A DNA stretch of 64,000 nucleotides from Ruegeria sp. Ofav3-42 (GTDB lineage: Bacteria; Pseudomonadota; Alphaproteobacteria; Rhodobacterales; Rhodobacteraceae), in assembly GCF_022347725.1 (NCBI RefSeq), contig NZ_JAKRGB010000003.1, positions 62,001 to 126,000 of the forward strand. Reading direction: 5' to 3'. The notes under the pieces are model-generated. The model saw only the letters and a list, made by a program, of their open reading frames with translations. It was not told where the DNA came from and ran no database searches. Of this stretch, positions 1 through 64,000 are shown one piece after another. Position 1 is the stretch's first letter, and each line of letters begins with the position of its first letter. The translations under genes were made by a program, and so were the position numbers.

Positions 1-29
1 AAATCAAATTGCATGGTCGCCGTGAACAT
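1..29 (-). CDS. 5' end of probable isovaleryl-CoA dehydrogenase (partial)
   Basis: Only the first nine codons lie in the window, reading MFTATMQFD on the minus strand before the edge. An AGGAG ribosome site (complement of about 37-41) sits 7 bases upstream of the ATG, which makes this a credible start. The peptide resembles the amino end of Rhodobacteraceae isovaleryl-CoA dehydrogenase, a flavoprotein of leucine breakdown. That identity is from memory of the family and rests on very few residues; the existence of a start here is better supported than the name. Confidence 0.42.
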
Positions 30-109
30 AAGCGATCTCCTCTTTCGCATTAATGAACAGTTGTTCAATAAATAGCAGCGAATCTGAAAGGGGTCAACGA
101 CAGCATCCC

Positions 110-145
110 AAAAACAAACCGCCGCCCGGATCGGGGCGGCGGTTT
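110..145 (-). terminator. Rho-independent terminator of the HAD/aminotransferase gene
   Basis: A perfect 9-bp GC stem (CCGCCGCCC, 119-127, with GGGCGGCGG, 134-142) encloses a 6-base loop and can be lengthened by three A-T pairs. On the minus strand it is followed by a T-rich run at about 118-110. It lies about 40 bases beyond the stop codon at 185, which is the expected place. Confidence 0.8.
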
Positions 146-184
146 CCAAGAAATAAGCGTGCGCGTCACGCGCACTCGATTGGG

Positions 185-2086
185 CTACGACTGATAGACG
201 GCGCTGACCTCTGCCCGGATGATCCGGGCAATCAGGTCGCAGTCCTCCAGCGAAAAGGTCAGCGGGACGCGCATATCCACGATCCCGGCAAGGATACGGT
301 CACTTTTGGGCATTGGCGAACTGTCGGCATATCGCCAGCTGTCATAGCGCGACGTGAACCCCGACGGTTCGGCACCGCCAAACCACTTGAGCTCGACCCC
401 GCGCGCAGCACAGCGCTTGATCACTTCGTTTACCCGCTCCGGCGACCAATCCAGCAACAAGAACTGGATTGAAGACCCCACGAATGTCTCGGCCTCGGGG
501 CGTTCGACTATGGTTAGGCCAGGCGTTCCGCGCAGGCCTTTTTCGATCTCGAAATAGCGTTCATTCCAGCGCTCAACCTGCCGGTTCAGATCCCGCAATT
601 GCGGGCGCAGGATTGCCGCGCGCAAGTTGTCCATCCGGCCCGAAACATTGGGCGTGTTGTATTTGATCCGCTCAAACACGTCAGGCCCCGGCGCAGCAAG
701 GTGCCGCTCATACAGCATGTACGACCCCGACAACATCGTTGCCTTTGCCGCCAGCTCCTCGTCATCGGTAATCAGCAGCCCGCCCTCACCCGAATTGACG
801 TGTTTGTAGGTCTGACACGAATAACAGCCGATCGCTCCCTGTCGGCCCGACAGCTGCCCGCGCCACGCGGCACCCATCGTGTGGGCGCAATCCTCGATCA
901 CGATCACACCAGCGGCGTCACACATTTTCATCAGCCGGTCCATGTCACAAAGATGCCCGCGCATATGGCTGAGCATCAGAACGCGCGCCTGATCCAGCTT
1001 GGCCTCAAGATCATCCAGATCGATCGTCAAGTCTTCGGTCACGCCCACAAAAACCGGGCGCGCGTTGACCGAGGCGATTGACCCCGGCACAGGTGCCAAA
1101 GTGAATGCATTGGTCAGAACCTGATCGCCCGGCTTTATACCTACAGCCCGCAATGCAGTGGCCAGCGCATACCCGCCCGACGACACGGCCAGACAGTATT
1201 TCGCCCCCATTTGGGCGGCAAATTCCTGTTCCAAAAGCGCCGTTTCACCCAGTTCTCCGGGAACAACGTTGTAGCGGTGCAAACGCCCGTGCCGCAAAAC
1301 GGCCAGGGCGGCCTCAACCGCCTCTTCGGGGATGGGTTCCTGTTGGGTAAAACTGCCGGTGAATGTCTCTGTCATGGGATTGTTCTGGTCCTGCAAGACG
1401 TTTGGGTCAAGGGATTGCGCGGCCACGCCAATCAACTCTGCCACCAATCCCGGCAGATCATCGAAATGGTGGAGCAATGCTTCGGGTTCCAGCTCAGCCA
1501 TATCGGCGCCCGACGGGCCAAACGTGACCAGTACCGAAGGCACGCCTGCAGCACGGGCCGTGTTCCGATCCGTGTCAGAATCGCCGATCAGCACACATAG
1601 ATCAGGGTGCCCACCTGCCCGGCGGGCGGCCTCGCGCAAAGGTTCCGGGTCAGGCTTGCGTACTGGCAAAGTGTCTGCCCCCACCAGCGAAGCAAACTGA
1701 TCCCGCACGCCCATCTGAGTGAGCAACTGATGCGCCAAAGCCTCGGGTTTATTTGTACAGATGCCAACACCGTAGCCCGCAGCTCTCAACCCCTCAACCG
1801 CATCAAGCGCACCGGGATAGAACTGCGTATGCGTATCGATATCTTCAGAATAAGCGTTCAGCAGCATCGGATAGTAGGCCTGAACGGTCGCATCATCGTA
1901 CGCACCAACCCTTTTCAGGCCATGCGTCAGCATCATTCGCCCCCCACGCAAGGCAATCGCCGCGTCCTCTCCATGAACCAGTACGTCGCCGTGACCCATA
2001 TGGCGGAAACAGTGGTTGGCTGCGGCCAGAAGATCGCCCGATGTATCGGCCAAAGTCCCGTCCAGATCAAAGATTACCGTACGCAT
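185..2086 (-). CDS. In-frame HAD-type phosphatase / DegT-family aminotransferase
   Basis: One open frame of 633 aa joins two recognisable enzymes. Residues 1-220 are a phosphoglycolate-phosphatase-like HAD hydrolase: DLD at 7-9, Thr111, Lys144 and GDSDTD at 168-173 give all four HAD motifs. Residues 238-633 are a DegT/DnrJ/EryC1/StrS PLP-dependent sugar aminotransferase with EDCAH near 398-402 and the likely Schiff-base lysine at 428 (TYKHVNSGEGG). The linker of about 17 residues has no stop. The start at 2086 is fixed by a strong AGGAGG four bases upstream. In relatives I recall these as neighbouring separate genes. The internal ATG at 1375, where a separate aminotransferase would begin, has only an AGGA 13 bases away, so a fusion is more likely than re-initiation. 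Divergent from glmU, so a role in amino-sugar or surface-polysaccharide supply is plausible but inferred. Confidence 0.85.
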   Translation of the reverse strand: MRTVIFDLDGTLADTSGDLLAAANHCFRHMGHGDVLVHGEDAAIALRGGRMMLTHGLKRVGAYDDATVQAYYPMLLNAYSEDIDTHTQFYPGALDAVEGLRAAGYGVGICTNKPEALAHQLLTQMGVRDQFASLVGADTLPVRKPDPEPLREAARRAGGHPDLCVLIGDSDTDRNTARAAGVPSVLVTFGPSGADMAELEPEALLHHFDDLPGLVAELIGVAAQSLDPNVLQDQNNPMTETFTGSFTQQEPIPEEAVEAALAVLRHGRLHRYNVVPGELGETALLEQEFAAQMGAKYCLAVSSGGYALATALRAVGIKPGDQVLTNAFTLAPVPGSIASVNARPVFVGVTEDLTIDLDDLEAKLDQARVLMLSHMRGHLCDMDRLMKMCDAAGVIVIEDCAHTMGAAWRGQLSGRQGAIGCYSCQTYKHVNSGEGGLLITDDEELAAKATMLSGSYMLYERHLAAPGPDVFERIKYNTPNVSGRMDNLRAAILRPQLRDLNRQVERWNERYFEIEKGLRGTPGLTIVERPEAETFVGSSIQFLLLDWSPERVNEVIKRCAARGVELKWFGGAEPSGFTSRYDSWRYADSSPMPKSDRILAGIVDMRVPLTFSLEDCDLIARIIRAEVSAVYQS

Positions 2087-2219
2087 ATTGCCTCCTAATT
2101 CGGCGGGTCTTCGCCGTAAGTGTTGCAAACGGCAATCTTGTTTGATGCCCGTACCGCTTGCGCCTTTGAACTCAGCGGATAAAACGGGCGGCGAAAAAAC
2201 ACAAAGAGAAATCGATTTC

Positions 2220-3575
2220 ATGAGTATTGCCCTTGTCATCCTTGCCGCCGGAAAAGGCACCAGGATGAATTCGGATACCCCAAAAGTTCTACACCCGATT
2301 GCCCAAACCCCGATGTTGGTCCACGCAATGCGCGCAGGTGCCGTTCTGTCGCCCGAGCGGACTGTTATTGTCACCGGTCACGGTTCAGAGGCCGTCGCCG
2401 AGGTCGCCAATGCCGAGGATGAAACAGCTCAGATCGTTGTGCAGGAAGAACAATTGGGAACGGCGCATGCCGTTGCTCAGGCGCGCGATGCGCTTGAAGG
2501 TTTCGAAGGCGATGTCATTGTCCTTTATGGCGACACTCCGTTTATCGACCCAAGAACGTTGGAACGCATGATCGAGGCGCGCGCCTCATTCGACCTGGTC
2601 ATGCTTGGTTTTGATATTGCCGAAGTTCAACCGCGTTATGGCCGATTGATCATGGATGGCGACCGGTTGACGAAAGTAGTCGAATATAAAGAAGCAACCG
2701 AGGAGCAGCGTGCAATCCGCTTTACTAATAGCGGGCTTCTGACCTGCAACGCAAAACTGCTGTTCGAACTGATTGACCAGATCGGCAATGACAATGCCAC
2801 GGGTGAGTATTACCTGACGGAAGTCGTATCTCTGGCCAATGCACGCGGGCTTTCAGCCACTGCTATCAAATGCGACGAGGCAGAAACTTTGGGTGTGGAC
2901 TCTCGCGCTGATCTTGCTGCGGCAGACGCGGAATTCCAGGCACGTGCTCGCGGCGAACTCCTGGCGCTGGGCGTAACGTTGATGGCACCGGAAACTGTGT
3001 ACTTGGCCGCCGACACGATTATTGGACGAGACACTGTTATCGAACCCAATGTCGTTTTCGGACCGGGCGTCACTGTTGAAAGCGGCGCAACAATCCGGTC
3101 GTTTTCACACCTTGAAGGCTGCCACATAAGCAGAGGTTCAATCGTTGGGCCGCATGCCCGATTGCGCCCAGGTACGGAATTGGCAGAAAACACGCGTATC
3201 GGCAATTTCGTCGAACTGAAGAACACTGAAATCGCCGAAGGTGCGAAAGTTAACCATTTGAGTTACATCGGCGACTCTATTGTTGGAGCAAAATCCAATA
3301 TCGGCGCAGGCACGATCACCTGCAACTATGACGGCTTTAACAAACACCGTACAACGATTGGTGAAAACGTCTTTGTTGGCTCGAACACAATGCTGGTGGC
3401 ACCGGTGAATGTGGGTGACGGTGCGATGACAGCCGCTGGCACGGTTGTTACACGCGATGTCGAACCCGACGCTCTGGCCATGGCACGGGCCAAGCAGGAA
3501 AATAAGCCCGGTTATGCAAAGAAATTATTTGATATGTTGAAGGCGAAGAAAGCACGCCGAAACAAAGGAGCCTAA
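2220..3575 (+). CDS. glmU: Bifunctional GlmU: N-acetylglucosamine-1-P uridyltransferase / glucosamine-1-P acetyltransferase
   Basis: This enzyme makes UDP-GlcNAc in the cytoplasm: it acetylates glucosamine-1-phosphate and couples it to UTP, feeding peptidoglycan and LPS. The 451-aa product has the nucleotidyltransferase signature LAAGKGTRM near residues 7-15, YGDTPFID near 100, and a C-terminal left-handed beta-helix rich in hexapeptide repeats such as IGRDTV and IGNFVE. Length fits the family (about 450-456 aa). I chose the ATG at 2220 because MSIALVILAAGKGTRM is the normal amino end; the open frame extends upstream without a recognisable domain. glmS follows after 3 bases, so the two hexosamine steps are probably co-transcribed. 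Confidence 0.97.
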   Translation: MSIALVILAAGKGTRMNSDTPKVLHPIAQTPMLVHAMRAGAVLSPERTVIVTGHGSEAVAEVANAEDETAQIVVQEEQLGTAHAVAQARDALEGFEGDVIVLYGDTPFIDPRTLERMIEARASFDLVMLGFDIAEVQPRYGRLIMDGDRLTKVVEYKEATEEQRAIRFTNSGLLTCNAKLLFELIDQIGNDNATGEYYLTEVVSLANARGLSATAIKCDEAETLGVDSRADLAAADAEFQARARGELLALGVTLMAPETVYLAADTIIGRDTVIEPNVVFGPGVTVESGATIRSFSHLEGCHISRGSIVGPHARLRPGTELAENTRIGNFVELKNTEIAEGAKVNHLSYIGDSIVGAKSNIGAGTITCNYDGFNKHRTTIGENVFVGSNTMLVAPVNVGDGAMTAAGTVVTRDVEPDALAMARAKQENKPGYAKKLFDMLKAKKARRNKGA

Positions 3576-3578
3576 TTT

Positions 3579-5402
3579 ATGTGTGGTATTGTTGGTGTAC
3601 TGGGCGAGCACGAGGCCGCGCCCACCCTGGTGGAGGCACTAAAGCGACTGGAGTATCGCGGCTACGACAGTGCCGGGATCGCTACTGTCAATGACGGCAA
3701 ACTTCAACGGCGCAGGGCGGTGGGCAAGCTGGTCAACCTCAGCGATTTGCTGGTTCATAATCCCCTGCCCGGAAAATCTGGTATTGGTCACACACGTTGG
3801 GCCACACACGGAGCGCCTTCAGTCACCAACGCACACCCACACAAAGCCGGACCAGTGGCCGTTGTGCATAACGGTATTGTCGAAAACTATCGAGAGCTGC
3901 GTGAGGAACTAGCTGAGCATGGGATTGATTTCACGACTGAAACCGATACCGAAACCGTCGCTCTGTTGACCGAACACTACCTGGAGACTGGCCTTTCTCC
4001 CGTTCAAGCCGCGTTCAAGACCATCGACCGACTGGAAGGTGCGTTTGCTTTGGCCTTCCTTTTCGATGGGCAGGACGACCTGATTATCGCTGCACGTAAA
4101 GGATCACCACTAGCCGTCGGGCACGGAGATGGCGAGATGTATGTAGGTTCAGACGCCATCGCGCTGGCTCCACTGACCGATCGCATAACCTATCTTGAGG
4201 AAGGCGACCGTGCGGTACTGACCCGAAACTCTCTGGAAATTCGCAACGAAGAGGGTGAACTGGCGAACCGTGAAACGCGTCGGATCAAGCTGGATCATAC
4301 GCGTACCGGCAAGAACGGCCACAAGCACTACATGTCTAAGGAAATTGCGGAACAGCCCGTGGTGATTGCCGACGCGATCCGGTCCTACCTGCCCAGCGGC
4401 GGCGATCAAGTGGTTCTGCCGGACACCGATCTGGATTTCGCCAAGCTGGATCGTTTGACCATGGTGGCCTGCGGCACGGCATTTTACGCATGCCTGACCG
4501 CGAAATACTGGTTCGAGCAACTGGCGCAAATGCCGGTCGAGGTCGATATCGCCAGCGAATTCCGCTATCGTGAGCCGCCTATCAGTGATCGCACAGCCGC
4601 GCTGTTCGTCAGTCAATCGGGTGAGACCGCCGACACTCTGGCGGCACTCCGGTACTGCGAGGGCAAGGCGGACAAGATCGTTTCGGTCGTCAACGTCCCC
4701 GAAAGCTCGATTGCGCGCGAAAGCGATATTGCCCTTCCTATCCATGCTGGCGTTGAGATCGGCGTGGCTTCGACCAAGGCGTTCACATGTCAGCTGAGCG
4801 TTCTTTTGATGCTGGCGCTCAAGGCGGCTGCGGATCGCGGCACGCTGACCGACGAGAAACTGGCCGACCACTATGCCGCGTTGCGCGGACTGCCAACGGT
4901 GTTGAATGCAGCGTTGGATCAGAACCCGGCCATCAAGACGTCCGCTCAGCGCCTGTCTGAGGCCCGAGATGTTCTGTTCCTGGGGCGTGGGCTGATGTAT
5001 CCGCTGGCGATGGAAGGGGCATTGAAACTCAAGGAAATCAGCTACATCCATGCCGAAGGTTATGCATCGGGTGAACTGAAGCATGGACCCATCGCTCTGA
5101 TCGACAAGAATATGCCAGTGGTCGTCATGGCCCCGCGCGACACGTTGTTTGATAAGACCGTGTCGAACATGCAAGAGGTGATGGCGCGCAAGGGTAAGGT
5201 CATCCTCGTCTCAGACGACGATGGCATTGCCGAGGCTGAAGATGGCGTCTGGAGCGTGATCCGGATGCCGTATGTTCACCCAAGCCTTGCGCCGATCCTG
5301 TACTCGGTACCAGCTCAACTGCTGGCCTATCACACAGCGGTGGCCAAGGGCACCGATGTGGACCAGCCACGCAATCTGGCGAAATCCGTTACGGTGGAGT
5401 GA
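3579..5402 (+). CDS. glmS: Glutamine-fructose-6-phosphate aminotransferase (isomerising)
   Basis: GlmS converts fructose-6-phosphate and glutamine to glucosamine-6-phosphate, the first committed step to UDP-GlcNAc. The 607-aa protein begins MCGIVGVLG, where Cys2 is the glutaminase nucleophile. The glutamine-amidotransferase domain covers about residues 1-220 and is followed by two SIS sugar-isomerase domains (SQSGETADT, and GRGLMYPLAMEGALKLKEISY), ending DQPRNLAKSVTVE as in the family. It starts 3 bases after glmU and is followed 3 bases later by a PPOX-family gene. No glmS-ribozyme-like leader is possible in that spacing. Confidence 0.98.
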   Translation: MCGIVGVLGEHEAAPTLVEALKRLEYRGYDSAGIATVNDGKLQRRRAVGKLVNLSDLLVHNPLPGKSGIGHTRWATHGAPSVTNAHPHKAGPVAVVHNGIVENYRELREELAEHGIDFTTETDTETVALLTEHYLETGLSPVQAAFKTIDRLEGAFALAFLFDGQDDLIIAARKGSPLAVGHGDGEMYVGSDAIALAPLTDRITYLEEGDRAVLTRNSLEIRNEEGELANRETRRIKLDHTRTGKNGHKHYMSKEIAEQPVVIADAIRSYLPSGGDQVVLPDTDLDFAKLDRLTMVACGTAFYACLTAKYWFEQLAQMPVEVDIASEFRYREPPISDRTAALFVSQSGETADTLAALRYCEGKADKIVSVVNVPESSIARESDIALPIHAGVEIGVASTKAFTCQLSVLLMLALKAAADRGTLTDEKLADHYAALRGLPTVLNAALDQNPAIKTSAQRLSEARDVLFLGRGLMYPLAMEGALKLKEISYIHAEGYASGELKHGPIALIDKNMPVVVMAPRDTLFDKTVSNMQEVMARKGKVILVSDDDGIAEAEDGVWSVIRMPYVHPSLAPILYSVPAQLLAYHTAVAKGTDVDQPRNLAKSVTVE

Positions 5403-5405
5403 ATC

Positions 5406-5948
5406 ATGGCCAAGCAATTCGCGGAACTGGATGATGCAAAGCGCAAGTTCATCGAAGAACAGCATCTGTTCTTCGTTGGCACAGCGGCGCCGGATGGGCG
5501 GGTCAATATCTCGCCCAAAGGCATGGATTCTCTGCGTGTTCTTGGCCCGAACCGGATTGCTTGGATGAACCTGACCGGCAGCGGTAACGAAACCGCAGGG
5601 CATCTGCTCGAGGTCAATCGAATGACGCTGATGTGGTGCTCGTTCACGACGCGGCCAATGATCCTGCGCACCTACGGGACCGCACATACTCTGCATGTCG
5701 GTGACGAAGACTGGGACAAATTGGCCGATCTGTTCCCGACCCACCGCAGCGCCCGGCAAATCTATGATCTGGACATCGATCTGGTTCAGACCTCGTGCGG
5801 CTATGCCGTTCCTTTCATGGAGTACCAATCCGAACGGGACACGATGCAAAAGTGGGTCGATGGCAAGTCTGACGAGCAGATCCAATCCTATTGGGTTGAA
5901 AAAAACCATCAGACCATAGATGGCAAACCTACGCGTTCCTTGACCTGA
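5406..5948 (+). CDS. Pyridoxamine 5'-phosphate oxidase-family protein
   Basis: A 180-aa protein of the split-barrel flavin-binding PPOX superfamily: an N-terminal helix, then HLFFVGTAAPDGRVNISPKGMD, a signature of this fold that usually binds FMN or a related cofactor. Substrate is unknown; many relatives are annotated only by fold, and it is not PdxH, which is longer and has different substrate-binding residues. The ATG lies 3 bases after the glmS stop, and the AlkD-like gene begins 8 bases after its end, so all four genes from glmU onward look like one transcript. Any link to hexosamine metabolism is only positional. Confidence 0.85.
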   Translation: MAKQFAELDDAKRKFIEEQHLFFVGTAAPDGRVNISPKGMDSLRVLGPNRIAWMNLTGSGNETAGHLLEVNRMTLMWCSFTTRPMILRTYGTAHTLHVGDEDWDKLADLFPTHRSARQIYDLDIDLVQTSCGYAVPFMEYQSERDTMQKWVDGKSDEQIQSYWVEKNHQTIDGKPTRSLT

Positions 5949-5956
5949 GCTGTTTG

Positions 5957-6634
5957 ATGCTTGAAACCTATCTGGACCAGATAAAGGCTCACTCCGATCC
6001 AGAGCGCAGTGAACAGATGGCCGCGTATCACAAGGTCGAGCGCCCCTATTTGGGCGTGGCCAATCCTATCCTGAATGACCTCACCAAAGCATGGCGACAG
6101 GAATTGGATGTCGCCGCGCGCGTGGGCCTTGCGGATTCGCTGTGGCAGACGAATATCCACGAAGGCCGCCTCGCCGCTGCGAAACTGCTGACGCAGGCCC
6201 GCATCCGACCGGACGACGCAGTGTGGGACCTGTTGCAAAGCTGGCTACCCGATTTTGATGCTTGGGCCGTTGCGGACCACGCCTGCATGGCGATGCAAAA
6301 GCGTTTGTCGGCCGAGCCGACGCGGTTGGATCAGGTAGAAGCGTGGACAACCTCGGACCACATGTGGTCACGGCGCGCAGTGCTGGTGGCCACCCTGCCC
6401 TGGACCAAGCAAAACCACCCAAAGCCTGATGACCTGACACGCCGCGACCGAATTCTCGGCTGGGCCGCAGGATTTGTGTCTGACCGGGATTGGTTTATTC
6501 AGAAATCTATCGCCTGGTGGCTGCGCGAGCTGTCCAAGCACGATCCGGACCGCGTGATTGTCTTTCTCGATACGCACGGAGAGGCGATGAAACCCTTTGC
6601 GCGAAAGGAGGCCGGTAAATATCTGAAGGGTTAG
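5957..6634 (+). CDS. DNA alkylation repair protein, AlkD-like HEAT-repeat glycosylase family
   Basis: The 225-aa, helix-rich, tryptophan-rich product matches the DNA-alkylation-repair (AlkD) family, whose HEAT-like repeats wrap damaged DNA and excise positively charged alkylpurines. Visible family features are the WAVADHACM segment, SDHMWSRRAVLV and the terminal region with DWFIQKSIAWWLRELSKHDP followed by KPFARKEAGKYL. I take ATG 5957; a TTG three bases earlier would add one residue. It starts 8 bases after the PPOX-family stop. Its stop overlaps by four bases the stop of the convergent lipoprotein gene. Catalytic activity is inferred from the family. Confidence 0.85.
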   Translation: MLETYLDQIKAHSDPERSEQMAAYHKVERPYLGVANPILNDLTKAWRQELDVAARVGLADSLWQTNIHEGRLAAAKLLTQARIRPDDAVWDLLQSWLPDFDAWAVADHACMAMQKRLSAEPTRLDQVEAWTTSDHMWSRRAVLVATLPWTKQNHPKPDDLTRRDRILGWAAGFVSDRDWFIQKSIAWWLRELSKHDPDRVIVFLDTHGEAMKPFARKEAGKYLKG

Positions 6635-7047
6635 TTGGAATAGATTTCCAACTCGACCAGCTCATCAAACGGCAGCAACAACGCCCGCATCGCATCCAGT
6701 GAAAGACGGCTTCCGCCCCCAGCCGGGCCAGAGGCTGGAACCAGAGTAATGTATGCCTGCGCGCCAGTTCTGGGCACGACGACCCGACCCGTGATTTCGG
6801 TCTCGACCAGCGGCGTTTCCAGCCAACGACCCGGCGTTGTTGGGTCGCCCAACCCCGCGATTGTGGTCTTTGGCCCGACCCATCCGTCCGCTGTGACTGC
6901 GACGGGCTGTGGCTCTACCACCTCTTCCACAGCGGCGGATTCTGCTTCTTCGGGTGTCTTCTCACCACCAAAGACACGGTCAGTTGTCGACCGCACGGTG
7001 TCACATCCCGCCACCAGAACAATAAAAGCCAAAAACGCATACCTCAT
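6631..7047 (-). CDS. Putative lipoprotein of unknown function
   Basis: A 138-aa product with a short signal sequence and a lipobox LVAGC, so Cys15 is the likely lipidated residue. An acidic stretch ([18 protein letters not shown]) follows, then a small domain containing a [19 protein letters not shown] motif. I recognise it as a conserved Roseobacter hypothetical but know no function. It is divergent from moaA across about 90 bases and convergent with the AlkD-like gene, overlapping it by four bases. Confidence 0.75.
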
Positions 7048-7137
7048 GACGCAAGCCTACCGTCCTGCGCTCATCTGTACCAGCGCAAAGCACAGTTCGC
7101 CCTTGCCGCAGGGCGGTTGCAGCTTTACCTATGTCGC

Positions 7138-8145
7138 ATGACTGCTCCGCTCATCGACCCGTTTGCACGTGCTATCACCTATCTCCGCGTATCCGTAACG
7201 GATCGCTGCGATTTCCGCTGTGTCTATTGCATGTCCGAGGACATGACCTTTCTGCCCAAGAAAGACTTGCTGACTCTGGAAGAGCTGGACCGCATGTGCT
7301 CGACCTTCGTGAACATGGGCGTCGAAAAGCTGCGCATCACCGGTGGCGAGCCTCTGGTGCGTCGCAACATAATGACGTTTTTCAACTCGATGACCCGTCA
7401 CCTGGAAAGCGGGGCGCTGAAAGAGCTGACGCTGACCACCAACGGTTCGCAGCTGCATCGCTTTGCCGATGATCTGTACGCTGCCGGTGTGCGTCGGGTT
7501 AATGTCTCGCTGGACACGCTGGACGAGGATAAGTTTTCCAAAGTCACGCGCTGGGGCCGACTGAAGCAGGTGCTGACCGGTATCGATGCCGCCCAAAAGG
7601 CTGGTCTGCGGATCAAGATAAATGCCGTGGCCCTGAAGGGCTTCAACGAACCGGAACTGCCCAAGATCACAGAATGGTGCGCCGAGCGTGACATGGACCT
7701 GACCTGGATCGAGGTCATGCCGATGGGTGATATCGGCAACGAGGATCGCCTGGACCAGTACTGGTCGCTAAAGGACGTGCGCAAGGAATACGAAAACCAC
7801 TATGCAGTGACAGATCTTGCGGAACGCACCGGCGGCCCTGCACGCTATGTACGGCTAGAGGATACGGGCCAAAAGATTGGCTTCATCACGCCTTTGTCCC
7901 ATAACTTCTGCGAAAGCTGCAACAGGGTGCGCCTGACCTGCACGGGTGAGCTGTACATGTGCCTTGGACAAGAGGATATGGCCGATCTGCGCGGTGCATT
8001 GCGGGATCACCCCGATACGGACCAACCGCTTGAGGACGCTATCCGTTCGGCGATCAACCTCAAACCCAAAGGGCACGATTTCGACTATTCGCGCCAGGCG
8101 GTCGACGGCCAGATGAGCCGCCACATGAGCCACACAGGCGGCTGA
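7138..8145 (+). CDS. moaA: GTP 3',8-cyclase MoaA (molybdenum cofactor biosynthesis)
   Basis: MoaA is the radical-SAM enzyme that, with MoaC, turns GTP into cyclic pyranopterin monophosphate. The 335-aa protein has the radical-SAM cluster CDFRCVYC (Cys24, Cys28, Cys31), the TGGEPL glycine-rich SAM motif, and the C-terminal second-cluster motif C-x2-C-x13-C ([11 protein letters not shown]...C) found in MoaA. I chose ATG 7138 ([11 protein letters not shown]) over an upstream TTG at 7117. The waaA start follows its stop after one base. A two-subunit molybdenum hydroxylase in this window (19558-22266) would be a consumer of the cofactor. Confidence 0.96.
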
Positions 8146-8146
8146 C

Positions 8147-9445
8147 GTGCCAGCCCGATCTGACCGGCCAACGCTGCTGTACCAATTGTATTGCGGCCTG
8201 ACTTCTGTTGCGGGTCCCCTGGTCTGGCGCACGGTTCGCAAAAAACTACAAGCCGCAGACGTCCCAGACACCCGGCAACAGGAGCGCTTAGGCCATGCCA
8301 GTCTACCCCGCCCGGATGGGCGGCTGATCTGGTTCCATGCAGCCAGCGTGGGCGAGACACTGTCGGTCATAAGCCTGATCAAACGTCTGGGCGAGCGCTC
8401 GCCTGATGCAGAGTTTCTAATCACCTCCGGCACTCCCACCTCTGCCGCGCTGATCGAAAAACGGATGCCGCCACGCACGCGCCACCAATACCCGCCACTG
8501 GATACCGCTGGCCCGGTGCAGCGTTTTCTGGACCACTGGCGTCCGGACGCAGGCATCTTTGTCGAAAGCGAAATCTGGCCCCGTCTAATCGTTAAAGCGT
8601 CCAATCGGGGCGTTCCGCTGGCTCTGCTCAATGCGCGTCTATCGAAAAAGTCAGTCGAGGGTTGGAAGAAACGCCCCCAAACCGCCCGGTTCATTCTGGA
8701 CCACTTCACGCTGTTCCTGACCCAAAATGACCAAACAGCGAAAAACCTGATCGACATGGGCGCGAACGCTGAGCGGGTACAGCCGGGCACCAATCTCAAG
8801 GCGATGTCGGACCCTCTTCCGATAGATCAGGCCACGGTGGACGATATCCGCGCGCAAATCGCCGGTCGCCCGATCTGGATCGCCAGTTCTACGCATGTTG
8901 GTGAGGAAGAAACCGTTCTGGCGGCCCATGCCGAACTGCTCAACCGCCGGCCCGACCTGTTGCTGCTGCTCATCCCCCGCCACCCCGAGCGACGGGGGGA
9001 AGTTACCGATCTGCTTAACTCTGCTGGGCAATCAGCTGCATTCCGCTCCAAGAGTGAAAAGATCAACGCACAAACGCAGGTCTACGTTGCTGACACTCTG
9101 GGCGAGACGGGAACCTGGTACGCTCTGTGCCCGATCGTTTTCCTGGGCGGGTCACTCCGGGAAATCGGCGGTCACAATCCGTTTGAACCCGCACAGGCCG
9201 GCGCTGCCGTGATTACAGGCCCCGGCTATTTCAACTTCGCGGAAACCTTCGCACCGCTGATTGACAGCGGGGGCGCGACCGAGGTCAACTCTGCAACTCA
9301 GCTATCCGGGGCCGTCGCCAACTGGCTGTCCGACGACGCCGCTTTGCACAAAGCCCGGGCAGCGGCAAAGTCCTGCGTGAACACTCAGAAATCCGCGCTG
9401 GACGGCGTGATCGACGCTTTGTGCAATAACCTCAACCTTACCTGA
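8147..9445 (+). CDS. waaA: 3-deoxy-D-manno-octulosonic acid (Kdo) transferase
   Basis: WaaA (KdtA) adds Kdo from CMP-Kdo to the lipid A precursor at the inner membrane. The 432-aa product has an N-terminal hydrophobic anchor (LLYQLYCGLTSVAGPLVW), the family motif WFHAASVGE near residue 62, VESEIWP, and the C-terminal GT-B donor site FLGGSLREIGGHNPFEPA. The only suitable start is GTG at 8147, one base after the moaA stop, so the pair is probably co-translated despite unrelated roles. A hairpin-bearing repeat follows its stop. Confidence 0.95.
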   Translation: MPARSDRPTLLYQLYCGLTSVAGPLVWRTVRKKLQAADVPDTRQQERLGHASLPRPDGRLIWFHAASVGETLSVISLIKRLGERSPDAEFLITSGTPTSAALIEKRMPPRTRHQYPPLDTAGPVQRFLDHWRPDAGIFVESEIWPRLIVKASNRGVPLALLNARLSKKSVEGWKKRPQTARFILDHFTLFLTQNDQTAKNLIDMGANAERVQPGTNLKAMSDPLPIDQATVDDIRAQIAGRPIWIASSTHVGEEETVLAAHAELLNRRPDLLLLLIPRHPERRGEVTDLLNSAGQSAAFRSKSEKINAQTQVYVADTLGETGTWYALCPIVFLGGSLREIGGHNPFEPAQAGAAVITGPGYFNFAETFAPLIDSGGATEVNSATQLSGAVANWLSDDAALHKARAAAKSCVNTQKSALDGVIDALCNNLNLT

Positions 9446-9461
9446 CCGATCGAAGATCCCT

Positions 9462-9507
9462 CTTCATCTGGCTGGAAATACCTCGGGGGTGTGGGGTCAG
9501 AGCCCCC
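9462..9507. repeat. Intergenic repeat, copy A
   Basis: Begins CTTCATCTGGCTGGAAATAC, then a CTCGGGGG run and an imperfect GGGG...CCCC hairpin. It closely matches 13751-13798 and, in inverse orientation and more weakly, 39985-40016. It lies between the convergent waaA and M20 amidohydrolase genes. I believe such elements are common after Roseobacter genes, but no function is assigned. Confidence 0.7.
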
Positions 9508-9521
9508 ATCTGTCCGAACCA

Positions 9522-10685
9522 TCAGGCCGCGGGCATCCGCTGCTCGACGATTTCCGCCCACCAACTGCACCCGGCCGGAATAGCCTCGTCATTGAAGTTG
9601 TACTCCGGATGATGCACGGCGGCCGTGTCACCATTGCCGACAAGGATGTAGGCTCCCGGGCGTTCTTCAAGCATAAAGGCAAAATCCTCGCCTCCCATGA
9701 TCAACGGAGCCTCATCGCAGCTGCCTGAAACCGAACGCGCAACGTCAGCGGCAAAGTCGGTCTGTTCATCGCTGTTCACCATCACCGGATAACCCCGGTA
9801 ATAGGTCACATCGACTGCGCCTTCGAACGTCGTGGCGATACCGTTACAGATCGCGTGAATGCGCTTTTCGGCCAGATCGCGCATTTCCTTGCTCATGGTG
9901 CGGACAGTCCCTTTGATCTTCACCGTCTGCGGGATCACGTTGAACGCGTTTGAAGACGTTTCGAATGACGTTACAGAAACCACAATGCGATCAATCGGGT
10001 CTGCGTTCCGCGACGCAATGGTCTGCAAAGCCAAAACAGCCTGCGCGGCCATCACGGTGGTGTCGACGGTTTCATGGGGTTTGGCGGCGTGCCCACCTTT
10101 ACCTTCGAAGGTAATATCGAATTGGTCCGTTGCCGCGAAAAAGGCGCCGGGCCGAATTGCGAAGCTGCCCACCGGGCGCCCCGGCCAGTTGTGCATGCCA
10201 TAGACCTCCTGAATGCCCCAGCGGTCCATCATGCCGTCCTCGCACATTTCACGTCCACCGCCACCGCCTTCTTCGGCAGGCTGGAAGATAACGATGACGG
10301 TTCCGTCAAAATTCCGCGTTTCGGACAAGTATTTCGTCGCACCAAGCAGCATCGCAGTATGCCCATCATGCCCGCAGGCATGCATCGCCCCGTCGGTTTT
10401 CGAGGCATAGTCCAGACCCGTCGCCTCGTGAATCGGCAACGCATCCATATCCGCCCGCAGGCCGATCACTTTGCCGCTTGTATCGGTCTTGCCTTTGATC
10501 ACACCAACGACGCCGGTACGTCCAATACCCGTCACGACCTCATCACAACCGAACTCTCGCAGCTTGTCGGCGACCAGCGCACTGGTGCGGTGCGTTTCGA
10601 ACAGAATCTCGGGGTTCTCGTGAATGTCGCGCCGCCATTCTGTAATTTCGCCCTGCAATTCGGCGAAGCGGTTTTTGATCGGCAT
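9522..10685 (-). CDS. M20-family amidohydrolase (hippurate hydrolase / N-acyl amino acid hydrolase type)
   Basis: A 387-aa metallohydrolase of peptidase family M20D, which cleaves N-acyl or N-carbamoyl amide bonds of amino acids. Metal-site motifs are visible: ADMDALP, ACGHDGHTAML, QPAEEGGGGG and the late PLIMGGEDFAFML, with a lid or dimerisation domain between. The start is set at MPIKNRFAEL (ATG 10685), preceded by a GGGAGAAGAG ribosome site; a longer frame would run into the MFS gene. It lies 59 bases downstream of the MFS gene and on the same strand, so the transporter may supply or export its substrate or product. Exact substrate unknown. Confidence 0.9.
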   Translation of the reverse strand: MPIKNRFAELQGEITEWRRDIHENPEILFETHRTSALVADKLREFGCDEVVTGIGRTGVVGVIKGKTDTSGKVIGLRADMDALPIHEATGLDYASKTDGAMHACGHDGHTAMLLGATKYLSETRNFDGTVIVIFQPAEEGGGGGREMCEDGMMDRWGIQEVYGMHNWPGRPVGSFAIRPGAFFAATDQFDITFEGKGGHAAKPHETVDTTVMAAQAVLALQTIASRNADPIDRIVVSVTSFETSSNAFNVIPQTVKIKGTVRTMSKEMRDLAEKRIHAICNGIATTFEGAVDVTYYRGYPVMVNSDEQTDFAADVARSVSGSCDEAPLIMGGEDFAFMLEERPGAYILVGNGDTAAVHHPEYNFNDEAIPAGCSWWAEIVEQRMPAA

Positions 10686-10744
10686 GCTCTTCTCCCAGCT
10701 TTGGTTTTTTCCGGCTCTCTGCCTCGTTACAGGAGCGACCGCAT

Positions 10745-11887
10745 TCAATCCAAATCGGCGGGCCGCAGCGCGCCGGATAACAGGACAATGAATACAGCCA
10801 GTGGCAGCAGAACCATGAATGCTAAGCGCAATGTAAGCATCTCTGCCAGAAACCCAATAAGCGGCGGGCCAATCAGCAACCCTCCGTATCCCAAAGTGGC
10901 TACACTGGCGATGGCCTGCCCAGGAGGCACGTTGGGATCGCTCGCTGCCCTACTGAAAGCCAGCGGCATGATCACCGCGTACCCGATCCCCATCAAAGCA
11001 AAACCTGTCAGCGCCAGCCCAGCCTCGGCGGCAGACACAACGCAGAATACACCCAACGCCGCAGACACTCCGCCAAAGCGGGCGACTGCAACCGGCCCGA
11101 GTCGGGCGATTGCGAAACCGCCTGCCAACCGGAACACAACCATCGCGACCGAGAACACCGCATATCCCAAAGCCGCGATGCTTTCCGTCGCGCCGGTCGC
11201 GTCTCTCAGGAAAATAGCGCTCCAATCAGCTACGGCGCCTTCGCCTAAGGCGCCACACAGGGCCGTGAACCCGACAAGGATCAATGCACCCGATGGCAAC
11301 GCAAAAACCTTACCAGTGGGTGATACCGCCCGGCGAGATGTCCACGACACCCATGACAATATCAGCGCGAGACCGACGACAACGCCGCCGGCCAAAAGAA
11401 AATGTTGTATCACACTCAGGCCCATCTGCACAGCCCCGAACCCGCTGAGTGCGCCCAGTCCGGCCCCGAGGCTCCACATCGCGTGAAACGACGACATGAC
11501 TGGTTTTTTGTAGGTTTGTTCGACCTCAGCAGCCCAGGCGTTCATTGCGACGTCCATCGAACCGTGAAACGCGCCAAACACAAACAGGAATATCGCCAGC
11601 GACCAGAACCCACCGGCCAAGGCCAGAAAAATCAGCGAAAACGTGTACAGAACGGCGATGACCCGCGTCAACGCCACAGCTCCGAACCGGTCGGTCAGAC
11701 GCCCCGTGATCGGAAACGAACACACAGCGCCTGCAGCCATGAACAGCAGACCATAACCTAGCGCTTCATGTGTCAGGTCCAACCGATCCCGCACTGCTGG
11801 AATGCGAGAAGCCCAGATGCCAAACAGCGCACCATTCAGAATAAACATGGCGGCCACGGCCCGCCACGCTGCCACGATTCCGATCAC
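10745..11887 (-). CDS. Major facilitator superfamily transporter, YbjJ-like
   Basis: A 380-aa, 12-helix membrane protein. It has the MFS loop motif GRLTDRFGAVALTR after helix 2 and an inner-membrane arrangement typical of the superfamily. The amino half, with ASRIPAVRDRL, resembles the YbjJ group of poorly characterised efflux-type carriers. The start is GTG at 11887 with AAGGA six bases upstream. The M20 amidohydrolase follows on the same strand. Substrate cannot be read from the sequence. Confidence 0.88.
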   Translation of the reverse strand: MIGIVAAWRAVAAMFILNGALFGIWASRIPAVRDRLDLTHEALGYGLLFMAAGAVCSFPITGRLTDRFGAVALTRVIAVLYTFSLIFLALAGGFWSLAIFLFVFGAFHGSMDVAMNAWAAEVEQTYKKPVMSSFHAMWSLGAGLGALSGFGAVQMGLSVIQHFLLAGGVVVGLALILSWVSWTSRRAVSPTGKVFALPSGALILVGFTALCGALGEGAVADWSAIFLRDATGATESIAALGYAVFSVAMVVFRLAGGFAIARLGPVAVARFGGVSAALGVFCVVSAAEAGLALTGFALMGIGYAVIMPLAFSRAASDPNVPPGQAIASVATLGYGGLLIGPPLIGFLAEMLTLRLAFMVLLPLAVFIVLLSGALRPADLD

Positions 11888-11956
11888 GGGAAATCCTTAG
11901 ATGTAAGCGTCAAATGCGGTCGTTCTACAGGCTGAATGCCCTCAGGCAAACATGGA

Positions 11957-13234
11957 TTATTCCAGCCTTTTGCGAATTTGCCGGATGGCGAACCAAACAC
12001 CCAAAACCACCGGGACCGTCACCGCTGCTGTCAGCATCCCCTTGCTGATCCCGGCCTTGGTGAGCGGATAAAGAAGGTAGCTGACCAGAGACACTGCGTA
12101 ATAGCTGATAGCGACCACCGACAGCCCCTCGACCGTATGCTGCAGACGCAGGGCCAGATCGGCGCGTCGGTCCATGCTTTCCAACAGCGCCTGATTCTGG
12201 GCGCTACGCTCAACGTCCACACGGGTTCGCAACAACTCTCCCGCACGAATGGCCCGGTCGGACAGCGCCTGCAGACGGCGTTCCGTCGACTTCACCGTGC
12301 GGATCGCGGGATCATAGCGGCGCATCATGAAGTCGGCAAAGTTCTGTCCCCCCTGGAACCGTTCCTCGCGCAAGACCTCGATCCGTTGGTTCACGATTGC
12401 CTCATAAGCCCCGGTCGCACCAAAACGGAACGAACACTGAGCCGACAGCGTTTCAAGCTCGATCGAGGTCGAAAGCAAGTCCTGCAACAGATTGTCAGGT
12501 TGCGCCGAGTTGTCGGTCATTTGCCCCATTAGCCGGGTAAGCTGTCCATCCAATTCCCCGATACGCGGCATAAGCTGTTTGACGCGTGCAAATCCAAGCA
12601 TGGACATTGCCTTGTAAGTTTCGATCTCGCACAGGCGCTGGACGATCCGCCCCGTCCTGCGCCGCCCGGTACCTTCCGTCACAAACATCGCAAAGCGCAT
12701 ATGCCCCGCCGGATCTATCCGGAAATCGCTGGCGCAGATGGCAGCATCGTCCAACACGCGGGCCACGGCAAGGCTTTCGGGCTCAAACCAGTCCAACAGT
12801 TTGGATTTGACAACCTCATCGCTCTGCCGTTCGACGACGCGCACCATCGCCGATGTCACCCTTTGGCCGGGACTGGCCATCAGCCAATCCGGTGGGAAAA
12901 CCTCAAAGTCGGCAGGGTTGAACGCCCGGTCACTGACATTCTGAGAGATCGCGGTGTAGGTCACGAACTCGGTATGTTGTTCCCATTTCAACCAATGGCG
13001 GCCGATCTGACCTGCGTAATGCGTGGCGTCCGGTTGCGGGTGTTGCGCCCCGTGACGATCCAGCAGGTCAATCAAATGAGCCAGATCTTCGCGACGATCT
13101 CGCGCAACGGCGGCTTCAGATTTCTTGATCGCCAGAAAGACCACCGTGCAGGGCATCGCTGCCACTGGGAACGGACGGGCGTGCAGTTCATTTGCCAACG
13201 CATAGCGCAGCGGGTGGTCATCTATCGGCGTCAT
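11957..13234 (-). CDS. DUF3422 family membrane-anchored protein
   Basis: A 425-aa product recognised as DUF3422. It has the characteristic amino motif HPLRYALANELHARPF, a long helical middle section with likely coiled-coil character, and two hydrophobic segments near the carboxyl end (VVAISYYAVSLVSYLLY and MLTAAVTVPVVLGVWFAI) that should anchor it in the membrane. Function is not known for the family. The ATG has GGAG upstream, and a good sigma-70-type promoter lies at 13259-13286. It appears to be transcribed alone. Confidence 0.85.
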   Translation of the reverse strand: MTPIDDHPLRYALANELHARPFPVAAMPCTVVFLAIKKSEAAVARDRREDLAHLIDLLDRHGAQHPQPDATHYAGQIGRHWLKWEQHTEFVTYTAISQNVSDRAFNPADFEVFPPDWLMASPGQRVTSAMVRVVERQSDEVVKSKLLDWFEPESLAVARVLDDAAICASDFRIDPAGHMRFAMFVTEGTGRRRTGRIVQRLCEIETYKAMSMLGFARVKQLMPRIGELDGQLTRLMGQMTDNSAQPDNLLQDLLSTSIELETLSAQCSFRFGATGAYEAIVNQRIEVLREERFQGGQNFADFMMRRYDPAIRTVKSTERRLQALSDRAIRAGELLRTRVDVERSAQNQALLESMDRRADLALRLQHTVEGLSVVAISYYAVSLVSYLLYPLTKAGISKGMLTAAVTVPVVLGVWFAIRQIRKRLE

Positions 13235-13258
13235 TTAGGGCTCCGTTTCGTCCGAGGC

Positions 13259-13286
13259 ACTATACGACACCTTCAAAATACATCAA
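13259..13286 (-). promoter_or_regulatory. Predicted sigma-70 promoter of the DUF3422 gene
   Basis: On the minus strand TTGATG (complement of 13281-13286) and TATAGT (complement of 13259-13264) are separated by 16 bases. The -10 is about 25 bases upstream of the ATG at 13234. The surrounding gap is clearly AT-richer than the neighbouring genes. Confidence 0.6.
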
Positions 13287-13341
13287 TTATCTTTTTATTT
13301 CATATACTTACGAGGATACGATAGTATACAATCCATCTATC

Positions 13342-13698
13342 TCATTGATTTGGCTGCCACAGCTCGATTGGATTCCCTTCGGGATCGTGAACGCGGGCGA
13401 ACTTGCCCACCTCGCTATCCCATTCGGCGCGCGTCTCTACGGCGATCCCGGCGGATTCCAGCTGTGCAATCATGGCCGCCAGATCATCGACCCGAAAGTT
13501 TATCATCCACTGCTGCTCGGCCCGCCCAAAATACTCGGTATCCTGCGCGAACGGAGCAAACACCGTGTACCCTTCGCGCTGTTTCCATGGCACAGGATCG
13601 AAGTGATTGACGCCCAGATGCTTTTCATACCACGCACTCAAAGCTTCGGGATCACGGGCACGGAAGAACACCCCCCCAATACCGTTTACTTTCTGCAT
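13342..13698 (-). CDS. VOC (glyoxalase/bleomycin-resistance) superfamily protein
   Basis: A 118-aa single-module vicinal-oxygen-chelate protein: GIGGVFFRARDPEALSAWYEKHLGV at the amino end and VHDPEGNPIELWQP at the carboxyl end, with a conserved Glu in the last strand as expected for a metal ligand. These proteins act as dimers in glyoxalase, dioxygenase or resistance roles; the substrate here is unknown. ATG 13698 was chosen because AGGAG lies 7 bases upstream and the module begins there. It stands alone between the DUF3422 promoter and repeat copy B. Confidence 0.85.
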   Translation of the reverse strand: MQKVNGIGGVFFRARDPEALSAWYEKHLGVNHFDPVPWKQREGYTVFAPFAQDTEYFGRAEQQWMINFRVDDLAAMIAQLESAGIAVETRAEWDSEVGKFARVHDPEGNPIELWQPNQ

Positions 13699-13750
13699 CA
13701 CCAAACTCCTGCCTATAATAACCACAAACCAACGTACCACACTCCAGCAG

Positions 13751-13798
13751 CTTCATCTGGCTGCAAATACCTTGGGGGTAAGGGGGCAAAGCCCCCTT
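13751..13798. repeat. Intergenic repeat, copy B
   Basis: Nearly identical to copy A: CTTCATCTGGCTGCAAATAC, then CTTGGGGG. It ends in a strong hairpin in which AAGGGGGC (13780-13787) pairs with GCCCCCTT (13791-13798) across a 3-base loop. It sits between the terminator of pntB and the start of the VOC gene. Confidence 0.75.
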
Positions 13799-13812
13799 CA
13801 TGACAAAAAAGA

Positions 13813-13836
13813 AAAGGGCGCCCGCAGGCGCCCTTT
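13813..13836 (-). terminator. Rho-independent terminator after pntB
   Basis: A perfect 10-bp stem (AAAGGGCGCC with GGCGCCCTTT) around a CGCA loop. On the minus strand it continues into TTTTCTTTTTT. It lies about 22 bases beyond the pntB stop and so closes the pntA-pntB transcript. Confidence 0.88.
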
Positions 13837-13858
13837 GCAATTTGGTTGATCCCTTTGA

Positions 13859-15313
13859 TCAGTCGATCATCGGCAACAGCTTGTCCAGCGACTCTTTGGC
13901 GTCGCCGTAGAACATGCGGGTGTTCTCCTTGAAGAACAGCGGGTTTTCGATGCCCGAATAGCCGGTGCCCTGACCACGCTTGGACACGAAGACCTGCTTG
14001 GCCTTCCAGCATTCCAGAACCGGCATACCGGCGATGGGACTGTTGGGATCTTCCTGCGCCGCTGGGTTCACGATGTCGTTCGAACCGATAACGATGGCCA
14101 CATCCGTTTCCGGGAAGTCATCATTGATCTCGTCCATCTCCAGAACGATGTCATACGGCACCTTCGCCTCGGCCAGCAGCACGTTCATGTGGCCAGGCAG
14201 ACGACCGGCAACGGGGTGGATCGCGAAACGCACCTCTTTGCCCTTTGCGCGCAGTTTGCGGACCAGTTCGGACACCGATTGCTGCGCCTGCGCCACGGCC
14301 ATGCCATAGCCCGGGATGATGATAACGCTGTCGGCATCGTTCAGAGCTGCCGCAACACCATCCGCGTCGATCGCTACCTGCTCACCCTCGACAGCCATCT
14401 GCTCACCCTGCGGGCCACCAAAGCCGCCCAGGATCACACTGACAAAGTGACGGTTCATCGCCTTACACATGATGTAGGACAGGATCGCACCGGACGAACC
14501 CACCAGCGCGCCGACCACGATCAGCAGGTCGTTGCCCAGTGAGAAACCAATCGCCGCGGCCGCCCAGCCCGAGTAGCTGTTCAGCATCGAGACAACCACC
14601 GGCATGTCGGCGCCGCCGATGCCCATGATCAGGTGGTAGCCGATGAACAGTGCGGCCAGGGTCATCAGGATCAGCGGGAACAGTCCACCGGTTGAGGTGT
14701 ACCAGATCAGGCAGATCAGCGAGAGACCGGCTGCCGCTGCGTTCAACGCATGACCGCCGGGCAGCTTGGTTGCCGCAGAGGTCACTTTACCCGCCAGCTT
14801 GCCGTAGGCCACGACTGAGCCGGTAAAGGTGATCGCACCGATGAAGATGCCGAGGAACAGTTCGACATGCAGGATCGCAAGCTCGGCCGAGGTCTTCTTG
14901 GCGATGAGCTTGGCGAAAGCGCCCAGATCGGACAGATCCGCCTCTTTCGCGCTGTCGGCAATCGCCATGACCTGCGCCACATTGCCGATCTCAAAATGCG
15001 CGTTGAAGCCGACGAACACAGCCGCCAGACCAACCAGAGAGTGCATCGCAGCAACAAGCTGTGGCATCTCGGTCATCTGCACGCGCTGCGCAACGTATTG
15101 GCCGATGAAACCACCGCCCGCGATCAGCAGCAGCGACAGCAACCAAAAGCCCGAGCCGGGGCCAACTAGCGTGGCAAAAACCGCCAGCGCCATACCGACG
15201 ATGCCGTACCACACAGCGCGCTTGGCGCTTTCCTGGTTCGACAGACCGCCGAGCGAAAGGATGAACAGAACAGCCGCAACGACATAGGCGGCAGTAGTGA
15301 AGCCAAATTCCAT
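13859..15313 (-). CDS. pntB: NAD(P) transhydrogenase beta subunit
   Basis: PntB is the NADP(H)-binding, mostly membrane-embedded subunit of the proton-translocating transhydrogenase, which uses the proton gradient to make NADPH from NADH. The 484-aa protein has about nine hydrophobic helices in its first 300 residues and the Rossmann-like NADP domain at the end ([13 protein letters not shown], and [10 protein letters not shown]). A strong AAGGAGG precedes ATG 15313. It follows pntA after 13 bases, the usual order, and ends at a strong terminator. Confidence 0.97.
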
Positions 15314-15326
15314 GTGCCCGGCCTCC

Positions 15327-16898
15327 TTAAGATTTCTGGAACATGGCGAGCATGCGCCGGGTTACGAGGAAGCCGCCGAAGATGTTGATCCCGGCCATGA
15401 AGACGGACAGTGCCGCCAGCAGAATGACAAGGAACGACCCCGATCCGATCTGCATCAGGGCCCCGACGATGATGATCGACGAGATCGCGTTGGTGATCGC
15501 CATCAGCGGTGTGTGGAGCGAGTGTGCAACATTCCAGATCACCTGGAAGCCGACAAAGATGGCCAACACGAAGACGATGAAATGCTGCATGAAGCTGGCC
15601 GGAGCGATCAGCCCCACCAACAACATCAGCGCACCACCGACACCCAAAAGGGTAAACTGCTGCTTGGTCTGCGCCTTGAAGGCTGCGATTTCCTGCGCCT
15701 TTTTCTCTTCCGGGGTCAGTTCTTTGACCTCGGGCTTTTTCTGTGCCGCGATCGCCTGCACTTTGGGCGGTGGCGGTGGGAAGGTGATCTCGCCCTCATA
15801 GGTCACGGTCGAACCGCGGATCACATCGTCTTCCATGTCGTGATTGACCTGACCGTCCTTTTCGGGCGTCAGGTCCGACATCATGTGGCGGATATTGGTC
15901 GCATAGAGAGACGAGGATTGCGCCGCCATCCGGCTGGGGAAGTCGGTATAACCGATGATGGTCACGCCATTGTCGGTCACGATCTTCTCATCCGGTACGG
16001 TCAGCTTGCAGTTGCCGCCTTTTTCCGCCGCCAAATCAACGATGACCGAGCCGGGCTTCATGCTTTCGACCATGTCCCTGGTCCAAAGCTCAGGCGCTTC
16101 ACGGTTCGGGATCAACGCCGTGGTGATGACGATGTCCATTTCCGGCGCAAGCTCACGGAACTTGGCCAGCTGCGCGTTGCGGAACTCTTCCGACTGAACC
16201 GAGGCATAGCCGCCGGTGGAGGCGCCGTCCTGCTGGTCGTCTTCAAAGTCCAGATAGACGAATTCAGCACCCATGGATTCGACCTGTTCCGCCACTTCAG
16301 GGCGCACGTCGAACGCGTAGGTGATCGCACCCAGCGAGGTCGAGGTTCCGATGGCGGCCAGACCGGCCACACCGGCACCGACGATCAGAACCTTGGCAGG
16401 TGGAACTTTACCAGCGGCCGTTACCTGACCAGTGAAGAAACGGCCAAAGTTGTTGCCCGCCTCGATCACCGCGCGATAACCGGCGATATTGGCCATCGAC
16501 GACAGCGCGTCCATTTTCTGCGCGCGCGAGATTCGCGGGACCATCTCCATGGCGATCACGTTCGCGCCCTTGGATTTAGCCAGTTCCATCCCCTCTTCGT
16601 TCCCGGCTGGATTGAAGAATGAGATCAGCGTTTTGCCCTTTGTCAGGCGCTTCAGCTCGGTCTCGGTGGGTTGACGCACCTTGGCAACAATATCCGCCGT
16701 CTTCCACAGCGAGGCGGCGGTTTTGACGATCTCAACGCCCGCGGCCTCATAGGCTGCATCGGAAAAGCCAGCGGCCTCACCAGCGCCTTTCTCGATCAGG
16801 CATTCATAGCCCAGTTTCTGCAACTGCACGGCAGAGTCAGGCGTCATCGCGACACGGTTCTCTCCGTCCAGTATCTCTTTTGGTGTGCCTATCTTCAC
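15327..16898 (-). CDS. pntA: NAD(P) transhydrogenase alpha subunit
   Basis: PntA carries the NAD(H)-binding domain. The 523-aa single polypeptide contains the alanine-dehydrogenase-like domain starting MKIGTPKE, the nucleotide motif GAGVAGLAA near residue 173, a proline/lysine-rich linker ([15 protein letters not shown]), and four C-terminal membrane helices. In some relatives these are two genes (pntAa/pntAb); here they are fused. The start is GTG 16898 with AGGGGGA about 7 bases upstream. A dyad lies at 16945-16961 in its leader. Confidence 0.97.
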
Positions 16899-16944
16899 TG
16901 GCAGTCCCCCTAATTTTCACTCTGACCGAGCGGGTGGTCGGTAT

Positions 16945-16961
16945 TGTTTGTTAAGCAAACA
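16945..16961. promoter_or_regulatory. Dyad upstream of pntAB
   Basis: TGTTTG and CAAACA form a perfect 6-bp inverted repeat with a 5-base spacer, 47 bases upstream of the pntA start in a 127-base gap. It could bind a dimeric regulator. No regulator family can be named from this alone. Confidence 0.35.
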
Positions 16962-17025
16962 TGTATCCTGCGCAACATTATTTCGCAAGCGCAGCATATT
17001 TACGTTGTGTCATTGCAACATCGCG

Positions 17026-17475
17026 TCATATCCATCGGCGGGTTTGTCGTTCGTATCTGGCAAAATCTGCGCGAAAAGTTCTGCGCAAACGGTCCTCCTC
17101 GGGCAGAATAAAACGTCGTTCCAAGATCCAGACGAAAACCGGAACCAAGACCAGAGAAAGGACAGCATCAAATCGCAGGATCAGCCCTGCAAGGATCAGC
17201 ACATCGCCAACGTAGATCGGGTTTCGGCTGCGTTTGAATATCCCCGACTGAACAAGCGAAGTCGGTGTTTCATGCGGAATGATTGTCGTGCGATGACGAC
17301 GAAACTCGGTGATGGCCAACGCGATCAAAATCACTCCGCCACCAATCAGGAATCCGCTGAGAAGATCGGTAAACCCACTGTCCAGTGACAATCTCATCGG
17401 CATATGCCGCGCCTGCAGCCACGCCAGCACGGCAAAGCCCAGCAACCAAACCGGAGGGATGTCGATTTTACGCAT
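17026..17475 (-). CDS. Isoprenylcysteine carboxyl methyltransferase-like membrane protein
   Basis: A 149-aa integral membrane protein with about four hydrophobic segments and the ICMT/PEMT-type motif SRNPIYVGDVL, followed by a basic-acidic end ERRFILPEEDRLRRTF that in this superfamily forms the SAM site. The substrate is unlikely to be isoprenylcysteine in a bacterium and is unknown. I chose ATG 17475 (MRKIDIPPVW); the ribosome site is weak and a longer frame exists upstream. It has a distant relative in this window at 35996-36601. Confidence 0.75.
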   Translation of the reverse strand: MRKIDIPPVWLLGFAVLAWLQARHMPMRLSLDSGFTDLLSGFLIGGGVILIALAITEFRRHRTTIIPHETPTSLVQSGIFKRSRNPIYVGDVLILAGLILRFDAVLSLVLVPVFVWILERRFILPEEDRLRRTFRADFARYERQTRRWI

Positions 17476-17690
17476 GTCGGGCTGTCTTTCGTTCCGGCAG
17501 TGGTAAAAAATGTCGCTTTTGCCCGATGACCTACCGCTTTTCCGCAGCAATAGCAAAACCACAGTTGGTCGCAGCAGAAAAACCTTTTCTCTACCCACCG
17601 CGGTTGCCATCAAATTCGTCGAACATGGACAGACGCTTTTGGATCAGTTAGCCATTTAACCCGAAAAGTGCCCACCACATTCACAGGATT

Positions 17691-18887
17691 ATGATGACCG
17701 ACTTTGCCGCGACCAAAGCCATGTTCGACCTGCCTGAAGGTGTCATTTACCTCGACGGCAACTCACTCGGGCCGCTGCCCCGCGCTGCCGGAGATCGGGT
17801 GAATGAAATGATGGTTCAGGAATGGGGGCAGATGTTGATCACCGGCTGGAACAAGGCCGGGTGGATGGGGTTGCCGACGGGCTTGGGTGATCGCATCGGC
17901 CAGCTGATCGGGGCCGAGCCCGGCAGCGTTGTCATCGGCGACACACTCTCCATTAAGGTCTATCAGGCTGTGGCCTCGGCGCTGGAACTGTGCCCTGACC
18001 GCAAGGTCGTGCTGTCGGACAGCGGGAACTTTCCGTCAGATCTTTATATGGTGGACGGTCTGCTGCGCTCTCTGGGTTCGGATTACGAGCTGCGTGTCGT
18101 CGCCCCCGAGGACATCGCCAAAAACGTCACCGAGAATGTGGCAGTTCTGATGCTGACCGAAGTGGATTATCGCTCGGGCCGCATGCATGACATGAAAGCC
18201 TTGACCGAATTGGCCCATGCGAACGGTACGATCACAGTTTGGGATCTGGCTCATTCTGCCGGCGCGATTCCCGTCGATCTGGCCGGGTGCAACGCTGATT
18301 TCGCCGTCGGCTGCACATACAAATACCTGAATGGTGGCCCCGGAGCGCCCGCGTTTATCTATGTCGCGCCGCGCCTGGCGAACCGGGTGCGTCCCGCGCT
18401 CTCCGGCTGGCTGGGCCACGAATCCCCATTTGCCTTTGATCTGGATTACCGCCCCGGAAACGGCATTGAGCGGATGCGTGTTGGCACACCTCCGGTCATT
18501 CAAATGACCGCTCTGTCCTCTGCGATGGATGTCTGGGACATGGCCAATATGCAGGACGTGCGCACCAAATCAATCGATCTGACCGAGCTGTTCATCGAAC
18601 GGGTCGAAGCCACCTGCCCTGATCTGCACCTGGCCAGCCCGCGCGATCCCGAGCGGCGCGGCAGTCAAGTGTCTTTCCGTTTTGCAGATGGTTACGCTGC
18701 AATGCAGGCTCTGATCGCGCGTGGCGTAATCGGAGATTTCCGCGCGCCGGACATCATGCGCTTCGGCTTCACGCCGCTATACGTTGACGAACATGACGTT
18801 GAGCGCGCCGTGGAAATCCTTGCAGATATCATGCAGAACCGCCTGTGGGATACTCCGGAAAACAAGGTACGGCAACGCGTTACCTGA
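17691..18887 (+). CDS. kynU: Kynureninase
   Basis: Kynureninase cleaves kynurenine to anthranilate and alanine using PLP, as part of tryptophan degradation. The 398-aa protein matches the family in length and carries YLDGNSLGPLP at the amino end, WDLAHSAGA (the PLP-nitrogen aspartate) and YKYLNGGPGAPAF, which contains the Schiff-base lysine. ATG 17691 and ATG 17694 are both possible, with ACAGGA just upstream. No other kyn gene is adjacent. Its last 8 bases overlap the end of the convergent TetR gene. Confidence 0.95.
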   Translation: MMTDFAATKAMFDLPEGVIYLDGNSLGPLPRAAGDRVNEMMVQEWGQMLITGWNKAGWMGLPTGLGDRIGQLIGAEPGSVVIGDTLSIKVYQAVASALELCPDRKVVLSDSGNFPSDLYMVDGLLRSLGSDYELRVVAPEDIAKNVTENVAVLMLTEVDYRSGRMHDMKALTELAHANGTITVWDLAHSAGAIPVDLAGCNADFAVGCTYKYLNGGPGAPAFIYVAPRLANRVRPALSGWLGHESPFAFDLDYRPGNGIERMRVGTPPVIQMTALSSAMDVWDMANMQDVRTKSIDLTELFIERVEATCPDLHLASPRDPERRGSQVSFRFADGYAAMQALIARGVIGDFRAPDIMRFGFTPLYVDEHDVERAVEILADIMQNRLWDTPENKVRQRVT

Positions 18888-19458
18888 CCTCAAGCGCTGC
18901 GCCGATCAGTTTGGAAAACTGCGTGACAAGGTTTTCGTACTCCTCGGCACCACCGGCGCTTACCTTCAACCCCTTGAGAGCGGCCGTAATGGTCTTGGCC
19001 ATCTCCCCGGCCTCAGCGGTCAGGCGGACCCGCCCGGCTTTTTCTTCACGCAAAAGCCACTCGGCATATAGTCCGGCCAGGTCCGCCTCGCCCTGCGACA
19101 GGATATCAGAGGCCAGTGATTTGGTGCTATCCAGGACTTCCAGCCCGTGAGGAGAGGCAAGAATGGCGGCTATCCCCTCGGTCTGAGCCTGAACCGCACG
19201 TGCAAAAACATCCGGTATGGAACCGGGTGTTTTCAACGCTTTGGCGACTGCCTCGCTTTTCTCAACATAGTAAAGCTCGGTCAGTTTACTGACGATCGCC
19301 TCTTTATTCTTGAAATGCAGATACACGGCAGGACGGGACATCCCGGCGCCCCGCGCTATGTCGTCCATTGAAGTTTTCCGGAACCCATAAGTCGCAAAGG
19401 CCTGAAAGGCCGAGGTCAGAATCGCCTGCTGGCGTGTATCGTCTTTTATTTCTGCCAT
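18880..19458 (-). CDS. TetR-family transcriptional regulator
   Basis: A 192-aa regulator. The helix-turn-helix is at about residues 25-50 (TSMDDIARGAGMSRPAVYLHF), typical of TetR, and the remainder is the all-helical ligand-binding and dimerisation domain. It is divergent from the molybdenum hydroxylase genes, and the shared 99-base gap has a perfect palindrome plus repeated TGACAC half-sites over a promoter-like sequence. It therefore probably represses both itself and the hydroxylase genes until an inducer binds. The inducer is unknown. Confidence 0.93.
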   Translation of the reverse strand: MAEIKDDTRQQAILTSAFQAFATYGFRKTSMDDIARGAGMSRPAVYLHFKNKEAIVSKLTELYYVEKSEAVAKALKTPGSIPDVFARAVQAQTEGIAAILASPHGLEVLDSTKSLASDILSQGEADLAGLYAEWLLREEKAGRVRLTAEAGEMAKTITAALKGLKVSAGGAEEYENLVTQFSKLIGAALEVR

Positions 19459-19468
19459 ACCTGAACTC

Positions 19469-19523
19469 GTGACACTTTCTGTTTATTTTGTCAATTGACA
19501 CACTGACACTTTTCACCAATTAT
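19469..19523. promoter_or_regulatory. TetR operator array overlapping the promoter of the Mo-hydroxylase genes
   Basis: TGTCAATTGACA (19489-19500) is a perfect 12-bp palindrome, flanked by TGACACTTT at 19470-19478 and again at 19504-19512. TTGACA at 19495-19500 can serve as the plus-strand -35, with AATTAT 17 bases later as a 4-of-6 match to a -10. A repressor bound to the palindrome would block that promoter. Confidence 0.62.
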
Positions 19524-19557
19524 GTCAGAAACCAGCCACAGCTACGAGAGGTGCGCC

Positions 19558-20022
19558 ATGGCGACCGACTTGAAGATCAACGGAAAGCAACATCAGGTTG
19601 ACCTGCCAGATGATGTACCCCTGCTTTGGGTTCTGCGGGATGAGATCGGCCTGACCGGAACCAAATTCGGCTGTGGCGTCGCCGCCTGCGGGGCATGCAC
19701 GGTACACATCGATGGCGAAGCGGTACGTTCGTGCCAAGTGGCGCTGTCGGATGTCTGGGGCGATGTCACCACGATCGAAGGGGTCGGAACACCGGATTCT
19801 ATGGCTGCGATCCAGCAAGCCTGGGTCGATCATCAGGTGGCTCAATGCGGATACTGCCAGTCGGGCCAGATTATGCAGGCGGCCGCGTTGCTGGCCGAAA
19901 ACCCCGCGCCTTCGGACGAAGACATCGACGATGCGATGCAAGGCAACCTGTGCCGCTGCGGGACCTATCCCCGTATCCGCGCCGCAATCCATGACGCAGC
20001 ATCCAAGTTGAAGGAGGCATAA
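19558..20022 (+). CDS. [2Fe-2S] subunit of a molybdenum hydroxylase (isoquinoline 1-oxidoreductase alpha type)
   Basis: A 154-aa electron-transfer subunit with two [2Fe-2S] clusters: a plant-ferredoxin-type set (Cys39, 44, 47, 59) and a second set (Cys97, 100, 132, 134), as in IorA, CoxS and xanthine dehydrogenase small subunits. Start ATG 19558 is chosen because GAGAGG lies just upstream and the domain begins at once; an upstream in-frame ATG at 19522 falls inside the likely promoter. The large subunit begins 4 bases after its stop. The physiological substrate is unknown. Confidence 0.93.
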
Positions 20023-20025
20023 CCG

Positions 20026-22266
20026 ATGGCATCTGTTGGAAAAATCCTCCGCCGCACTTTCCTGATCGGCTCGGCCGCCATTGTGGGCGGAGTAGCTTTT
20101 GGTGCGTATTACGTCAGCCGCCCGGCCGCCAACCCACTGAAGCCGGGTGAAGGAGAAACCGCACTCAGCCCCTTTGTTCTGATTGATCAACAAGGCGTCA
20201 CCCTGTTCGCCCCGCGCGCTGAAATGGGACAGGGCGTGATGACCACATGGGCCGCTCTGATCGCCGAAGAACTGGACGTGGAACTGGATCAGATCCGGGT
20301 TCTGCACGGACCAGCGGCGGCGGCCTATTACAACTCAGCCCTGATCGGTGAGGGGTTGCCGAACAAAGGCTATGACATCTCGGACTTCCAACACAATCTG
20401 GGTGAGGCTCTGGGCGTTCTTGGCCGAACACTCAGCCTTCAGGTTACTGGCGGGTCGACGTCGATGCGCGACGGGTTCGAACGCATGCGCGAGGCAGGTG
20501 CAACTGCACGAGAAACGCTGAAACAAGCCGCGGCTGACCGTCTGGGCGTTGATCGTTCGCAATTGAAGACCGAAAACGGTGCCGTAATTGCACCGGATGG
20601 GACGCGCATACCTTATACCGAGCTTGCCGAAGCCGCGGGTCAGATTGAGCCGCCCGAAGTCGAGCTGCGCGATCCGACCAACTGGCGTTTGCTGGGGCAG
20701 AACCTGCCGCGCGTGGACGTGGTCGGCAAATCCACAGGCACTGCTGAGTTCGGAATCGATGTTCGTCCCGAGGGTCTGAAATTCGCCTCGGTCCGCATCA
20801 ACCCCAAGCTGGGCGGCGAGATGAAGGGCTTTGACGCCAGCGAGGCCGAACAAATGCCCGGTGTCGAAAAGGTCGTTGATCTGGGCAACGGCGTGGCCGT
20901 GATTGCCAGCAACACCTGGCTTGCCATTCAGGCCGTCGAGGCGATCGACGTAGACTGGGGAGACGCCCCCTACCCACCGGAAACCGACGCCATTTTTGCC
21001 GAAATCGCGAAAGCGTTCGATGCCTCACCCAACTCGACCATGCGGGATGACGGGGATGTGGACACTCTGCCCGAAGGTGCCTCGGAAATCACCGCTGAGT
21101 ATACGGTACCCTACCTGGCCCACGCCACAATGGAGCCTATGAACGCCACTGCGCTGTTCACAGGCTCGGCGCTGGAACTATGGTGCGGCAATCAGGCCCC
21201 AACGCTGGTTCAGATACGGGCGGCCAGCACCGCCAATCTGGACAAAGAGGCTGTACAGATCCACACCACCTATCTGGGCGGCGGCTTTGGTCGCCGGGGT
21301 GAGCTGGACTTTGGCGAGATCGCCACAAAGGTCGCAATGGCTATGCCCGGTGTTCCTGTTCAGACCACCTGGAGCCGCGAAGAAGACATGCGCCACGACT
21401 ACTACCGCCCCGGCGCGATGGCCCGGATGCGTGGTGCAGTCAAAGATGGTCAGGCTGTTCTGATCGACGGCAAGGTCGCGTCTCAGTCGTGTACGCAACA
21501 AGCGGTTCAGCGCTATACCGGTATGCCCGGCGGAGGCCCCGACAAGGTTCTGGTCGAAGGATTCTTTAACCAGCCCTATGCGGTAACCAACTATCGCATG
21601 AGCGGGCACATTGCAGATCTGGACATTCCCGTCGGCTTTTGGCGCTCAGTCGGCAACAGCCATAACGGTTTCTTCCACGAGACTTTCATGGATGAGATGG
21701 CCCACGCCGCAGGCCGCGACCCGCTGGAATTCCGGCTGGAACTGGCCAAGGCCGAGCACGCCCCCTCCGCAGGTTGTCTGCAAGCCGTTAAGGAAATGTC
21801 TGGCTGGACCGGAGAAACCCCCGAAGGCGTTGGACGCGGCGTTGCCATGACCTACAGCTTTGGCACACCGGTTGCCCAGGTGATCGAAGTGATCGACGAG
21901 GATGGCACCACCCGCATCGCAAAGGCCTGGATCGCCTGCGATGTCGGCCTGGCGCTAGACCCCGGCACGGTCGAGGCCCAGATGTATGGCGGCATGATCT
22001 ATGGCCTGTCGGCGGCAGTGATGGGCGAGATCACGTTCGCGGATGGTGAAGTCGAACAATACAACTTTCCCGACTATGACGCCCTGCGGATGCACAACGC
22101 GCCCGTGACCGAGGTGAAAATTCTGGAAACCAACCGCCACATGGGTGGTGTGGGCGAACCGGGAACTCCTCCGTCCATGCCTGCCTTGGGCAATGCCTTG
22201 TTCGACCTTACGGGTGAGCGCGCGCGCACCCTGCCTTTGATCAATCAGTTCAATCTGCTGATTTGA
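20026..22266 (+). CDS. Molybdopterin-binding large subunit of a periplasmic molybdenum hydroxylase (isoquinoline 1-oxidoreductase beta type)
   Basis: A 746-aa catalytic subunit of the xanthine-oxidase family. It begins with a twin-arginine signal (RR at 9-10, RRTFLIGSAAIVGG), so it should be folded with cofactor and exported. It contains the aldehyde-oxidase-type hammerhead and Mo-pterin domains (GGGFGRRGELDF) and ends with GGVGEPGTPP, where Glu711 is the likely catalytic base. There is no FAD subunit gene, as expected for the two-subunit Ior type, whose electrons usually go to a cytochrome. No XdhC-like maturation gene or cytochrome gene is adjacent. Hydroxylation of an N-heterocycle or an aldehyde is inferred from the family. 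Confidence 0.92.
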   Translation: MASVGKILRRTFLIGSAAIVGGVAFGAYYVSRPAANPLKPGEGETALSPFVLIDQQGVTLFAPRAEMGQGVMTTWAALIAEELDVELDQIRVLHGPAAAAYYNSALIGEGLPNKGYDISDFQHNLGEALGVLGRTLSLQVTGGSTSMRDGFERMREAGATARETLKQAAADRLGVDRSQLKTENGAVIAPDGTRIPYTELAEAAGQIEPPEVELRDPTNWRLLGQNLPRVDVVGKSTGTAEFGIDVRPEGLKFASVRINPKLGGEMKGFDASEAEQMPGVEKVVDLGNGVAVIASNTWLAIQAVEAIDVDWGDAPYPPETDAIFAEIAKAFDASPNSTMRDDGDVDTLPEGASEITAEYTVPYLAHATMEPMNATALFTGSALELWCGNQAPTLVQIRAASTANLDKEAVQIHTTYLGGGFGRRGELDFGEIATKVAMAMPGVPVQTTWSREEDMRHDYYRPGAMARMRGAVKDGQAVLIDGKVASQSCTQQAVQRYTGMPGGGPDKVLVEGFFNQPYAVTNYRMSGHIADLDIPVGFWRSVGNSHNGFFHETFMDEMAHAAGRDPLEFRLELAKAEHAPSAGCLQAVKEMSGWTGETPEGVGRGVAMTYSFGTPVAQVIEVIDEDGTTRIAKAWIACDVGLALDPGTVEAQMYGGMIYGLSAAVMGEITFADGEVEQYNFPDYDALRMHNAPVTEVKILETNRHMGGVGEPGTPPSMPALGNALFDLTGERARTLPLINQFNLLI

Positions 22267-22272
22267 TCGCGG

Positions 22273-22308
22273 TGCGCCGGTCTGGTCCTTCTCTCCCGGA
22301 CCGGCGCA
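22273..22308. terminator. Hairpin between convergent genes
   Basis: TGCGCCGGTC (22273-22282) and GACCGGCGCA (22299-22308) form a perfect 10-bp stem with a 16-base loop, directly after the Mo-hydroxylase stop and just before the stop of the convergent gene. No T-run follows, so intrinsic termination is uncertain. Confidence 0.5.
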
Positions 22309-22312
22309 TGAA

Positions 22313-23092
22313 TTACGCGGACTGTTGGACCAATGGGGCGTCCGATCCTGCCGCCCAAGCATGGACAGCTGCGCCGAATGCCTTGAACAACGGGCGCGAT
22401 ACGGGGTCATTTTCGGCATCCCACTCGGGGTGCCATTGCACCGAAAGCGTGAAACCCGGCGCATCCTGAACGTAGATCGCCTCGGGTGTTCCATCGGGCG
22501 CTTGACCGTCTATCACCACGCGGTGTCCGACGGTCTTGATACCCTGCCCGTGCAGCGTGTTCGTCATCACTTCGGTCGCTCCCATCAGTCGATGGAAAAC
22601 ACCACCTTCGTTCAGAGACACGATATGGCGTAGGGCAAACTTCTCTTCCAACGTGCCATCGGGGGGCATCCGATGATTCAAGCGGCCCGGCAAATCCCGG
22701 ATCTCAGGATAGAGGGTTCCACCCATCGCCACGTTGACTTCCTGAAACCCGCGACAGATGCCGAAGAATGGCTGGCCACGCTCAACGCAGGCGCGCACCA
22801 GTGGCAGAGTGACGGCATCGCGGGCCCGATCAAACTCTCCATGCGCTTCAGTTGCAGGCTCGCCGTATTCCTCGGGATGAACGTTCGGACGCCCGCCGGT
22901 CAGCAGGAAGCCATCGCAAACCTCAAGCAGCTCATTGACACAGACATAGCGCGGATCGGCGGGGATCAGCAGCGGCAAACAGTCCGACACATTCGCAACC
23001 GCGTCCGAGTTCATCGTCCCACCGGCATGGGTTGGATATTGATCATTCATCAAATACGAATTGCCGATGATACCGACGACGGGTCGAGACAT
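22313..23092 (-). CDS. Class-I glutamine amidotransferase-like hydrolase (PuuD / peptidase C26 type)
   Basis: A 259-aa protein of the gamma-glutamyl hydrolase group. The nucleophile elbow GICRGFQE gives the catalytic cysteine, and WHPEWD near the end gives the His/Glu of the triad. LLTGGRPNVHPEEYG matches the substrate loop of PuuD, which hydrolyses gamma-glutamyl-GABA in putrescine breakdown. ATG 23092 (MSRPVVGIIG) has CAGGAA upstream. No other put/puu gene is adjacent, so the substrate remains open. Confidence 0.85.
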   Translation of the reverse strand: MSRPVVGIIGNSYLMNDQYPTHAGGTMNSDAVANVSDCLPLLIPADPRYVCVNELLEVCDGFLLTGGRPNVHPEEYGEPATEAHGEFDRARDAVTLPLVRACVERGQPFFGICRGFQEVNVAMGGTLYPEIRDLPGRLNHRMPPDGTLEEKFALRHIVSLNEGGVFHRLMGATEVMTNTLHGQGIKTVGHRVVIDGQAPDGTPEAIYVQDAPGFTLSVQWHPEWDAENDPVSRPLFKAFGAAVHAWAAGSDAPLVQQSA

Positions 23093-23260
23093 TCTGCGTT
23101 CCTGTGTTGTTTCCTTTGCTTTCAAAAACCTATCGGCAGCGTGATAAGCGCGCAATAGCACAAGCCCTGCGTGGTAGCGCAAGCTCTTGTTCAACCATGC
23201 ACATGTTAGAAGATGTCCGGTCTTCGCTGTACTTATCGACCGCTGCCGGATCTTGCGGCA

Positions 23261-23305
23261 TCGCGGGAACGCCCGCGAGGATCGGAGAGCCTTGCAGGCC
23301 CTCCG
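23261..23305. terminator. Two adjacent hairpins downstream of the GlcG-like gene
   Basis: TCGCGGG/CCCGCGA (23261-23278, 4-base loop, perfect) lies next to CGGAGAGCC/GGCCCTCCG (23283-23305, one mismatch). Both are in the 225-base gap just beyond the stop of the GlcG-like gene. No clear T-run follows, so they may end or stabilise the glcB-glcG transcript; termination is not proven. Confidence 0.4.
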
Positions 23306-23317
23306 CCCTTCAATAGT

Positions 23318-23743
23318 TCAGATCTCGCCGGTCAGGCCAGCGGCTTCTATCCCGGCCAATGCCGCTGCGGCATCATTATCGGACGTGTCGCCGGTCACCC
23401 CAACGGCTCCGATCACAGCACCCTTCTTGTCACGCAGCAAAACGCCGCCCGGAACAGGCACCACTTGCCCGCCGTAGACTCCGTTCACGGCGGCCATGAA
23501 ATAGGCTTGCCCTTCTGCCCGCTGCATCTGAGCAGTGCCAGCCATGCCCAGCATGACCGAACCATAAGCCTTGCCGTGCGCAATCGCGAACCGACCGGGT
23601 GCAGCGCCATCTTCGCGTTCGAACGCGATCACGTGCCCACCTGCGTCCAGCACGGCAATCGAAAGTGGTTTCAGCTCCATCTCATGCCCTTTCTCAAGGG
23701 ATTTGCGGATGATGGTGCGGGCTTTGCGTAGTGAAACTGCCAT
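23318..23743 (-). CDS. GlcG/HbpS-family protein
   Basis: A 141-aa protein of the GlcG/HbpS fold (KPLSIAVLDAGGHVIAFERED at residues 25-45, GAVIGAVGVTGDTSDND near the end). Family members include haem-binding HbpS and proteins encoded next to glycolate or diol pathways; no catalytic mechanism is established for GlcG. It is co-directional with, and 25 bases downstream of, malate synthase G, which matches the glc operon context (glcG-glcB). ATG 23743 has AGGA six bases upstream. Confidence 0.85.
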   Translation of the reverse strand: MAVSLRKARTIIRKSLEKGHEMELKPLSIAVLDAGGHVIAFEREDGAAPGRFAIAHGKAYGSVMLGMAGTAQMQRAEGQAYFMAAVNGVYGGQVVPVPGGVLLRDKKGAVIGAVGVTGDTSDNDAAAALAGIEAAGLTGEI

Positions 23744-23768
23744 ATCGTATCCTGTTATTCTTCAAACG

Positions 23769-25901
23769 TTAGAGGCTGGCTTTCAGTTCCAACCGACGGG
23801 CATGCAGAACAGGCTCGGTATAGCCCGATGGCTGCACACGCCCCTTGAAGACCAGATCACAGGCCGCTTGGAAAGCAATTCCGTCGAAACCGGGTGCCAA
23901 CGGGCGATAATCTGGGTCATCCGCATTCTGGCGGTCCACCACGGCGGCCATCTTTTGCATCGCGGCCATGACCTGCTCTTCCGAGACGACATCGTGATGC
24001 AACCAGTTGGCCAGCGCCTGAGACGAAATCCGGCAGGTAGCGCGGTCTTCCATCAAGCCGATATCGTTGATGTCCGGCACCTTCGAACAACCTACACCCT
24101 GATCGACCCATCGCACTACGTAGCCAAGAATGCCCTGCGCGTTGTTCTCGATCTCACGCGTGATCTCGTCCTCGCTGAGGTTGCGCCCGCCCAGCAGCGG
24201 AATGGTCAGCAGGTCGTCCAGCGTACCGCGTGCACCGCCCGCGGCCAGTTCGTCCTGACGGGCCAGCACGTCCACCTTATGATAATGCGTTGCGTGCAGG
24301 GTCGCAGCCGTCGGGGACGGCACCCAGGCGCAGGTCGCGCCGGATTTCGGGTGGCCGATCTTCTGCTCCAGCATGTCACCCATCCGGTCGGGCATGGCCC
24401 ACATACCCTTGCCGATCTGCGCCTTACCCTTCAGGCCGCAGGCCAGACCGATATCGACATTGCGATCCTCGTAGGAGGCAATCCACGGCGTATTTTTGAT
24501 GTCGCCTTTCGGCAGCATCGGACCCGCTTCGATCGAGGTGTGAATCTCATCGCCGGTCCGGTCCAGAAAGCCCGTGTTGATAAAGGCCACACGCGATTTC
24601 GCGGCTCGGATACATTCCTTGAGGTTGGCCGAGGTCCGGCGTTCCTCATCCATGATACCCAGCTTCACAGTGTTGCGCGGCAGTCCAAGAATGTCCTCGA
24701 CCATATCGAAAATCTCGACCGAGAAAGCGACTTCCGCAGGCCCGTGCATTTTGGGCTTCACCACATAGACCGAACCTTTGACCGAATTTCCACCCTCGCG
24801 CTGTAGGTCATGCATAGCGATCAGCGTGGTGCATAGCGCATCCATTAAACCTTCGCCGATCTCGTTGCCCTCGGCGTCCAGAACAGCCGGGTTGGTCATC
24901 AGGTGACCCACGTTGCGGACCAGCATCAGTGAACGGCCTTTGAGCACATCCCATGCACCATTGGCAGTCGTATAGGTCAGATCCTCGGCCAATTTACGCG
25001 TGAAGGTGCCGCCGCCTTTAGTGACCTCTTCGGTCAGGTCACCTTTCATCAGGCCCAGCCAGTTGCCATAGGCCACAACCTTGTCTTCGGCATCGACACA
25101 AGCCACCGAGTCTTCGCAGTCCATGATCGTGGAGAGCGCGGATTCCAGATAAACGTCCGCGATCCCCGCCGGATCGGACGCGCCGATGTTGCTGGACGGG
25201 TCGATCACGATCCGGATGTGCAGGCCGTTGTTCTTCAGCAGGACGAAATCTGGATTCTCGGCCGAACCGCCGTAGCCGACAAAACGCAAGGCATCCGCCA
25301 ATGCAGGCACCAGCGCGCCTTCTTCGACGCGCAGTTCAGATACATCCGCCCACGAACCGTTTGCCAAAGGCACCGCGTCATCCAGAAAACCTTTTGCCCA
25401 GGCAATCACCCGCGCGCCGCGTGCCGCGTCGTAGCCGCCTGCTTCGGGCAAGTCACCCATGGCATCCGTGCCGTAAAGCGCGTCATACAGGCTGCCCCAG
25501 CGCGCATTGGCAGCGTTCAGCGCGAAACGGGCATTTGTGATCGGAACAACAAGCTGCGGTCCTGGGATCGAGGCGATCTCGGGGTCGACATTGGCGGTTT
25601 CGATCTGAAAATCCGCACCTTCTTCGACCAGATAGCCGATCTCGCGCAGGAACGCCTGATAGGCCTCGGCGTCATGCTCCCTCGCCAGGCGCTCAAGATG
25701 CCATGCATCGACCTTGCCCTGAATCTCCTGCCGCCTGGCCAGAAACGCGCGGTTCTTGGGGCCCAACTCAGCAACCATGCGCGCAAGACCGTCCCAGAAG
25801 GCATCCGCTGTGACACCTGTACCCGGCAGGGCCTGACCCTCAATAAACTCGGCCAGAACCGTATCCACCTGCAGTCCGCTGCGCGACTGTCTGCTGCTCA
25901 T
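23769..25901 (-). CDS. glcB: Malate synthase G
   Basis: Malate synthase G condenses glyoxylate with acetyl-CoA to malate, for the glyoxylate bypass and glycolate use. The 710-aa length fits isoform G (about 720 aa) rather than A. Visible regions include [13 protein letters not shown], the [13 protein letters not shown] active-site stretch and [17 protein letters not shown]-like text near residue 620. I chose ATG 25901 ([11 protein letters not shown]) with GGGAGAGA upstream. It is divergent from pepN over about 200 bases and is followed by the GlcG-like gene. Confidence 0.97.
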
Positions 25902-26106
25902 GTTGTCTCTCCCGCGAATGTGCACGACTGTATGCCGTCAGCATTTAGGGCGAAAGTTTCCGATAGGCAACTTGCGTCGCAGCGTCGCGGTCAAAAAGAC
26001 TTACCAAAATCCGGTTCGGTGCATACACAGGCAGGGCCAGCACCGCTTGCAGCCAATCGCCACAGCCCATACGTTCGCGCAAACACGAAATGATGCGAGG
26101 CCCCTG

Positions 26107-28659
26107 ATGCGCGACGCTGCCCCAACGACGATCTATCTGAAAGACTACACGCCCTTTGGGTATCTGGTGGACAGCGTGCATCTGACGTTCGATCTTGCCG
26201 CCCACGCGACCCGTGTAACCTCACGCATTTGCTTCCGCCCGAACCCCGACGCCAGCGACAAGCCATTCTTTCTGCATGGTGAAGACCTGACGCTGATCCG
26301 TGCATCGATCGACGGCAAAGCAATTTCTCCCGAGGTAACTGACAAGGGTCTGACCGCTGCCGTGCCCGACGAACCATTTGTCTGGGAGGCAGAGGTCGAA
26401 ATCGATCCCGGCAACAACACTGCCCTTGAAGGGCTTTATATGTCTAACGGCATGTACTGCACCCAGTGCGAGGCTGAAGGCTTCCGCAAGATTACCTATT
26501 ACCCCGACCGTCCCGATGTGATGTCCACCTTTACCGTGCGCATCAAAGGCGACCTCCCTGTAATGCTGTCCAACGGCAACCCGTCAGGCGAAGGTGAAGG
26601 CTGGGCAGAATGGACCGACCCGTGGCCCAAACCCGCTTACCTGTTCGCGCTGGTCGCGGGCGAGCTGATCGCCCATCCCGGCCGGTTCATCACCATGTCG
26701 GGCCGGGATGTCGAATTGAACCTGTGGGTCCGCCCCGGCGATGAGGGTAAGTGCGATTTCGGCATGGAAGCGTTGAAGAAGTCCATGAAATGGGACGAGG
26801 ATGTCTATGGCCGCGAATACGATCTGGACGTGTTCAACATCGTGGCCGTGGATGACTTCAACATGGGCGCAATGGAGAACAAGGGGCTGAACATCTTTAA
26901 CTCTTCGGCTGTTTTAGCCAGCCCCGAAACCTCGACCGATGCTAATTTCGAACGGATCGAAGCGATCATCGCGCATGAGTACTTCCACAACTGGACCGGC
27001 AACCGGATCACCTGCCGCGACTGGTTCCAGCTGTGTCTGAAGGAAGGCCTAACAGTTTTCCGCGATGCGCAGTTCACCTCCGACATGCGTTCGGCCCCTG
27101 TGAAACGCATCCACGACGCCATCGACTTGCGCGCGCGGCAATTCCCCGAGGACAATGGGCCTCTATCGCACCCCGTGCGCCCGGAAAGTTTTCAGGAAAT
27201 CAACAACTTCTACACCGCGACCGTTTACGAAAAAGGCGCCGAGGTCATCGGTATGCTGAAACGGCTGGTTGGCGACGAAGCCTATGCCAAGGCGCTTGAT
27301 CTGTATTTCGACCGCCATGACGGTCAGGCCTGCACCATCGAAGACTGGATCAAAGTGTTCGAGGACACGACAGGCCGCGACCTGAGTCAGTTCAAGCGCT
27401 GGTACAGCCAATCCGGCACGCCGCGCGTGACCGTGAGCGAAGACTGGAATGACGGTACCTATACCCTGACTTTGGCCCAGCGCACCGAAGCCACGCCCGG
27501 CCAAACGGAAAAACTGCCGCAGGTGATCCCCGTTGCAGTCGGCCTGCTTGGCCCCAACGGAGACGAAGTACGCGCGACTGAAGTTCTGGAACTGACCGAG
27601 GCCGAACAGAGCTTCTCTTTCACCGGGTTGGCGGCCAAGCCTGTCGCCTCGATCCTGCGGGACTTCTCTGCCCCCGTGATCCTCGAGCACGACCACACCG
27701 ATGCCGAACGTGCATTCCTGCTGGCTCACGACACCGATCCGTTTAACCGTTGGCAGGCGGGACGGTCGCTGGCTCAGGACACGCTGCTGCGCATGGTCCT
27801 CGAAGACGCTGCACCGGGCGCTGATTATTTGGACGGGATTTTGGCCGTACTGCGCGACGGTGAACTGGACCCTGCCTATCGTGCCTTGATGCTGGGGCTT
27901 CCCACACAATCCGAGCTGGCTGCTTCTTTGCACGATCGCGGCGAAACACCCGATCCGATGGCAATCTGGACTGCCGTTGAAACGCTGCGGCAGGCGACTG
28001 CGCAGCATGTTCAGGACCTGCTGCCCCGTCTGCACAGTGAGACCTTGATCGAAACCGCATACAGCCCTGATGCCGAGCAAGCCGGGAAACGCTCGCTTGG
28101 AAGCGCCGCACTGGCTCTGACCTCGCGGCTGGATGGCGGTGTACGAGCGACCGAGGAATACAACGCGGCGGGCAACATGACGCTGCAACTGAACGCCCTG
28201 TCCTGCCTCCTGCGCGCTGGAAAAGGCGAAACCGAGCTGGCTGCATTCTATGACCAGTGGCAGCATGACCGTCTGGTCATGGACAAGTGGTTTGGCCTTC
28301 AGGTCGCAATGGCGTCCCCTGCGGCCACAGCTGACATCGCGCGCGCGCTAACAGAGCACGCTGATTTCAATTGGAAAAACCCCAATAGGTTCCGGGCTGT
28401 TATGGGGGCGCTGGCAATGAATCATGCTGGGTTCCACCGGGAAGACGGAGCTGGTTATGAGCTGTTGGCGGACTGGCTCATAAAACTGGACCCGGTGAAC
28501 CCGCAAACCACCGCACGGATGTGTTCGGCATTCCAAACCTGGAAACGCTATGACGCGGACCGGCAGGACCTGATCCGCGCACAACTGACGCGCATCGCCG
28601 AAACGCCGGACCTGTCACGTGACACGACCGAGATGGTTTCTCGTATCCTCAACGCATGA
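26107..28659 (+). CDS. pepN: Aminopeptidase N (alanyl aminopeptidase)
   Basis: PepN is the major M1 zinc aminopeptidase, which removes N-terminal residues from peptides in the cytoplasm. The 850-aa product shows GAMENK at 254-259 and the zinc motif HEYFH at 290-294 with the third ligand Glu313 (LKEGLTVF). Start ATG 26107 gives the usual MRDAAPTTIYLKDYTPFG; the frame extends upstream without family similarity. Its stop overlaps the ATG of the next gene (ATGA), so the two are coupled. Confidence 0.97.
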   Translation: MRDAAPTTIYLKDYTPFGYLVDSVHLTFDLAAHATRVTSRICFRPNPDASDKPFFLHGEDLTLIRASIDGKAISPEVTDKGLTAAVPDEPFVWEAEVEIDPGNNTALEGLYMSNGMYCTQCEAEGFRKITYYPDRPDVMSTFTVRIKGDLPVMLSNGNPSGEGEGWAEWTDPWPKPAYLFALVAGELIAHPGRFITMSGRDVELNLWVRPGDEGKCDFGMEALKKSMKWDEDVYGREYDLDVFNIVAVDDFNMGAMENKGLNIFNSSAVLASPETSTDANFERIEAIIAHEYFHNWTGNRITCRDWFQLCLKEGLTVFRDAQFTSDMRSAPVKRIHDAIDLRARQFPEDNGPLSHPVRPESFQEINNFYTATVYEKGAEVIGMLKRLVGDEAYAKALDLYFDRHDGQACTIEDWIKVFEDTTGRDLSQFKRWYSQSGTPRVTVSEDWNDGTYTLTLAQRTEATPGQTEKLPQVIPVAVGLLGPNGDEVRATEVLELTEAEQSFSFTGLAAKPVASILRDFSAPVILEHDHTDAERAFLLAHDTDPFNRWQAGRSLAQDTLLRMVLEDAAPGADYLDGILAVLRDGELDPAYRALMLGLPTQSELAASLHDRGETPDPMAIWTAVETLRQATAQHVQDLLPRLHSETLIETAYSPDAEQAGKRSLGSAALALTSRLDGGVRATEEYNAAGNMTLQLNALSCLLRAGKGETELAAFYDQWQHDRLVMDKWFGLQVAMASPAATADIARALTEHADFNWKNPNRFRAVMGALAMNHAGFHREDGAGYELLADWLIKLDPVNPQTTARMCSAFQTWKRYDADRQDLIRAQLTRIAETPDLSRDTTEMVSRILNA

Positions 28660-29084
28660 TGGATTTCACGTTTACCCGTCAGAACAGGGCGCCGCGCACC
28701 GTCGGTGTCCTGATCTGTGTCTATGCAGCGCTTCTTGCCCTTGTGATCCTGTTTGACGCGGCGTGGTGGCTGGTCGGTCTTCTGAGCCTGGCCACTTTGC
28801 CGGCTCTGTGGGACATTGCGCAGAACACCAGCGCCGGGTTGAGCCTGGATCCGGACAAACTGCGTTGGTTTACCGGAACCCGCGATGCCGAGGTCGATTG
28901 CTCGGACATAGATTACATCCGCTTCGATACGCGGTGGGATTTCTCAGTTCGCGTCTCGCTGGTTCTGGTTTCGGGGAAACGCATTCGATTGCCGGACGAG
29001 TCGACTCCACACCACCGCGAATTCGAACAGGTTCTGCAGCAAGCGGGCTTTCGTGTCGAGCGTCACCACTTCACTGCATTTTGA
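28656..29084 (+). CDS. Two-helix membrane protein of unknown function, coupled to pepN
   Basis: A 142-aa product with two adjacent hydrophobic helices (residues about 16-52, VGVLICVYAALLALVILF and WWLVGLLSLATLPALW) followed by a soluble domain of about 85 residues that looks beta-rich, with a membrane-proximal GLSLDPDKLRWF. I recognise no family with confidence. The start ATG overlaps the pepN stop by four bases, implying coupled translation. A second in-frame ATG follows at once. Confidence 0.75.
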   Translation: MMDFTFTRQNRAPRTVGVLICVYAALLALVILFDAAWWLVGLLSLATLPALWDIAQNTSAGLSLDPDKLRWFTGTRDAEVDCSDIDYIRFDTRWDFSVRVSLVLVSGKRIRLPDESTPHHREFEQVLQQAGFRVERHHFTAF

Positions 29085-29213
29085 AACAATTCAATCAAAA
29101 GCCGCAAATTATCCATTAACCCTCAACGGTCAGACCCAAAAAACTTGAACTCGGCGTTATTTCCGGCAAAGCTTGCCGCTAGGTTACCTGTTTTTTTTGT
29201 TTCGAGTGTTACC

Positions 29214-30473
29214 ATGTTCTGGTTTTTTAGGGACCGTCAGTCTCGTTCCCGATCATCTTCTCGCCCCACCGCGTCGGATGCGCGCTGTGCCGATCCGTCG
29301 ATTTCTGCTGTGTTGCCCGATCAGGGGCAGCTGAACATCCCATTGGCCGACATTCAGGCGCAGGATGAGATTGGGCGGACATCCATTGAGCAAGGACGCT
29401 ATCTGGCCAGACAGGACCGGTGGACGGAATTGTCCGACCTGATGCGCGCCGCGGACGATGCCCGCGACACGGCACCGGACGGGATGCCAATCGCGGAACT
29501 GTTGGCCTTTGGCGCACGGGCCGATGTCGTTCTGGCCGTCGAGCACGCCCTTTCCGACGCCAAGGCACTGTCGGAAATTGATGTGCTGAGCGGGATTTCA
29601 GAATTGGAAGACGAAATGCGCGCGCATTCCGGTGATCCGATGATCGCACTGGTGGTGGCACTGGCTCATATTGACCTCGCCTGGGCGTGGCGGGGCACGA
29701 CAACGGAAGCAACCCTGCCTTCGCTACACCGATCCAGATGTGCCGCGCATTTCGACCGAGCGGCAACAATTTTTCCTACTTGCCGTACGGCCGCGCCAGA
29801 CAGCCCGATCATCGCTGCGGCAGGCTGCGCCCTGCTTGCAGGCCAGCGCAAGGCCAATACGCGTGTGGCATATGAATACGAACGGCTGATCGAATTGGAT
29901 CCGCACAACCAGCGGCATATGCGCGCGATGGGCACCCATCTGCTACCGCGCTGGTTCGGCAGTTATGACGAACTTGAGGTTCAGGCCCTGCGCATGGCGG
30001 CCCGCACGCAAGAGCTCTGGGGTGCCGGCGGCTATACTTGGGTACAGTTCGACGCGATTACGCTGGACGAAGAGGCCTGCGCGCGCTTGGATGTCGACTA
30101 CTTCGTAGAAGGTTTGCACGACATTCTGCGCCAGCGTCCGGATCAGCAGACCGTCAATTTACTTTCGGCCTATTGCTCCATCACGATCCAGAAGGGTTCT
30201 GGCCAAAACGCCAAGGCAGATCAGGTGCGCGGCCAGATTCGTGAGGCCGCAAACTGGCTGATCCGCGATCACCTGACCGAGTTGCACCCGCTGATCTGGG
30301 CGCATGCAGCGAACGGGTTCAATAACAGCGTCCGCATCAGTTCGCCCGAGCGCTTTGCAGCTCGTGGCCAACGTGACGCTTTGCGCGCAATAGCCGATCT
30401 GTTCCGTGATGAACTGCGCAGCGGATTGGACGTGACCTTCACACCGAAGGGTCTGCGCCTGTCCGGGCACTGA
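29214..30473 (+). CDS. Hypothetical helical protein, possibly TPR-like
   Basis: A 419-aa, mostly helical soluble protein beginning MFWFFRDRQSRSRSSSRP. Segments such as GRYLARQDRWTELSDLMRAAD and YEYERLIELDPHNQRHMRAMGTHLL have the spacing and residues of tetratricopeptide-like helix pairs, but I cannot assign a domain. There is no signal peptide; the aromatic start could be a weak membrane contact. ATG 29214 is used; a TTG at 29145 would extend it. It sits alone between the pepN pair and gatB. Confidence 0.65.
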   Translation: MFWFFRDRQSRSRSSSRPTASDARCADPSISAVLPDQGQLNIPLADIQAQDEIGRTSIEQGRYLARQDRWTELSDLMRAADDARDTAPDGMPIAELLAFGARADVVLAVEHALSDAKALSEIDVLSGISELEDEMRAHSGDPMIALVVALAHIDLAWAWRGTTTEATLPSLHRSRCAAHFDRAATIFPTCRTAAPDSPIIAAAGCALLAGQRKANTRVAYEYERLIELDPHNQRHMRAMGTHLLPRWFGSYDELEVQALRMAARTQELWGAGGYTWVQFDAITLDEEACARLDVDYFVEGLHDILRQRPDQQTVNLLSAYCSITIQKGSGQNAKADQVRGQIREAANWLIRDHLTELHPLIWAHAANGFNNSVRISSPERFAARGQRDALRAIADLFRDELRSGLDVTFTPKGLRLSGH

Positions 30474-30543
30474 TTCCCCCTTGCCCCTAGGCCGTGCCGG
30501 GCCTAATACGCAGGCTTAGACTTCTGCGGAAATGAGGCGCGCC

Positions 30544-32055
30544 ATGCTCGACCTGACATACGAAATGCCCAAACCCAAAACCATTGCCGGGGCCAAGCAC
30601 GATTGGGAACTGGTAATTGGGATGGAGGTGCATGCGCAGGTCTCTTCCAATGCCAAGCTGTTCTCGGGCGCATCGACCCAATTCGGGGCTGAGCCGAACT
30701 CGAACGTGGCCTTCGTGGACGCGGCGATGCCGGGGATGTTGCCTGTCATAAACGAATACTGCGTGGAACAGGCTGTCCGCACCGGGCTGGGGCTGAAAGC
30801 GGATATCAACCTGAAATCAGCTTTTGACCGCAAGAACTACTTCTACCCCGACCTGCCGCAGGGCTATCAGATTTCCCAGCTCTACCACCCCATCGTGGGC
30901 GAAGGTGAAGTACTGGTCGAGATGGGCGATGGCACCGCGCGCATGGTCCGCATCGAACGCATCCACATGGAACAGGACGCGGGCAAATCGATCCACGACA
31001 TGGATCCACATATGTCCTTCGTCGACCTGAACCGGACCGGTGTCTGTCTGATGGAAATCGTCTCGCGCCCCGATATCCGTGGCCCGGAAGAAGCCGCCGC
31101 ATACATCGCCAAGCTGCGCCAAATCATGCGCTATCTGGGCACCTGCGACGGCAACATGCAGAACGGCAACCTGCGCGCGGACGTGAACGTCTCAATCTGT
31201 TTGCCGGGCGCGTATGAGAAGTATCAGGAAACGCAGGATTTCTCGCATCTGGGCACGCGTTGCGAGATCAAGAACATGAACTCGATGCGCTTTATCCAGC
31301 AGGCGATCGAGGTCGAAGCCCGCCGCCAGATCGCCATCGTTGAAGCGGGTGGCAAGATCGATCAGGAGACCCGTCTGTATGATCCGGACAAGGGCGAGAC
31401 CCGTTCGATGCGGTCGAAGGAAGAAGCGCATGACTACCGCTACTTCCCCGACCCTGACCTGCTGCCTCTGGAGATTGAGCAGGCGTGGGTAGACGACATC
31501 GCCGCCAAGCTGCCCGAACTGCCCGACGACAAAAAGGCGCGCTTTATCGCCGAATTCAGCCTGACCGACTATGACGCATCAGTGCTGACCGCCGAGGTGG
31601 AATCGGCCGCGTATTTCGAAGAAGTGGCTAAGGGCCGCAACGGCAAGCTGGCTGCGAACTGGGTCATCAACGAACTGTTTGGCCGTCTGAAGAAAGAAGA
31701 TCACGATATCACGGAGTCTCCGGTTTCGCCTGCACAACTGGGCGGAATCATTGACCTGATTTCGTCGGACGCCATCTCGGGCAAGATCGCCAAGGACCTG
31801 TTCGAGATCGTCTATACCGAAGGCGGTGACCCGGTCCAGATCGTCGAAGAACGCGGCATGAAGCAGGTCACCGATACCGGCGCTATTGAGGCTGCTCTGG
31901 ACGAGATCATTATCGCCAATCCGGCGCAGGTCGAAAAAGCCAAGGTCAATCCGAAACTGGCGGGCTGGTTCGTCGGTCAGGTCATGAAAGCGACCGGCGG
32001 CAAGGCGAACCCAAAGGCCGTCAACGAGTTGGTTAGCAAGAAACTGGGATCGTAA
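30544..32055 (+). CDS. gatB: Aspartyl/glutamyl-tRNA amidotransferase subunit B
   Basis: GatB is the tRNA-binding and kinase subunit of GatCAB, which converts Glu-tRNA(Gln) and Asp-tRNA(Asn) to the amidated forms. The 503-aa protein has the signature [32 protein letters not shown] and DVNVSI, and ends with the YqeY-like tail domain. I chose ATG 30544 (MLDLTYE) over ATG 30532, because the family begins there and an AGG lies within the upstream codons. gatA and gatC are not in the window. Confidence 0.96.
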
Positions 32056-32230
32056 GCCTTTCAGTTCAAACGACCTTTATGGAGGTGTTCGGGCGTGCTG
32101 CCCGGGCCTTTCCGATCCCCGCGCAGGGTACGCGCAACAGATGACACAGAATTTGCCCAACGGGCGAAGATGACTTTTCGAAACCCGGCAACATGTTAGA
32201 TTGCTTGGGATCGGCAACCAGGAAGATCTG

Positions 32231-32635
32231 ATGCAGCGCTACGAATACAAAGTTGTCCCCGCCCCACAAAAAGGCACCAAGGCCAAGGGTGTCAAAACCG
32301 CCGAAGGGCGGTTTGCTGTGTCAATCGAGCAGATTCTGAACCAAATGGGTCAGGATGGTTGGGAATACCAGCGCGCGGAACTTTTACCCAGCGAGGAACG
32401 CTCGGGCTTGACCACGTCGACCGTGAACTGGCGCAATGTTCTGGTGTTTCGGCGCGAAATCGAAGTCACTTTCACCTCAACGCGCGCGTCGGATGAAACC
32501 GTTGAGGAGGTTGTCGAGGCACAGCCAATTCCTGGCCCCGAAGAGGTGCAAGCGCCCGCGCCGATTTCCGAAGAGGTCAAGGACCCGCCACTGACCTTGA
32601 AAGCGGCGGACCTGTCTGACAAGGCCAAAGACTAA
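32231..32635 (+). CDS. DUF4177 domain protein
   Basis: A 134-aa protein: RYEYKVVPAPQK and the later LNQMGQDGWEYQRAELLPSEER mark a DUF4177 module over the first 75 residues. An acidic, proline-rich, probably disordered tail follows (EEVVEAQPIPGPEEVQAP and beyond). ATG 32231 has AGGAAGA upstream. The role is unknown. It is transcribed alone, after a 175-base gap from gatB that contains only weak inverted repeats. Confidence 0.8.
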   Translation: MQRYEYKVVPAPQKGTKAKGVKTAEGRFAVSIEQILNQMGQDGWEYQRAELLPSEERSGLTTSTVNWRNVLVFRREIEVTFTSTRASDETVEEVVEAQPIPGPEEVQAPAPISEEVKDPPLTLKAADLSDKAKD

Positions 32636-32696
32636 CCATAACCAGCCCCCAAAAGCTGGTCCGTAGGTCTTTGCGCTTTCAGACCCTCAATCAGAG

Positions 32697-33086
32697 TTAC
32701 TCTGCCGCGTTCGCTGCCTGGCTCAGGTCTTGCGCCAGCATCAGCGCATTGCCATCAGGGTCGTAAAAGGTCGCGGTGCTGACCATGCCTTCGATGGTTT
32801 CCGTTTCACCATCGAACCTGACGCCCGAAGCTTCCAAAGCCTTCCGGGCCACCGTGATATCAGACACCCCAAACACTGGCACCGTATTGCCCGGCGCGGG
32901 CTCTGCCTGTTCGCCCAGACCCAATGTCACGCCTTCGGTTTTAGTCTTCATCTCGCTCCACCCGGCTTCATCGATGTGGTGGATCAGCTCAAAACCCAGC
33001 TTGGCCTGATACCATTTAGCACTGACGTGTCTATCCTTGACGGACATGGCCAGAGTTATCGTGTTTTCCAATGAGACAAGCGGCAT
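32697..33086 (-). CDS. VOC-superfamily protein
   Basis: A 129-aa glyoxalase/bleomycin-resistance-type protein (ITLAMSVKDRHVSAKWYQAKLGFELI at the start, TATFYDPDGNALMLAQDL near the end). Start ATG 33086 has AAGGAAAG upstream. It is divergent from an HxlR-type regulator across 40 bases containing a 20-bp palindrome, so it is the likely target of that regulator. The ligand or substrate is unknown. It is unrelated in detail to the VOC gene at 13342-13698. Confidence 0.85.
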   Translation of the reverse strand: MPLVSLENTITLAMSVKDRHVSAKWYQAKLGFELIHHIDEAGWSEMKTKTEGVTLGLGEQAEPAPGNTVPVFGVSDITVARKALEASGVRFDGETETIEGMVSTATFYDPDGNALMLAQDLSQAANAAE

Positions 33087-33108
33087 AGAACTTTCCTTTG
33101 GTTTAAAA

Positions 33109-33128
33109 ATAAAGTAACTATACTTTAT
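33109..33128. promoter_or_regulatory. Perfect 20-bp palindrome: probable operator of the HxlR-type regulator
   Basis: ATAAAGTA and TACTTTAT form 8-bp perfect arms around ACTA, in the gap between the VOC gene and the regulator. The right arm runs into the regulator's ATG at 33127. Bound protein would affect both divergent genes. Confidence 0.65.
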
Positions 33129-33663
33129 GGACATAACGATTCTTGTCAAGCTCACGTCCCGCGCTTGGTCCCTGAACATTCTGGCGTTGATGCACGCGGG
33201 CATTCCGGGGCGTCAGGCACCCTTGCTGGCTGCGACAACGGCCAGTCGAACGTCTTTTGCCCAAAGCCTTGATCACTTGATTCAGCTTGGACTTCTGGAA
33301 CGGAATCCCGGCCACGGGCACCCGCTAAGACCCGAATTCCGGCTGACGCAAATTGGTGTGCCGACGGCCGAAACGGCCAGCCGGATCGTAAATGCGGTGC
33401 CGAATGAAAAAGAATTCGCTCTGCTGCGCCGCAGTTGGACCGCGCCCATTCTGGCGCTGACGGACGGACCGCAACGTTTCTCGGCACTCAAATCCGGTCT
33501 GATCACAATCTCGGATCGGGCATTGTCGACGTCGCTCCACCGGCTGGAAGAACAGGAATGGATACAGCGGGAAATCGATGCAACGCACAGGCAGCCCTTC
33601 CCCACCTATCGCGCGATAAACCGGGGATTCGCAGTTAATCAGGCAATTGCGCTGGCCGCCTGA
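33127..33663 (+). CDS. HxlR-type transcriptional regulator with two winged-helix modules
   Basis: A 178-aa regulator in which two HxlR-like winged helices follow each other: residues about 11-77 (RAWSLNILAL ... HPLRPEFRLTQIG) and about 102-170 (RSWTAPILAL ... FPTYRAINRG). Both begin with the R-x-W-x3-IL pattern typical of the family. A stop codon lies in frame 12 bases before ATG 33127 and there is no ribosome site, so the message may be leaderless. The palindrome overlapping the start suggests autoregulation together with the divergent VOC gene. The tandem architecture is unusual in my experience of HxlR proteins, which normally have one module and dimerise. Confidence 0.82.
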   Translation: MDITILVKLTSRAWSLNILALMHAGIPGRQAPLLAATTASRTSFAQSLDHLIQLGLLERNPGHGHPLRPEFRLTQIGVPTAETASRIVNAVPNEKEFALLRRSWTAPILALTDGPQRFSALKSGLITISDRALSTSLHRLEEQEWIQREIDATHRQPFPTYRAINRGFAVNQAIALAA

Positions 33664-33681
33664 CCAAAGCGCCAAGCGTGA

Positions 33682-33936
33682 TTAGGAATCAATATCCAGC
33701 GCCAGCGCGTGAATGCGGGGAACGATATCGCCCAGGGCCTTGTGAACGGCACGGTGGCGGGCAACGCGGGACTGCCCTTCGAATGCACTGGCACGGATGC
33801 GGACGTTGAAGTGGCTTTCACCACCCTCTTGATACCCGGCATGACCGCGATGGCTTTCGCTGTCATCCACAACTTCCAGCTCACGCGGGTCGAACGCGGC
33901 CTGCAGGCAGGATCGGATCTCGTCGGTCACAGTCAT
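33682..33936 (-). CDS. BolA-family protein
   Basis: An 84-aa BolA/IbaG-type protein: MTVTDEIRSCLQAAF, DDSESHRGHAG with the conserved histidine, SHFNVRI, and SRVARHRAVHKALGDI. Such proteins pair with monothiol glutaredoxins in Fe-S handling and can influence morphology genes. Divergent from the J-domain gene across 107 bases that hold a dyad at 33948-33966, 12 bases from its start. Confidence 0.9.
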   Translation of the reverse strand: MTVTDEIRSCLQAAFDPRELEVVDDSESHRGHAGYQEGGESHFNVRIRASAFEGQSRVARHRAVHKALGDIVPRIHALALDIDS

Positions 33937-33947
33937 TTTTTCGCTCA

Positions 33948-33966
33948 GCGGTAAAAAATTTACCGC
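33948..33966. promoter_or_regulatory. Dyad between bolA-like and J-domain genes
   Basis: GCGGTAAA and TTTACCGC form perfect 8-bp arms around AAA. It lies in the leader of the bolA-like gene and about 78 bases upstream of the J-domain gene. It could be an operator; it is not followed by a T-run that would make it a convincing terminator. Confidence 0.5.
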
Positions 33967-34043
33967 CCCCCTCTTCTACTTTCGGCTGCTTAGACTAAAC
34001 TGCTGCCTCCGAGTCGAAAAGATGTGTTCGTAAGGATCAGAGC

Positions 34044-34670
34044 ATGACGAAATCAGACCCCTTCGGATTCGATATGTCCGTTTCCAGCGCCAAGAAAAAG
34101 AACCCGCGCGGGCGTCGGGGCATGTCGGGCGCGTCTGAAACCTCGACGCGTATTTGCGATCACGAAGGCTGCAATGAACCGGGCAAGTTCCGCGCGCCCA
34201 AGGCCCCTGATGTGTTGGATGACTTCTTCTGGTTCTGCCAGCAGCACGTTCGCGAATACAACAACAAGTGGAATTTCTTCGACGGAACCACCGAAGCCGA
34301 GCTGAACGCGCAGCGGTCCAAGGACAAAGTGTGGGAGCGAGAGACCAAGCCGATGGGCGACCCTGAGGCGCGCGCCTGGGCCCGACTGGGCATCGAGGAC
34401 CCACACCAGGTACTTGGCGCGAACAGCACCCAGAACAAGGGACGCACCTCTGGCGGCGGCGGTCGTCGCCTACCCCCCACCGAGCGCCGCGCGATTGAGA
34501 TTCTGGAAGCCAACGACAGCTGGACAAAGGCCGAGGTCCGCAAGGCGTACAAAAAACTGATCAAAGTGCTGCACCCGGACATGAACGGCGGCGACCGCTC
34601 GCAGGAAGAGCAGTTGCAAGAGGTCGTCTGGGCCTGGGATCAGATCAAGGACAGCCGGAACTTCAAGTAA
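34044..34670 (+). CDS. J-domain (DnaJ-like) protein
   Basis: A 208-aa cytoplasmic protein whose C-terminal 65 residues form a J domain (AIEILEANDSWTKAEVRKAYKKL, then LHPDMNGG with the diagnostic HPD), so it should stimulate an Hsp70. It lacks the Gly/Phe, zinc-finger and client domains of DnaJ. The amino part has four conserved positions of a possible metal site (CDHEGCNEPG and FCQQH). AAGGATCAGAG precedes the ATG. In relatives I recall this gene near bolA and cobS/cobT, so the position is typical. Confidence 0.9.
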   Translation: MTKSDPFGFDMSVSSAKKKNPRGRRGMSGASETSTRICDHEGCNEPGKFRAPKAPDVLDDFFWFCQQHVREYNNKWNFFDGTTEAELNAQRSKDKVWERETKPMGDPEARAWARLGIEDPHQVLGANSTQNKGRTSGGGGRRLPPTERRAIEILEANDSWTKAEVRKAYKKLIKVLHPDMNGGDRSQEEQLQEVVWAWDQIKDSRNFK

Positions 34671-34709
34671 CGTCTCCAACGCACATTCTTGCACAGCGTA
34701 AGAAACAGC

Positions 34710-35714
34710 TCAGCCCTGAAAATTCGGAGGTTTCGTAGAGTTTGCCCACTCAGCTTGCAAGACCTGTGCCTCATAAGCCTTGAGCGAGCGTCGTGCGAGA
34801 GACGGAAATCCTTGGGAAGCGCTGTCAAGCTTTGACCCGAATATTTCACGAAGTTCTTGTATACCTTCAGAACTCATCGCAACCAAAGCTTCGTCTCCAA
34901 GGTAGAGGCTTTCAGACGGCGCTCCTTCGGCGAACAAAACCTCGTGCCGATCCAACAGGACGTGGACATAAGTCACCCCGTCCGCTGGCTTGGCGACTTG
35001 CACCCCGGGGAGCCCGACCAAATGTCTGGCGGCGACCAGGGCCTGTGCTTCGCCGAACAACAGTTCGACAAACGGTCCGGTCACAAGCATTCGATGTTGC
35101 GGCGAAACACGCAAATCCCGCTTGGGGCAATTCGGACCAAGCGCGTTCCTCGAAATCTCAATCGGGTATAGATCCGGGTTTTCTTCAAGCTGTTCAGGCG
35201 AAAGGAATGCCGACTCTGCCCACCGAATTGGCTGCGCCCCGTGGTCCATTGTGGAAACAAGGTCATCCGGGCTAAGATGTTCGATCGGCACGTTTCCGTC
35301 AGGAGTGCGGATCAGCGTACCCAACAAGTGGCAGACGACTTCAATTTGTATGGAGACCGTTTGAAAAGCCTCGCCGCTGACAAACTGATCAGCCGGATTG
35401 AGGGCGACCCCGACGACACGGGCTTGGAATGTATCCGTTACGATGTCGCCCGGATCGAGACTGTCGTAGTAATCGGGATCGACTTGATAGGTCCATTCTC
35501 CGGTGAAGAGGTTGATCGATGCCGTTCCGTTGTCAGGCTGATCAGAGATTTCAAAAAAATCTCCAATGACGGTCCAATTATCGTTCGGAACTGAGACATT
35601 GCCATCCAGGTCACCCATCGCAGGAAGTGGAGGGTCACCGGTTACAGTCCCCGTTGTGTCCCCGGACACAGTAACGGTAACTCCCTTTAAGGGATCAATC
35701 GGCGTAGAAACCAT
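34710..35714 (-). CDS. Hint-domain protein with N-terminal VCBS/cadherin-like region
   Basis: A 334-aa protein. Residues about 1-125 look like a repeated bacterial adhesin-type beta domain (TASINLFTGEWTYQVDPDYYDSLDPGDIVTDTF resembles VCBS repeats). From about residue 127 a Hint module begins with the potential nucleophile Cys (CHLLGTLIRTPDGNVPIEHL) and the histidine motif SPQHRMLVTGP. Hint modules splice or cleave proteins, but this subgroup in Rhodobacteraceae is of unknown activity. No signal peptide is evident; export by a type I system is common for such proteins. ATG 35714 has GAGGG upstream; a GTG at 35801 would add 29 residues. Confidence 0.8.
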   Translation of the reverse strand: MVSTPIDPLKGVTVTVSGDTTGTVTGDPPLPAMGDLDGNVSVPNDNWTVIGDFFEISDQPDNGTASINLFTGEWTYQVDPDYYDSLDPGDIVTDTFQARVVGVALNPADQFVSGEAFQTVSIQIEVVCHLLGTLIRTPDGNVPIEHLSPDDLVSTMDHGAQPIRWAESAFLSPEQLEENPDLYPIEISRNALGPNCPKRDLRVSPQHRMLVTGPFVELLFGEAQALVAARHLVGLPGVQVAKPADGVTYVHVLLDRHEVLFAEGAPSESLYLGDEALVAMSSEGIQELREIFGSKLDSASQGFPSLARRSLKAYEAQVLQAEWANSTKPPNFQG

Positions 35715-35995
35715 ACCCGTTACCCTCACTCGACGCGACCGCATCCTCGCCAGCAAAATCCTGACTGAACCTGCGCCCACATGGTCAAAACAAATACACA
35801 CATTCTGTTCTTTGATTGAAGGTTAGAGTCGCTGGCGAAAATTGCAAATTTGCACCGGGCCCGCGGGATCTGAGTGTAGTTGAAATGCCGTAGGCGGTTT
35901 TACTCAACTTGTTACATACCCTTGTTACGGCCTGTCGCATGGCCCGTAGCAAGGGCCCATATCCGAACTGAGACTTGTGCCAATTGGAAAGCGAT

Positions 35996-36601
35996 ATGGA
36001 ACACTTCATCAATCCCTTACACTCGATTGCCCTGCTGGTTGCCCTTGGTTCAGCAATGTTACTCAGCGCATACCTCGCGCTGAACTTGCACCTTCCCAAA
36101 TTGGGTCTCTGGCCCAGCGCCAGCGGTTGGCGGCACCATGCGGCCTTTGGATTGTTCCGCCTGTATTGCGGAGCGACGGTGGTTTTTGCCCTGTCCGAGG
36201 TCTGGGTGAACGGCTGGGGCCATTGGGTGCGTTATGTGATCGGCATTCCCATCATGGTGCTGTCCTTCGGGATCACCCTCTGGGGTTATCGTTTTCTGGG
36301 CCTCGACAACACCTATTGCGAGAGCGACGGGCTGGTGACCGGCGGTATGTACGCCTATTCGCGCAACCCGCAGTATGTGACGTCGGTTCTGGCCACGGTG
36401 GGTCTGGGTATAACCAGCGGGTCCTGGGTGACGCTGGGATTGGCTGCGACACTGTTCGTGATCTACTTCTTATTCGTTCTGAACGAAGAACGCTGGCTGC
36501 TGCAGGGATACGGCCGCGCGTTTCAGGAATATATGCACACTACGCCCCGTTTCGTCGATGAACGCAGCCTGATCCGGGTCCGTAACGCGATCCTCGATTG
36601 A
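35996..36601 (+). CDS. ICMT/NnrU-like membrane methyltransferase family protein
   Basis: A 201-aa integral membrane protein with about five hydrophobic segments and the motif YSRNPQYVTSVL shared with isoprenylcysteine methyltransferase-like and PEMT-like proteins, then NEERWLLQGYGRAFQEYM, the acidic end seen in SAM-binding members. GGAAAG precedes ATG 35996; an earlier in-frame ATG at 35975 is less likely. The substrate is unknown. It lies 149 bases upstream of cobS on the same strand but probably is not part of cobalamin synthesis. Confidence 0.78.
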   Translation: MEHFINPLHSIALLVALGSAMLLSAYLALNLHLPKLGLWPSASGWRHHAAFGLFRLYCGATVVFALSEVWVNGWGHWVRYVIGIPIMVLSFGITLWGYRFLGLDNTYCESDGLVTGGMYAYSRNPQYVTSVLATVGLGITSGSWVTLGLAATLFVIYFLFVLNEERWLLQGYGRAFQEYMHTTPRFVDERSLIRVRNAILD

Positions 36602-36610
36602 CCAACTCCT

Positions 36611-36729
36611 CGCGTCGATAAGGCCAGTTTCAAAGAAACATCCGCCTAAGTCCCGACGCGGGCGGCTTTCCCTTGCCCTTGCCCGCAATATGTTGCACCA
36701 CACACAGGTTCAAACCCGGCAATGCGGGC
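36611..36729 (+). other. Inverted repeats in the cobS leader
   Basis: Two long-loop inverted repeats are visible: CGCGTCG (36611-36617) with CGACGCG (36654-36660), and GCCCGCA (36681-36687) with TGCGGGC (36723-36729). They could fold the leader RNA, but I see no B12-box or other cobalamin-riboswitch signature. Confidence 0.25.
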
Positions 36730-36750
36730 CAAAGGATAAGGACAAGGCGA

Positions 36751-37737
36751 ATGGCTGACGGATCGATCGATATCAACGCAAAACCCACCGAGGATATTTC
36801 GGTCCGTGACGTGTTCGGCATTGAAACCGACATGGCGATCAAGGGCTTTGCTGACCGCAGCGACCGTGTGCCTGCCATCGACCCGACCTACAAGTTCGAC
36901 CCGGAAACCACTCTGGCAATTCTGGCAGGATTTTCGCACAACCGCCGCGTTATGATCCAAGGCTACCACGGCACGGGCAAATCAACCCATATCGAACAGG
37001 TCGCCGCCCGCCTGAACTGGCCTGCCGTTCGCGTAAACCTCGACAGTCATATCAGCCGGATCGACCTGATCGGTAAGGACGCGATCAAACTGCGCGACGG
37101 CAAGCAGGTCACCGAATTCCACGAAGGCATCCTTCCTTGGGCCCTGCGCAACCCCGTTGCCATCGTGTTCGACGAATACGACGCAGGCCGCGCGGATGTG
37201 ATGTTTGTCATCCAGCGCGTGCTGGAGCATGACGGTAAACTGACCCTGCTGGATCAGAACGAAATCATCACCCCGAACCCGAACTTCCGTCTGTTTGCCA
37301 CTGCGAACACCGTCGGTCTGGGCGACACTACCGGCCTGTACCACGGTACGCAACAGATCAACCAGGCGCAGATGGACCGCTGGTCTCTGGTCTCGACCCT
37401 GAACTACCTCAGCCACGATGCCGAGACGATGATCGTTCTGTCCAAGGCACCGCACTACAACACCGAGAAGGGCCGCAAGACCGTCAGCCAGATGGTCACC
37501 GTTGCAGACCTGACCCGGACCGCCTTCATGAACGGTGACCTGTCCACCGTCATGAGCCCCCGGACCGTGATCAACTGGGCACAAAACGCTGAGATCTTCC
37601 GCGACGTAGGCTATGCCTTCCGCCTGTCCTTCCTGAACAAGTGTGACGAGCTGGAACGCCAGACCGTGGCCGAGTTCTATCAGCGCTGCTTCGATGAAGA
37701 ACTGCCGGAAAGCGCAGCAAGCGTGAGCCTGGGGTGA
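36751..37737 (+). CDS. cobS: Cobaltochelatase subunit CobS
   Basis: CobS is the AAA+ ATPase subunit that, with CobT and CobN, inserts cobalt into hydrogenobyrinic acid a,c-diamide in aerobic B12 synthesis. The 328-aa protein has Walker [10 protein letters not shown] near residue 71, Walker [11 protein letters not shown], and the family end [24 protein letters not shown] 36751 has AAGGACAAGG upstream. Its stop overlaps by one base the ATG of the next gene (TGATG), showing coupling. Confidence 0.97.
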
Positions 37738-38099
37738 TGAACGGCGCACATTATTCTTTGTCGCTGACGCGGGATAGCGTCGCAGCAGGGGATGATGTGT
37801 CTGCACCTCATCGTTCTGTTCTTACCGTTCCTGCACCTGTCACGGGCTTTGATCTATGCAAAGCCATTCTGTCGCGAGACTATTTGGCTCGTATTTCAGG
37901 AGGCAAGGCAACTTGGGTGGTTGAACTGGATGAAGTACCCGTCGGCATCATTGCACAGCAATGGGAAACGCCGAAATCCGTTGTCTCGGACCTGAATCCA
38001 AGCCAGAATTCTCAGGTGCACTGCAGATATCTGCTGCAACAGGACCCAGATACTGTCTTCGCCCAATACTCCGATCCGGACTCGGGAAAACCAAAATGA
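37737..38099 (+). CDS. Unrecognised 120-aa protein encoded between cobS and cobT
   Basis: I recognise no family. The product has no signal peptide or membrane helix, and reads as a small alpha/beta domain with [19 protein letters not shown] near the centre. The ATG overlaps the cobS stop by one base, and its TGA overlaps the cobT ATG by four (ATGA), so the ribosome should pass from cobS through it to cobT. That arrangement suggests it is expressed with the chelatase subunits, but a role with them is only inferred. Codon use in it seems less GC-rich than in cobS and cobT, so it may be a later insertion. Confidence 0.7.
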
Positions 38100-39973
38100 G
38101 CAAACCAAACGACAACCCCGCCGATCCGTTCAAAAAGGCTCTGGCCGAAGCCACCAAGGTTATGGCCGACGATCCTGAGCTATCGGTGAGCTATACCGTC
38201 GACCCGTCCGGTCTGTCGGGTGAATCAATGCGTCTGCCGCAGGTCTCTCGCCGTATGACCCGCGAAGAGGTCCTGCTGGCACGCGGAACGGCTGATGCTC
38301 TGGCCTTGCAGCGCAAATACCATGACGACGCGACCCACGCGCGCTATGCCCCTCCGGGCGATATGGCGCGGGATTTGTATGAGGCGATGGAGGTTGCCCG
38401 GTGTGAGGCGATGGGCGCGCGGGATATGCCCGGCACCGCCTCCAACATCGACGTCAAGATCGGGCACGAGGCGCTGCGGCGCGGGTACGACCAGTGCAAG
38501 CAGCCTGCAGACGCGCCGCTATCGGTCGCTGCCGGGTATCTGATCCGGCACCTTGCCACCGGGCGGGGCTTGCCGCCTGCGGCTGAGAACATCATGAACC
38601 TCTGGCGCGGTTTCATCGAAGAACAGGCCGGAGGCACCTTAGACAACTTGCAAGAGATCCTCTCGGATCAGGCGGAATTCGCCAAATTCGCACGGCAGGT
38701 GATTAAGGATCTGGGATACGGCGACCAGTTGGGCGAAGACCCGGATGAGCTGGACGACGACCAGGAAGATCAGGCCGAGGACGACGCCGAGGAACAGCCC
38801 GATCCCGACAGCACCGGTCAGGATGATCAGGACGAGCAAGAGTCCGACGCGACCCCTGAGCAGACACAGGAAGAGCAGCAGGATCAATCTCAGGCTCAGG
38901 TCTCGATGGACGAGATGGCCGAGGATGAGATGGGCGATGAGGCTGAGATGCCGGAAGGCGAGGCCCCACTGGAGCCACCTGCCCCACCGCCGGCGTCCGA
39001 GGCCGATCCGGATTACAAGGTGTACCTGGGCACCTATGACGAAGAGATCGCGGCCGAGGACTTGGCAGAGCCCGCCGAACTGGAACGACTGCGCGCCTAT
39101 CTGGACCAGCAGCTTGAGCCGCTGAAGGGTGCGGTCAGCCGTCTGGCCAACAAGCTGCAACGCCGGTTGCAGGCACAACAGAACCGTTCTTGGGAGTTCG
39201 ACCGCGAAGAAGGCATCCTCGATGCCGGTCGTCTGGCGCGTGTGGTGGCGAACCCAACCACTCCGCTGAGCTTCAAGGTCGAAAAAGACACCGAGTTCCG
39301 CGACACGGTGGTTACGCTGCTGCTGGATAACTCTGGCTCCATGCGCGGCCGTCCGATTTCGATCGCCGCTATTTGTGCTGATGTTCTGGCCCGAACGCTG
39401 GAGCGTTGCAACGTGAAGGTCGAAATTCTGGGCTTTACGACGCGGGCATGGAAAGGCGGACAGGCGCGAGAGGCGTGGCTGAACGATGGCCGTCCACAGC
39501 AGCCGGGACGTTTGAACGATCTTCGCCACATCATCTACAAGGGTGCGGATGCCCCATGGCGCCGCGCGCGGCCCAATCTGGGGTTGATGATGAAAGAAGG
39601 CCTGCTGAAGGAAAACATCGACGGTGAGGCGCTGGAATGGGCGCATCGCCGGATGCTGGCCCGCCGCGAGGCGCGCAAGATCCTTATGGTGATTTCGGAT
39701 GGTGCGCCGGTCGATGATTCAACTTTGAGTGTCAACCCCGCGAATTATCTGGAAAAACACCTGCGCGACGTGATCTCCATGGTCGAAAAGCGCAAGATGG
39801 TCGAACTGCTGGCCATCGGCATCGGCCACGACGTGACCCGCTATTACGACCGCGCAGTGACCATCACGGATGTCGAGCAATTGGCGGGCGCGATGACCGA
39901 ACAACTTGCGGCGCTGTTCGACAGCGATCCCCGCGCGCGGGCCCGGGTGATGGGGATGAGAAAGGCCAGCTGA
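38096..39973 (+). CDS. cobT: Cobaltochelatase subunit CobT
   Basis: CobT forms the second ring of the aerobic cobaltochelatase with CobS. The 625-aa protein has an N-terminal helical part, a long acidic segment around residues 215-300 rich in Asp, Glu and Gln, and a C-terminal von Willebrand factor A domain with the metal-ion site DNSGSMRG. This is the normal layout and length. ATG 38096 overlaps the end of the preceding small gene. The stop is followed by repeat copy C, and cobN is not in the window. Confidence 0.97.
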
Positions 39974-39984
39974 CGCTGGCTGTG

Positions 39985-40016
39985 CCTCCGGCGGGAGTAT
40001 TTCTAAAAAGATGAAG
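39985..40016. repeat. Intergenic repeat, copy C (inverted, diverged)
   Basis: Read on the minus strand it gives CTTCATCTTTTTAGAAATAC, aligning with the first 20 bases of copies A and B. CTCCGGCGGGAG at its left forms a small hairpin and GGGGTAAGCCCC at its right another. It follows cobT directly. Confidence 0.55.
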
Positions 40017-40045
40017 GGGTAAGCCCCATCCGAGAGAGGTATGAG

Positions 40046-41836
40046 ATGTTTCAGTCCTTTGCCGTAACAGCGCGTCCGGAACAGGGACCACCCCGGTTGG
40101 CCGACTTGCGAGGCGAGATGGGGAAAGAAGGGTTGGATGGTTTTCTGATCCCCCGTGCAGATGCGCATCAAGGTGAGTACGTGGCACCGCGGGATGAGCG
40201 GCTGTCCTGGCTGACCGGTTTCACCGGATCAGCAGGGTTTTGTGCGGCGTTGAGGGATACTGCGGGTGTATTCATCGACGGTCGCTATCGCACGCAGGTC
40301 AAAGCACAGGTCGCGGCCGAGTTCACGCCGGTGCCATGGCCCGAAACCGGCCTGAGTGCTTGGCTGAAAGAACAACTGCCCGACGGAGGCAAGGTTGGCT
40401 TTGATCCATGGCTGCATGCGGCGGGTCAGATTTCCAGCGCACAAAAAGAGTTGAACGGAAGCGGCATCGAACTGTTGCGCAGTGACAATCTTGTGGATCG
40501 GGTCTGGCCGGATCAGCCGGACCCTCCGATGAACCCGGTCAAGGCGCATCCGATTGAGTTTGCCGGCGAAGCAGCCGCAAGCAAAATCACGCGGCTGGCC
40601 GACGACCTGCGGCAAAGTGGATGCACTGCGGCGGTCATTACTCTGCCAGATTCGATCATGTGGCTTTTGAATATTCGGGGGTCGGATATCGGATACAACC
40701 CGGTGGCGCATGGGTTCGCCATTCTGCATGCGGATGGACGGGTCGACCTTTTCATGGAAGCGCAAAAACTGGCTGGGCTGGACGATCACCTCGGAAATCA
40801 GGTGCAGGTCCATAAACCTCAGGCCTTTCTGGACGCAGTCGCTGAACTGGAAGGAACCGTTCAGGTCGATCTGGGGACGCTGCCGCAGGCCGTCGCGGAC
40901 GTGTTGGGTGACAAGATGCTGGACCAGGGCGATCCTTGCGCCTTGCCAAAAGCGCGCAAGAACCCGGCTGAAATCGCAGGCAGTGCCGAGGCGCATCTGC
41001 GCGACGCCGTGGCCGTCATTGAGACTCTGTGCTGGCTGGACGCACAGGTTCCTGGCACTCTGAGCGAAGTGCAAGTGGTCACGCGGCTTGAAGAGCACCG
41101 CCGCCGGGACAACGCTTTGCAGGACATCTCGTTCGACACGATTGCGGGCACCGGGCCCAACGGCGCCATCATGCATTACCGGGTGACCGAAGAAACTGAC
41201 AGTCGGCTGGAGAACGGGCATCTGCTGGTCCTGGACAGCGGCGGGCAATATCTGGATGGCACAACGGACATCACCCGCACCATCGCGATCGGGGACGTGG
41301 GCGATGAGGAAAAAGCTTGCTTTACCCGCGTACTCAAGGGAATGATCGGTATGTCCATGCTGCGCTGGCCCGTTGGGCTGGCCGGGCGAGACATCGAGTG
41401 TATTGCCCGGGCGCCTTTGTGGGCCGCTGGTCAGGATTTCAATCACGGTGTCGGCCACGGGGTCGGCGCATATCTAAGCGTCCACGAAGGACCGCAGCGC
41501 CTGTCGAAGGTCAGCCATGTGCCGCTGGAACCGGGCATGATCCTGTCAAACGAACCCGGATACTATCGCGAAGGTGCCTTTGGCATTCGGATCGAAAACC
41601 TGGTTGTGGTGCAAGAGGCCCCGGCCCTGCCCGGCGGGGACGACGAGCGCGCAATGCTGAATTGGCGAACCCTGACCTACGTTCCGATTGACCGGCGGCT
41701 GATTGTAGTCGATATGCTTACGCAGGAAGAACGAGCGTGGCTGAACGCCTATCACCGCGACGTTGCGGAAAAAGTCCGTCCAAGACTGGGCGGTGACGCT
41801 CAACTGTGGTTGGATGCCGCAACTGCACCGATCTGA
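40046..41836 (+). CDS. Xaa-Pro aminopeptidase (M24B)
   Basis: A 596-aa metallopeptidase removing N-terminal residues before proline. The two-domain creatinase-like amino part is followed by the pita-bread M24 fold. Ligands are visible in LDSGGQYLDGTTDITRT (two Asp), HGVGHGVGAYLSVHEGP (His), NEPGYY and GIRIENL (two Glu). The length matches the long aminopeptidase P form. GAGAGAGG precedes the ATG. It follows cobT on the same strand after 72 bases, with repeat C between. Confidence 0.93.
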   Translation: MFQSFAVTARPEQGPPRLADLRGEMGKEGLDGFLIPRADAHQGEYVAPRDERLSWLTGFTGSAGFCAALRDTAGVFIDGRYRTQVKAQVAAEFTPVPWPETGLSAWLKEQLPDGGKVGFDPWLHAAGQISSAQKELNGSGIELLRSDNLVDRVWPDQPDPPMNPVKAHPIEFAGEAAASKITRLADDLRQSGCTAAVITLPDSIMWLLNIRGSDIGYNPVAHGFAILHADGRVDLFMEAQKLAGLDDHLGNQVQVHKPQAFLDAVAELEGTVQVDLGTLPQAVADVLGDKMLDQGDPCALPKARKNPAEIAGSAEAHLRDAVAVIETLCWLDAQVPGTLSEVQVVTRLEEHRRRDNALQDISFDTIAGTGPNGAIMHYRVTEETDSRLENGHLLVLDSGGQYLDGTTDITRTIAIGDVGDEEKACFTRVLKGMIGMSMLRWPVGLAGRDIECIARAPLWAAGQDFNHGVGHGVGAYLSVHEGPQRLSKVSHVPLEPGMILSNEPGYYREGAFGIRIENLVVVQEAPALPGGDDERAMLNWRTLTYVPIDRRLIVVDMLTQEERAWLNAYHRDVAEKVRPRLGGDAQLWLDAATAPI

Positions 41837-41902
41837 CACTGAACTGTCACATAAAGCGGGCAGAGGAGTGATCCGAAGAAAAAGACGAGGGAAGAAGCAG
41901 AG

Positions 41903-42244
41903 ATGACTGAGATAACAATCCGTAAAGCACCTGGTAAATGGAGTGTTCGTTCCGGCGGCGCGGTTCTCGGAGAGAGCATGAACGCACTGGAACTGTTGGA
42001 AGGTGATCTGGAACCAGTGATCTACTTCCCTCGCGCCGATATCGGGATGGCCTTTCTGGACCGTACGGACAAGGTCACGCATTGCCCGCATAAAGGGGAT
42101 GCGACGCATTTCTCAATCGTCAACAAGTCTTCTGTGACTGAAAACGCAGCCTGGAGCTATGAAGACCCGGTTCCCGCAATGGCCGAGATCAAGGGCCACG
42201 TCGCGTTCTATCGCGTCGATTCTGTGAAGGTTGAGCAGATTTAA
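41903..42244 (+). CDS. DUF427 domain protein
   Basis: A 113-aa protein of family DUF427, with VIYFPRADIGMAFL and CPHKGDATHFSI as recognisable motifs. The fold is a small beta-tent; no function is established. GAGGGAAGAAG lies upstream of its ATG, 66 bases after the pepP-type gene, and it is the last intact gene before the degraded stretch. Confidence 0.88.
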   Translation: MTEITIRKAPGKWSVRSGGAVLGESMNALELLEGDLEPVIYFPRADIGMAFLDRTDKVTHCPHKGDATHFSIVNKSSVTENAAWSYEDPVPAMAEIKGHVAFYRVDSVKVEQI

Positions 42245-42258
42245 GGATAGATGGGGCC

Positions 42259-43400
42259 TCAGATGGCCTCTCTTACCCGTTCGGTGCTGGCCACGTCATG
42301 GCGCACATGCCCGTAGGCCTGCGCTATGGATGTCAGGGTGTGCAGTGGGCAGCCGATTTTGGTCAGGCAAGAGGCATCGATAACCCGCGCCCTGCCCTGA
42401 AAGGCGGATTCAACCGCCTGATCCACAGGCTCGTTTTGGGTGCCCAGCTTCAGGTTGTGGTAGTGGACAACCTGCCCCGGGCGCGGTAACCACCAGTTTA
42501 TAGCGCACCCTGTGTGATGCGAGCCAGTCCAGAAAAAACTGTAGACCGTCATCCTGTTCGGGTGCGGGGACATGGGTTACATTAATGCGGCCTTGTTGTG
42601 GCTGGTGGCGAATCTTCACATATGTATTGGGTATCCAGATCCGGACGGGCTGCACGAAATCAACAAACGACCCATGCGCCACCCGCGCAAGCGCGGCCCA
42701 AGGCCCAACATCGTCGCCACAAGGCTGACCGGCGCTTGTGACACGGCGTAGACAGATGCAATGAGATTGCATCGACCAGCTTTTTGCGCTTGAGTGTCAG
42801 CGCATTGAAGCTTCCCCGGTTTGCATAGTTTTGCGGCGATCCCAGAGCCCGCCCCAGCCCGAGACAATTGATGCTATAGGGCGCGTGATCCTGAAAGCCG
42901 ATATCGGCAATCTGCGGCAGACTGCGTGCCAGCAGAGTCGCAAGAGTCGCAGTTCCCAGAACCCCTGCCGCCAGAAACACACGGCGTGCCCGAGTTCGCG
43001 TGCCGTCATTTAGCTCCAAGCTCAAAAAGTTCTTTTCGTTATCGAGGCGGTGAAAGCGACCTGCGCACAATTCGACATCGCCCATATCACTCAAGCGAAT
43101 TTCGACGGTCCGTGCAATCGCCCCTAAACCGACGTCGGGGGCATCTTTCGTTCCAGTCAAAAGACGAGGCGCGCTTCCCCCCCGCCCAAACGCTAGCGTC
43201 TGACGCCGCCAATAATCTGGAGGTCGGCCTGAACCGCCTCGCATTCGTCAAATACGCGCACAAAACGGACCTTTGTTCGACGACTCTCACCGACCAGACC
43301 GGGGCGGCCTGGGTTGTCTGCATACGCGTTCTGGGATGGTCGAAAATAGACAGGATAGAAAACGTCTAGATTGAAAAAACTTACTTGCGCAGCCCGGCAC
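42259..43400 (-). pseudogene. Frameshifted GMC-type FAD oxidoreductase relic
   Basis: No single frame is open, but three minus-strand frames continue one another: VSFFNLDVFYPVYFRPSQ (about 43370), then ARRVFLAAGVLGTATLATLL in another frame (about 42960), then GRINVTHVPAPEQDDGLQFF (about 42580), and finally GRARVIDASCLTKIG in a third (about 42370). The AAG-x-LGTA motif and the VIDAS segment near the end match GMC oxidoreductases (choline dehydrogenase type), where the latter normally precedes the C-terminal active-site stretch. At least three frameshifts are needed. Upstream to about 43710 the frame is broken too. The flavin-binding amino end (GxGxxG) is not visible. GC content is lower than in neighbours. 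Confidence 0.55.
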
Positions 43401-43710
43401 CGCAACGCCAGCAAGGTGTCGGATCACCTCTGGAACATGACGCTGATCATTTTGGACAGGAAACAAATTCCCAACGAGTAGGAGGATTTCTTCGGGCTGG
43501 GTCACTCCATATCTCCGGGTCCAAGATCAGGCGACAGGTCCATGCCATAAGGCCGCAATGGAACCAACTGCGTTTGAAACAGGGGGTGCAATGCGAGTTG
43601 CAGAAAAAGTACTTAAACGTGACCCCGCAACCTGAGATCTTGTTCAAGTTTAATTCAATGCAGTTATGACGCCCAAGTTTCTGAAACTGGGCAGGCCTCG
43701 CCTCCCACAT

Positions 43711-44019
43711 GGGAACAATTAAATTCGTAATGTACTTGTGAAGATATCGTGGCAGACTTTACCGGTAATACCGATTTTCTGGGTTCGGATTAAAAAAACA
43801 GGAACAACAGCACAATTTTGGCCCGCGCTGTGCACGTAGTGGACCAACAATAGACTGCCCAAAACCCCAGCCTTCGACGGTTCGACAGTTTCAGTTGCAC
43901 CCTACGACATGGTCCAGCGCGACAGGATGCAGGTATGATCACGGCGCGTTCACGAGGCTGTTGCATGCATTTGAAGCGCCAAACGTGCACAATGTTTCCG
44001 AACATCACCAGAGGATGCC
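43711..44019. other. 309-base gap without a gene
   Basis: Relatively AT-rich, with no convincing open frame. It contains one 10-bp palindrome (TTACCGGTAA, 43759-43768) and the leader of the DUF3179 gene, whose AGAGGA lies just before 44020. I see no promoter I would defend. Confidence 0.6.
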
Positions 44020-45387
44020 ATGCCGATTACCCGTCGCAGTTTCGCCGGATCGCTTAGCGTCGGGATCATACTTCCCGGTGCGCTGTCCGCTCAGCAGGAT
44101 CGTGTGCTGGAGGCCGTGCGATCTACCTTGTTCGGAAGCGCCTCAGAATTCGAACAAGGCATGGCCTTTCTGACAGAGCGCGGCAATCCGGACGTTGTCC
44201 CGGCCCTGCTGACCGGTATGCGATACGGCAGGCGTCGCAGTAACGAGATCGCGCGCGTCATGCGCTCTTTGACCGGAGAGGACATCGGCGCAGACTGGTT
44301 CGACTGGATGTTATGGCAGGAAAGGAATCCGCAAATTGTTCCCCACCCGTCTCTTATTCCGTTCAAGCGCGAAGTGCTGCTTGGAATCGACGGGAACTTC
44401 GACGATTTTCTACGCCTAAAATACCTGCAGCCCGACAAGATGAAAATCCGTCTGGAGGAAATCGCCTGGGGCGGCGTACGCAAAGACGGCATCCCCTCGC
44501 TGGACAATCCGGTACTGATCCCTGCCGCGCGTGCGGACTACCTCAAGGGCGATGACCTGGTCTTCGGCGTATCGATTAATGGGGACGAGCGGGCCTATCC
44601 GCTAAGGATCATGGGCTGGCACGAGATGTTCAACGAGGTGATCGGTGGCGTTCCGGTGGCGCTGGCCTATTGTACGCTGTGCGGATCCGGAATTTTGTTT
44701 GAGACGCAGGTGCCGGGTCGCGGGAAGCCGTTGATCTTTGGGTCATCCGGGTTCCTGTACCGATCTAACAAGCTGATGTTCGACCGCCAGACGAATTCTT
44801 TGTGGAACCAGTACACCGGCAGGCCGGTTGTTGGCCCCCTGGTCGATAGTGGTATTGAGCTGAAGCAGCGGCCGGTGGTCATCACCACCTGGGAAAGCTG
44901 GAAAACGTCACACCCTAAGACACAGGTACTGTCGTTGAAAACCGGGCACCGGCGGAATTATGGGTCCGGCGTGGTTTATCGCGAATACTTCGCCTCACCA
45001 GAGTTGATGTTCCCTGCGCTGGTTGATCAGTCCCGGCATCAACAGAAGGACTATGTCTTCACCATTCGCCAGTTTGGCGCAGCGCGGGCATGGCCACTGG
45101 ATACGTTCAGCAAGGCGCGAGTCATCAATGACGCCATTGCCAACCGACCGCTGGTTTTGATCGGGAACTCGGACAAACGCGCCGTGCGGGCGTATGAGCG
45201 TGCGTCCCACAAGTTTACGGCGTCCGATGGCGGTTTGGTGGATGAAACAGGCCGGAAATGGACCATGACCGAGGAAGCATTGATCGGGCCAGACGGCGCA
45301 CAGCTGCCCAGGGTCGCGGGCCATATCTCATACTGGTTTGCGTGGAACAATTACCTTGGCGATACTGCGACGGTATATCGGCGTTAG
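44020..45387 (+). CDS. DUF3179 family, Tat-exported protein
   Basis: A 455-aa protein with a twin-arginine start (MPITRRSFAGSLSVGIILPGALS), so it is probably exported folded. The body is DUF3179, recognised by INGDERAYPLRIMGWHEMFNEVIGG, VALAYCTLCGSGI and SGFLYRSNKLMFDRQTNSLWNQ. The two cysteines in the YCTLCGSG motif resemble a metal or redox site, but the family has no proven function. Its end overlaps by four bases the end of the convergent ClC gene. Upstream is a 309-base gap and a pseudogene. Confidence 0.9.
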   Translation: MPITRRSFAGSLSVGIILPGALSAQQDRVLEAVRSTLFGSASEFEQGMAFLTERGNPDVVPALLTGMRYGRRRSNEIARVMRSLTGEDIGADWFDWMLWQERNPQIVPHPSLIPFKREVLLGIDGNFDDFLRLKYLQPDKMKIRLEEIAWGGVRKDGIPSLDNPVLIPAARADYLKGDDLVFGVSINGDERAYPLRIMGWHEMFNEVIGGVPVALAYCTLCGSGILFETQVPGRGKPLIFGSSGFLYRSNKLMFDRQTNSLWNQYTGRPVVGPLVDSGIELKQRPVVITTWESWKTSHPKTQVLSLKTGHRRNYGSGVVYREYFASPELMFPALVDQSRHQQKDYVFTIRQFGAARAWPLDTFSKARVINDAIANRPLVLIGNSDKRAVRAYERASHKFTASDGGLVDETGRKWTMTEEALIGPDGAQLPRVAGHISYWFAWNNYLGDTATVYRR

Positions 45388-47069
45388 GAGTGCTCCTCGG
45401 CTGCTGTGGCAGCCAGCGCCCGGTTATAGGCCTTCAGGGCGTCGACGTGAAAGAGCGCACCGACAGGAGTTTCAATGCCATCGTCCTCAACGATAACGAC
45501 TGGAATACAAGGGATGTCATCACGGTCGAAATAAGGCATCGCGGCCTCAAGAGTATCTCCGGCCTGCACGCAGAGGCCCTGCTCTATCAGTTCCTGCGCT
45601 TGGTCCTTCGTGATCGAGCGTGGATCACCAATAGGGCGCATCACCGCCCCGGCGCGCAGCATGGCTAGTAGGTAGGCTTGCGGTCCGGCGGCCAGATGCA
45701 CATTGCGACGCTCAAGCTGGGTCAGGAAGAACGACCGATCCACAAGGCGCGAGGCCAGTGCGGTCGACATCGAGACCGAAACCATCACCGCGATCCCGAT
45801 CTGCCAGTCTCCGGTCAGCTCAAAGACGATCATCGTCGTTGAAATTGGTGCCCCAAGAACGGCAGCCGCCACAGCCCCCATACCTGCAAAAGCATACAGA
45901 GTGTGGGTGCCTGACACATCCGGCAACAAACCAGTTGCAATCAACCCGAAGGCCAGCCCGGTCAACGCACCGATCATAAGCGAGGGTGAGAACACACCGC
46001 CCCCCATGCGCCCTCCCATGGTAATGGCCAAAGCAACAGTTTTGATCACCGCGAACAGGATGGCGACCGTCAGAGTCAAATCACCGGTCAGGGCGCGGAT
46101 CGTGGTTTCATACCCCACGCCGATGATATGCGGAAACCAGATCGCCAGCAGGCCCAGCATTGCCCCGGACACAGCCGGGCGCAGCCACCGCGGCAGGGAA
46201 AGACGGCTTTGGATATGATTGCCGATATCTTCGGCAAAGAAGATCGAACGCATCAGCAGCAAGGACACCAGACCGCAGATCAGGCCGAGGATCAGAAAGG
46301 CGGGCAGTTCCACGTAGAATTGCAGAGAACCGGGCGTCTCGAGAACAAACTCGGTCACGTCGCCATATTCCAACCGGTTGATCACCGTCCCCGCCACTGA
46401 GGCGATCACGATCGGCGCGAAGGCATGCACTGCGAAGTGGCGCAAGACAACCTCAAGCGCGAACAAAGCGCCCGCGATGGGAGAGTTAAAGCTGGCCGAC
46501 ACGGCAGCAGCCACAGCACACCCCAGAAGGTCACGCCCCGTAATGCCATCGGCATGAATACGGTTGCTGACCCAGGTCGAGATCACGCCAGCCATATGCA
46601 CGACCGGCCCCTCTCGCCCCGTGGAGCCCCCGGTGCTGAGCGTGATGAGCGAGGCAAAGAACGACGCAAGGCCCGCCTTGCCTTCGACCCGGCCATCAGT
46701 CACCGCTGCCCCTTCGATCACATCCGCAACTGAACGTACACGACCATCGTCGGTGAACTTATGCAGGATCACGCCCACAATCAGTCCGCCGATAATCGGT
46801 ATAATCAGAATCAGAACCCACGGCAGCTTTTCGACATGGCTGTGCAGCATCAGGATATCATCCGTATCGTAGATGTAAGCCTGCAGCGCCCGGATCGCCT
46901 TGCGGAACCCCAACGCCATGAATCCCGCCGCGATCCCGATGGCCAGTGCGATGAACCAGAACTGGATTTGGCTGGGACCGCGTCGCAGCATCACCCGCCA
47001 AGCGTCCTTGATCGCGGCCAGAGCCTGATTGAGCTGGTTGCGCAGAACGGTGCGGGTTGATTGGGTCAT
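45384..47069 (-). CDS. ClC-family chloride channel/antiporter with C-terminal CBS region
   Basis: A 561-aa membrane protein of the ClC family, with about ten or more hydrophobic helices and the signature STGGSTGREGP (GREGP at 151-155, with the gating Glu153), then the GGRMGGGVFSPSLMIG selectivity stretch. Residues about 460-550 form a cytoplasmic CBS-type region. Where the anion-pore motif is usually GSGIP, the text here is GGSTG. GAGGG is immediately upstream of the ATG. Antiport of chloride for protons or fluoride export cannot be distinguished by reading. Confidence 0.93.
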   Translation of the reverse strand: MTQSTRTVLRNQLNQALAAIKDAWRVMLRRGPSQIQFWFIALAIGIAAGFMALGFRKAIRALQAYIYDTDDILMLHSHVEKLPWVLILIIPIIGGLIVGVILHKFTDDGRVRSVADVIEGAAVTDGRVEGKAGLASFFASLITLSTGGSTGREGPVVHMAGVISTWVSNRIHADGITGRDLLGCAVAAAVSASFNSPIAGALFALEVVLRHFAVHAFAPIVIASVAGTVINRLEYGDVTEFVLETPGSLQFYVELPAFLILGLICGLVSLLLMRSIFFAEDIGNHIQSRLSLPRWLRPAVSGAMLGLLAIWFPHIIGVGYETTIRALTGDLTLTVAILFAVIKTVALAITMGGRMGGGVFSPSLMIGALTGLAFGLIATGLLPDVSGTHTLYAFAGMGAVAAAVLGAPISTTMIVFELTGDWQIGIAVMVSVSMSTALASRLVDRSFFLTQLERRNVHLAAGPQAYLLAMLRAGAVMRPIGDPRSITKDQAQELIEQGLCVQAGDTLEAAMPYFDRDDIPCIPVVIVEDDGIETPVGALFHVDALKAYNRALAATAAEEHS

Positions 47070-47169
47070 TGGCCCTCGGGGATCACGTCTTTCCCCTTAG
47101 TAAGCCACGGAGCGCCCTTATAAAAGTGGGATCGCGACGGTTTGATTACAGGAAAGCGGCAGAATGGCG

Positions 47170-48819
47170 TCAGGCGTCCAGCAGCGCACGTGCAGCGGCG
47201 CGCGCCTCGTCAGTGATGGTGTCGCCTGCGACCATGCGGGCGATCTCGTCCACGCGGTCGGGCTCGGCCAACGGCACGACGGTGGACAGCGTTTGCCCGT
47301 TTGTGACCTGTTTCTGAACCCGCCAATGATGCGCCGCACGGGCCGCCACCTGAGGCGAGTGCGTCACGACCAGCACCTGCCCGCCCTGTGCCAGCGAGGC
47401 CAGTCGGCGTCCCACCGCATCGGCGGTCGCACCACCGACACCCCGGTCGATTTCATCGAAAATCATCGTGCGGGCACCGTCGTCACCGGTCAGGCAAACC
47501 TTGAGCGCCAGCAGAAACCGGCTGAGTTCGCCGCCCGACGCGATCTTGTTCAACGGACCAGATGGCGCGCCCGGGTTGGTAGCAACGGTAAACGCCACAG
47601 CATCGGTGCCTTCGGGGCCGGGGTCGGCAGCAGTGATTTCGGTCTGAAACACCGCGCGCTCCATCTTCAGCGGTGCAAGTTCGGTCATGACGGCCGAATC
47701 CAATTGCCCTGCCGCCTTTTGACGAAGGGCGCTAAGGTCAGCCGCCGCGTGATTATAGGCTGTTTGCGCGGCTTCGACGGCAACGCGTTGGTCCGCCAGA
47801 TCCGCATCCCCAGCCTCAAGCCGGTTCAACCGGTCCCGCAAAGTGTCGCCAAATGCACCCAGATCGTCGGGGGCAACATCGTGCTTGCGGGCCAGCGCAC
47901 GGATCGCGAACAGGCGCTCTTCGGCGGCCTCCAATTCTGCCGGATTGAAATCCAGAGCCTGAAGGCAGGCATTCACACCGTCCTGCGCCTCACCCAACTC
48001 GATCAGCGCGCGCCCCAACGCAGCAATGGGGTCCTCAAGCTGACCACCCGCGTTGTCCGAGACCCCTTCGAGCCAGCGCACGGCGTCCGCCATTGCGCCC
48101 TCGGCCCCGTCACCACCCAACAAGGCGAATGCCCGGGCGACATCGTCGCGGATACGTTCGGCCCCCTGCATCATGCGACGGCGGGCGTCGAGTTCAGCAT
48201 CCTCGCCCGGTTGCGGGTCCAGTTGGTCCAGTTCAGAGACAGAGTGGCGCAGAAACTCTTCTTCGGCGCGCATAGCGGCAAGGGCCGCTTCGGTCTCGGC
48301 CAGTGCCTTCCGTGCACGGGACATGTCGGACCAGGCCGATCTTACCCTGGCAAGGTGATCCCCTGCCCCGGCGTAGTCGTCCAACATTGCCCGGTGACCG
48401 CGCGGGTTCAACAGGCCACGGTCATCGTGCTGCCCGTGCAGCTCGATTAATGTTTCGGACAATGCGCGAAGCACCTCACCCGAACAGCGGCGGTCATTGA
48501 CCCACGCCGTCTTACGCCCTTCAGCCGTATTGACGCGGCGTAGGATCAGTTCCTCGCCCCCGGGCAATCCTGCCTCGGCCAGAATGCCGTGCGCCGGATG
48601 GCCTTCGTGTAGCTCGAACTCGGCCACGACTTCACCCTGTGCAGCGCCCTGCCGGACCAATTCGGCCCGTCCGCGCCAACCCAGCACAAACCCCAACGAA
48701 TCCAGCAGGATCGATTTGCCGGCCCCGGTTTCACCGGTCAACGCGTTCAGACCCGGCTGAAACGTCAGTTCCAGCCGGTCGATGATCAGCATGTCGCGGA
48801 TATCGAGGGCGCGCAGCAT
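47170..48819 (-). CDS. recN: DNA repair protein RecN
   Basis: RecN is an SMC-like ATPase acting at double-strand breaks. The 549-aa protein has Walker A GETGAGKS at 29-36, a central coiled-coil region (about residues 160-360) and a C-terminal ABC half with SGGELSRFLLALK and the Walker B MIFDEIDRGVGG. It is 35 bases after bamD on the same strand, an arrangement that is usual in Alphaproteobacteria. The ribosome site is weak. Confidence 0.97.
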   Translation of the reverse strand: MLRALDIRDMLIIDRLELTFQPGLNALTGETGAGKSILLDSLGFVLGWRGRAELVRQGAAQGEVVAEFELHEGHPAHGILAEAGLPGGEELILRRVNTAEGRKTAWVNDRRCSGEVLRALSETLIELHGQHDDRGLLNPRGHRAMLDDYAGAGDHLARVRSAWSDMSRARKALAETEAALAAMRAEEEFLRHSVSELDQLDPQPGEDAELDARRRMMQGAERIRDDVARAFALLGGDGAEGAMADAVRWLEGVSDNAGGQLEDPIAALGRALIELGEAQDGVNACLQALDFNPAELEAAEERLFAIRALARKHDVAPDDLGAFGDTLRDRLNRLEAGDADLADQRVAVEAAQTAYNHAAADLSALRQKAAGQLDSAVMTELAPLKMERAVFQTEITAADPGPEGTDAVAFTVATNPGAPSGPLNKIASGGELSRFLLALKVCLTGDDGARTMIFDEIDRGVGGATADAVGRRLASLAQGGQVLVVTHSPQVAARAAHHWRVQKQVTNGQTLSTVVPLAEPDRVDEIARMVAGDTITDEARAAARALLDA

Positions 48820-48854
48820 CGGGTCTTAGCGTCCCAACCCTTTGGCCATGGCGA

Positions 48855-49697
48855 TTACAACCACTGACCCTTGAGGGTCTGGCGATAAATCGTGCTGAGC
48901 CAGTTGTTCCCGCGGCTCTTGAGATCCAATCCGCGCGACGTCAACAGCTTGTAGCCCGCATCATACCATTCGGACGACTGATAGTTGTAACCCAGAATCG
49001 CGCCAGCCGACTGGGCCTCGTCAACCAGACCCAACGCCAGATATGCCTCGATCAGACGATAGAGCGCTTCGGCCGTGTGCGATGTGGTCTGGAAATCCTC
49101 GACCACGACCCGGAACCGGTTGATCGCTGCGGAGTAGTGATCCTGACGCAGATAATAGCGCCCGATCTCCATCTCCTTGCCCGCCAGATGGTCAAAGGCC
49201 AAGTCGAATTTCAGCACCGCCGAGGTTGCGTATTCACTATCCGGGTAGACCTCGATCACCGTGCGCAGCGATTGCAACGCCTGGAAGGTCAGGCCCTGAT
49301 CGCGCCCGACCTCGTCAATCTGATCATAATAGCTAAGTGCCAGAAGATACTGCGCATAGGCCGCATCTTCGTCGGTGGGATAGAAGTCGATGTACCGCTG
49401 TGCGGCAGCCCGGCTTTCCTCGTAATTCTTGTCCGCATGGTACGAGAACGCCTGCATGATCAGCGCGCGCTTGGCCCAGTCGGAATAGGGATACAGACGT
49501 TCGACTTCCGAGAAGTACCACGCCGCATCGTCCGAACGATTCTGCGACAGCTCAAACTCGCCACGCGTGAAAATCTGTTCGGGAGTGAACCCTTCCAGGT
49601 TCTGATCGCGGTCTGCGCCTTTTCCAGCGCACGCCGTCAAAACTGCTGTCAGAAGAATCGCGCTCGCGAACCTGACTGCCGCTTTGGTGCCAACCAT
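48855..49697 (-). CDS. bamD: Outer membrane assembly lipoprotein BamD
   Basis: BamD is the essential lipoprotein of the beta-barrel assembly machine. The 280-aa precursor has a signal sequence ending in a lipobox (AVLTACAG, Cys23) and five TPR-like helix pairs, such as IFTRGEFELSQNRSDDAAWYFSEVERLYP. ATG 49697 is preceded by AAGGATAGGCGG, and a longer upstream frame overlaps nothing known. It lies between lpxC and recN. Confidence 0.95.
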   Translation of the reverse strand: MVGTKAAVRFASAILLTAVLTACAGKGADRDQNLEGFTPEQIFTRGEFELSQNRSDDAAWYFSEVERLYPYSDWAKRALIMQAFSYHADKNYEESRAAAQRYIDFYPTDEDAAYAQYLLALSYYDQIDEVGRDQGLTFQALQSLRTVIEVYPDSEYATSAVLKFDLAFDHLAGKEMEIGRYYLRQDHYSAAINRFRVVVEDFQTTSHTAEALYRLIEAYLALGLVDEAQSAGAILGYNYQSSEWYDAGYKLLTSRGLDLKSRGNNWLSTIYRQTLKGQWL

Positions 49698-49824
49698 TCC
49701 GCCTATCCTTGTCGTATTACTTGACGGGGTTTTGCCCCGGTTTGGGCCATGGTCTAGCACATATAATTCCGGTGCAAAACGCCTTATACGCCCGCTGGCG
49801 GAATTGTCGTCAGAGTTGATCCAA

Positions 49825-50745
49825 TCAGGCGACTTCCGGGATTTCGTTCCAGACCAGCCCTTGCCCCGGAAGGCGCGCCGCCTGTTCGGGGGTGCACAGG
49901 ATTGGGCGAACCGCACCTGGCGTTTCAAACAGCTTGCGCAGCAATGTGTTGGTCATCGCGTGACCCGACTTGTCGCCGGTGAAGTGACCCAGAATCGGGC
50001 CTCCTGCCAGATACAGGTCGCCCAATGCGTCCAACATCTTGTGGCGCACAGCTTCATCCGCATGACGGAAACCACCCGGTGTCAGAACCTCGTCACCCTG
50101 AACAACCACTGCGTTTTCCAGCGTACCGCCCAGTGCCAGACCATTTTCGCGCATCGCTTCGACATCGGTTCGACGGCAGAAGGTCCGGCAATCGCTGAGT
50201 TCACGCGCGAACGATCCGTTGCGCATGTCCAGACGCTTGGTCTGGCTGCCAATCGCGCCGTCTTCAAAGTCGATGTGGAAGTCGATGATCAGCCCATCCG
50301 CAGGCGCGATCGATGCGCTGGCACCTTCACGCACAGCAGTCACCGGCTTAAGAACTTCGTAAGCCAAAACGGGGCTGGCCTGACGGCGAACGCCTTTTGC
50401 CATGATACCGCGCACGAAATCGATCGACGAACCGTCCATGATCGGAACTTCGGGACCATCGATCTCGATCAGGGCGTTGTGAACACCACAACCAGCCAGA
50501 GCTGCCATGATATGCTCGACAGTTGAAACAGAGACACCCGCATCGTTGATCAGACGGGTGCAGAGCGGGGTACGCTCCACCACATCATAGATCGCAGGGA
50601 TGAGGGCATTGCCCAGCTCAATATCCGTCCGCTTGAACCAGATGCCGTGACCGGCAGCTGCCGGTTTCAGGACCATCGTCGCAGGCTTGCCGCTGTGCAG
50701 CCCGACGCCTGTAAACGTGACCGGAGATTTGAGCGTATGTTGCAA
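49825..50745 (-). CDS. lpxC: UDP-3-O-acyl-N-acetylglucosamine deacetylase
   Basis: LpxC is the zinc deacetylase that commits to lipid A synthesis. The 306-aa protein begins MQHTLKSPVTFTGVGLHSG and has zinc ligands in STVEHIMAA (His78) and in RHKMLDALGD near residues 230-240. The start is a TTG at 50745, not an upstream ATG: GAGG lies six bases before it and the alignment with the family begins here. It lies downstream of ftsZ after a terminator-like hairpin, as is usual in Alphaproteobacteria. Confidence 0.96.
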   Translation of the reverse strand: MQHTLKSPVTFTGVGLHSGKPATMVLKPAAAGHGIWFKRTDIELGNALIPAIYDVVERTPLCTRLINDAGVSVSTVEHIMAALAGCGVHNALIEIDGPEVPIMDGSSIDFVRGIMAKGVRRQASPVLAYEVLKPVTAVREGASASIAPADGLIIDFHIDFEDGAIGSQTKRLDMRNGSFARELSDCRTFCRRTDVEAMRENGLALGGTLENAVVVQGDEVLTPGGFRHADEAVRHKMLDALGDLYLAGGPILGHFTGDKSGHAMTNTLLRKLFETPGAVRPILCTPEQAARLPGQGLVWNEIPEVA

Positions 50746-50911
50746 GTTGAACCTCGAAGAGTGGTGTCCGACCTGGTTCGGCCGTGTTGGACACTCAGTT
50801 AAGGAAGGCAGCGTCAAGGCTCAACTCACTCTTTGTAACCGAATGAAACATGTATGTAACAGATCGGCAAATCCCTGCTTACACCCCTTTAAATCCCTGT
50901 AAAACAAAAGA

Positions 50912-50937
50912 AAAGGGCCGCCATTTGGCGACCCTTT
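50912..50937 (-). terminator. Terminator after ftsZ
   Basis: AAAGGG(C)CGCC and GGCG(A)CCCTTT form a 10-pair stem with one mismatch around ATTT. On the minus strand it is followed by TTTTCTTTTGTTTT. It lies between the ftsZ stop and the lpxC start, so lpxC probably has its own promoter in 50746-50911. Confidence 0.75.
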
Positions 50938-50958
50938 GCAATCATTTTGTTACCGCGA

Positions 50959-52578
50959 TCAGTTGGCCTGACGGCGCAAAAAGGCGGGGATTTCGATCCG
51001 ATCCTGCTCGGGGTCTGCTTCTTCCCTCGCAGGTGCCGTAGCGTCAGCTTGGCGCATTACGGGCTGCTGACGCGGCGGTTGGGCCGGTGTATCGGCCGCA
51101 TGGCCGGTCATCCGGTCGATCAACCGATTGAAGCCAAAACGGGGCCGGTCATGCGCCTCTTCCTGCGGCGCAGGGGACGGTTGAGGGGCCGCAGGGCGAA
51201 CCATCGAGGGGCTCCGCTCGGACGGCGGGACGTTCTGAACGGCGGCCTGCAGTCGCTGCAGTGCCTCGGGCGAAGGTGTACCCGCTGCCGGTTGAGGCTG
51301 CGGAGCGACAAAGCTCTCGGGCGCAGGCTCAACCGGTTCGGGGGTCGGCTCGAATTCGGCGACGCGCGGCTGGTATGCCGGGGGCGGCAGACCGTCATCG
51401 TCCCGCTCTGCACGCGGCTGGAACTGCGGCTGCGCGGGCTCTTCCGGTGTTTCAAACAGCGAAGGTTCGCGGTTCACTTCAGGCAGCGGCGCTTGTTCAA
51501 CTGTCTCAGCGGCAACCGGAGCTTCTTCCTGCGCCGGCTCTTCAGCCGAAACCGTGCGGGTCAGCGGGGCCGACATCGAACGGCGCGCAACCGGAACGTC
51601 CTCACTTTTTTCGCTGGCATCGATACCAGTTGCGACGACCGACACACGCATGCCGCCTTCCATCACGGTATCCAGGGTCGAACCGACGATGATGTTGGCT
51701 TCGGGGTCCACTTCCTCGCGGATGCGGTTGGCGGCTTCGTCCAGTTCGAACAGGGTCAGGTCGTGCGAGCCGGTGATGTTGATCAACACGCCCTTCGCAC
51801 CTTTGAGGCTGATCTCGTCCAGCAGCGGGTTGGCGATGGCCTTCTCGGCCGCCTGAACCGCGCGATCTTCGCCGGTTGCTTCGCCGGTGCCCATCATCGC
51901 TTTGCCCATCTCGTCCATCACCGCACGTACGTCGGCAAAGTCGAGGTTGATCAGACCCGGGCGCACCATCAGGTCGGTTACACCCTTAACGCCCTGATAC
52001 AGAACATCGTCCGCCATCGAGAACGCCTCGGTAAAGGTCGTCTTTTCGTTGGCCAGGCGGAACAGGTTCTGGTTCGGAATGATGATCAGCGTATCGACGA
52101 CCTTTTGCAGCATCTCAACGCCGTCCTCGGCCTGACGCATGCGCTTGGCACCTTCGAATTGGAAGGGTTTGGTTACGACACCTACGGTCAGCACACCCAG
52201 CTCACGCGCGGCCTGAGCGATGATCGGGGCTGCGCCGGTGCCGGTGCCGCCGCCCATTCCGGCAGTGATAAAGCACATGTGTGCGCCCGCCAGATGGTCG
52301 ACGATTTGCTCAATGCTTTCTTCAGCAGCTGCGGCACCTACGGTCGGTCGGGCCCCTGCCCCCAGACCTTCGGTGACTTTCACACCCAGTTGCACCCGCG
52401 CCGAAGACTGGCTTTGTTGCAGCGCCTGCGCATCGGTGTTGGCGACCACGAAATCGACGCCGTCCAGCTGCTTCTCAATCATGTTGTTGACAGCGTTGCC
52501 GCCTGCACCACCAACGCCAAATACTGTAATCCGAGGCTTCAGTTCGTCGTGCCCGGGCATCGAAAGATTCAATGTCAT
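50959..52578 (-). CDS. ftsZ: Cell division protein FtsZ
   Basis: FtsZ is the tubulin-like GTPase forming the division ring. The 539-aa protein has the GTP-binding motif GGGTGTG (109-115), NTDAQAL, and the synergy-loop region, all within the first 320 residues. A long disordered Pro/Glu-rich linker of about 190 residues follows, then a short C-terminal peptide [12 protein letters not shown] that in this group binds FtsA and ZipA-type partners. The linker is longer than in E. coli and normal for Alphaproteobacteria. ATG 52578 is chosen; it lies 348 bases after the secreted protein gene. Confidence 0.98.
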
Positions 52579-52926
52579 GCTCTGTCCGCCTGTTTTTTTG
52601 ACCCGCCAAAGCGGTGTTTTTCTTACCTATCCTTCACCGATCCTACCGCTCGAAACGACAAACGTCACGCCAAAAATCGCGTATTTCCACAAAATATGGA
52701 GGAAATAAGGCGCTGACCGGCAGTATTTCGCAAAGGCTGCCAGATGTTGCGCAATTAACTCAATGTAGCACAAAACAGGCGATTTACGCGCGGCTATCAA
52801 CCGACACCTCACCAAGGGGACTCATAAACTGTCATACTGCGGAAAACTGCTCAGGTCCTGCCGCGGGCCTCTGACGGGCCATGTGGATATCTTGCGGGAT
52901 AAACAGGTCGGCTGCAACCCATTTCT
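52579..52926 (-). other. 348-base upstream region of ftsZ
   Basis: No gene is seen. It should hold the ftsZ promoter, because the preceding gene ends at 52927. An inverted repeat, TATTTCC (52682-52688) and GGAAATA (52701-52707), is centred about 116 bases before the ATG. GANTC methylation sites occur at about 52565 and 52820. No defensible -35/-10 pair was found by eye. Confidence 0.5.
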
Positions 52927-53340
52927 TTAGCTAATCGGGGCACTTGGGCAATTCAGACCGTCCTCAGAGATACTGCGGACCTCTTGAATTTCGGAATGGG
53001 TGAAAGTCGCCAACCGCACCATTAACCGGTCTTCGTGCAAGAAAGGCCACCAACAGACGGGGATGCCGTCCTCATCATCGTCATAAAGAAAACAGATCTG
53101 CCCGTCGGGCGTCGTGATCTGACCATAGACGCAACCCCGCCCCACCATCCGCCAGACTGAAAGCGTGGGGCTGAGGAATTCCTCGGTGCCCACCAATTCG
53201 CCAGTGGGATAGTCGTGGAACATGACGGTCTTGCCCTGAACCGCGCTCAGAAACGCTTCGGGCGTTATCCGGGTCTGCGCTTGTGCGGCCAGCGGGAGCA
53301 ACGCCAGCAGCGCCGCAATCCCTGCCTTACCAATTGTCAC
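52927..53340 (-). CDS. Small secreted protein of unknown function
   Basis: A 137-aa protein whose start, GTG 53340, lies inside the last 14 bases of ftsA. It has a clear signal peptide (GKAGIAALLALLPLAAQAQT, cleavage after AQA). The mature part has three or more cysteines, including a CVYGQI and a CWWPF segment, suggesting disulfides in the periplasm. The family is not known to me. There is no strong ribosome site, so translation is probably coupled to ftsA. Its place between ftsA and ftsZ makes a role in the envelope plausible but unproven. Confidence 0.7.
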   Translation of the reverse strand: MTIGKAGIAALLALLPLAAQAQTRITPEAFLSAVQGKTVMFHDYPTGELVGTEEFLSPTLSVWRMVGRGCVYGQITTPDGQICFLYDDDEDGIPVCWWPFLHEDRLMVRLATFTHSEIQEVRSISEDGLNCPSAPIS

Positions 53341-54664
53341 GGAACCAGCGCACGGCGCGTTTGAACGGGCGCGCGGCATAGGTGTCGACCGGGATTTCAA
53401 AGTCCCACCATTCGTCCTGCGGGTGCGCCGCGAACAGGCTGAGCCCCACGGCGGATGAGAACCCCGGCCCTGTCGCCGATTGCGGCAGGCCATGAACGCG
53501 CAGCGGACGCCCAAGGCGAACACGCTGACCAAGGATGCGCGTGGCAAGGCCGTCCAGCCCCATGATCTGACTGCCACCGCCGGTCAGCACGATTTGCTGG
53601 CTGGGCAAATGCTCAAAACCGGCTGCATCCAGACGAACGCGCACTTCTTCGAGGATCTCCTCGACGCGGGGCCGCATAATTCCGATCAGCTCGGCACGGC
53701 TGACAGTGCGGCGGTCATGTTCCCAATCGCCGGTATCACCACCTATATCGATCAGGTCTCGGTCATCGGCTCCGGTCGCGTGGACACCACCGTTGAAGGT
53801 CTTGATCCGTTCGGCCACTGAGGCCGGAATGCCCAGCCCCATCGAGATGTCCGATGTCACGTGATCTCCGCCCATGCGAACGCAATCGGCATAGATCATG
53901 TGCTTTTTCATGAAAATCGACACGCTGGTTGTGCCGCCGCCCATGTCGATACAGGCCGCGCCCAGTTCCTGCTCATCCTCGACCAGTGCGGAAACCCCAG
54001 ACACATAGGCCGAGTTCGCAATCCCGGCCAGTTCCAGATCGCATCGCTTAATGCAGCGCACGATGTTCTGGATCGCAGTCGCGTCGACGGTCAGCATGTG
54101 CATGTCGACGGCAAGGCTCTGCCCCATCTGACCGCGCGGGTCGATCAGGCCTGAGCGATTGTCGAGCGCAAAATTCACGGGCTGGGCATGAAGTACCTCG
54201 CGCCCTGCCCCGTAATCCGGCACGTCGCAGGCGTTCAAAACACGGCCCACTTCAGCCTCGGTCACGACCTGACCTTCCAGATCGACCTGAGCGTCCAGAC
54301 CGTATGAACGCGGGTTCGCGCCCGAGAAGCTGGCGATCACATGATCAACACGGATATCCGCCATTTTCTGCGCCGCCTGCAGAGCAGTTCGGATGGCACG
54401 TTCGGTTTCCTGCATGGCGGTGACTTCGCCAAACTGTACACCGCGTGACCGGGTGGTCGCCGCGCCTATGACACGAAAACCAGTCTGACCGGCCATCGAA
54501 CCGATGGTGTTATCCTCGCTCAACCGCGCTGATCCGTCGAACCGCAGCACAAGACAGGCAATTTTCGAACTACCTACATCCAGAATGGCGACAACACCGC
54601 GTTGCATCGCCTGCCTGCGCATCTGCCGCATTGCGCGTTGGGACTGATAAAGATCGGTCATCAT
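53327..54664 (-). CDS. ftsA: Cell division protein FtsA
   Basis: FtsA is the actin-like protein that tethers FtsZ to the membrane. The 445-aa product has the actin-like nucleotide motifs AILDVGSSKIACLVL near residue 27, CIDMGGGTTSVSIF, and GGGSQIMGLDGLA, with the family-specific 1C domain between. A basic stretch follows near the end, but the expected amphipathic membrane-targeting helix (RAVRWFRDNW) is short. ATG 54664 lies 5 bases after ftsQ, and a second in-frame ATG follows directly. Confidence 0.97.
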   Translation of the reverse strand: MMTDLYQSQRAMRQMRRQAMQRGVVAILDVGSSKIACLVLRFDGSARLSEDNTIGSMAGQTGFRVIGAATTRSRGVQFGEVTAMQETERAIRTALQAAQKMADIRVDHVIASFSGANPRSYGLDAQVDLEGQVVTEAEVGRVLNACDVPDYGAGREVLHAQPVNFALDNRSGLIDPRGQMGQSLAVDMHMLTVDATAIQNIVRCIKRCDLELAGIANSAYVSGVSALVEDEQELGAACIDMGGGTTSVSIFMKKHMIYADCVRMGGDHVTSDISMGLGIPASVAERIKTFNGGVHATGADDRDLIDIGGDTGDWEHDRRTVSRAELIGIMRPRVEEILEEVRVRLDAAGFEHLPSQQIVLTGGGSQIMGLDGLATRILGQRVRLGRPLRVHGLPQSATGPGFSSAVGLSLFAAHPQDEWWDFEIPVDTYAARPFKRAVRWFRDNW

Positions 54665-54669
54665 GGTCG

Positions 54670-55665
54670 TTACTGCTCGCTACCCACTGTCACTTTTGTA
54701 TTCCACCAGTCTTCGCTGGCGGCTTTGGTCATTCTGATTGTCGGACGCTGCCCTAGGCGCATATCGACCACTGCAACATCCCGCTCCAGTAGGTCCTGCA
54801 CTTCGTTTACCGCCAGAACCCGCTCCAACGCGCGAACTGGCCTTTCGGTTGGCAGCATGATGCGTTGGCCGCGATCCAGAACCAGATCCCAGCGGCGTTC
54901 GCCAATCCGCACCAACCCGCGCACCCGAGTACCAAGGCTGCGCGCGGTTGTGAGAAGATCCAGCGCTTCGCCCACATGCGCATCAGCACCTTTTCCCGCG
55001 ATCAGCGGTAGGTTGGCGTGATCCTTACGAGAAGCGATCTGCTCGACATGTGCACCGGTTTCATCCAGCAATTCGATACCGCGACGGGTCCGCCAGACAA
55101 TGACGGGCTGACGCTCGACCACATCCACCTGCAGAATACCGCCCGGACGAACGCGTACTGTGGCCGATTTGACCGGGTTCAGCCCGGTGATCGTGTCGCG
55201 GATCTGTTCAACATCCAGGTCCCAGGAACTGACCGGGAAATCCAGAGGCACAACCTCGCGAATATCTTCGGACAGATTGGTCCCAGCCCCATCAATAGCC
55301 ATCAGATTGACCATGAATTCGGGGCGCTGCTGGATTGAGGTTTTGATGTCGACGACATAGGCCACCAGTGCGTCGCGACGCTCTTGCGAACCGAAATAGA
55401 TGCCGGCCGCCGCACATATTGCAAGAACCGGCAACCCGAACTTCAGGCCGCGACGAATTCCCGGTGTCAGCATCCAGCGTTGCAGCCGATAACTGAGGCG
55501 TGACGGCGCCGGGTCGAGCCGATCGGTATTGCGACCAATCAAGCCACGCAATCGCAACTTGGGTTCTGCCCCCGTGCGCGCCCCGGATTCAAAATCAGCG
55601 TCCGGACCGGCCAGTTGTTTGGACCGGTGGATCACAGGTGCCCGGGTGGCTGTCAGCGGTCGCAT
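54670..55665 (-). CDS. ftsQ: Cell division protein FtsQ
   Basis: FtsQ is a bitopic divisome protein. The 331-aa protein has one membrane segment near residues 75-95 (FGLPVLAICAAAGIYFGS), preceded by a basic cytoplasmic tail, and a periplasmic POTRA-like domain beginning FMVNLMAIDGAGTNLSEDIREVV, followed by the beta domain. ATG 55665 has GGGGAT upstream; it overlaps the last 13 bases of ddl, consistent with coupling. Confidence 0.93.
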   Translation of the reverse strand: MRPLTATRAPVIHRSKQLAGPDADFESGARTGAEPKLRLRGLIGRNTDRLDPAPSRLSYRLQRWMLTPGIRRGLKFGLPVLAICAAAGIYFGSQERRDALVAYVVDIKTSIQQRPEFMVNLMAIDGAGTNLSEDIREVVPLDFPVSSWDLDVEQIRDTITGLNPVKSATVRVRPGGILQVDVVERQPVIVWRTRRGIELLDETGAHVEQIASRKDHANLPLIAGKGADAHVGEALDLLTTARSLGTRVRGLVRIGERRWDLVLDRGQRIMLPTERPVRALERVLAVNEVQDLLERDVAVVDMRLGQRPTIRMTKAASEDWWNTKVTVGSEQ

Positions 55666-56576
55666 GAAGCATCCCCTACCATCCACGCGCAAAGCTGTCC
55701 GAATGTCATACCCAGATGTGCGGCCTGTTCCGGCACCAGCGAGGTTGGCGTCATGCCGGGCTGTGTATTTGTTTCCAACAGGAACAGCCCGTCCGCGCCC
55801 ATGTTGTCATCCCAGCGAAAATCCGTTCGGCTGACACCTTTGCAGCCCAGCGCATTATGGGCACGCAACGCATAATCCATACAGCGGTCGAAAATGTCGG
55901 CCGGAACGTCAGCGGGCAGAACGTGCCACGACCCGCCGGGCTTGTACTTGGCATCGTAATCGTACCAGCCACCGTCGGTCATGATTTCGGTCACTGTCAG
56001 GGCGCGGTCGTCCATCACGGTCACAGTCAGTTCGCGACCAGCAATGTATTTCTCGACCATCACCAGATCGGGCATTTCATCCGATAGCTGCGGCGGGCCA
56101 TTGGACCCTTCGTGCACGATGTAGATGCCGACGCTGGAACCTTCGTTGTTAGGCTTGGCCACGTAAGGAGGCTCCATCACGTGAACCTTGATGACCTCAA
56201 CTTTAGGAACGATCACACTGGGTACAACAGGCAGGCCTTCGGCCTCGTAAACCTCTTTGCTGCGCTGCTTGTCCATGGCCAGAGCCGAGGCTAGAACACC
56301 GGAATGCGTGTACGGAATGCGCATCCATTCCAGCAGACCCTGCACACAACCATCTTCGCCCCAGCGGCCATGTAGGGCATTGAAAACAACGTCTGGCTTA
56401 ATCTTCAGAAGGCGCGCATAGAGGTCAGGACCTGCGTCCAGTTCGACCACTTCAAAGCCTTCTCCCTTCAGGGCGGCTGCGCATTCGCGCCCAGAGCTGA
56501 GAGACACCTCGCGTTCTTTCGAGGGTCCACCCATCAATACCGCCACTTTGGGGTTTGTCCTGCTCGACAGTCCCAC
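55653..56576 (-). CDS. ddl: D-alanine-D-alanine ligase
   Basis: Ddl joins two D-alanines for the peptidoglycan stem peptide, in the ATP-grasp fold. The 307-aa protein has VLMGGPSKEREVSLSSG, ATP-grasp residues in KPNNEGSSVGI and the end pattern SRTDFRWDDN... LLETNTQPGMT. Start is GTG 56576 with GAGG about 8 bases upstream. It belongs to the DdlB type by length and its place before ftsQ. Confidence 0.96.
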   Translation of the reverse strand: MGLSSRTNPKVAVLMGGPSKEREVSLSSGRECAAALKGEGFEVVELDAGPDLYARLLKIKPDVVFNALHGRWGEDGCVQGLLEWMRIPYTHSGVLASALAMDKQRSKEVYEAEGLPVVPSVIVPKVEVIKVHVMEPPYVAKPNNEGSSVGIYIVHEGSNGPPQLSDEMPDLVMVEKYIAGRELTVTVMDDRALTVTEIMTDGGWYDYDAKYKPGGSWHVLPADVPADIFDRCMDYALRAHNALGCKGVSRTDFRWDDNMGADGLFLLETNTQPGMTPTSLVPEQAAHLGMTFGQLCAWMVGDASCDR

Positions 56577-56681
56577 TTCGTGCGCCTCAATGTCCCCGGA
56601 CCTTATGTCGTGGTCCGTACTGCGTTTATGCCTTTGATCCGTCGCCTTAAATTGCCTGTTATTGGTCTGACGGTAAGGGCC

Positions 56682-57608
56682 TTATTCTGTCAGCGGATCA
56701 CCGATCCGCATGATTTCCCACTCTAGCGTGATGCCGCTTGTTTCGTAAACCTTTTTTCGCACCTCTTCACCCAGACCTTCGAGGTCAGCGGCGGTGGCAG
56801 TGCCGGTGTTGATCAGGAAATTCGAGTGCTTCTCGCTCATCTGCGCACCACCCCGCGTCGCGCCGCGCATCCCGGCGCTATCGATCACCTTCCAGGCCTT
56901 CAGGTCGTGCACATCGTCCGCCCGTCCGGTCGAAGAAAATCCGGCCGGGTTGCGGAACGTCGAACCGGCACTGCGGTCCTTGGTCGGCTGAGTTTCGTCG
57001 CGTTTTTGCAACTGGGCCGACATCCGGGCGTGCAACTCTTCGGGATCGCCAGAGGAGCCTTCGAATGTGGCCGAGACCAAAACAGCACCCTCGGGAAGAT
57101 CGGACTGGCGATAGCGGAAGTTCAGATCTTGCGGTGTCAGGTCCACAAGGTCACCTTGACGGGTAATGATTGTGGCCTTGCGCAGCACATCCGCAGTATA
57201 GCTGCCGTAACAGCCTGCGTTCATCCGCACCGCACCGCCGACTGAGCCGGGGATCGTGCGTAGGAAGGTCAGATCAACGCCCGCATCCGCCGCTTTGCGC
57301 GCCACATGCGCGTCCAGCGCCGCGGCGCCGGCGGTAACGGTGTTACCTTCCACCGTGATGCCGTTGAACCCGCGCCCCAGCCGGATCACGACTGCGCGCA
57401 GGCCTCCATCGCGGACGATCAGGTTCGATCCGACGCCCATCGGGAACACCGGAACGTTTGCCGGAAGATCTCGTAGAAAGGCTTGCAAGTCTGCAATGTC
57501 GGCCGGTTGAAACAGGAAGTCCGCTGGACCGCCGACGCGGAGCCAGGTCAGGTCGGAAAGGGTTCGGGCCTCAGACAGGCGACCCCGAACAACAGGCAAA
57601 CCGTTCAT
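56682..57608 (-). CDS. murB: UDP-N-acetylenolpyruvoylglucosamine reductase
   Basis: MurB reduces UDP-GlcNAc-enolpyruvate to UDP-MurNAc with FAD and NADPH. The 308-aa protein shows the FAD motif of PCMH type ([21 protein letters not shown]), the active-site block [17 protein letters not shown], and GSTFRNPAG with the catalytic Ser; these are normal for type I MurB. ATG 57608 overlaps the stop of the preceding small membrane gene by four bases. Confidence 0.97.
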
Positions 57609-57898
57609 GCGTTTCCCCGGTTGGCCAGACTGCGCCCGCCAACACCGCCCATGATGACGGCAAAGAGGAAGGGCAATACGGCGCCGGTCAACCAAACGAA
57701 GGGACCGAAGGCCTGTTGCTCCTCGCCCGTTTCAACGCCTGCCAGCATCACGATCAGCACCAGGCCAGCGACTGAGGTCAGACCAATCAGCCACAGCAAG
57801 GCTTTGGTCCCGATCCAGCGCGCGGCGACCAGGCCGGCGATGCCGCCCAGAACGAACGCAATAAGCGGCAGATAAGCGAATGTGGCAATGTCGACCAT
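57605..57898 (-). CDS. Three-helix membrane protein between DUF2484 genes and murB
   Basis: A 97-aa protein with three predicted membrane helices ([59 protein letters not shown]). I recognise no family. A near-perfect AGGAGG five bases before ATG 57898 shows it is well translated; it overlaps the start of murB by four bases. It follows the DUF2484 pair by 23 bases. Confidence 0.72.
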
Positions 57899-57921
57899 AG
57901 GAGCCTCCTGAAAATGGTCGG

Positions 57922-58188
57922 TTACTTGTTCGTCGTCTTCATGCCCTGCAATTTCGCCTTTGTCCAACGGGTCAGGTAAATCACTGGCCAACGCAGCACG
58001 GACATGCCCATTGCCAGAACAAGCAATCCGATCCACGGACCGTTCTGCAATGTCACATAGCCCAGGATCGGGATGCCGACGCCAATCAGAATATAAGCGC
58101 GGGTCCAGTGGTTGTCTTTGCTCGGGATCATTGCCAGCACGTTTGCGACAATTCCCCACAGGGCGGCCAAGGCGATCGACCAGCTCAT
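57922..58188 (-). CDS. DUF2484 membrane protein, second copy
   Basis: An 88-aa inner-membrane protein (two or three helices: LAALWGIVANVLAMIPS, AYILIGVGIPILGYVTL, IGLLVLAMGMSVLRWPVIYL). It resembles the next gene upstream in length and in the segments AALW-x5-VAM-P and the end R-P-x-Y-x4-RW. Both seem to be DUF2484, a family known to me from Rhodobacterales. The function is unknown. The first four bases overlap the end of the upstream copy. Confidence 0.72.
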   Translation of the reverse strand: MSWSIALAALWGIVANVLAMIPSKDNHWTRAYILIGVGIPILGYVTLQNGPWIGLLVLAMGMSVLRWPVIYLTRWTKAKLQGMKTTNK

Positions 58189-58451
58189 TCCTCAACCTCC
58201 TGCCCCGTCCATCGACGCCAGTAATAGCGGATGGGATTGCGGAACATGGACGCAAAGGCCGCAAAGGCCAGCACCGAAAAGAACCAGCCAAAATCGTGCC
58301 CCAGCCAAACAATCAGCGCAGGGGCGGAGACGAAAAGGACAACGCCCGGCGGGAATTGCAGACGCATTGGCAGCATGGCCACGATTGTCGAGGCCACAAC
58401 CCACAAGGCAGCGAATACGACCGAATACACCAATTGCCCCTCCAAGGACAT
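58185..58451 (-). CDS. DUF2484 membrane protein, first copy
   Basis: An 88-aa membrane protein with FAALWVVASTIVAMLPMRLQFPPGVVLFVSAPALIVWL, the DUF2484 signature, then a third helix and FRNPIRYYWRRWTG. It is a paralogue of the following gene, probably a tandem duplication. It lies 58 bases after murC on the same strand, inside the peptidoglycan gene string. Confidence 0.78.
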   Translation of the reverse strand: MSLEGQLVYSVVFAALWVVASTIVAMLPMRLQFPPGVVLFVSAPALIVWLGHDFGWFFSVLAFAAFASMFRNPIRYYWRRWTGQEVEE

Positions 58452-58509
58452 TCTTATCTGCGGTTGCGACGCGACACTCTAAAGTTGCGTCGCAGCGGAG
58501 TCCATGGTG

Positions 58510-59919
58510 CTACACGGCTTGTTTGCGCTGCAAACGCTCAGGCAATCCGTTGGCCCAGCTGCTGATCGTACCGGCCCCCAGGCAGACGACCATATCACCG
58601 GGGCGGGCCTGTTCGCGAACAAGGCGTTCCAGATCGTTTTCGTCCAGCAACGCCCGTGCGTGGCGATGGCCGTGACGGATCAACCCCTGTACCAGATCAT
58701 CGCGGCTGGCCCCTTCGATCGGGTCTTCTCCGGCGGCGAAAACGTCCGCTATGGCGACAACGTCGGCGTCATTGAAGCAGGTGCAGAAATCATCGAACAG
58801 GTTCGACAGGCGCGAAAAGCGGTGGGGTTGATGCACGGCAATGACGCGGCCATCGGTTGCCTGACGGGCAGCTTTCAGAACAGCCGCGATTTCGACCGGG
58901 TGGTGCCCATAGTCGTCGATGATCGTGACACCATCGACCTCACCGACTTTGGTAAAGCGGCGATTGACGCCGCCGAAGTTCGCAAGGGCATCGCGGATTT
59001 CGGATGCCTTCATACCCAAATGACGGGCAACAGCCGCCGCAGACAACGCGTTCGAGACATTGTGGTCGCCGGGCATCGGCAGAGTGCAACCTTCGATCAC
59101 TGTGTCTTCGTACTGCAGGTGAATATCGAAATGAGCGACGCCACCCTTGTAAGTCAGGTTCAGCGCCCGCACATCGGCCTGCGCGTTAAAACCATATGTG
59201 CGTACGCGCCGGTCGGTGATCCTGCCCACCAATGTCTGCACCTCTGCATGATCGGTGCAGCAGACAGCGAGACCATAGAACGGCAGGTTCGAGACAAACT
59301 CGTGAAACCCATCACGCAATTGGTCGAAATCGCCCCAATGCTCCATATGCTCTGGGTCGATATTGGTCACGATGGCGATGGTTGCGGGCAGACGATTAAA
59401 TGAGCCATCCGACTCATCTGCCTCGACCACCATCCATTCGCCCTGCCCCATCCGCGCATTCGAGCCATAGGCATGGATGATACCGCCATTGATGACGGTC
59501 GGGTCAAAATCGCCGGCCACCATCAGTTCGGCCATCATCGTCGTCGTCGTGGTCTTACCGTGCGTGCCCGCGATAGCTATATTCGACTTGAGGCGCATCA
59601 GTTCCGCCAGCATGTCGGCGCGGCGAACTACCGGCAGCCCCCGTGCTCGGGCCCCATCCAGTTCCGGATTACCCGGTTTGATCGCAGTCGACACCACCAC
59701 AACGGCGGCGTTTTCCAGGTTTTCAGCCCGTTGACCAACAAAAATCTCAGCCCCCAGACCTGCCAAACGGTCGGTTATCTTGGACGCTTTCAGGTCCGAT
59801 CCCTGTACACGATAGCCAAGGTTCAACAGTACCTCTGCAATCCCTGACATTCCGATCCCACCGATCCCTACGAAATGGATCGATCCTACGTCTTGCGGCA
59901 GTTTGGTTGCTGGATTCAT
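58510..59919 (-). CDS. murC: UDP-N-acetylmuramate-L-alanine ligase
   Basis: MurC adds L-alanine to UDP-MurNAc. The 469-aa protein has a dinucleotide-like start ([18 protein letters not shown]), the ATP-binding motif [19 protein letters not shown], and [10 protein letters not shown] of the Mur-ligase domain. AAGGAGA precedes ATG 59919, which overlaps the murG stop by four bases. Confidence 0.97.
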
Positions 59920-61013
59920 GTGGTCTCCTTCTGCGCCAGTTGTTCGACAAGAGCGACCAGACGCTCTGTCGCGTCGGGGGCACCGGTCGAGAGGGCGGCA
60001 TGGGCCATCTTTTGCGCGGCTTCGGGGTTGGTCAGAACTGCGGTGATTTGCTCTGTCAGCGCGGAAACGTCAAGCGCGTTTTCAGGGATCATGATCGCGC
60101 CGCCCGCCTGAACCAACCCGCGTGCGTTGGCGGTCTGGTGGTCACCTGCGGCAGCTGCAAAGGGGATCAGGATAGATGGCCGCCCGATGACCGAGATATC
60201 GGCAACGCTGGACGCACCAGCACGTGAGATGACCAGTTGCGCATCGGACATGCGCCGGGGAACATCATCGAAGAACGGCAGGACTTCGGCGCGGATCCCG
60301 TGTTCGGCATAGAACGCAGTGACCCGCTCACCATCCTCGTCGCGCGCCTGATGGGCCACGCGGATATGGCTGCGCAGGTCTTCGGGCAAAGCGGCGATAG
60401 CACCGGGGACAACGTCGCTTAGGATGCGCGCGCCCTGAGAACCGCCCATCACCAGAACAGACATCGGATAATCGCCCGGTGGGATGTATCCGGCCGCGGC
60501 ACGATCCAGAACTGCGGCGCGCACCGGGTTTCCGGTATGGATGCCGTTGGCGCCCTCGGGCAGGTCGGTTGGCCAGGCACCACAGGCCACGATGGCCACG
60601 CGCTTGGCGAACAGTTGGTTCACGCGCCCCAGAACACCGTTCTGTTCGTGGATCATACGCGGAACGTTCAGCATCGTGGCGGCCCCCAGAGCGGGAATCG
60701 ACGGGTATCCGCCAAAGCCCACGACCACATCCGGTTTATCCCGCATCATCTGGATCGCAACGTTGGTCATGCCTGCCGCGATTTTAGGTCCGACCATAGC
60801 CTTGGCAGCCAGACCGCCGCGCGCGAAGGTGGCCGAGGCCACCTCGACAATCTCAGTCGTTTGCGGAAAGCCACCAGTATACCGTGCGCCGCGCTCATCC
60901 GTAGACAAGCGTACGCGCCAACCTTTGTTCAGCATCGCTTCGGCCAGCGCCTGCGCGGGGAACATATGGCCCCCGGTGCCGCCAGCAGCAATCAACAGGT
61001 AAGGTTTCCCCAT
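59916..61013 (-). CDS. murG: UDP-N-acetylglucosamine:undecaprenyl-PP-MurNAc-pentapeptide transferase
   Basis: MurG makes lipid II at the inner face of the membrane. The 365-aa GT-B protein has the amino G-loop [17 protein letters not shown], the membrane-facing hydrophobic patch, [22 protein letters not shown], and the carboxyl donor-site [11 protein letters not shown]... [16 protein letters not shown]. It overlaps the ftsW stop by one base and the murC start by four. Confidence 0.97.
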
Positions 61014-62176
61014 TATCCTCTTCCGCGCAGAATATCGCCAAGTTCGCCCTGTGGACGGCTTCGGGTGAAGGCCAGCAACATGCCGACGGCGATGCCACCT
61101 GCGATCAGTGAAGAGCCGCCATAGCTGACGAATGGTAACGTCATACCTTTGGCGGGCAGCAGGCGCACAGCCACACCCATATTGATCATCGCCTGAACGC
61201 CAAACATGCAGGCCAGACCGGTCCCGGCAAGGCGGATGAACATATCCCGTTCGCGCATCAGCCTCAGCAGCGAGCGTACCACGATCAGCGAATAGAGCGC
61301 GATGATGATCAGCACCAGGATCAGCCCGTATTCCTCAGCCGCGACGGCGATAATGAAATCCGTATGCGCGTCGGGCAGAGACCACTTCACCTGCCCCTCA
61401 CCCACACCAACACCGAACAATCCGCCCTCGCGGATGGCATTGGTGGCGTAGCCAAGCTGCGTGGTCGGGTCGACCTCTTGGTTCAGAAAGCCGTCAATGC
61501 GACGCGCGAAGTGTTCCGAATTCGAATAGGCGAACATGCCGCCCAGTACCACGACCCCGGCCATGCCAACCAGCAGCAGCATCGGCGCCCCGGCCACGAA
61601 GTACATCACGCCCCAGCCGAACAGGATCAGACAGGCCTGTCCGAAATCGGGCTGCAGCACCAGCATCGCGACAATCGCCATGCACAGCGCAAAGGACCAC
61701 AACCGCCCCGGAGGGCCATTGATCTCTTGCGAGGCCGCCAGAAGCCACGCGGCCACGACAACAAATCCGGGCTTAAGGAACTCTGACGGTTGCATCGACG
61801 CAAAGCCCAGCGAGTACCAGCGCACAGCGCCTTTGCCGAAATCCGTCCCAAAGACCGGCAAGAAAGCCAGCGCGATGAATGAGGCCAGAAAGCCCAGCAC
61901 CGCCAGACGCCGCACCAATGTCGGAGACATCATCGAGGTCAGTAGCATCGCAATCAACGCCAGACCGCCAAACAACACCTGCCGTTCGACATAGTGGAAC
62001 GGATCAAACCCATTGCGCCCGGCCAGCGGCGGCGAAGCAGCCAGCCCCAGCAACAGCCCGATGACAAACAGGATCAGAACACAGGACATTGTCCAGCGAT
62101 CAATCGTACGCCACCACTTTGGAAGAATCGGTTCACCGCGCTGGTCCTGGACCGCGCCATACACCATCTCAGTCAT
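61013..62176 (-). CDS. ftsW: Peptidoglycan glycosyltransferase FtsW
   Basis: FtsW is the SEDS-family septal peptidoglycan polymerase. The 387-aa protein has about ten membrane helices with [21 protein letters not shown] and the end [17 protein letters not shown], the SEDS signature. The aspartate in LQPDFG and the invariant region after it match the family. In the usual order murD precedes it; here the next upstream gene is the unrelated ABM-domain gene. Confidence 0.96.
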
Positions 62177-62342
62177 GAGATACCGCCACTCTCTGCCTCG
62201 TTAACGTCCCGTTTTCGGGATCTGATTGAGAGTCTACAGGGATTTTTGCGATTGGGCTAGCGGAATGACAGTTAGGCACGGAATTTGGTGGCCGAAAGCC
62301 GCCAGTACGAATGTGGCAGCCATTTTCAGATTTACCGGAGGC

Positions 62343-62636
62343 TTAAGCAACCAGGTCGTAGTGCTTGATCGTTCTGGATTCGACCAGCTCAGCCTCAGCC
62401 GGATCAATATGTGGGCTCGTGTAGTCCTCGCCGACAAAGGCTTTTAACTCATCCAAGCTGCTCCAGACCATAACAAAGCTGAACTCGCGAGGCGTTTCCT
62501 TGCGTGGAGCCCCGGGTAGAACCTGAACGATACCATCCGTGTTTTGCATCAGGGGAATCGCCGTCTCGTGAAAGAATTTTGAGAATTCGGCCTCTTTACC
62601 GGGCCGAACTGTGACTTGGAAAATCCGTATGATCAT
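62343..62636 (-). CDS. Antibiotic biosynthesis monooxygenase (ABM) domain protein
   Basis: A 97-aa protein with the ferredoxin-like ABM fold: MIIRIFQVTVRPGKEAEFSKFF, then ALPLM-like HETAIPLM, and EFSFVMVWSSLDELKAFVG. Such dimers act as cofactor-free monooxygenases, isomerases or haem-degrading enzymes; substrate unknown. A strong AGGAGG lies 8 bases upstream. It has its own gap both sides and is unlikely to be in the ftsW transcript as a division gene. Confidence 0.8.
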   Translation of the reverse strand: MIIRIFQVTVRPGKEAEFSKFFHETAIPLMQNTDGIVQVLPGAPRKETPREFSFVMVWSSLDELKAFVGEDYTSPHIDPAEAELVESRTIKHYDLVA

Positions 62637-62770
62637 CTGGGCGTCCTCCTATGCAACGGGCACGACTGGGTTTCTTACTACGTAAAAGTCTAACATAAGA
62701 CCTCCTCAATCCTTCACACCGACATTCGCTTCCACTTGATATCTCCGCCATTTCCCGCCATGCGCTGCGC

Positions 62771-63952
62771 ATGACCTATGACACGATCATCTTAGGTGCC
62801 GGCGCGGCCGGTATGATGTGCGCCACGCATTGCGGAGGGCGGGTGCTGGTGATCGACCACGCCAAAGCCGCAGGAGAGAAAATCCGCATCTCGGGCGGTG
62901 GGCGCTGCAATTTTACCAACATGTATGCGGCACCCGAAAATTTCCTGTCGCAGAACCCGCATTTCTGCAAATCGGCACTGGCGCGTTACACGCAGTGGGA
63001 TTTCGTTGATCTTGTCGGACGCCACGGGATCGCGTGGCATGAGAAAACCCTGGGACAGCTGTTCTGTGACGGGTCCTCGAAGCAGATCATTCAGATGCTG
63101 CTGGACGAGATGGAGCGCGTCGGGTCAGACTTGTGGGTGCGAACCGAGCTGAAAGACCTGCGCAAAACTGACGCGGGGTTTGCGCTGGAAGTTGAACGTG
63201 AGGGGCAGCGCCTGAAACTGACCTGCGCCAAACTCGTGCTGGCCACAGGCGGCAAATCCATTCCCAAGATGGGCGCGACCGGACTGGCCTATGATATCGC
63301 AAAGCAATTCGGGCTGCGCTTGACTGAAACGCGGGCCGCGCTGGTGCCATTCACCTTTTCGAACGGACAGTTCAAAGACCTTTCCGGAGTTTCCCTGCCT
63401 GCACGGCTGTCAAATGACAAGACCAGCTTTGACGAAGCCTTGTTGTTCACCCATCGCGGCCTCAGCGGGCCATCAGTCCTACAGCTGTCTTCTTACTGGC
63501 GGGAAGGTGAGACGATCCGAGTCAACCTGATCCCTGAACTGCCCTTGTTCGACGTGCTGCGAGATCAGCGGCAAAGTGGCGGGCGCAAAGCGCTGACAAC
63601 TGAACTTGCACGCCATATTCCGGCAAGGCTGGTGGAATACCTGAGCAAACACCTCCCAATGCAGGGCAATCTGGCCGATCAGTCTGACACCGCGCTGACG
63701 GACCTGATTACCGCCCTATCGAACTGGCAGCTGACACCGTCAGGCACCGAAGGCTATCGCACCGCTGAGGTTACATTGGGCGGGATCGACACCGATGACC
63801 TGTCGTCCAAAACAATGGAGGCCAGGGATGTCCCCGGCCTCTTTGCGATTGGCGAAGCGGTGGATGTCACCGGCTGGTTAGGCGGCTACAATTTCCAGTG
63901 GGCGTGGTCTTCGGGCCACGCCGCAGGGATTGCAATCGCCGGGCAGAGTTAG
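62771..63952 (+). CDS. BaiN/YhiN-type NAD(P)/FAD-dependent oxidoreductase
   Basis: A 393-aa flavoprotein of the HI0933/YhiN family, with the FAD motif IILGAGAAGMMCA near residue 6, ISGGGRCNFTN, LATGGKSIPKMG, and the end GLFAIGEAVDVTGWLGGYNFQWAWSSG. The family includes putative aminoacetone oxidases and bile-acid reductases, but the substrate is generally unknown. ATG 62771 is the natural start although its ribosome site is weak. The stop region overlaps that of the convergent partial gene. Confidence 0.92.
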   Translation: MTYDTIILGAGAAGMMCATHCGGRVLVIDHAKAAGEKIRISGGGRCNFTNMYAAPENFLSQNPHFCKSALARYTQWDFVDLVGRHGIAWHEKTLGQLFCDGSSKQIIQMLLDEMERVGSDLWVRTELKDLRKTDAGFALEVEREGQRLKLTCAKLVLATGGKSIPKMGATGLAYDIAKQFGLRLTETRAALVPFTFSNGQFKDLSGVSLPARLSNDKTSFDEALLFTHRGLSGPSVLQLSSYWREGETIRVNLIPELPLFDVLRDQRQSGGRKALTTELARHIPARLVEYLSKHLPMQGNLADQSDTALTDLITALSNWQLTPSGTEGYRTAEVTLGGIDTDDLSSKTMEARDVPGLFAIGEAVDVTGWLGGYNFQWAWSSGHAAGIAIAGQS

Positions 63953-64000
63953 CCGACGACGTTGTAACCACGACCACGCATACAGTTGCGCACGATCACT
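63949..64000 (-). CDS. 3' end of an unidentified gene (partial)
   Basis: The minus strand reads in frame ...VIVRNCMRGRGYNVVG and then TAA at 63949-63951, overlapping the stop of the flavoprotein gene. The CM-x-GRGY-x-VVG ending is one I associate with small Roseobacter lipoproteins, but the identity is a guess. Only 16 codons are visible. Confidence 0.45.
   Translation of the reverse strand, partial: VIVRNCMRGRGYNVVG

Follow-up and report, generated by a model that had tools for sequence, protein, structure and literature searches.

Gene fusions that arise when the stop codon between two adjacent genes is lost are a known kind of event, and pairs of an aminotransferase and a phosphatase that work on one substrate are known as well. 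A leaderless mRNA was established for acuR of R. sphaeroides, according to the part of the report that concerns this gene (PMC3017554). In S. meliloti, 171 leaderless start sites were described and the −10 element of sigma-70 promoters was reported to be poorly conserved, as given in the sections of the report on start sites and promoters (PMC3616915).

The stretch of DNA analyzed here (the window, 64,000 nucleotides) comes from Ruegeria sp. Ofav3-42 (contig NZ_JAKRGB010000003.1, positions 62,001 to 126,000). In it, the gene of a HAD-type phosphatase (HAD) continues without a stop into that of a DegT/DnrJ/EryC1/StrS aminotransferase (AT). The locus is like the known stop-loss gene fusions in its single substitution, its in-frame spacer and its two intact domains, but it differs from them in that the AT retains its own start and a promoter-like element, and the separate protein need not be replaced. 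It is also like acuR and the leaderless genes of S. meliloti, as described in the cited parts of PMC3017554 and PMC3616915, in that the ATG of the AT lacks a convincing Shine-Dalgarno sequence and the RNA would be expected to start there. Unlike in those genes, the 5′ end of the AT mRNA is deduced from conservation, and the element lies inside an open frame in the window. The features of the locus, with the evidence for each, are as follows.

185–2086, minus strand: continuous frame of HAD, joint and AT; 633 codons, ending in TAG at 185–187, about 69 kDa.
2091–2096, minus strand: Shine-Dalgarno AGGAGG of the HAD start (sequence and duplex energy of −10.2).
1418–2086, minus strand: HAD-type phosphatase, phosphoglycolate-phosphatase-like, ancestral codons 1–223 (Pfam, TIGR01449, motif residues).
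1415–1417, minus strand: lost stop, codon 224, now CAA (a stop stands here in relatives).
1376–1417, minus strand: new joint, codons 224–237, formed by the former stop codon plus what was the 39-bp spacer (relatives compared).
1405–1410, minus strand: −35-like element TTGACC, beginning 35 nt before the AT start codon (conserved upstream of AT).
1382–1387, minus strand: −10-like element CAGAAC (family CAnAAC), −12 to −7 from the AT start codon (conservation profile).
185–1375, minus strand: DegT/DnrJ/EryC1/StrS aminotransferase with its own ATG at 1373–1375, about 44 kDa (Pfam, invariant K191, structure model).
116–145, minus strand: intrinsic-terminator-like hairpin past the AT gene, 12 pairs with a T-rich tail (terminator scan).

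The frame contained zero internal stops over its 633 codons and both Pfam domains were found in it, in agreement with the preliminary description, in which a HAD phosphatase ran into a DegT aminotransferase without a stop. Mechanically, the open frame can be extended upstream to a GTG at 2374, but it is the ATG at 2086 that carries the AGGAGG. The linker that had been described between the domains does exist, but it is 14 residues long and not about 17, the HAD of relatives ending at codon 223 and their AT starting at codon 238. An Rfam search of positions 1–3000 returned zero matches at gathering scores, and a known structured RNA at the junction was thereby rejected. Terminator-like sites numbered 6 in positions 1–2400 against 2.8 expected, and the hairpin at 116–145 had the most pairs. 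Past this hairpin (L150, G000:C33:50001-62100) lie acyl-CoA dehydrogenase-like, carboxylase-like and hydroxymethylglutaryl-CoA lyase genes; they resemble a leucine/isovalerate degradation cluster, and only the lyase scored above its NCBIfam cut-off.

Both domains were complete, as had been claimed. HAD_2 matched fusion residues 4–187 (3.4e-29), and D7/D9, T111, K144 and D169/D173, which we take to be the residues of the DxD, T/S, K and acidic motif IV, were invariant in 23 of 23 aligned HAD proteins, so that all four HAD motifs are present. The alignments of HAD and AT each comprised the window and 22 of the 80 named loci described below. The HAD resembles phosphoglycolate phosphatase (TIGR01449; 2yy6) in its nearly full-length match and its four motifs, but its score against TIGR01449 (159.3 bits) falls under the curated cut-off of 180. 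A second HAD with 34% identity occurs elsewhere in the genome. DegT_DnrJ_EryC1 (PF01041) matched fusion residues 281–622 (6.2e-59; 200.5 bits against a gathering score of 19.8), and K191 of the AT (fusion residue 428), the candidate PLP-binding lysine, was invariant in 23 of 23 ATs. This lysine lies near those mutated in solved relatives (K184A to K188A in the structure titles), the place being compared by number only. A structure model of the AT alone had a pLDDT of 90.4, and its nearest folds were sugar aminotransferases. In Pfam family and fold, and probably in its invariant lysine, the AT is like KdnA (5k8b) and AHBA synthase (1b9h), sugar aminotransferases of the DegT/DnrJ/EryC1/StrS type, whereas its identity to the 50 solved chains listed was only 18–26%. 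Among the matches listed, no equivalog model was hit with a score that reached its cut-off. The same genome (G000:C22:463692-464858) and many relatives also encode a second aminotransferase of the DegT family, with 38% identity. In the AT model the first 16 residues had no regular structure; such an N-terminus would make an added N-terminal domain tolerable, though it is no proof that it does so.

Codons that were unique to the window among it and five relatives changed the amino acid 4 times in the HAD and 8 times in the AT. The dN/dS was 0.01–0.03 in those pairs with the window that gave a value (two pairs gave none), rough figures given that the counting was simple and that synonymous distances in the HAD were near saturation. 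Both domains look constrained, which says that they matter and does not say that the fusion matters. A frameshift or pseudogene was rejected, as the frame is open and dN/dS is low.

Where the fusion came from was investigated in 60 relatives and the own genome, including 36 other genomes of Ruegeria. The HAD–AT pair was found in all 36, each time with a stop between the genes. In 29 of them a single match covered the pair and contained one stop or more; in the other 7 there were two matches, six times with a TGA within the HAD match and once (G025) with a HAD that ends in TAG. A stop also separated HAD and AT in all 80 named loci, many of which come from the same genomes as the genus set. We thus agree with the earlier view that relatives have the two genes side by side but not joined. 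The fusion occurred in 1 of 37 genus genomes and in none of the 80 named loci. Across all 146 loci compared, 145 were closed by a stop and the window was the only one fused. The open boundary is more than chance, since all the other loci examined have a stop at it. At codon 224, the window has CAA where the most similar junction, that of Ruegeria atlantica CECT 4292 (L008, L046), has TAA in front of a nearly identical spacer. As judged from the comparison with relatives, one T-to-C change in this codon removed the HAD stop, as the preliminary description had supposed of this strain; its proposal to compare the stop region across Ruegeria genomes singled out the window alone as fused.

Codon 224 was TAA, TAG or TGA in 45 of 47 distinct junctions of the Ruegeria set, in which one locus titled only as Rhodobacteraceae bacterium (L061) is counted. 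The 39-bp spacer was in frame in 40 of the 47, and 33 had no further stop (the window is in both counts). Since their spacer is in frame and free of further stops, most Ruegeria junctions are one base away from fusion. R. atlantica HKCCD9150 (L010, L047) has the same stop changed to CAA, but there the frame stops 12 codons further on, at a TAG. This loss is apparently independent of that in the window, and the stop thus seems to have been lost twice in the set.

The start region of the AT is conserved beyond the genus. We found TTGAC 34–36 nt before the AT start in 94 of 117 distinct upstream sequences, 72 of them at −35. In these 72, C at −12 and A at −11, −9 and −8 were also strongly conserved, and a pyrimidine stood at −1 in 68. 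In 40 further genera, TTGAC occurred at −36 to −34 in 36. This sample was picked from AT-only matches, a bias that favours genera whose HAD is absent or far away; in 25 of its genera a HAD lay upstream (gap to the AT of −4 to 610 bp, none fused), and in the other 15 none was detected in the approximately 1.3 kb preceding the AT. With TTGAC at −35, CAnAA started at −12 in 70 of 96 cases. Of 30 cases with TTGAC at −36, 10 had the CAnAA start at −13, 4 had it at −12 and 16 had no exact CAnAA. The 17-bp spacing of the two halves was therefore mostly kept when the pair moved by one base. In the window the element is intact (TTGACC, 17 bp, CAGAAC, 6 bp, ATG) and falls within codons 226–235 of the fused frame.

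No TTGAC was found at −36 to −34 in 23 of the 117 and 4 of the 40 upstream regions. In some of them, including L100, L106, L193 and L201, the AT starts a few bases from the HAD stop. Four Shimia loci (L078–L081) and a Rhodobacteraceae MAG (L086) have purine-rich stretches before the AT in place of TTGAC, which suggests a switch to a leadered AT start in these loci.

Pairing with the 16S rRNA end differed accordingly. Its median was −5.7 in regions without TTGAC (n = 27) and −1.85 in those with it (n = 130; Mann-Whitney p 4e-9, the species compared not being independent). Of the latter, 19 of 130 (0.146) still paired at −5 or better. The inner ATG of the window has no strong ribosome site, as had been stated (−4.0, against −10.2 at the HAD start); an AGGA at −17 to −14 lies far upstream and is confined to the nearest relatives. 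The use of this absence as a sign of a fused product did not hold up, for the separate ATs of relatives mostly lack such a site too. The AT gene has long been without a ribosome site and stands separate in relatives, and so this lack is no argument for a product that is only fused.

We read TTGAC/CAnAA as a leaderless promoter of the AT. The constant distance to the start codon fits a leaderless promoter or a translation element rather than an ordinary regulator site, and the −35/−10 geometry favours the promoter over the translation element. In the window, TTGACC at −35 and CAGAAC at −12 have the geometry for an RNA start at the ATG. No paper recognised as describing the start site of the AT gene came up in a literature search. 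If the element were instead bound by a protein or acted in translation, the free AT of relatives would come from reinitiation after the HAD stop, and the window would make the fusion only. Consistent with this, the −10 half is off consensus (a sigma-70 consensus scan of positions 1–2400 gave no site, and CAGAAC is far from TATAAT), and the element is rare genome-wide. The full pattern with an ATG occurs once in the 5.14-Mb genome, at window positions 1373–1410. Of 609 early ATGs in 456 kb, 6 had TTGAC at −36 to −34, a weak excess over the approximately 3 expected from neighbouring positions. In 149 genomes of the family, the pattern with an ATG matched 181 times, AT genes included, against 42 for the reversed pattern. 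But TTGAC also precedes 14 of the 15 ATs without a HAD within about 1.3 kb, and reinitiation after a HAD cannot apply where none was detected. Moreover, the carriers of the element have it 34–36 nt from the ATG throughout, whereas the HAD stop is separated from the AT by anything from 3 (L010) or 30 to 610 bp, and the spacing of the halves is promoter-like. We therefore regard a role in protein binding or translation as unlikely.

The preliminary description had raised a bifunctional enzyme joining dephosphorylation and transamination. Under that explanation the fused protein was selected, is the main or only product and benefits one sugar pathway. The open frame, the two intact and constrained domains and the adjacency of HAD and AT in many genera (25 of 40 even in the AT-only sample) are in its favour. 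Nevertheless, the fusion is confined to one genome of 37 and to none of the named loci, the promoter-like element of the AT is intact, and the AT stands without a detected HAD nearby in 15 of the 40 genera of that biased sample. These counts tell against the proposal, and we judge such an enzyme very unlikely. A product that is only fused was rejected on these grounds, the intact element in the joint among them. An error of sequencing or assembly, with the stop really present and the genes separate, would need just one base, and the fusion is known from one strain and a draft of 56 contigs. However, the same stop was lost in a separately sequenced strain (L010/L047), and the remaining frame has neither a frameshift nor a stop. 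Consensus errors are rare in such assemblies; for this reason, and given the loss in HKCCD9150, a true loss is the commoner event, and an error is in our opinion highly improbable.

As a whole, the best explanation, which we hold with good confidence, is a stop-loss fusion in which the AT is kept free by a leaderless promoter and which is near neutral. A T-to-C change, as the comparison with relatives shows, turned the HAD stop codon into CAA. The 39-bp spacer had been in frame beforehand and contained no other stops, so that the HAD frame now runs on into that of the AT. Ribosomes that start from the HAD Shine-Dalgarno would make a HAD–AT protein of about 69 kDa, and HAD would no longer be made on its own. 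The old element of the AT, TTGACC-17 bp-CAGAAC, is retained, now inside coding sequence, and an mRNA transcribed from it would begin at the AT ATG or 1–2 bases from it. Such a leaderless mRNA would need no ribosome site and could yield a free AT of about 44 kDa. Since the element is intact in the joint, free AT is probably still made beside the 69-kDa read-through protein. We suggest more tentatively a two-product gene, in which the promoter bases also encode the joint and the 69-kDa HAD–AT and the free AT would form mixed AT oligomers with a minority of tethered phosphatase. Among the genomes seen, the fusion is limited to the lineage of the window and is probably near neutral. We consider it more likely to be an accident than a new enzyme with two activities.

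Similar elements were seen before other genes. Eight pattern matches were chosen for looking alike; all have TTGAC at −34 or −35, and four stand in front of alanine racemase and four in front of a GntR-type regulator. The alanine racemase set (L214, L215, L216, L218) had TTGAC-N-CAnAA in the leaderless register; L214 scored above the TIGR00492 cut-off and the others were named by likeness. In the own genome, the alanine racemase (L219, G000:C11) has TTGACC at −35, not the exact pattern, when the ATG at which the alignment starts is the reference; another in-frame ATG lies 12 nt upstream. The GntR-type set (L211, L212, L213, L217), of which one protein was named by NCBIfam below its cut-off and the others by likeness, had TTGAC at −34 or −35, and their −10 region is covered by a TGTGATCACA palindrome. 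This palindrome is possibly an autoregulatory operator at a leaderless start. The own GntR-type regulator (L220, G000:C25) has TTGACC at −34, again not the exact pattern.

The locus presents a gene fusion caught as it begins, with a single base between it and the unfused arrangement. This fusion may be harmless, for a leaderless start of its own seems to be available to the downstream AT. In this bacterial family, the lack of a ribosome site says little in favour of a fused product. Of wider bearing is a putative, conserved promoter of the leaderless type at the AT gene, and likely also at the genes of alanine racemase and a GntR-type regulator.
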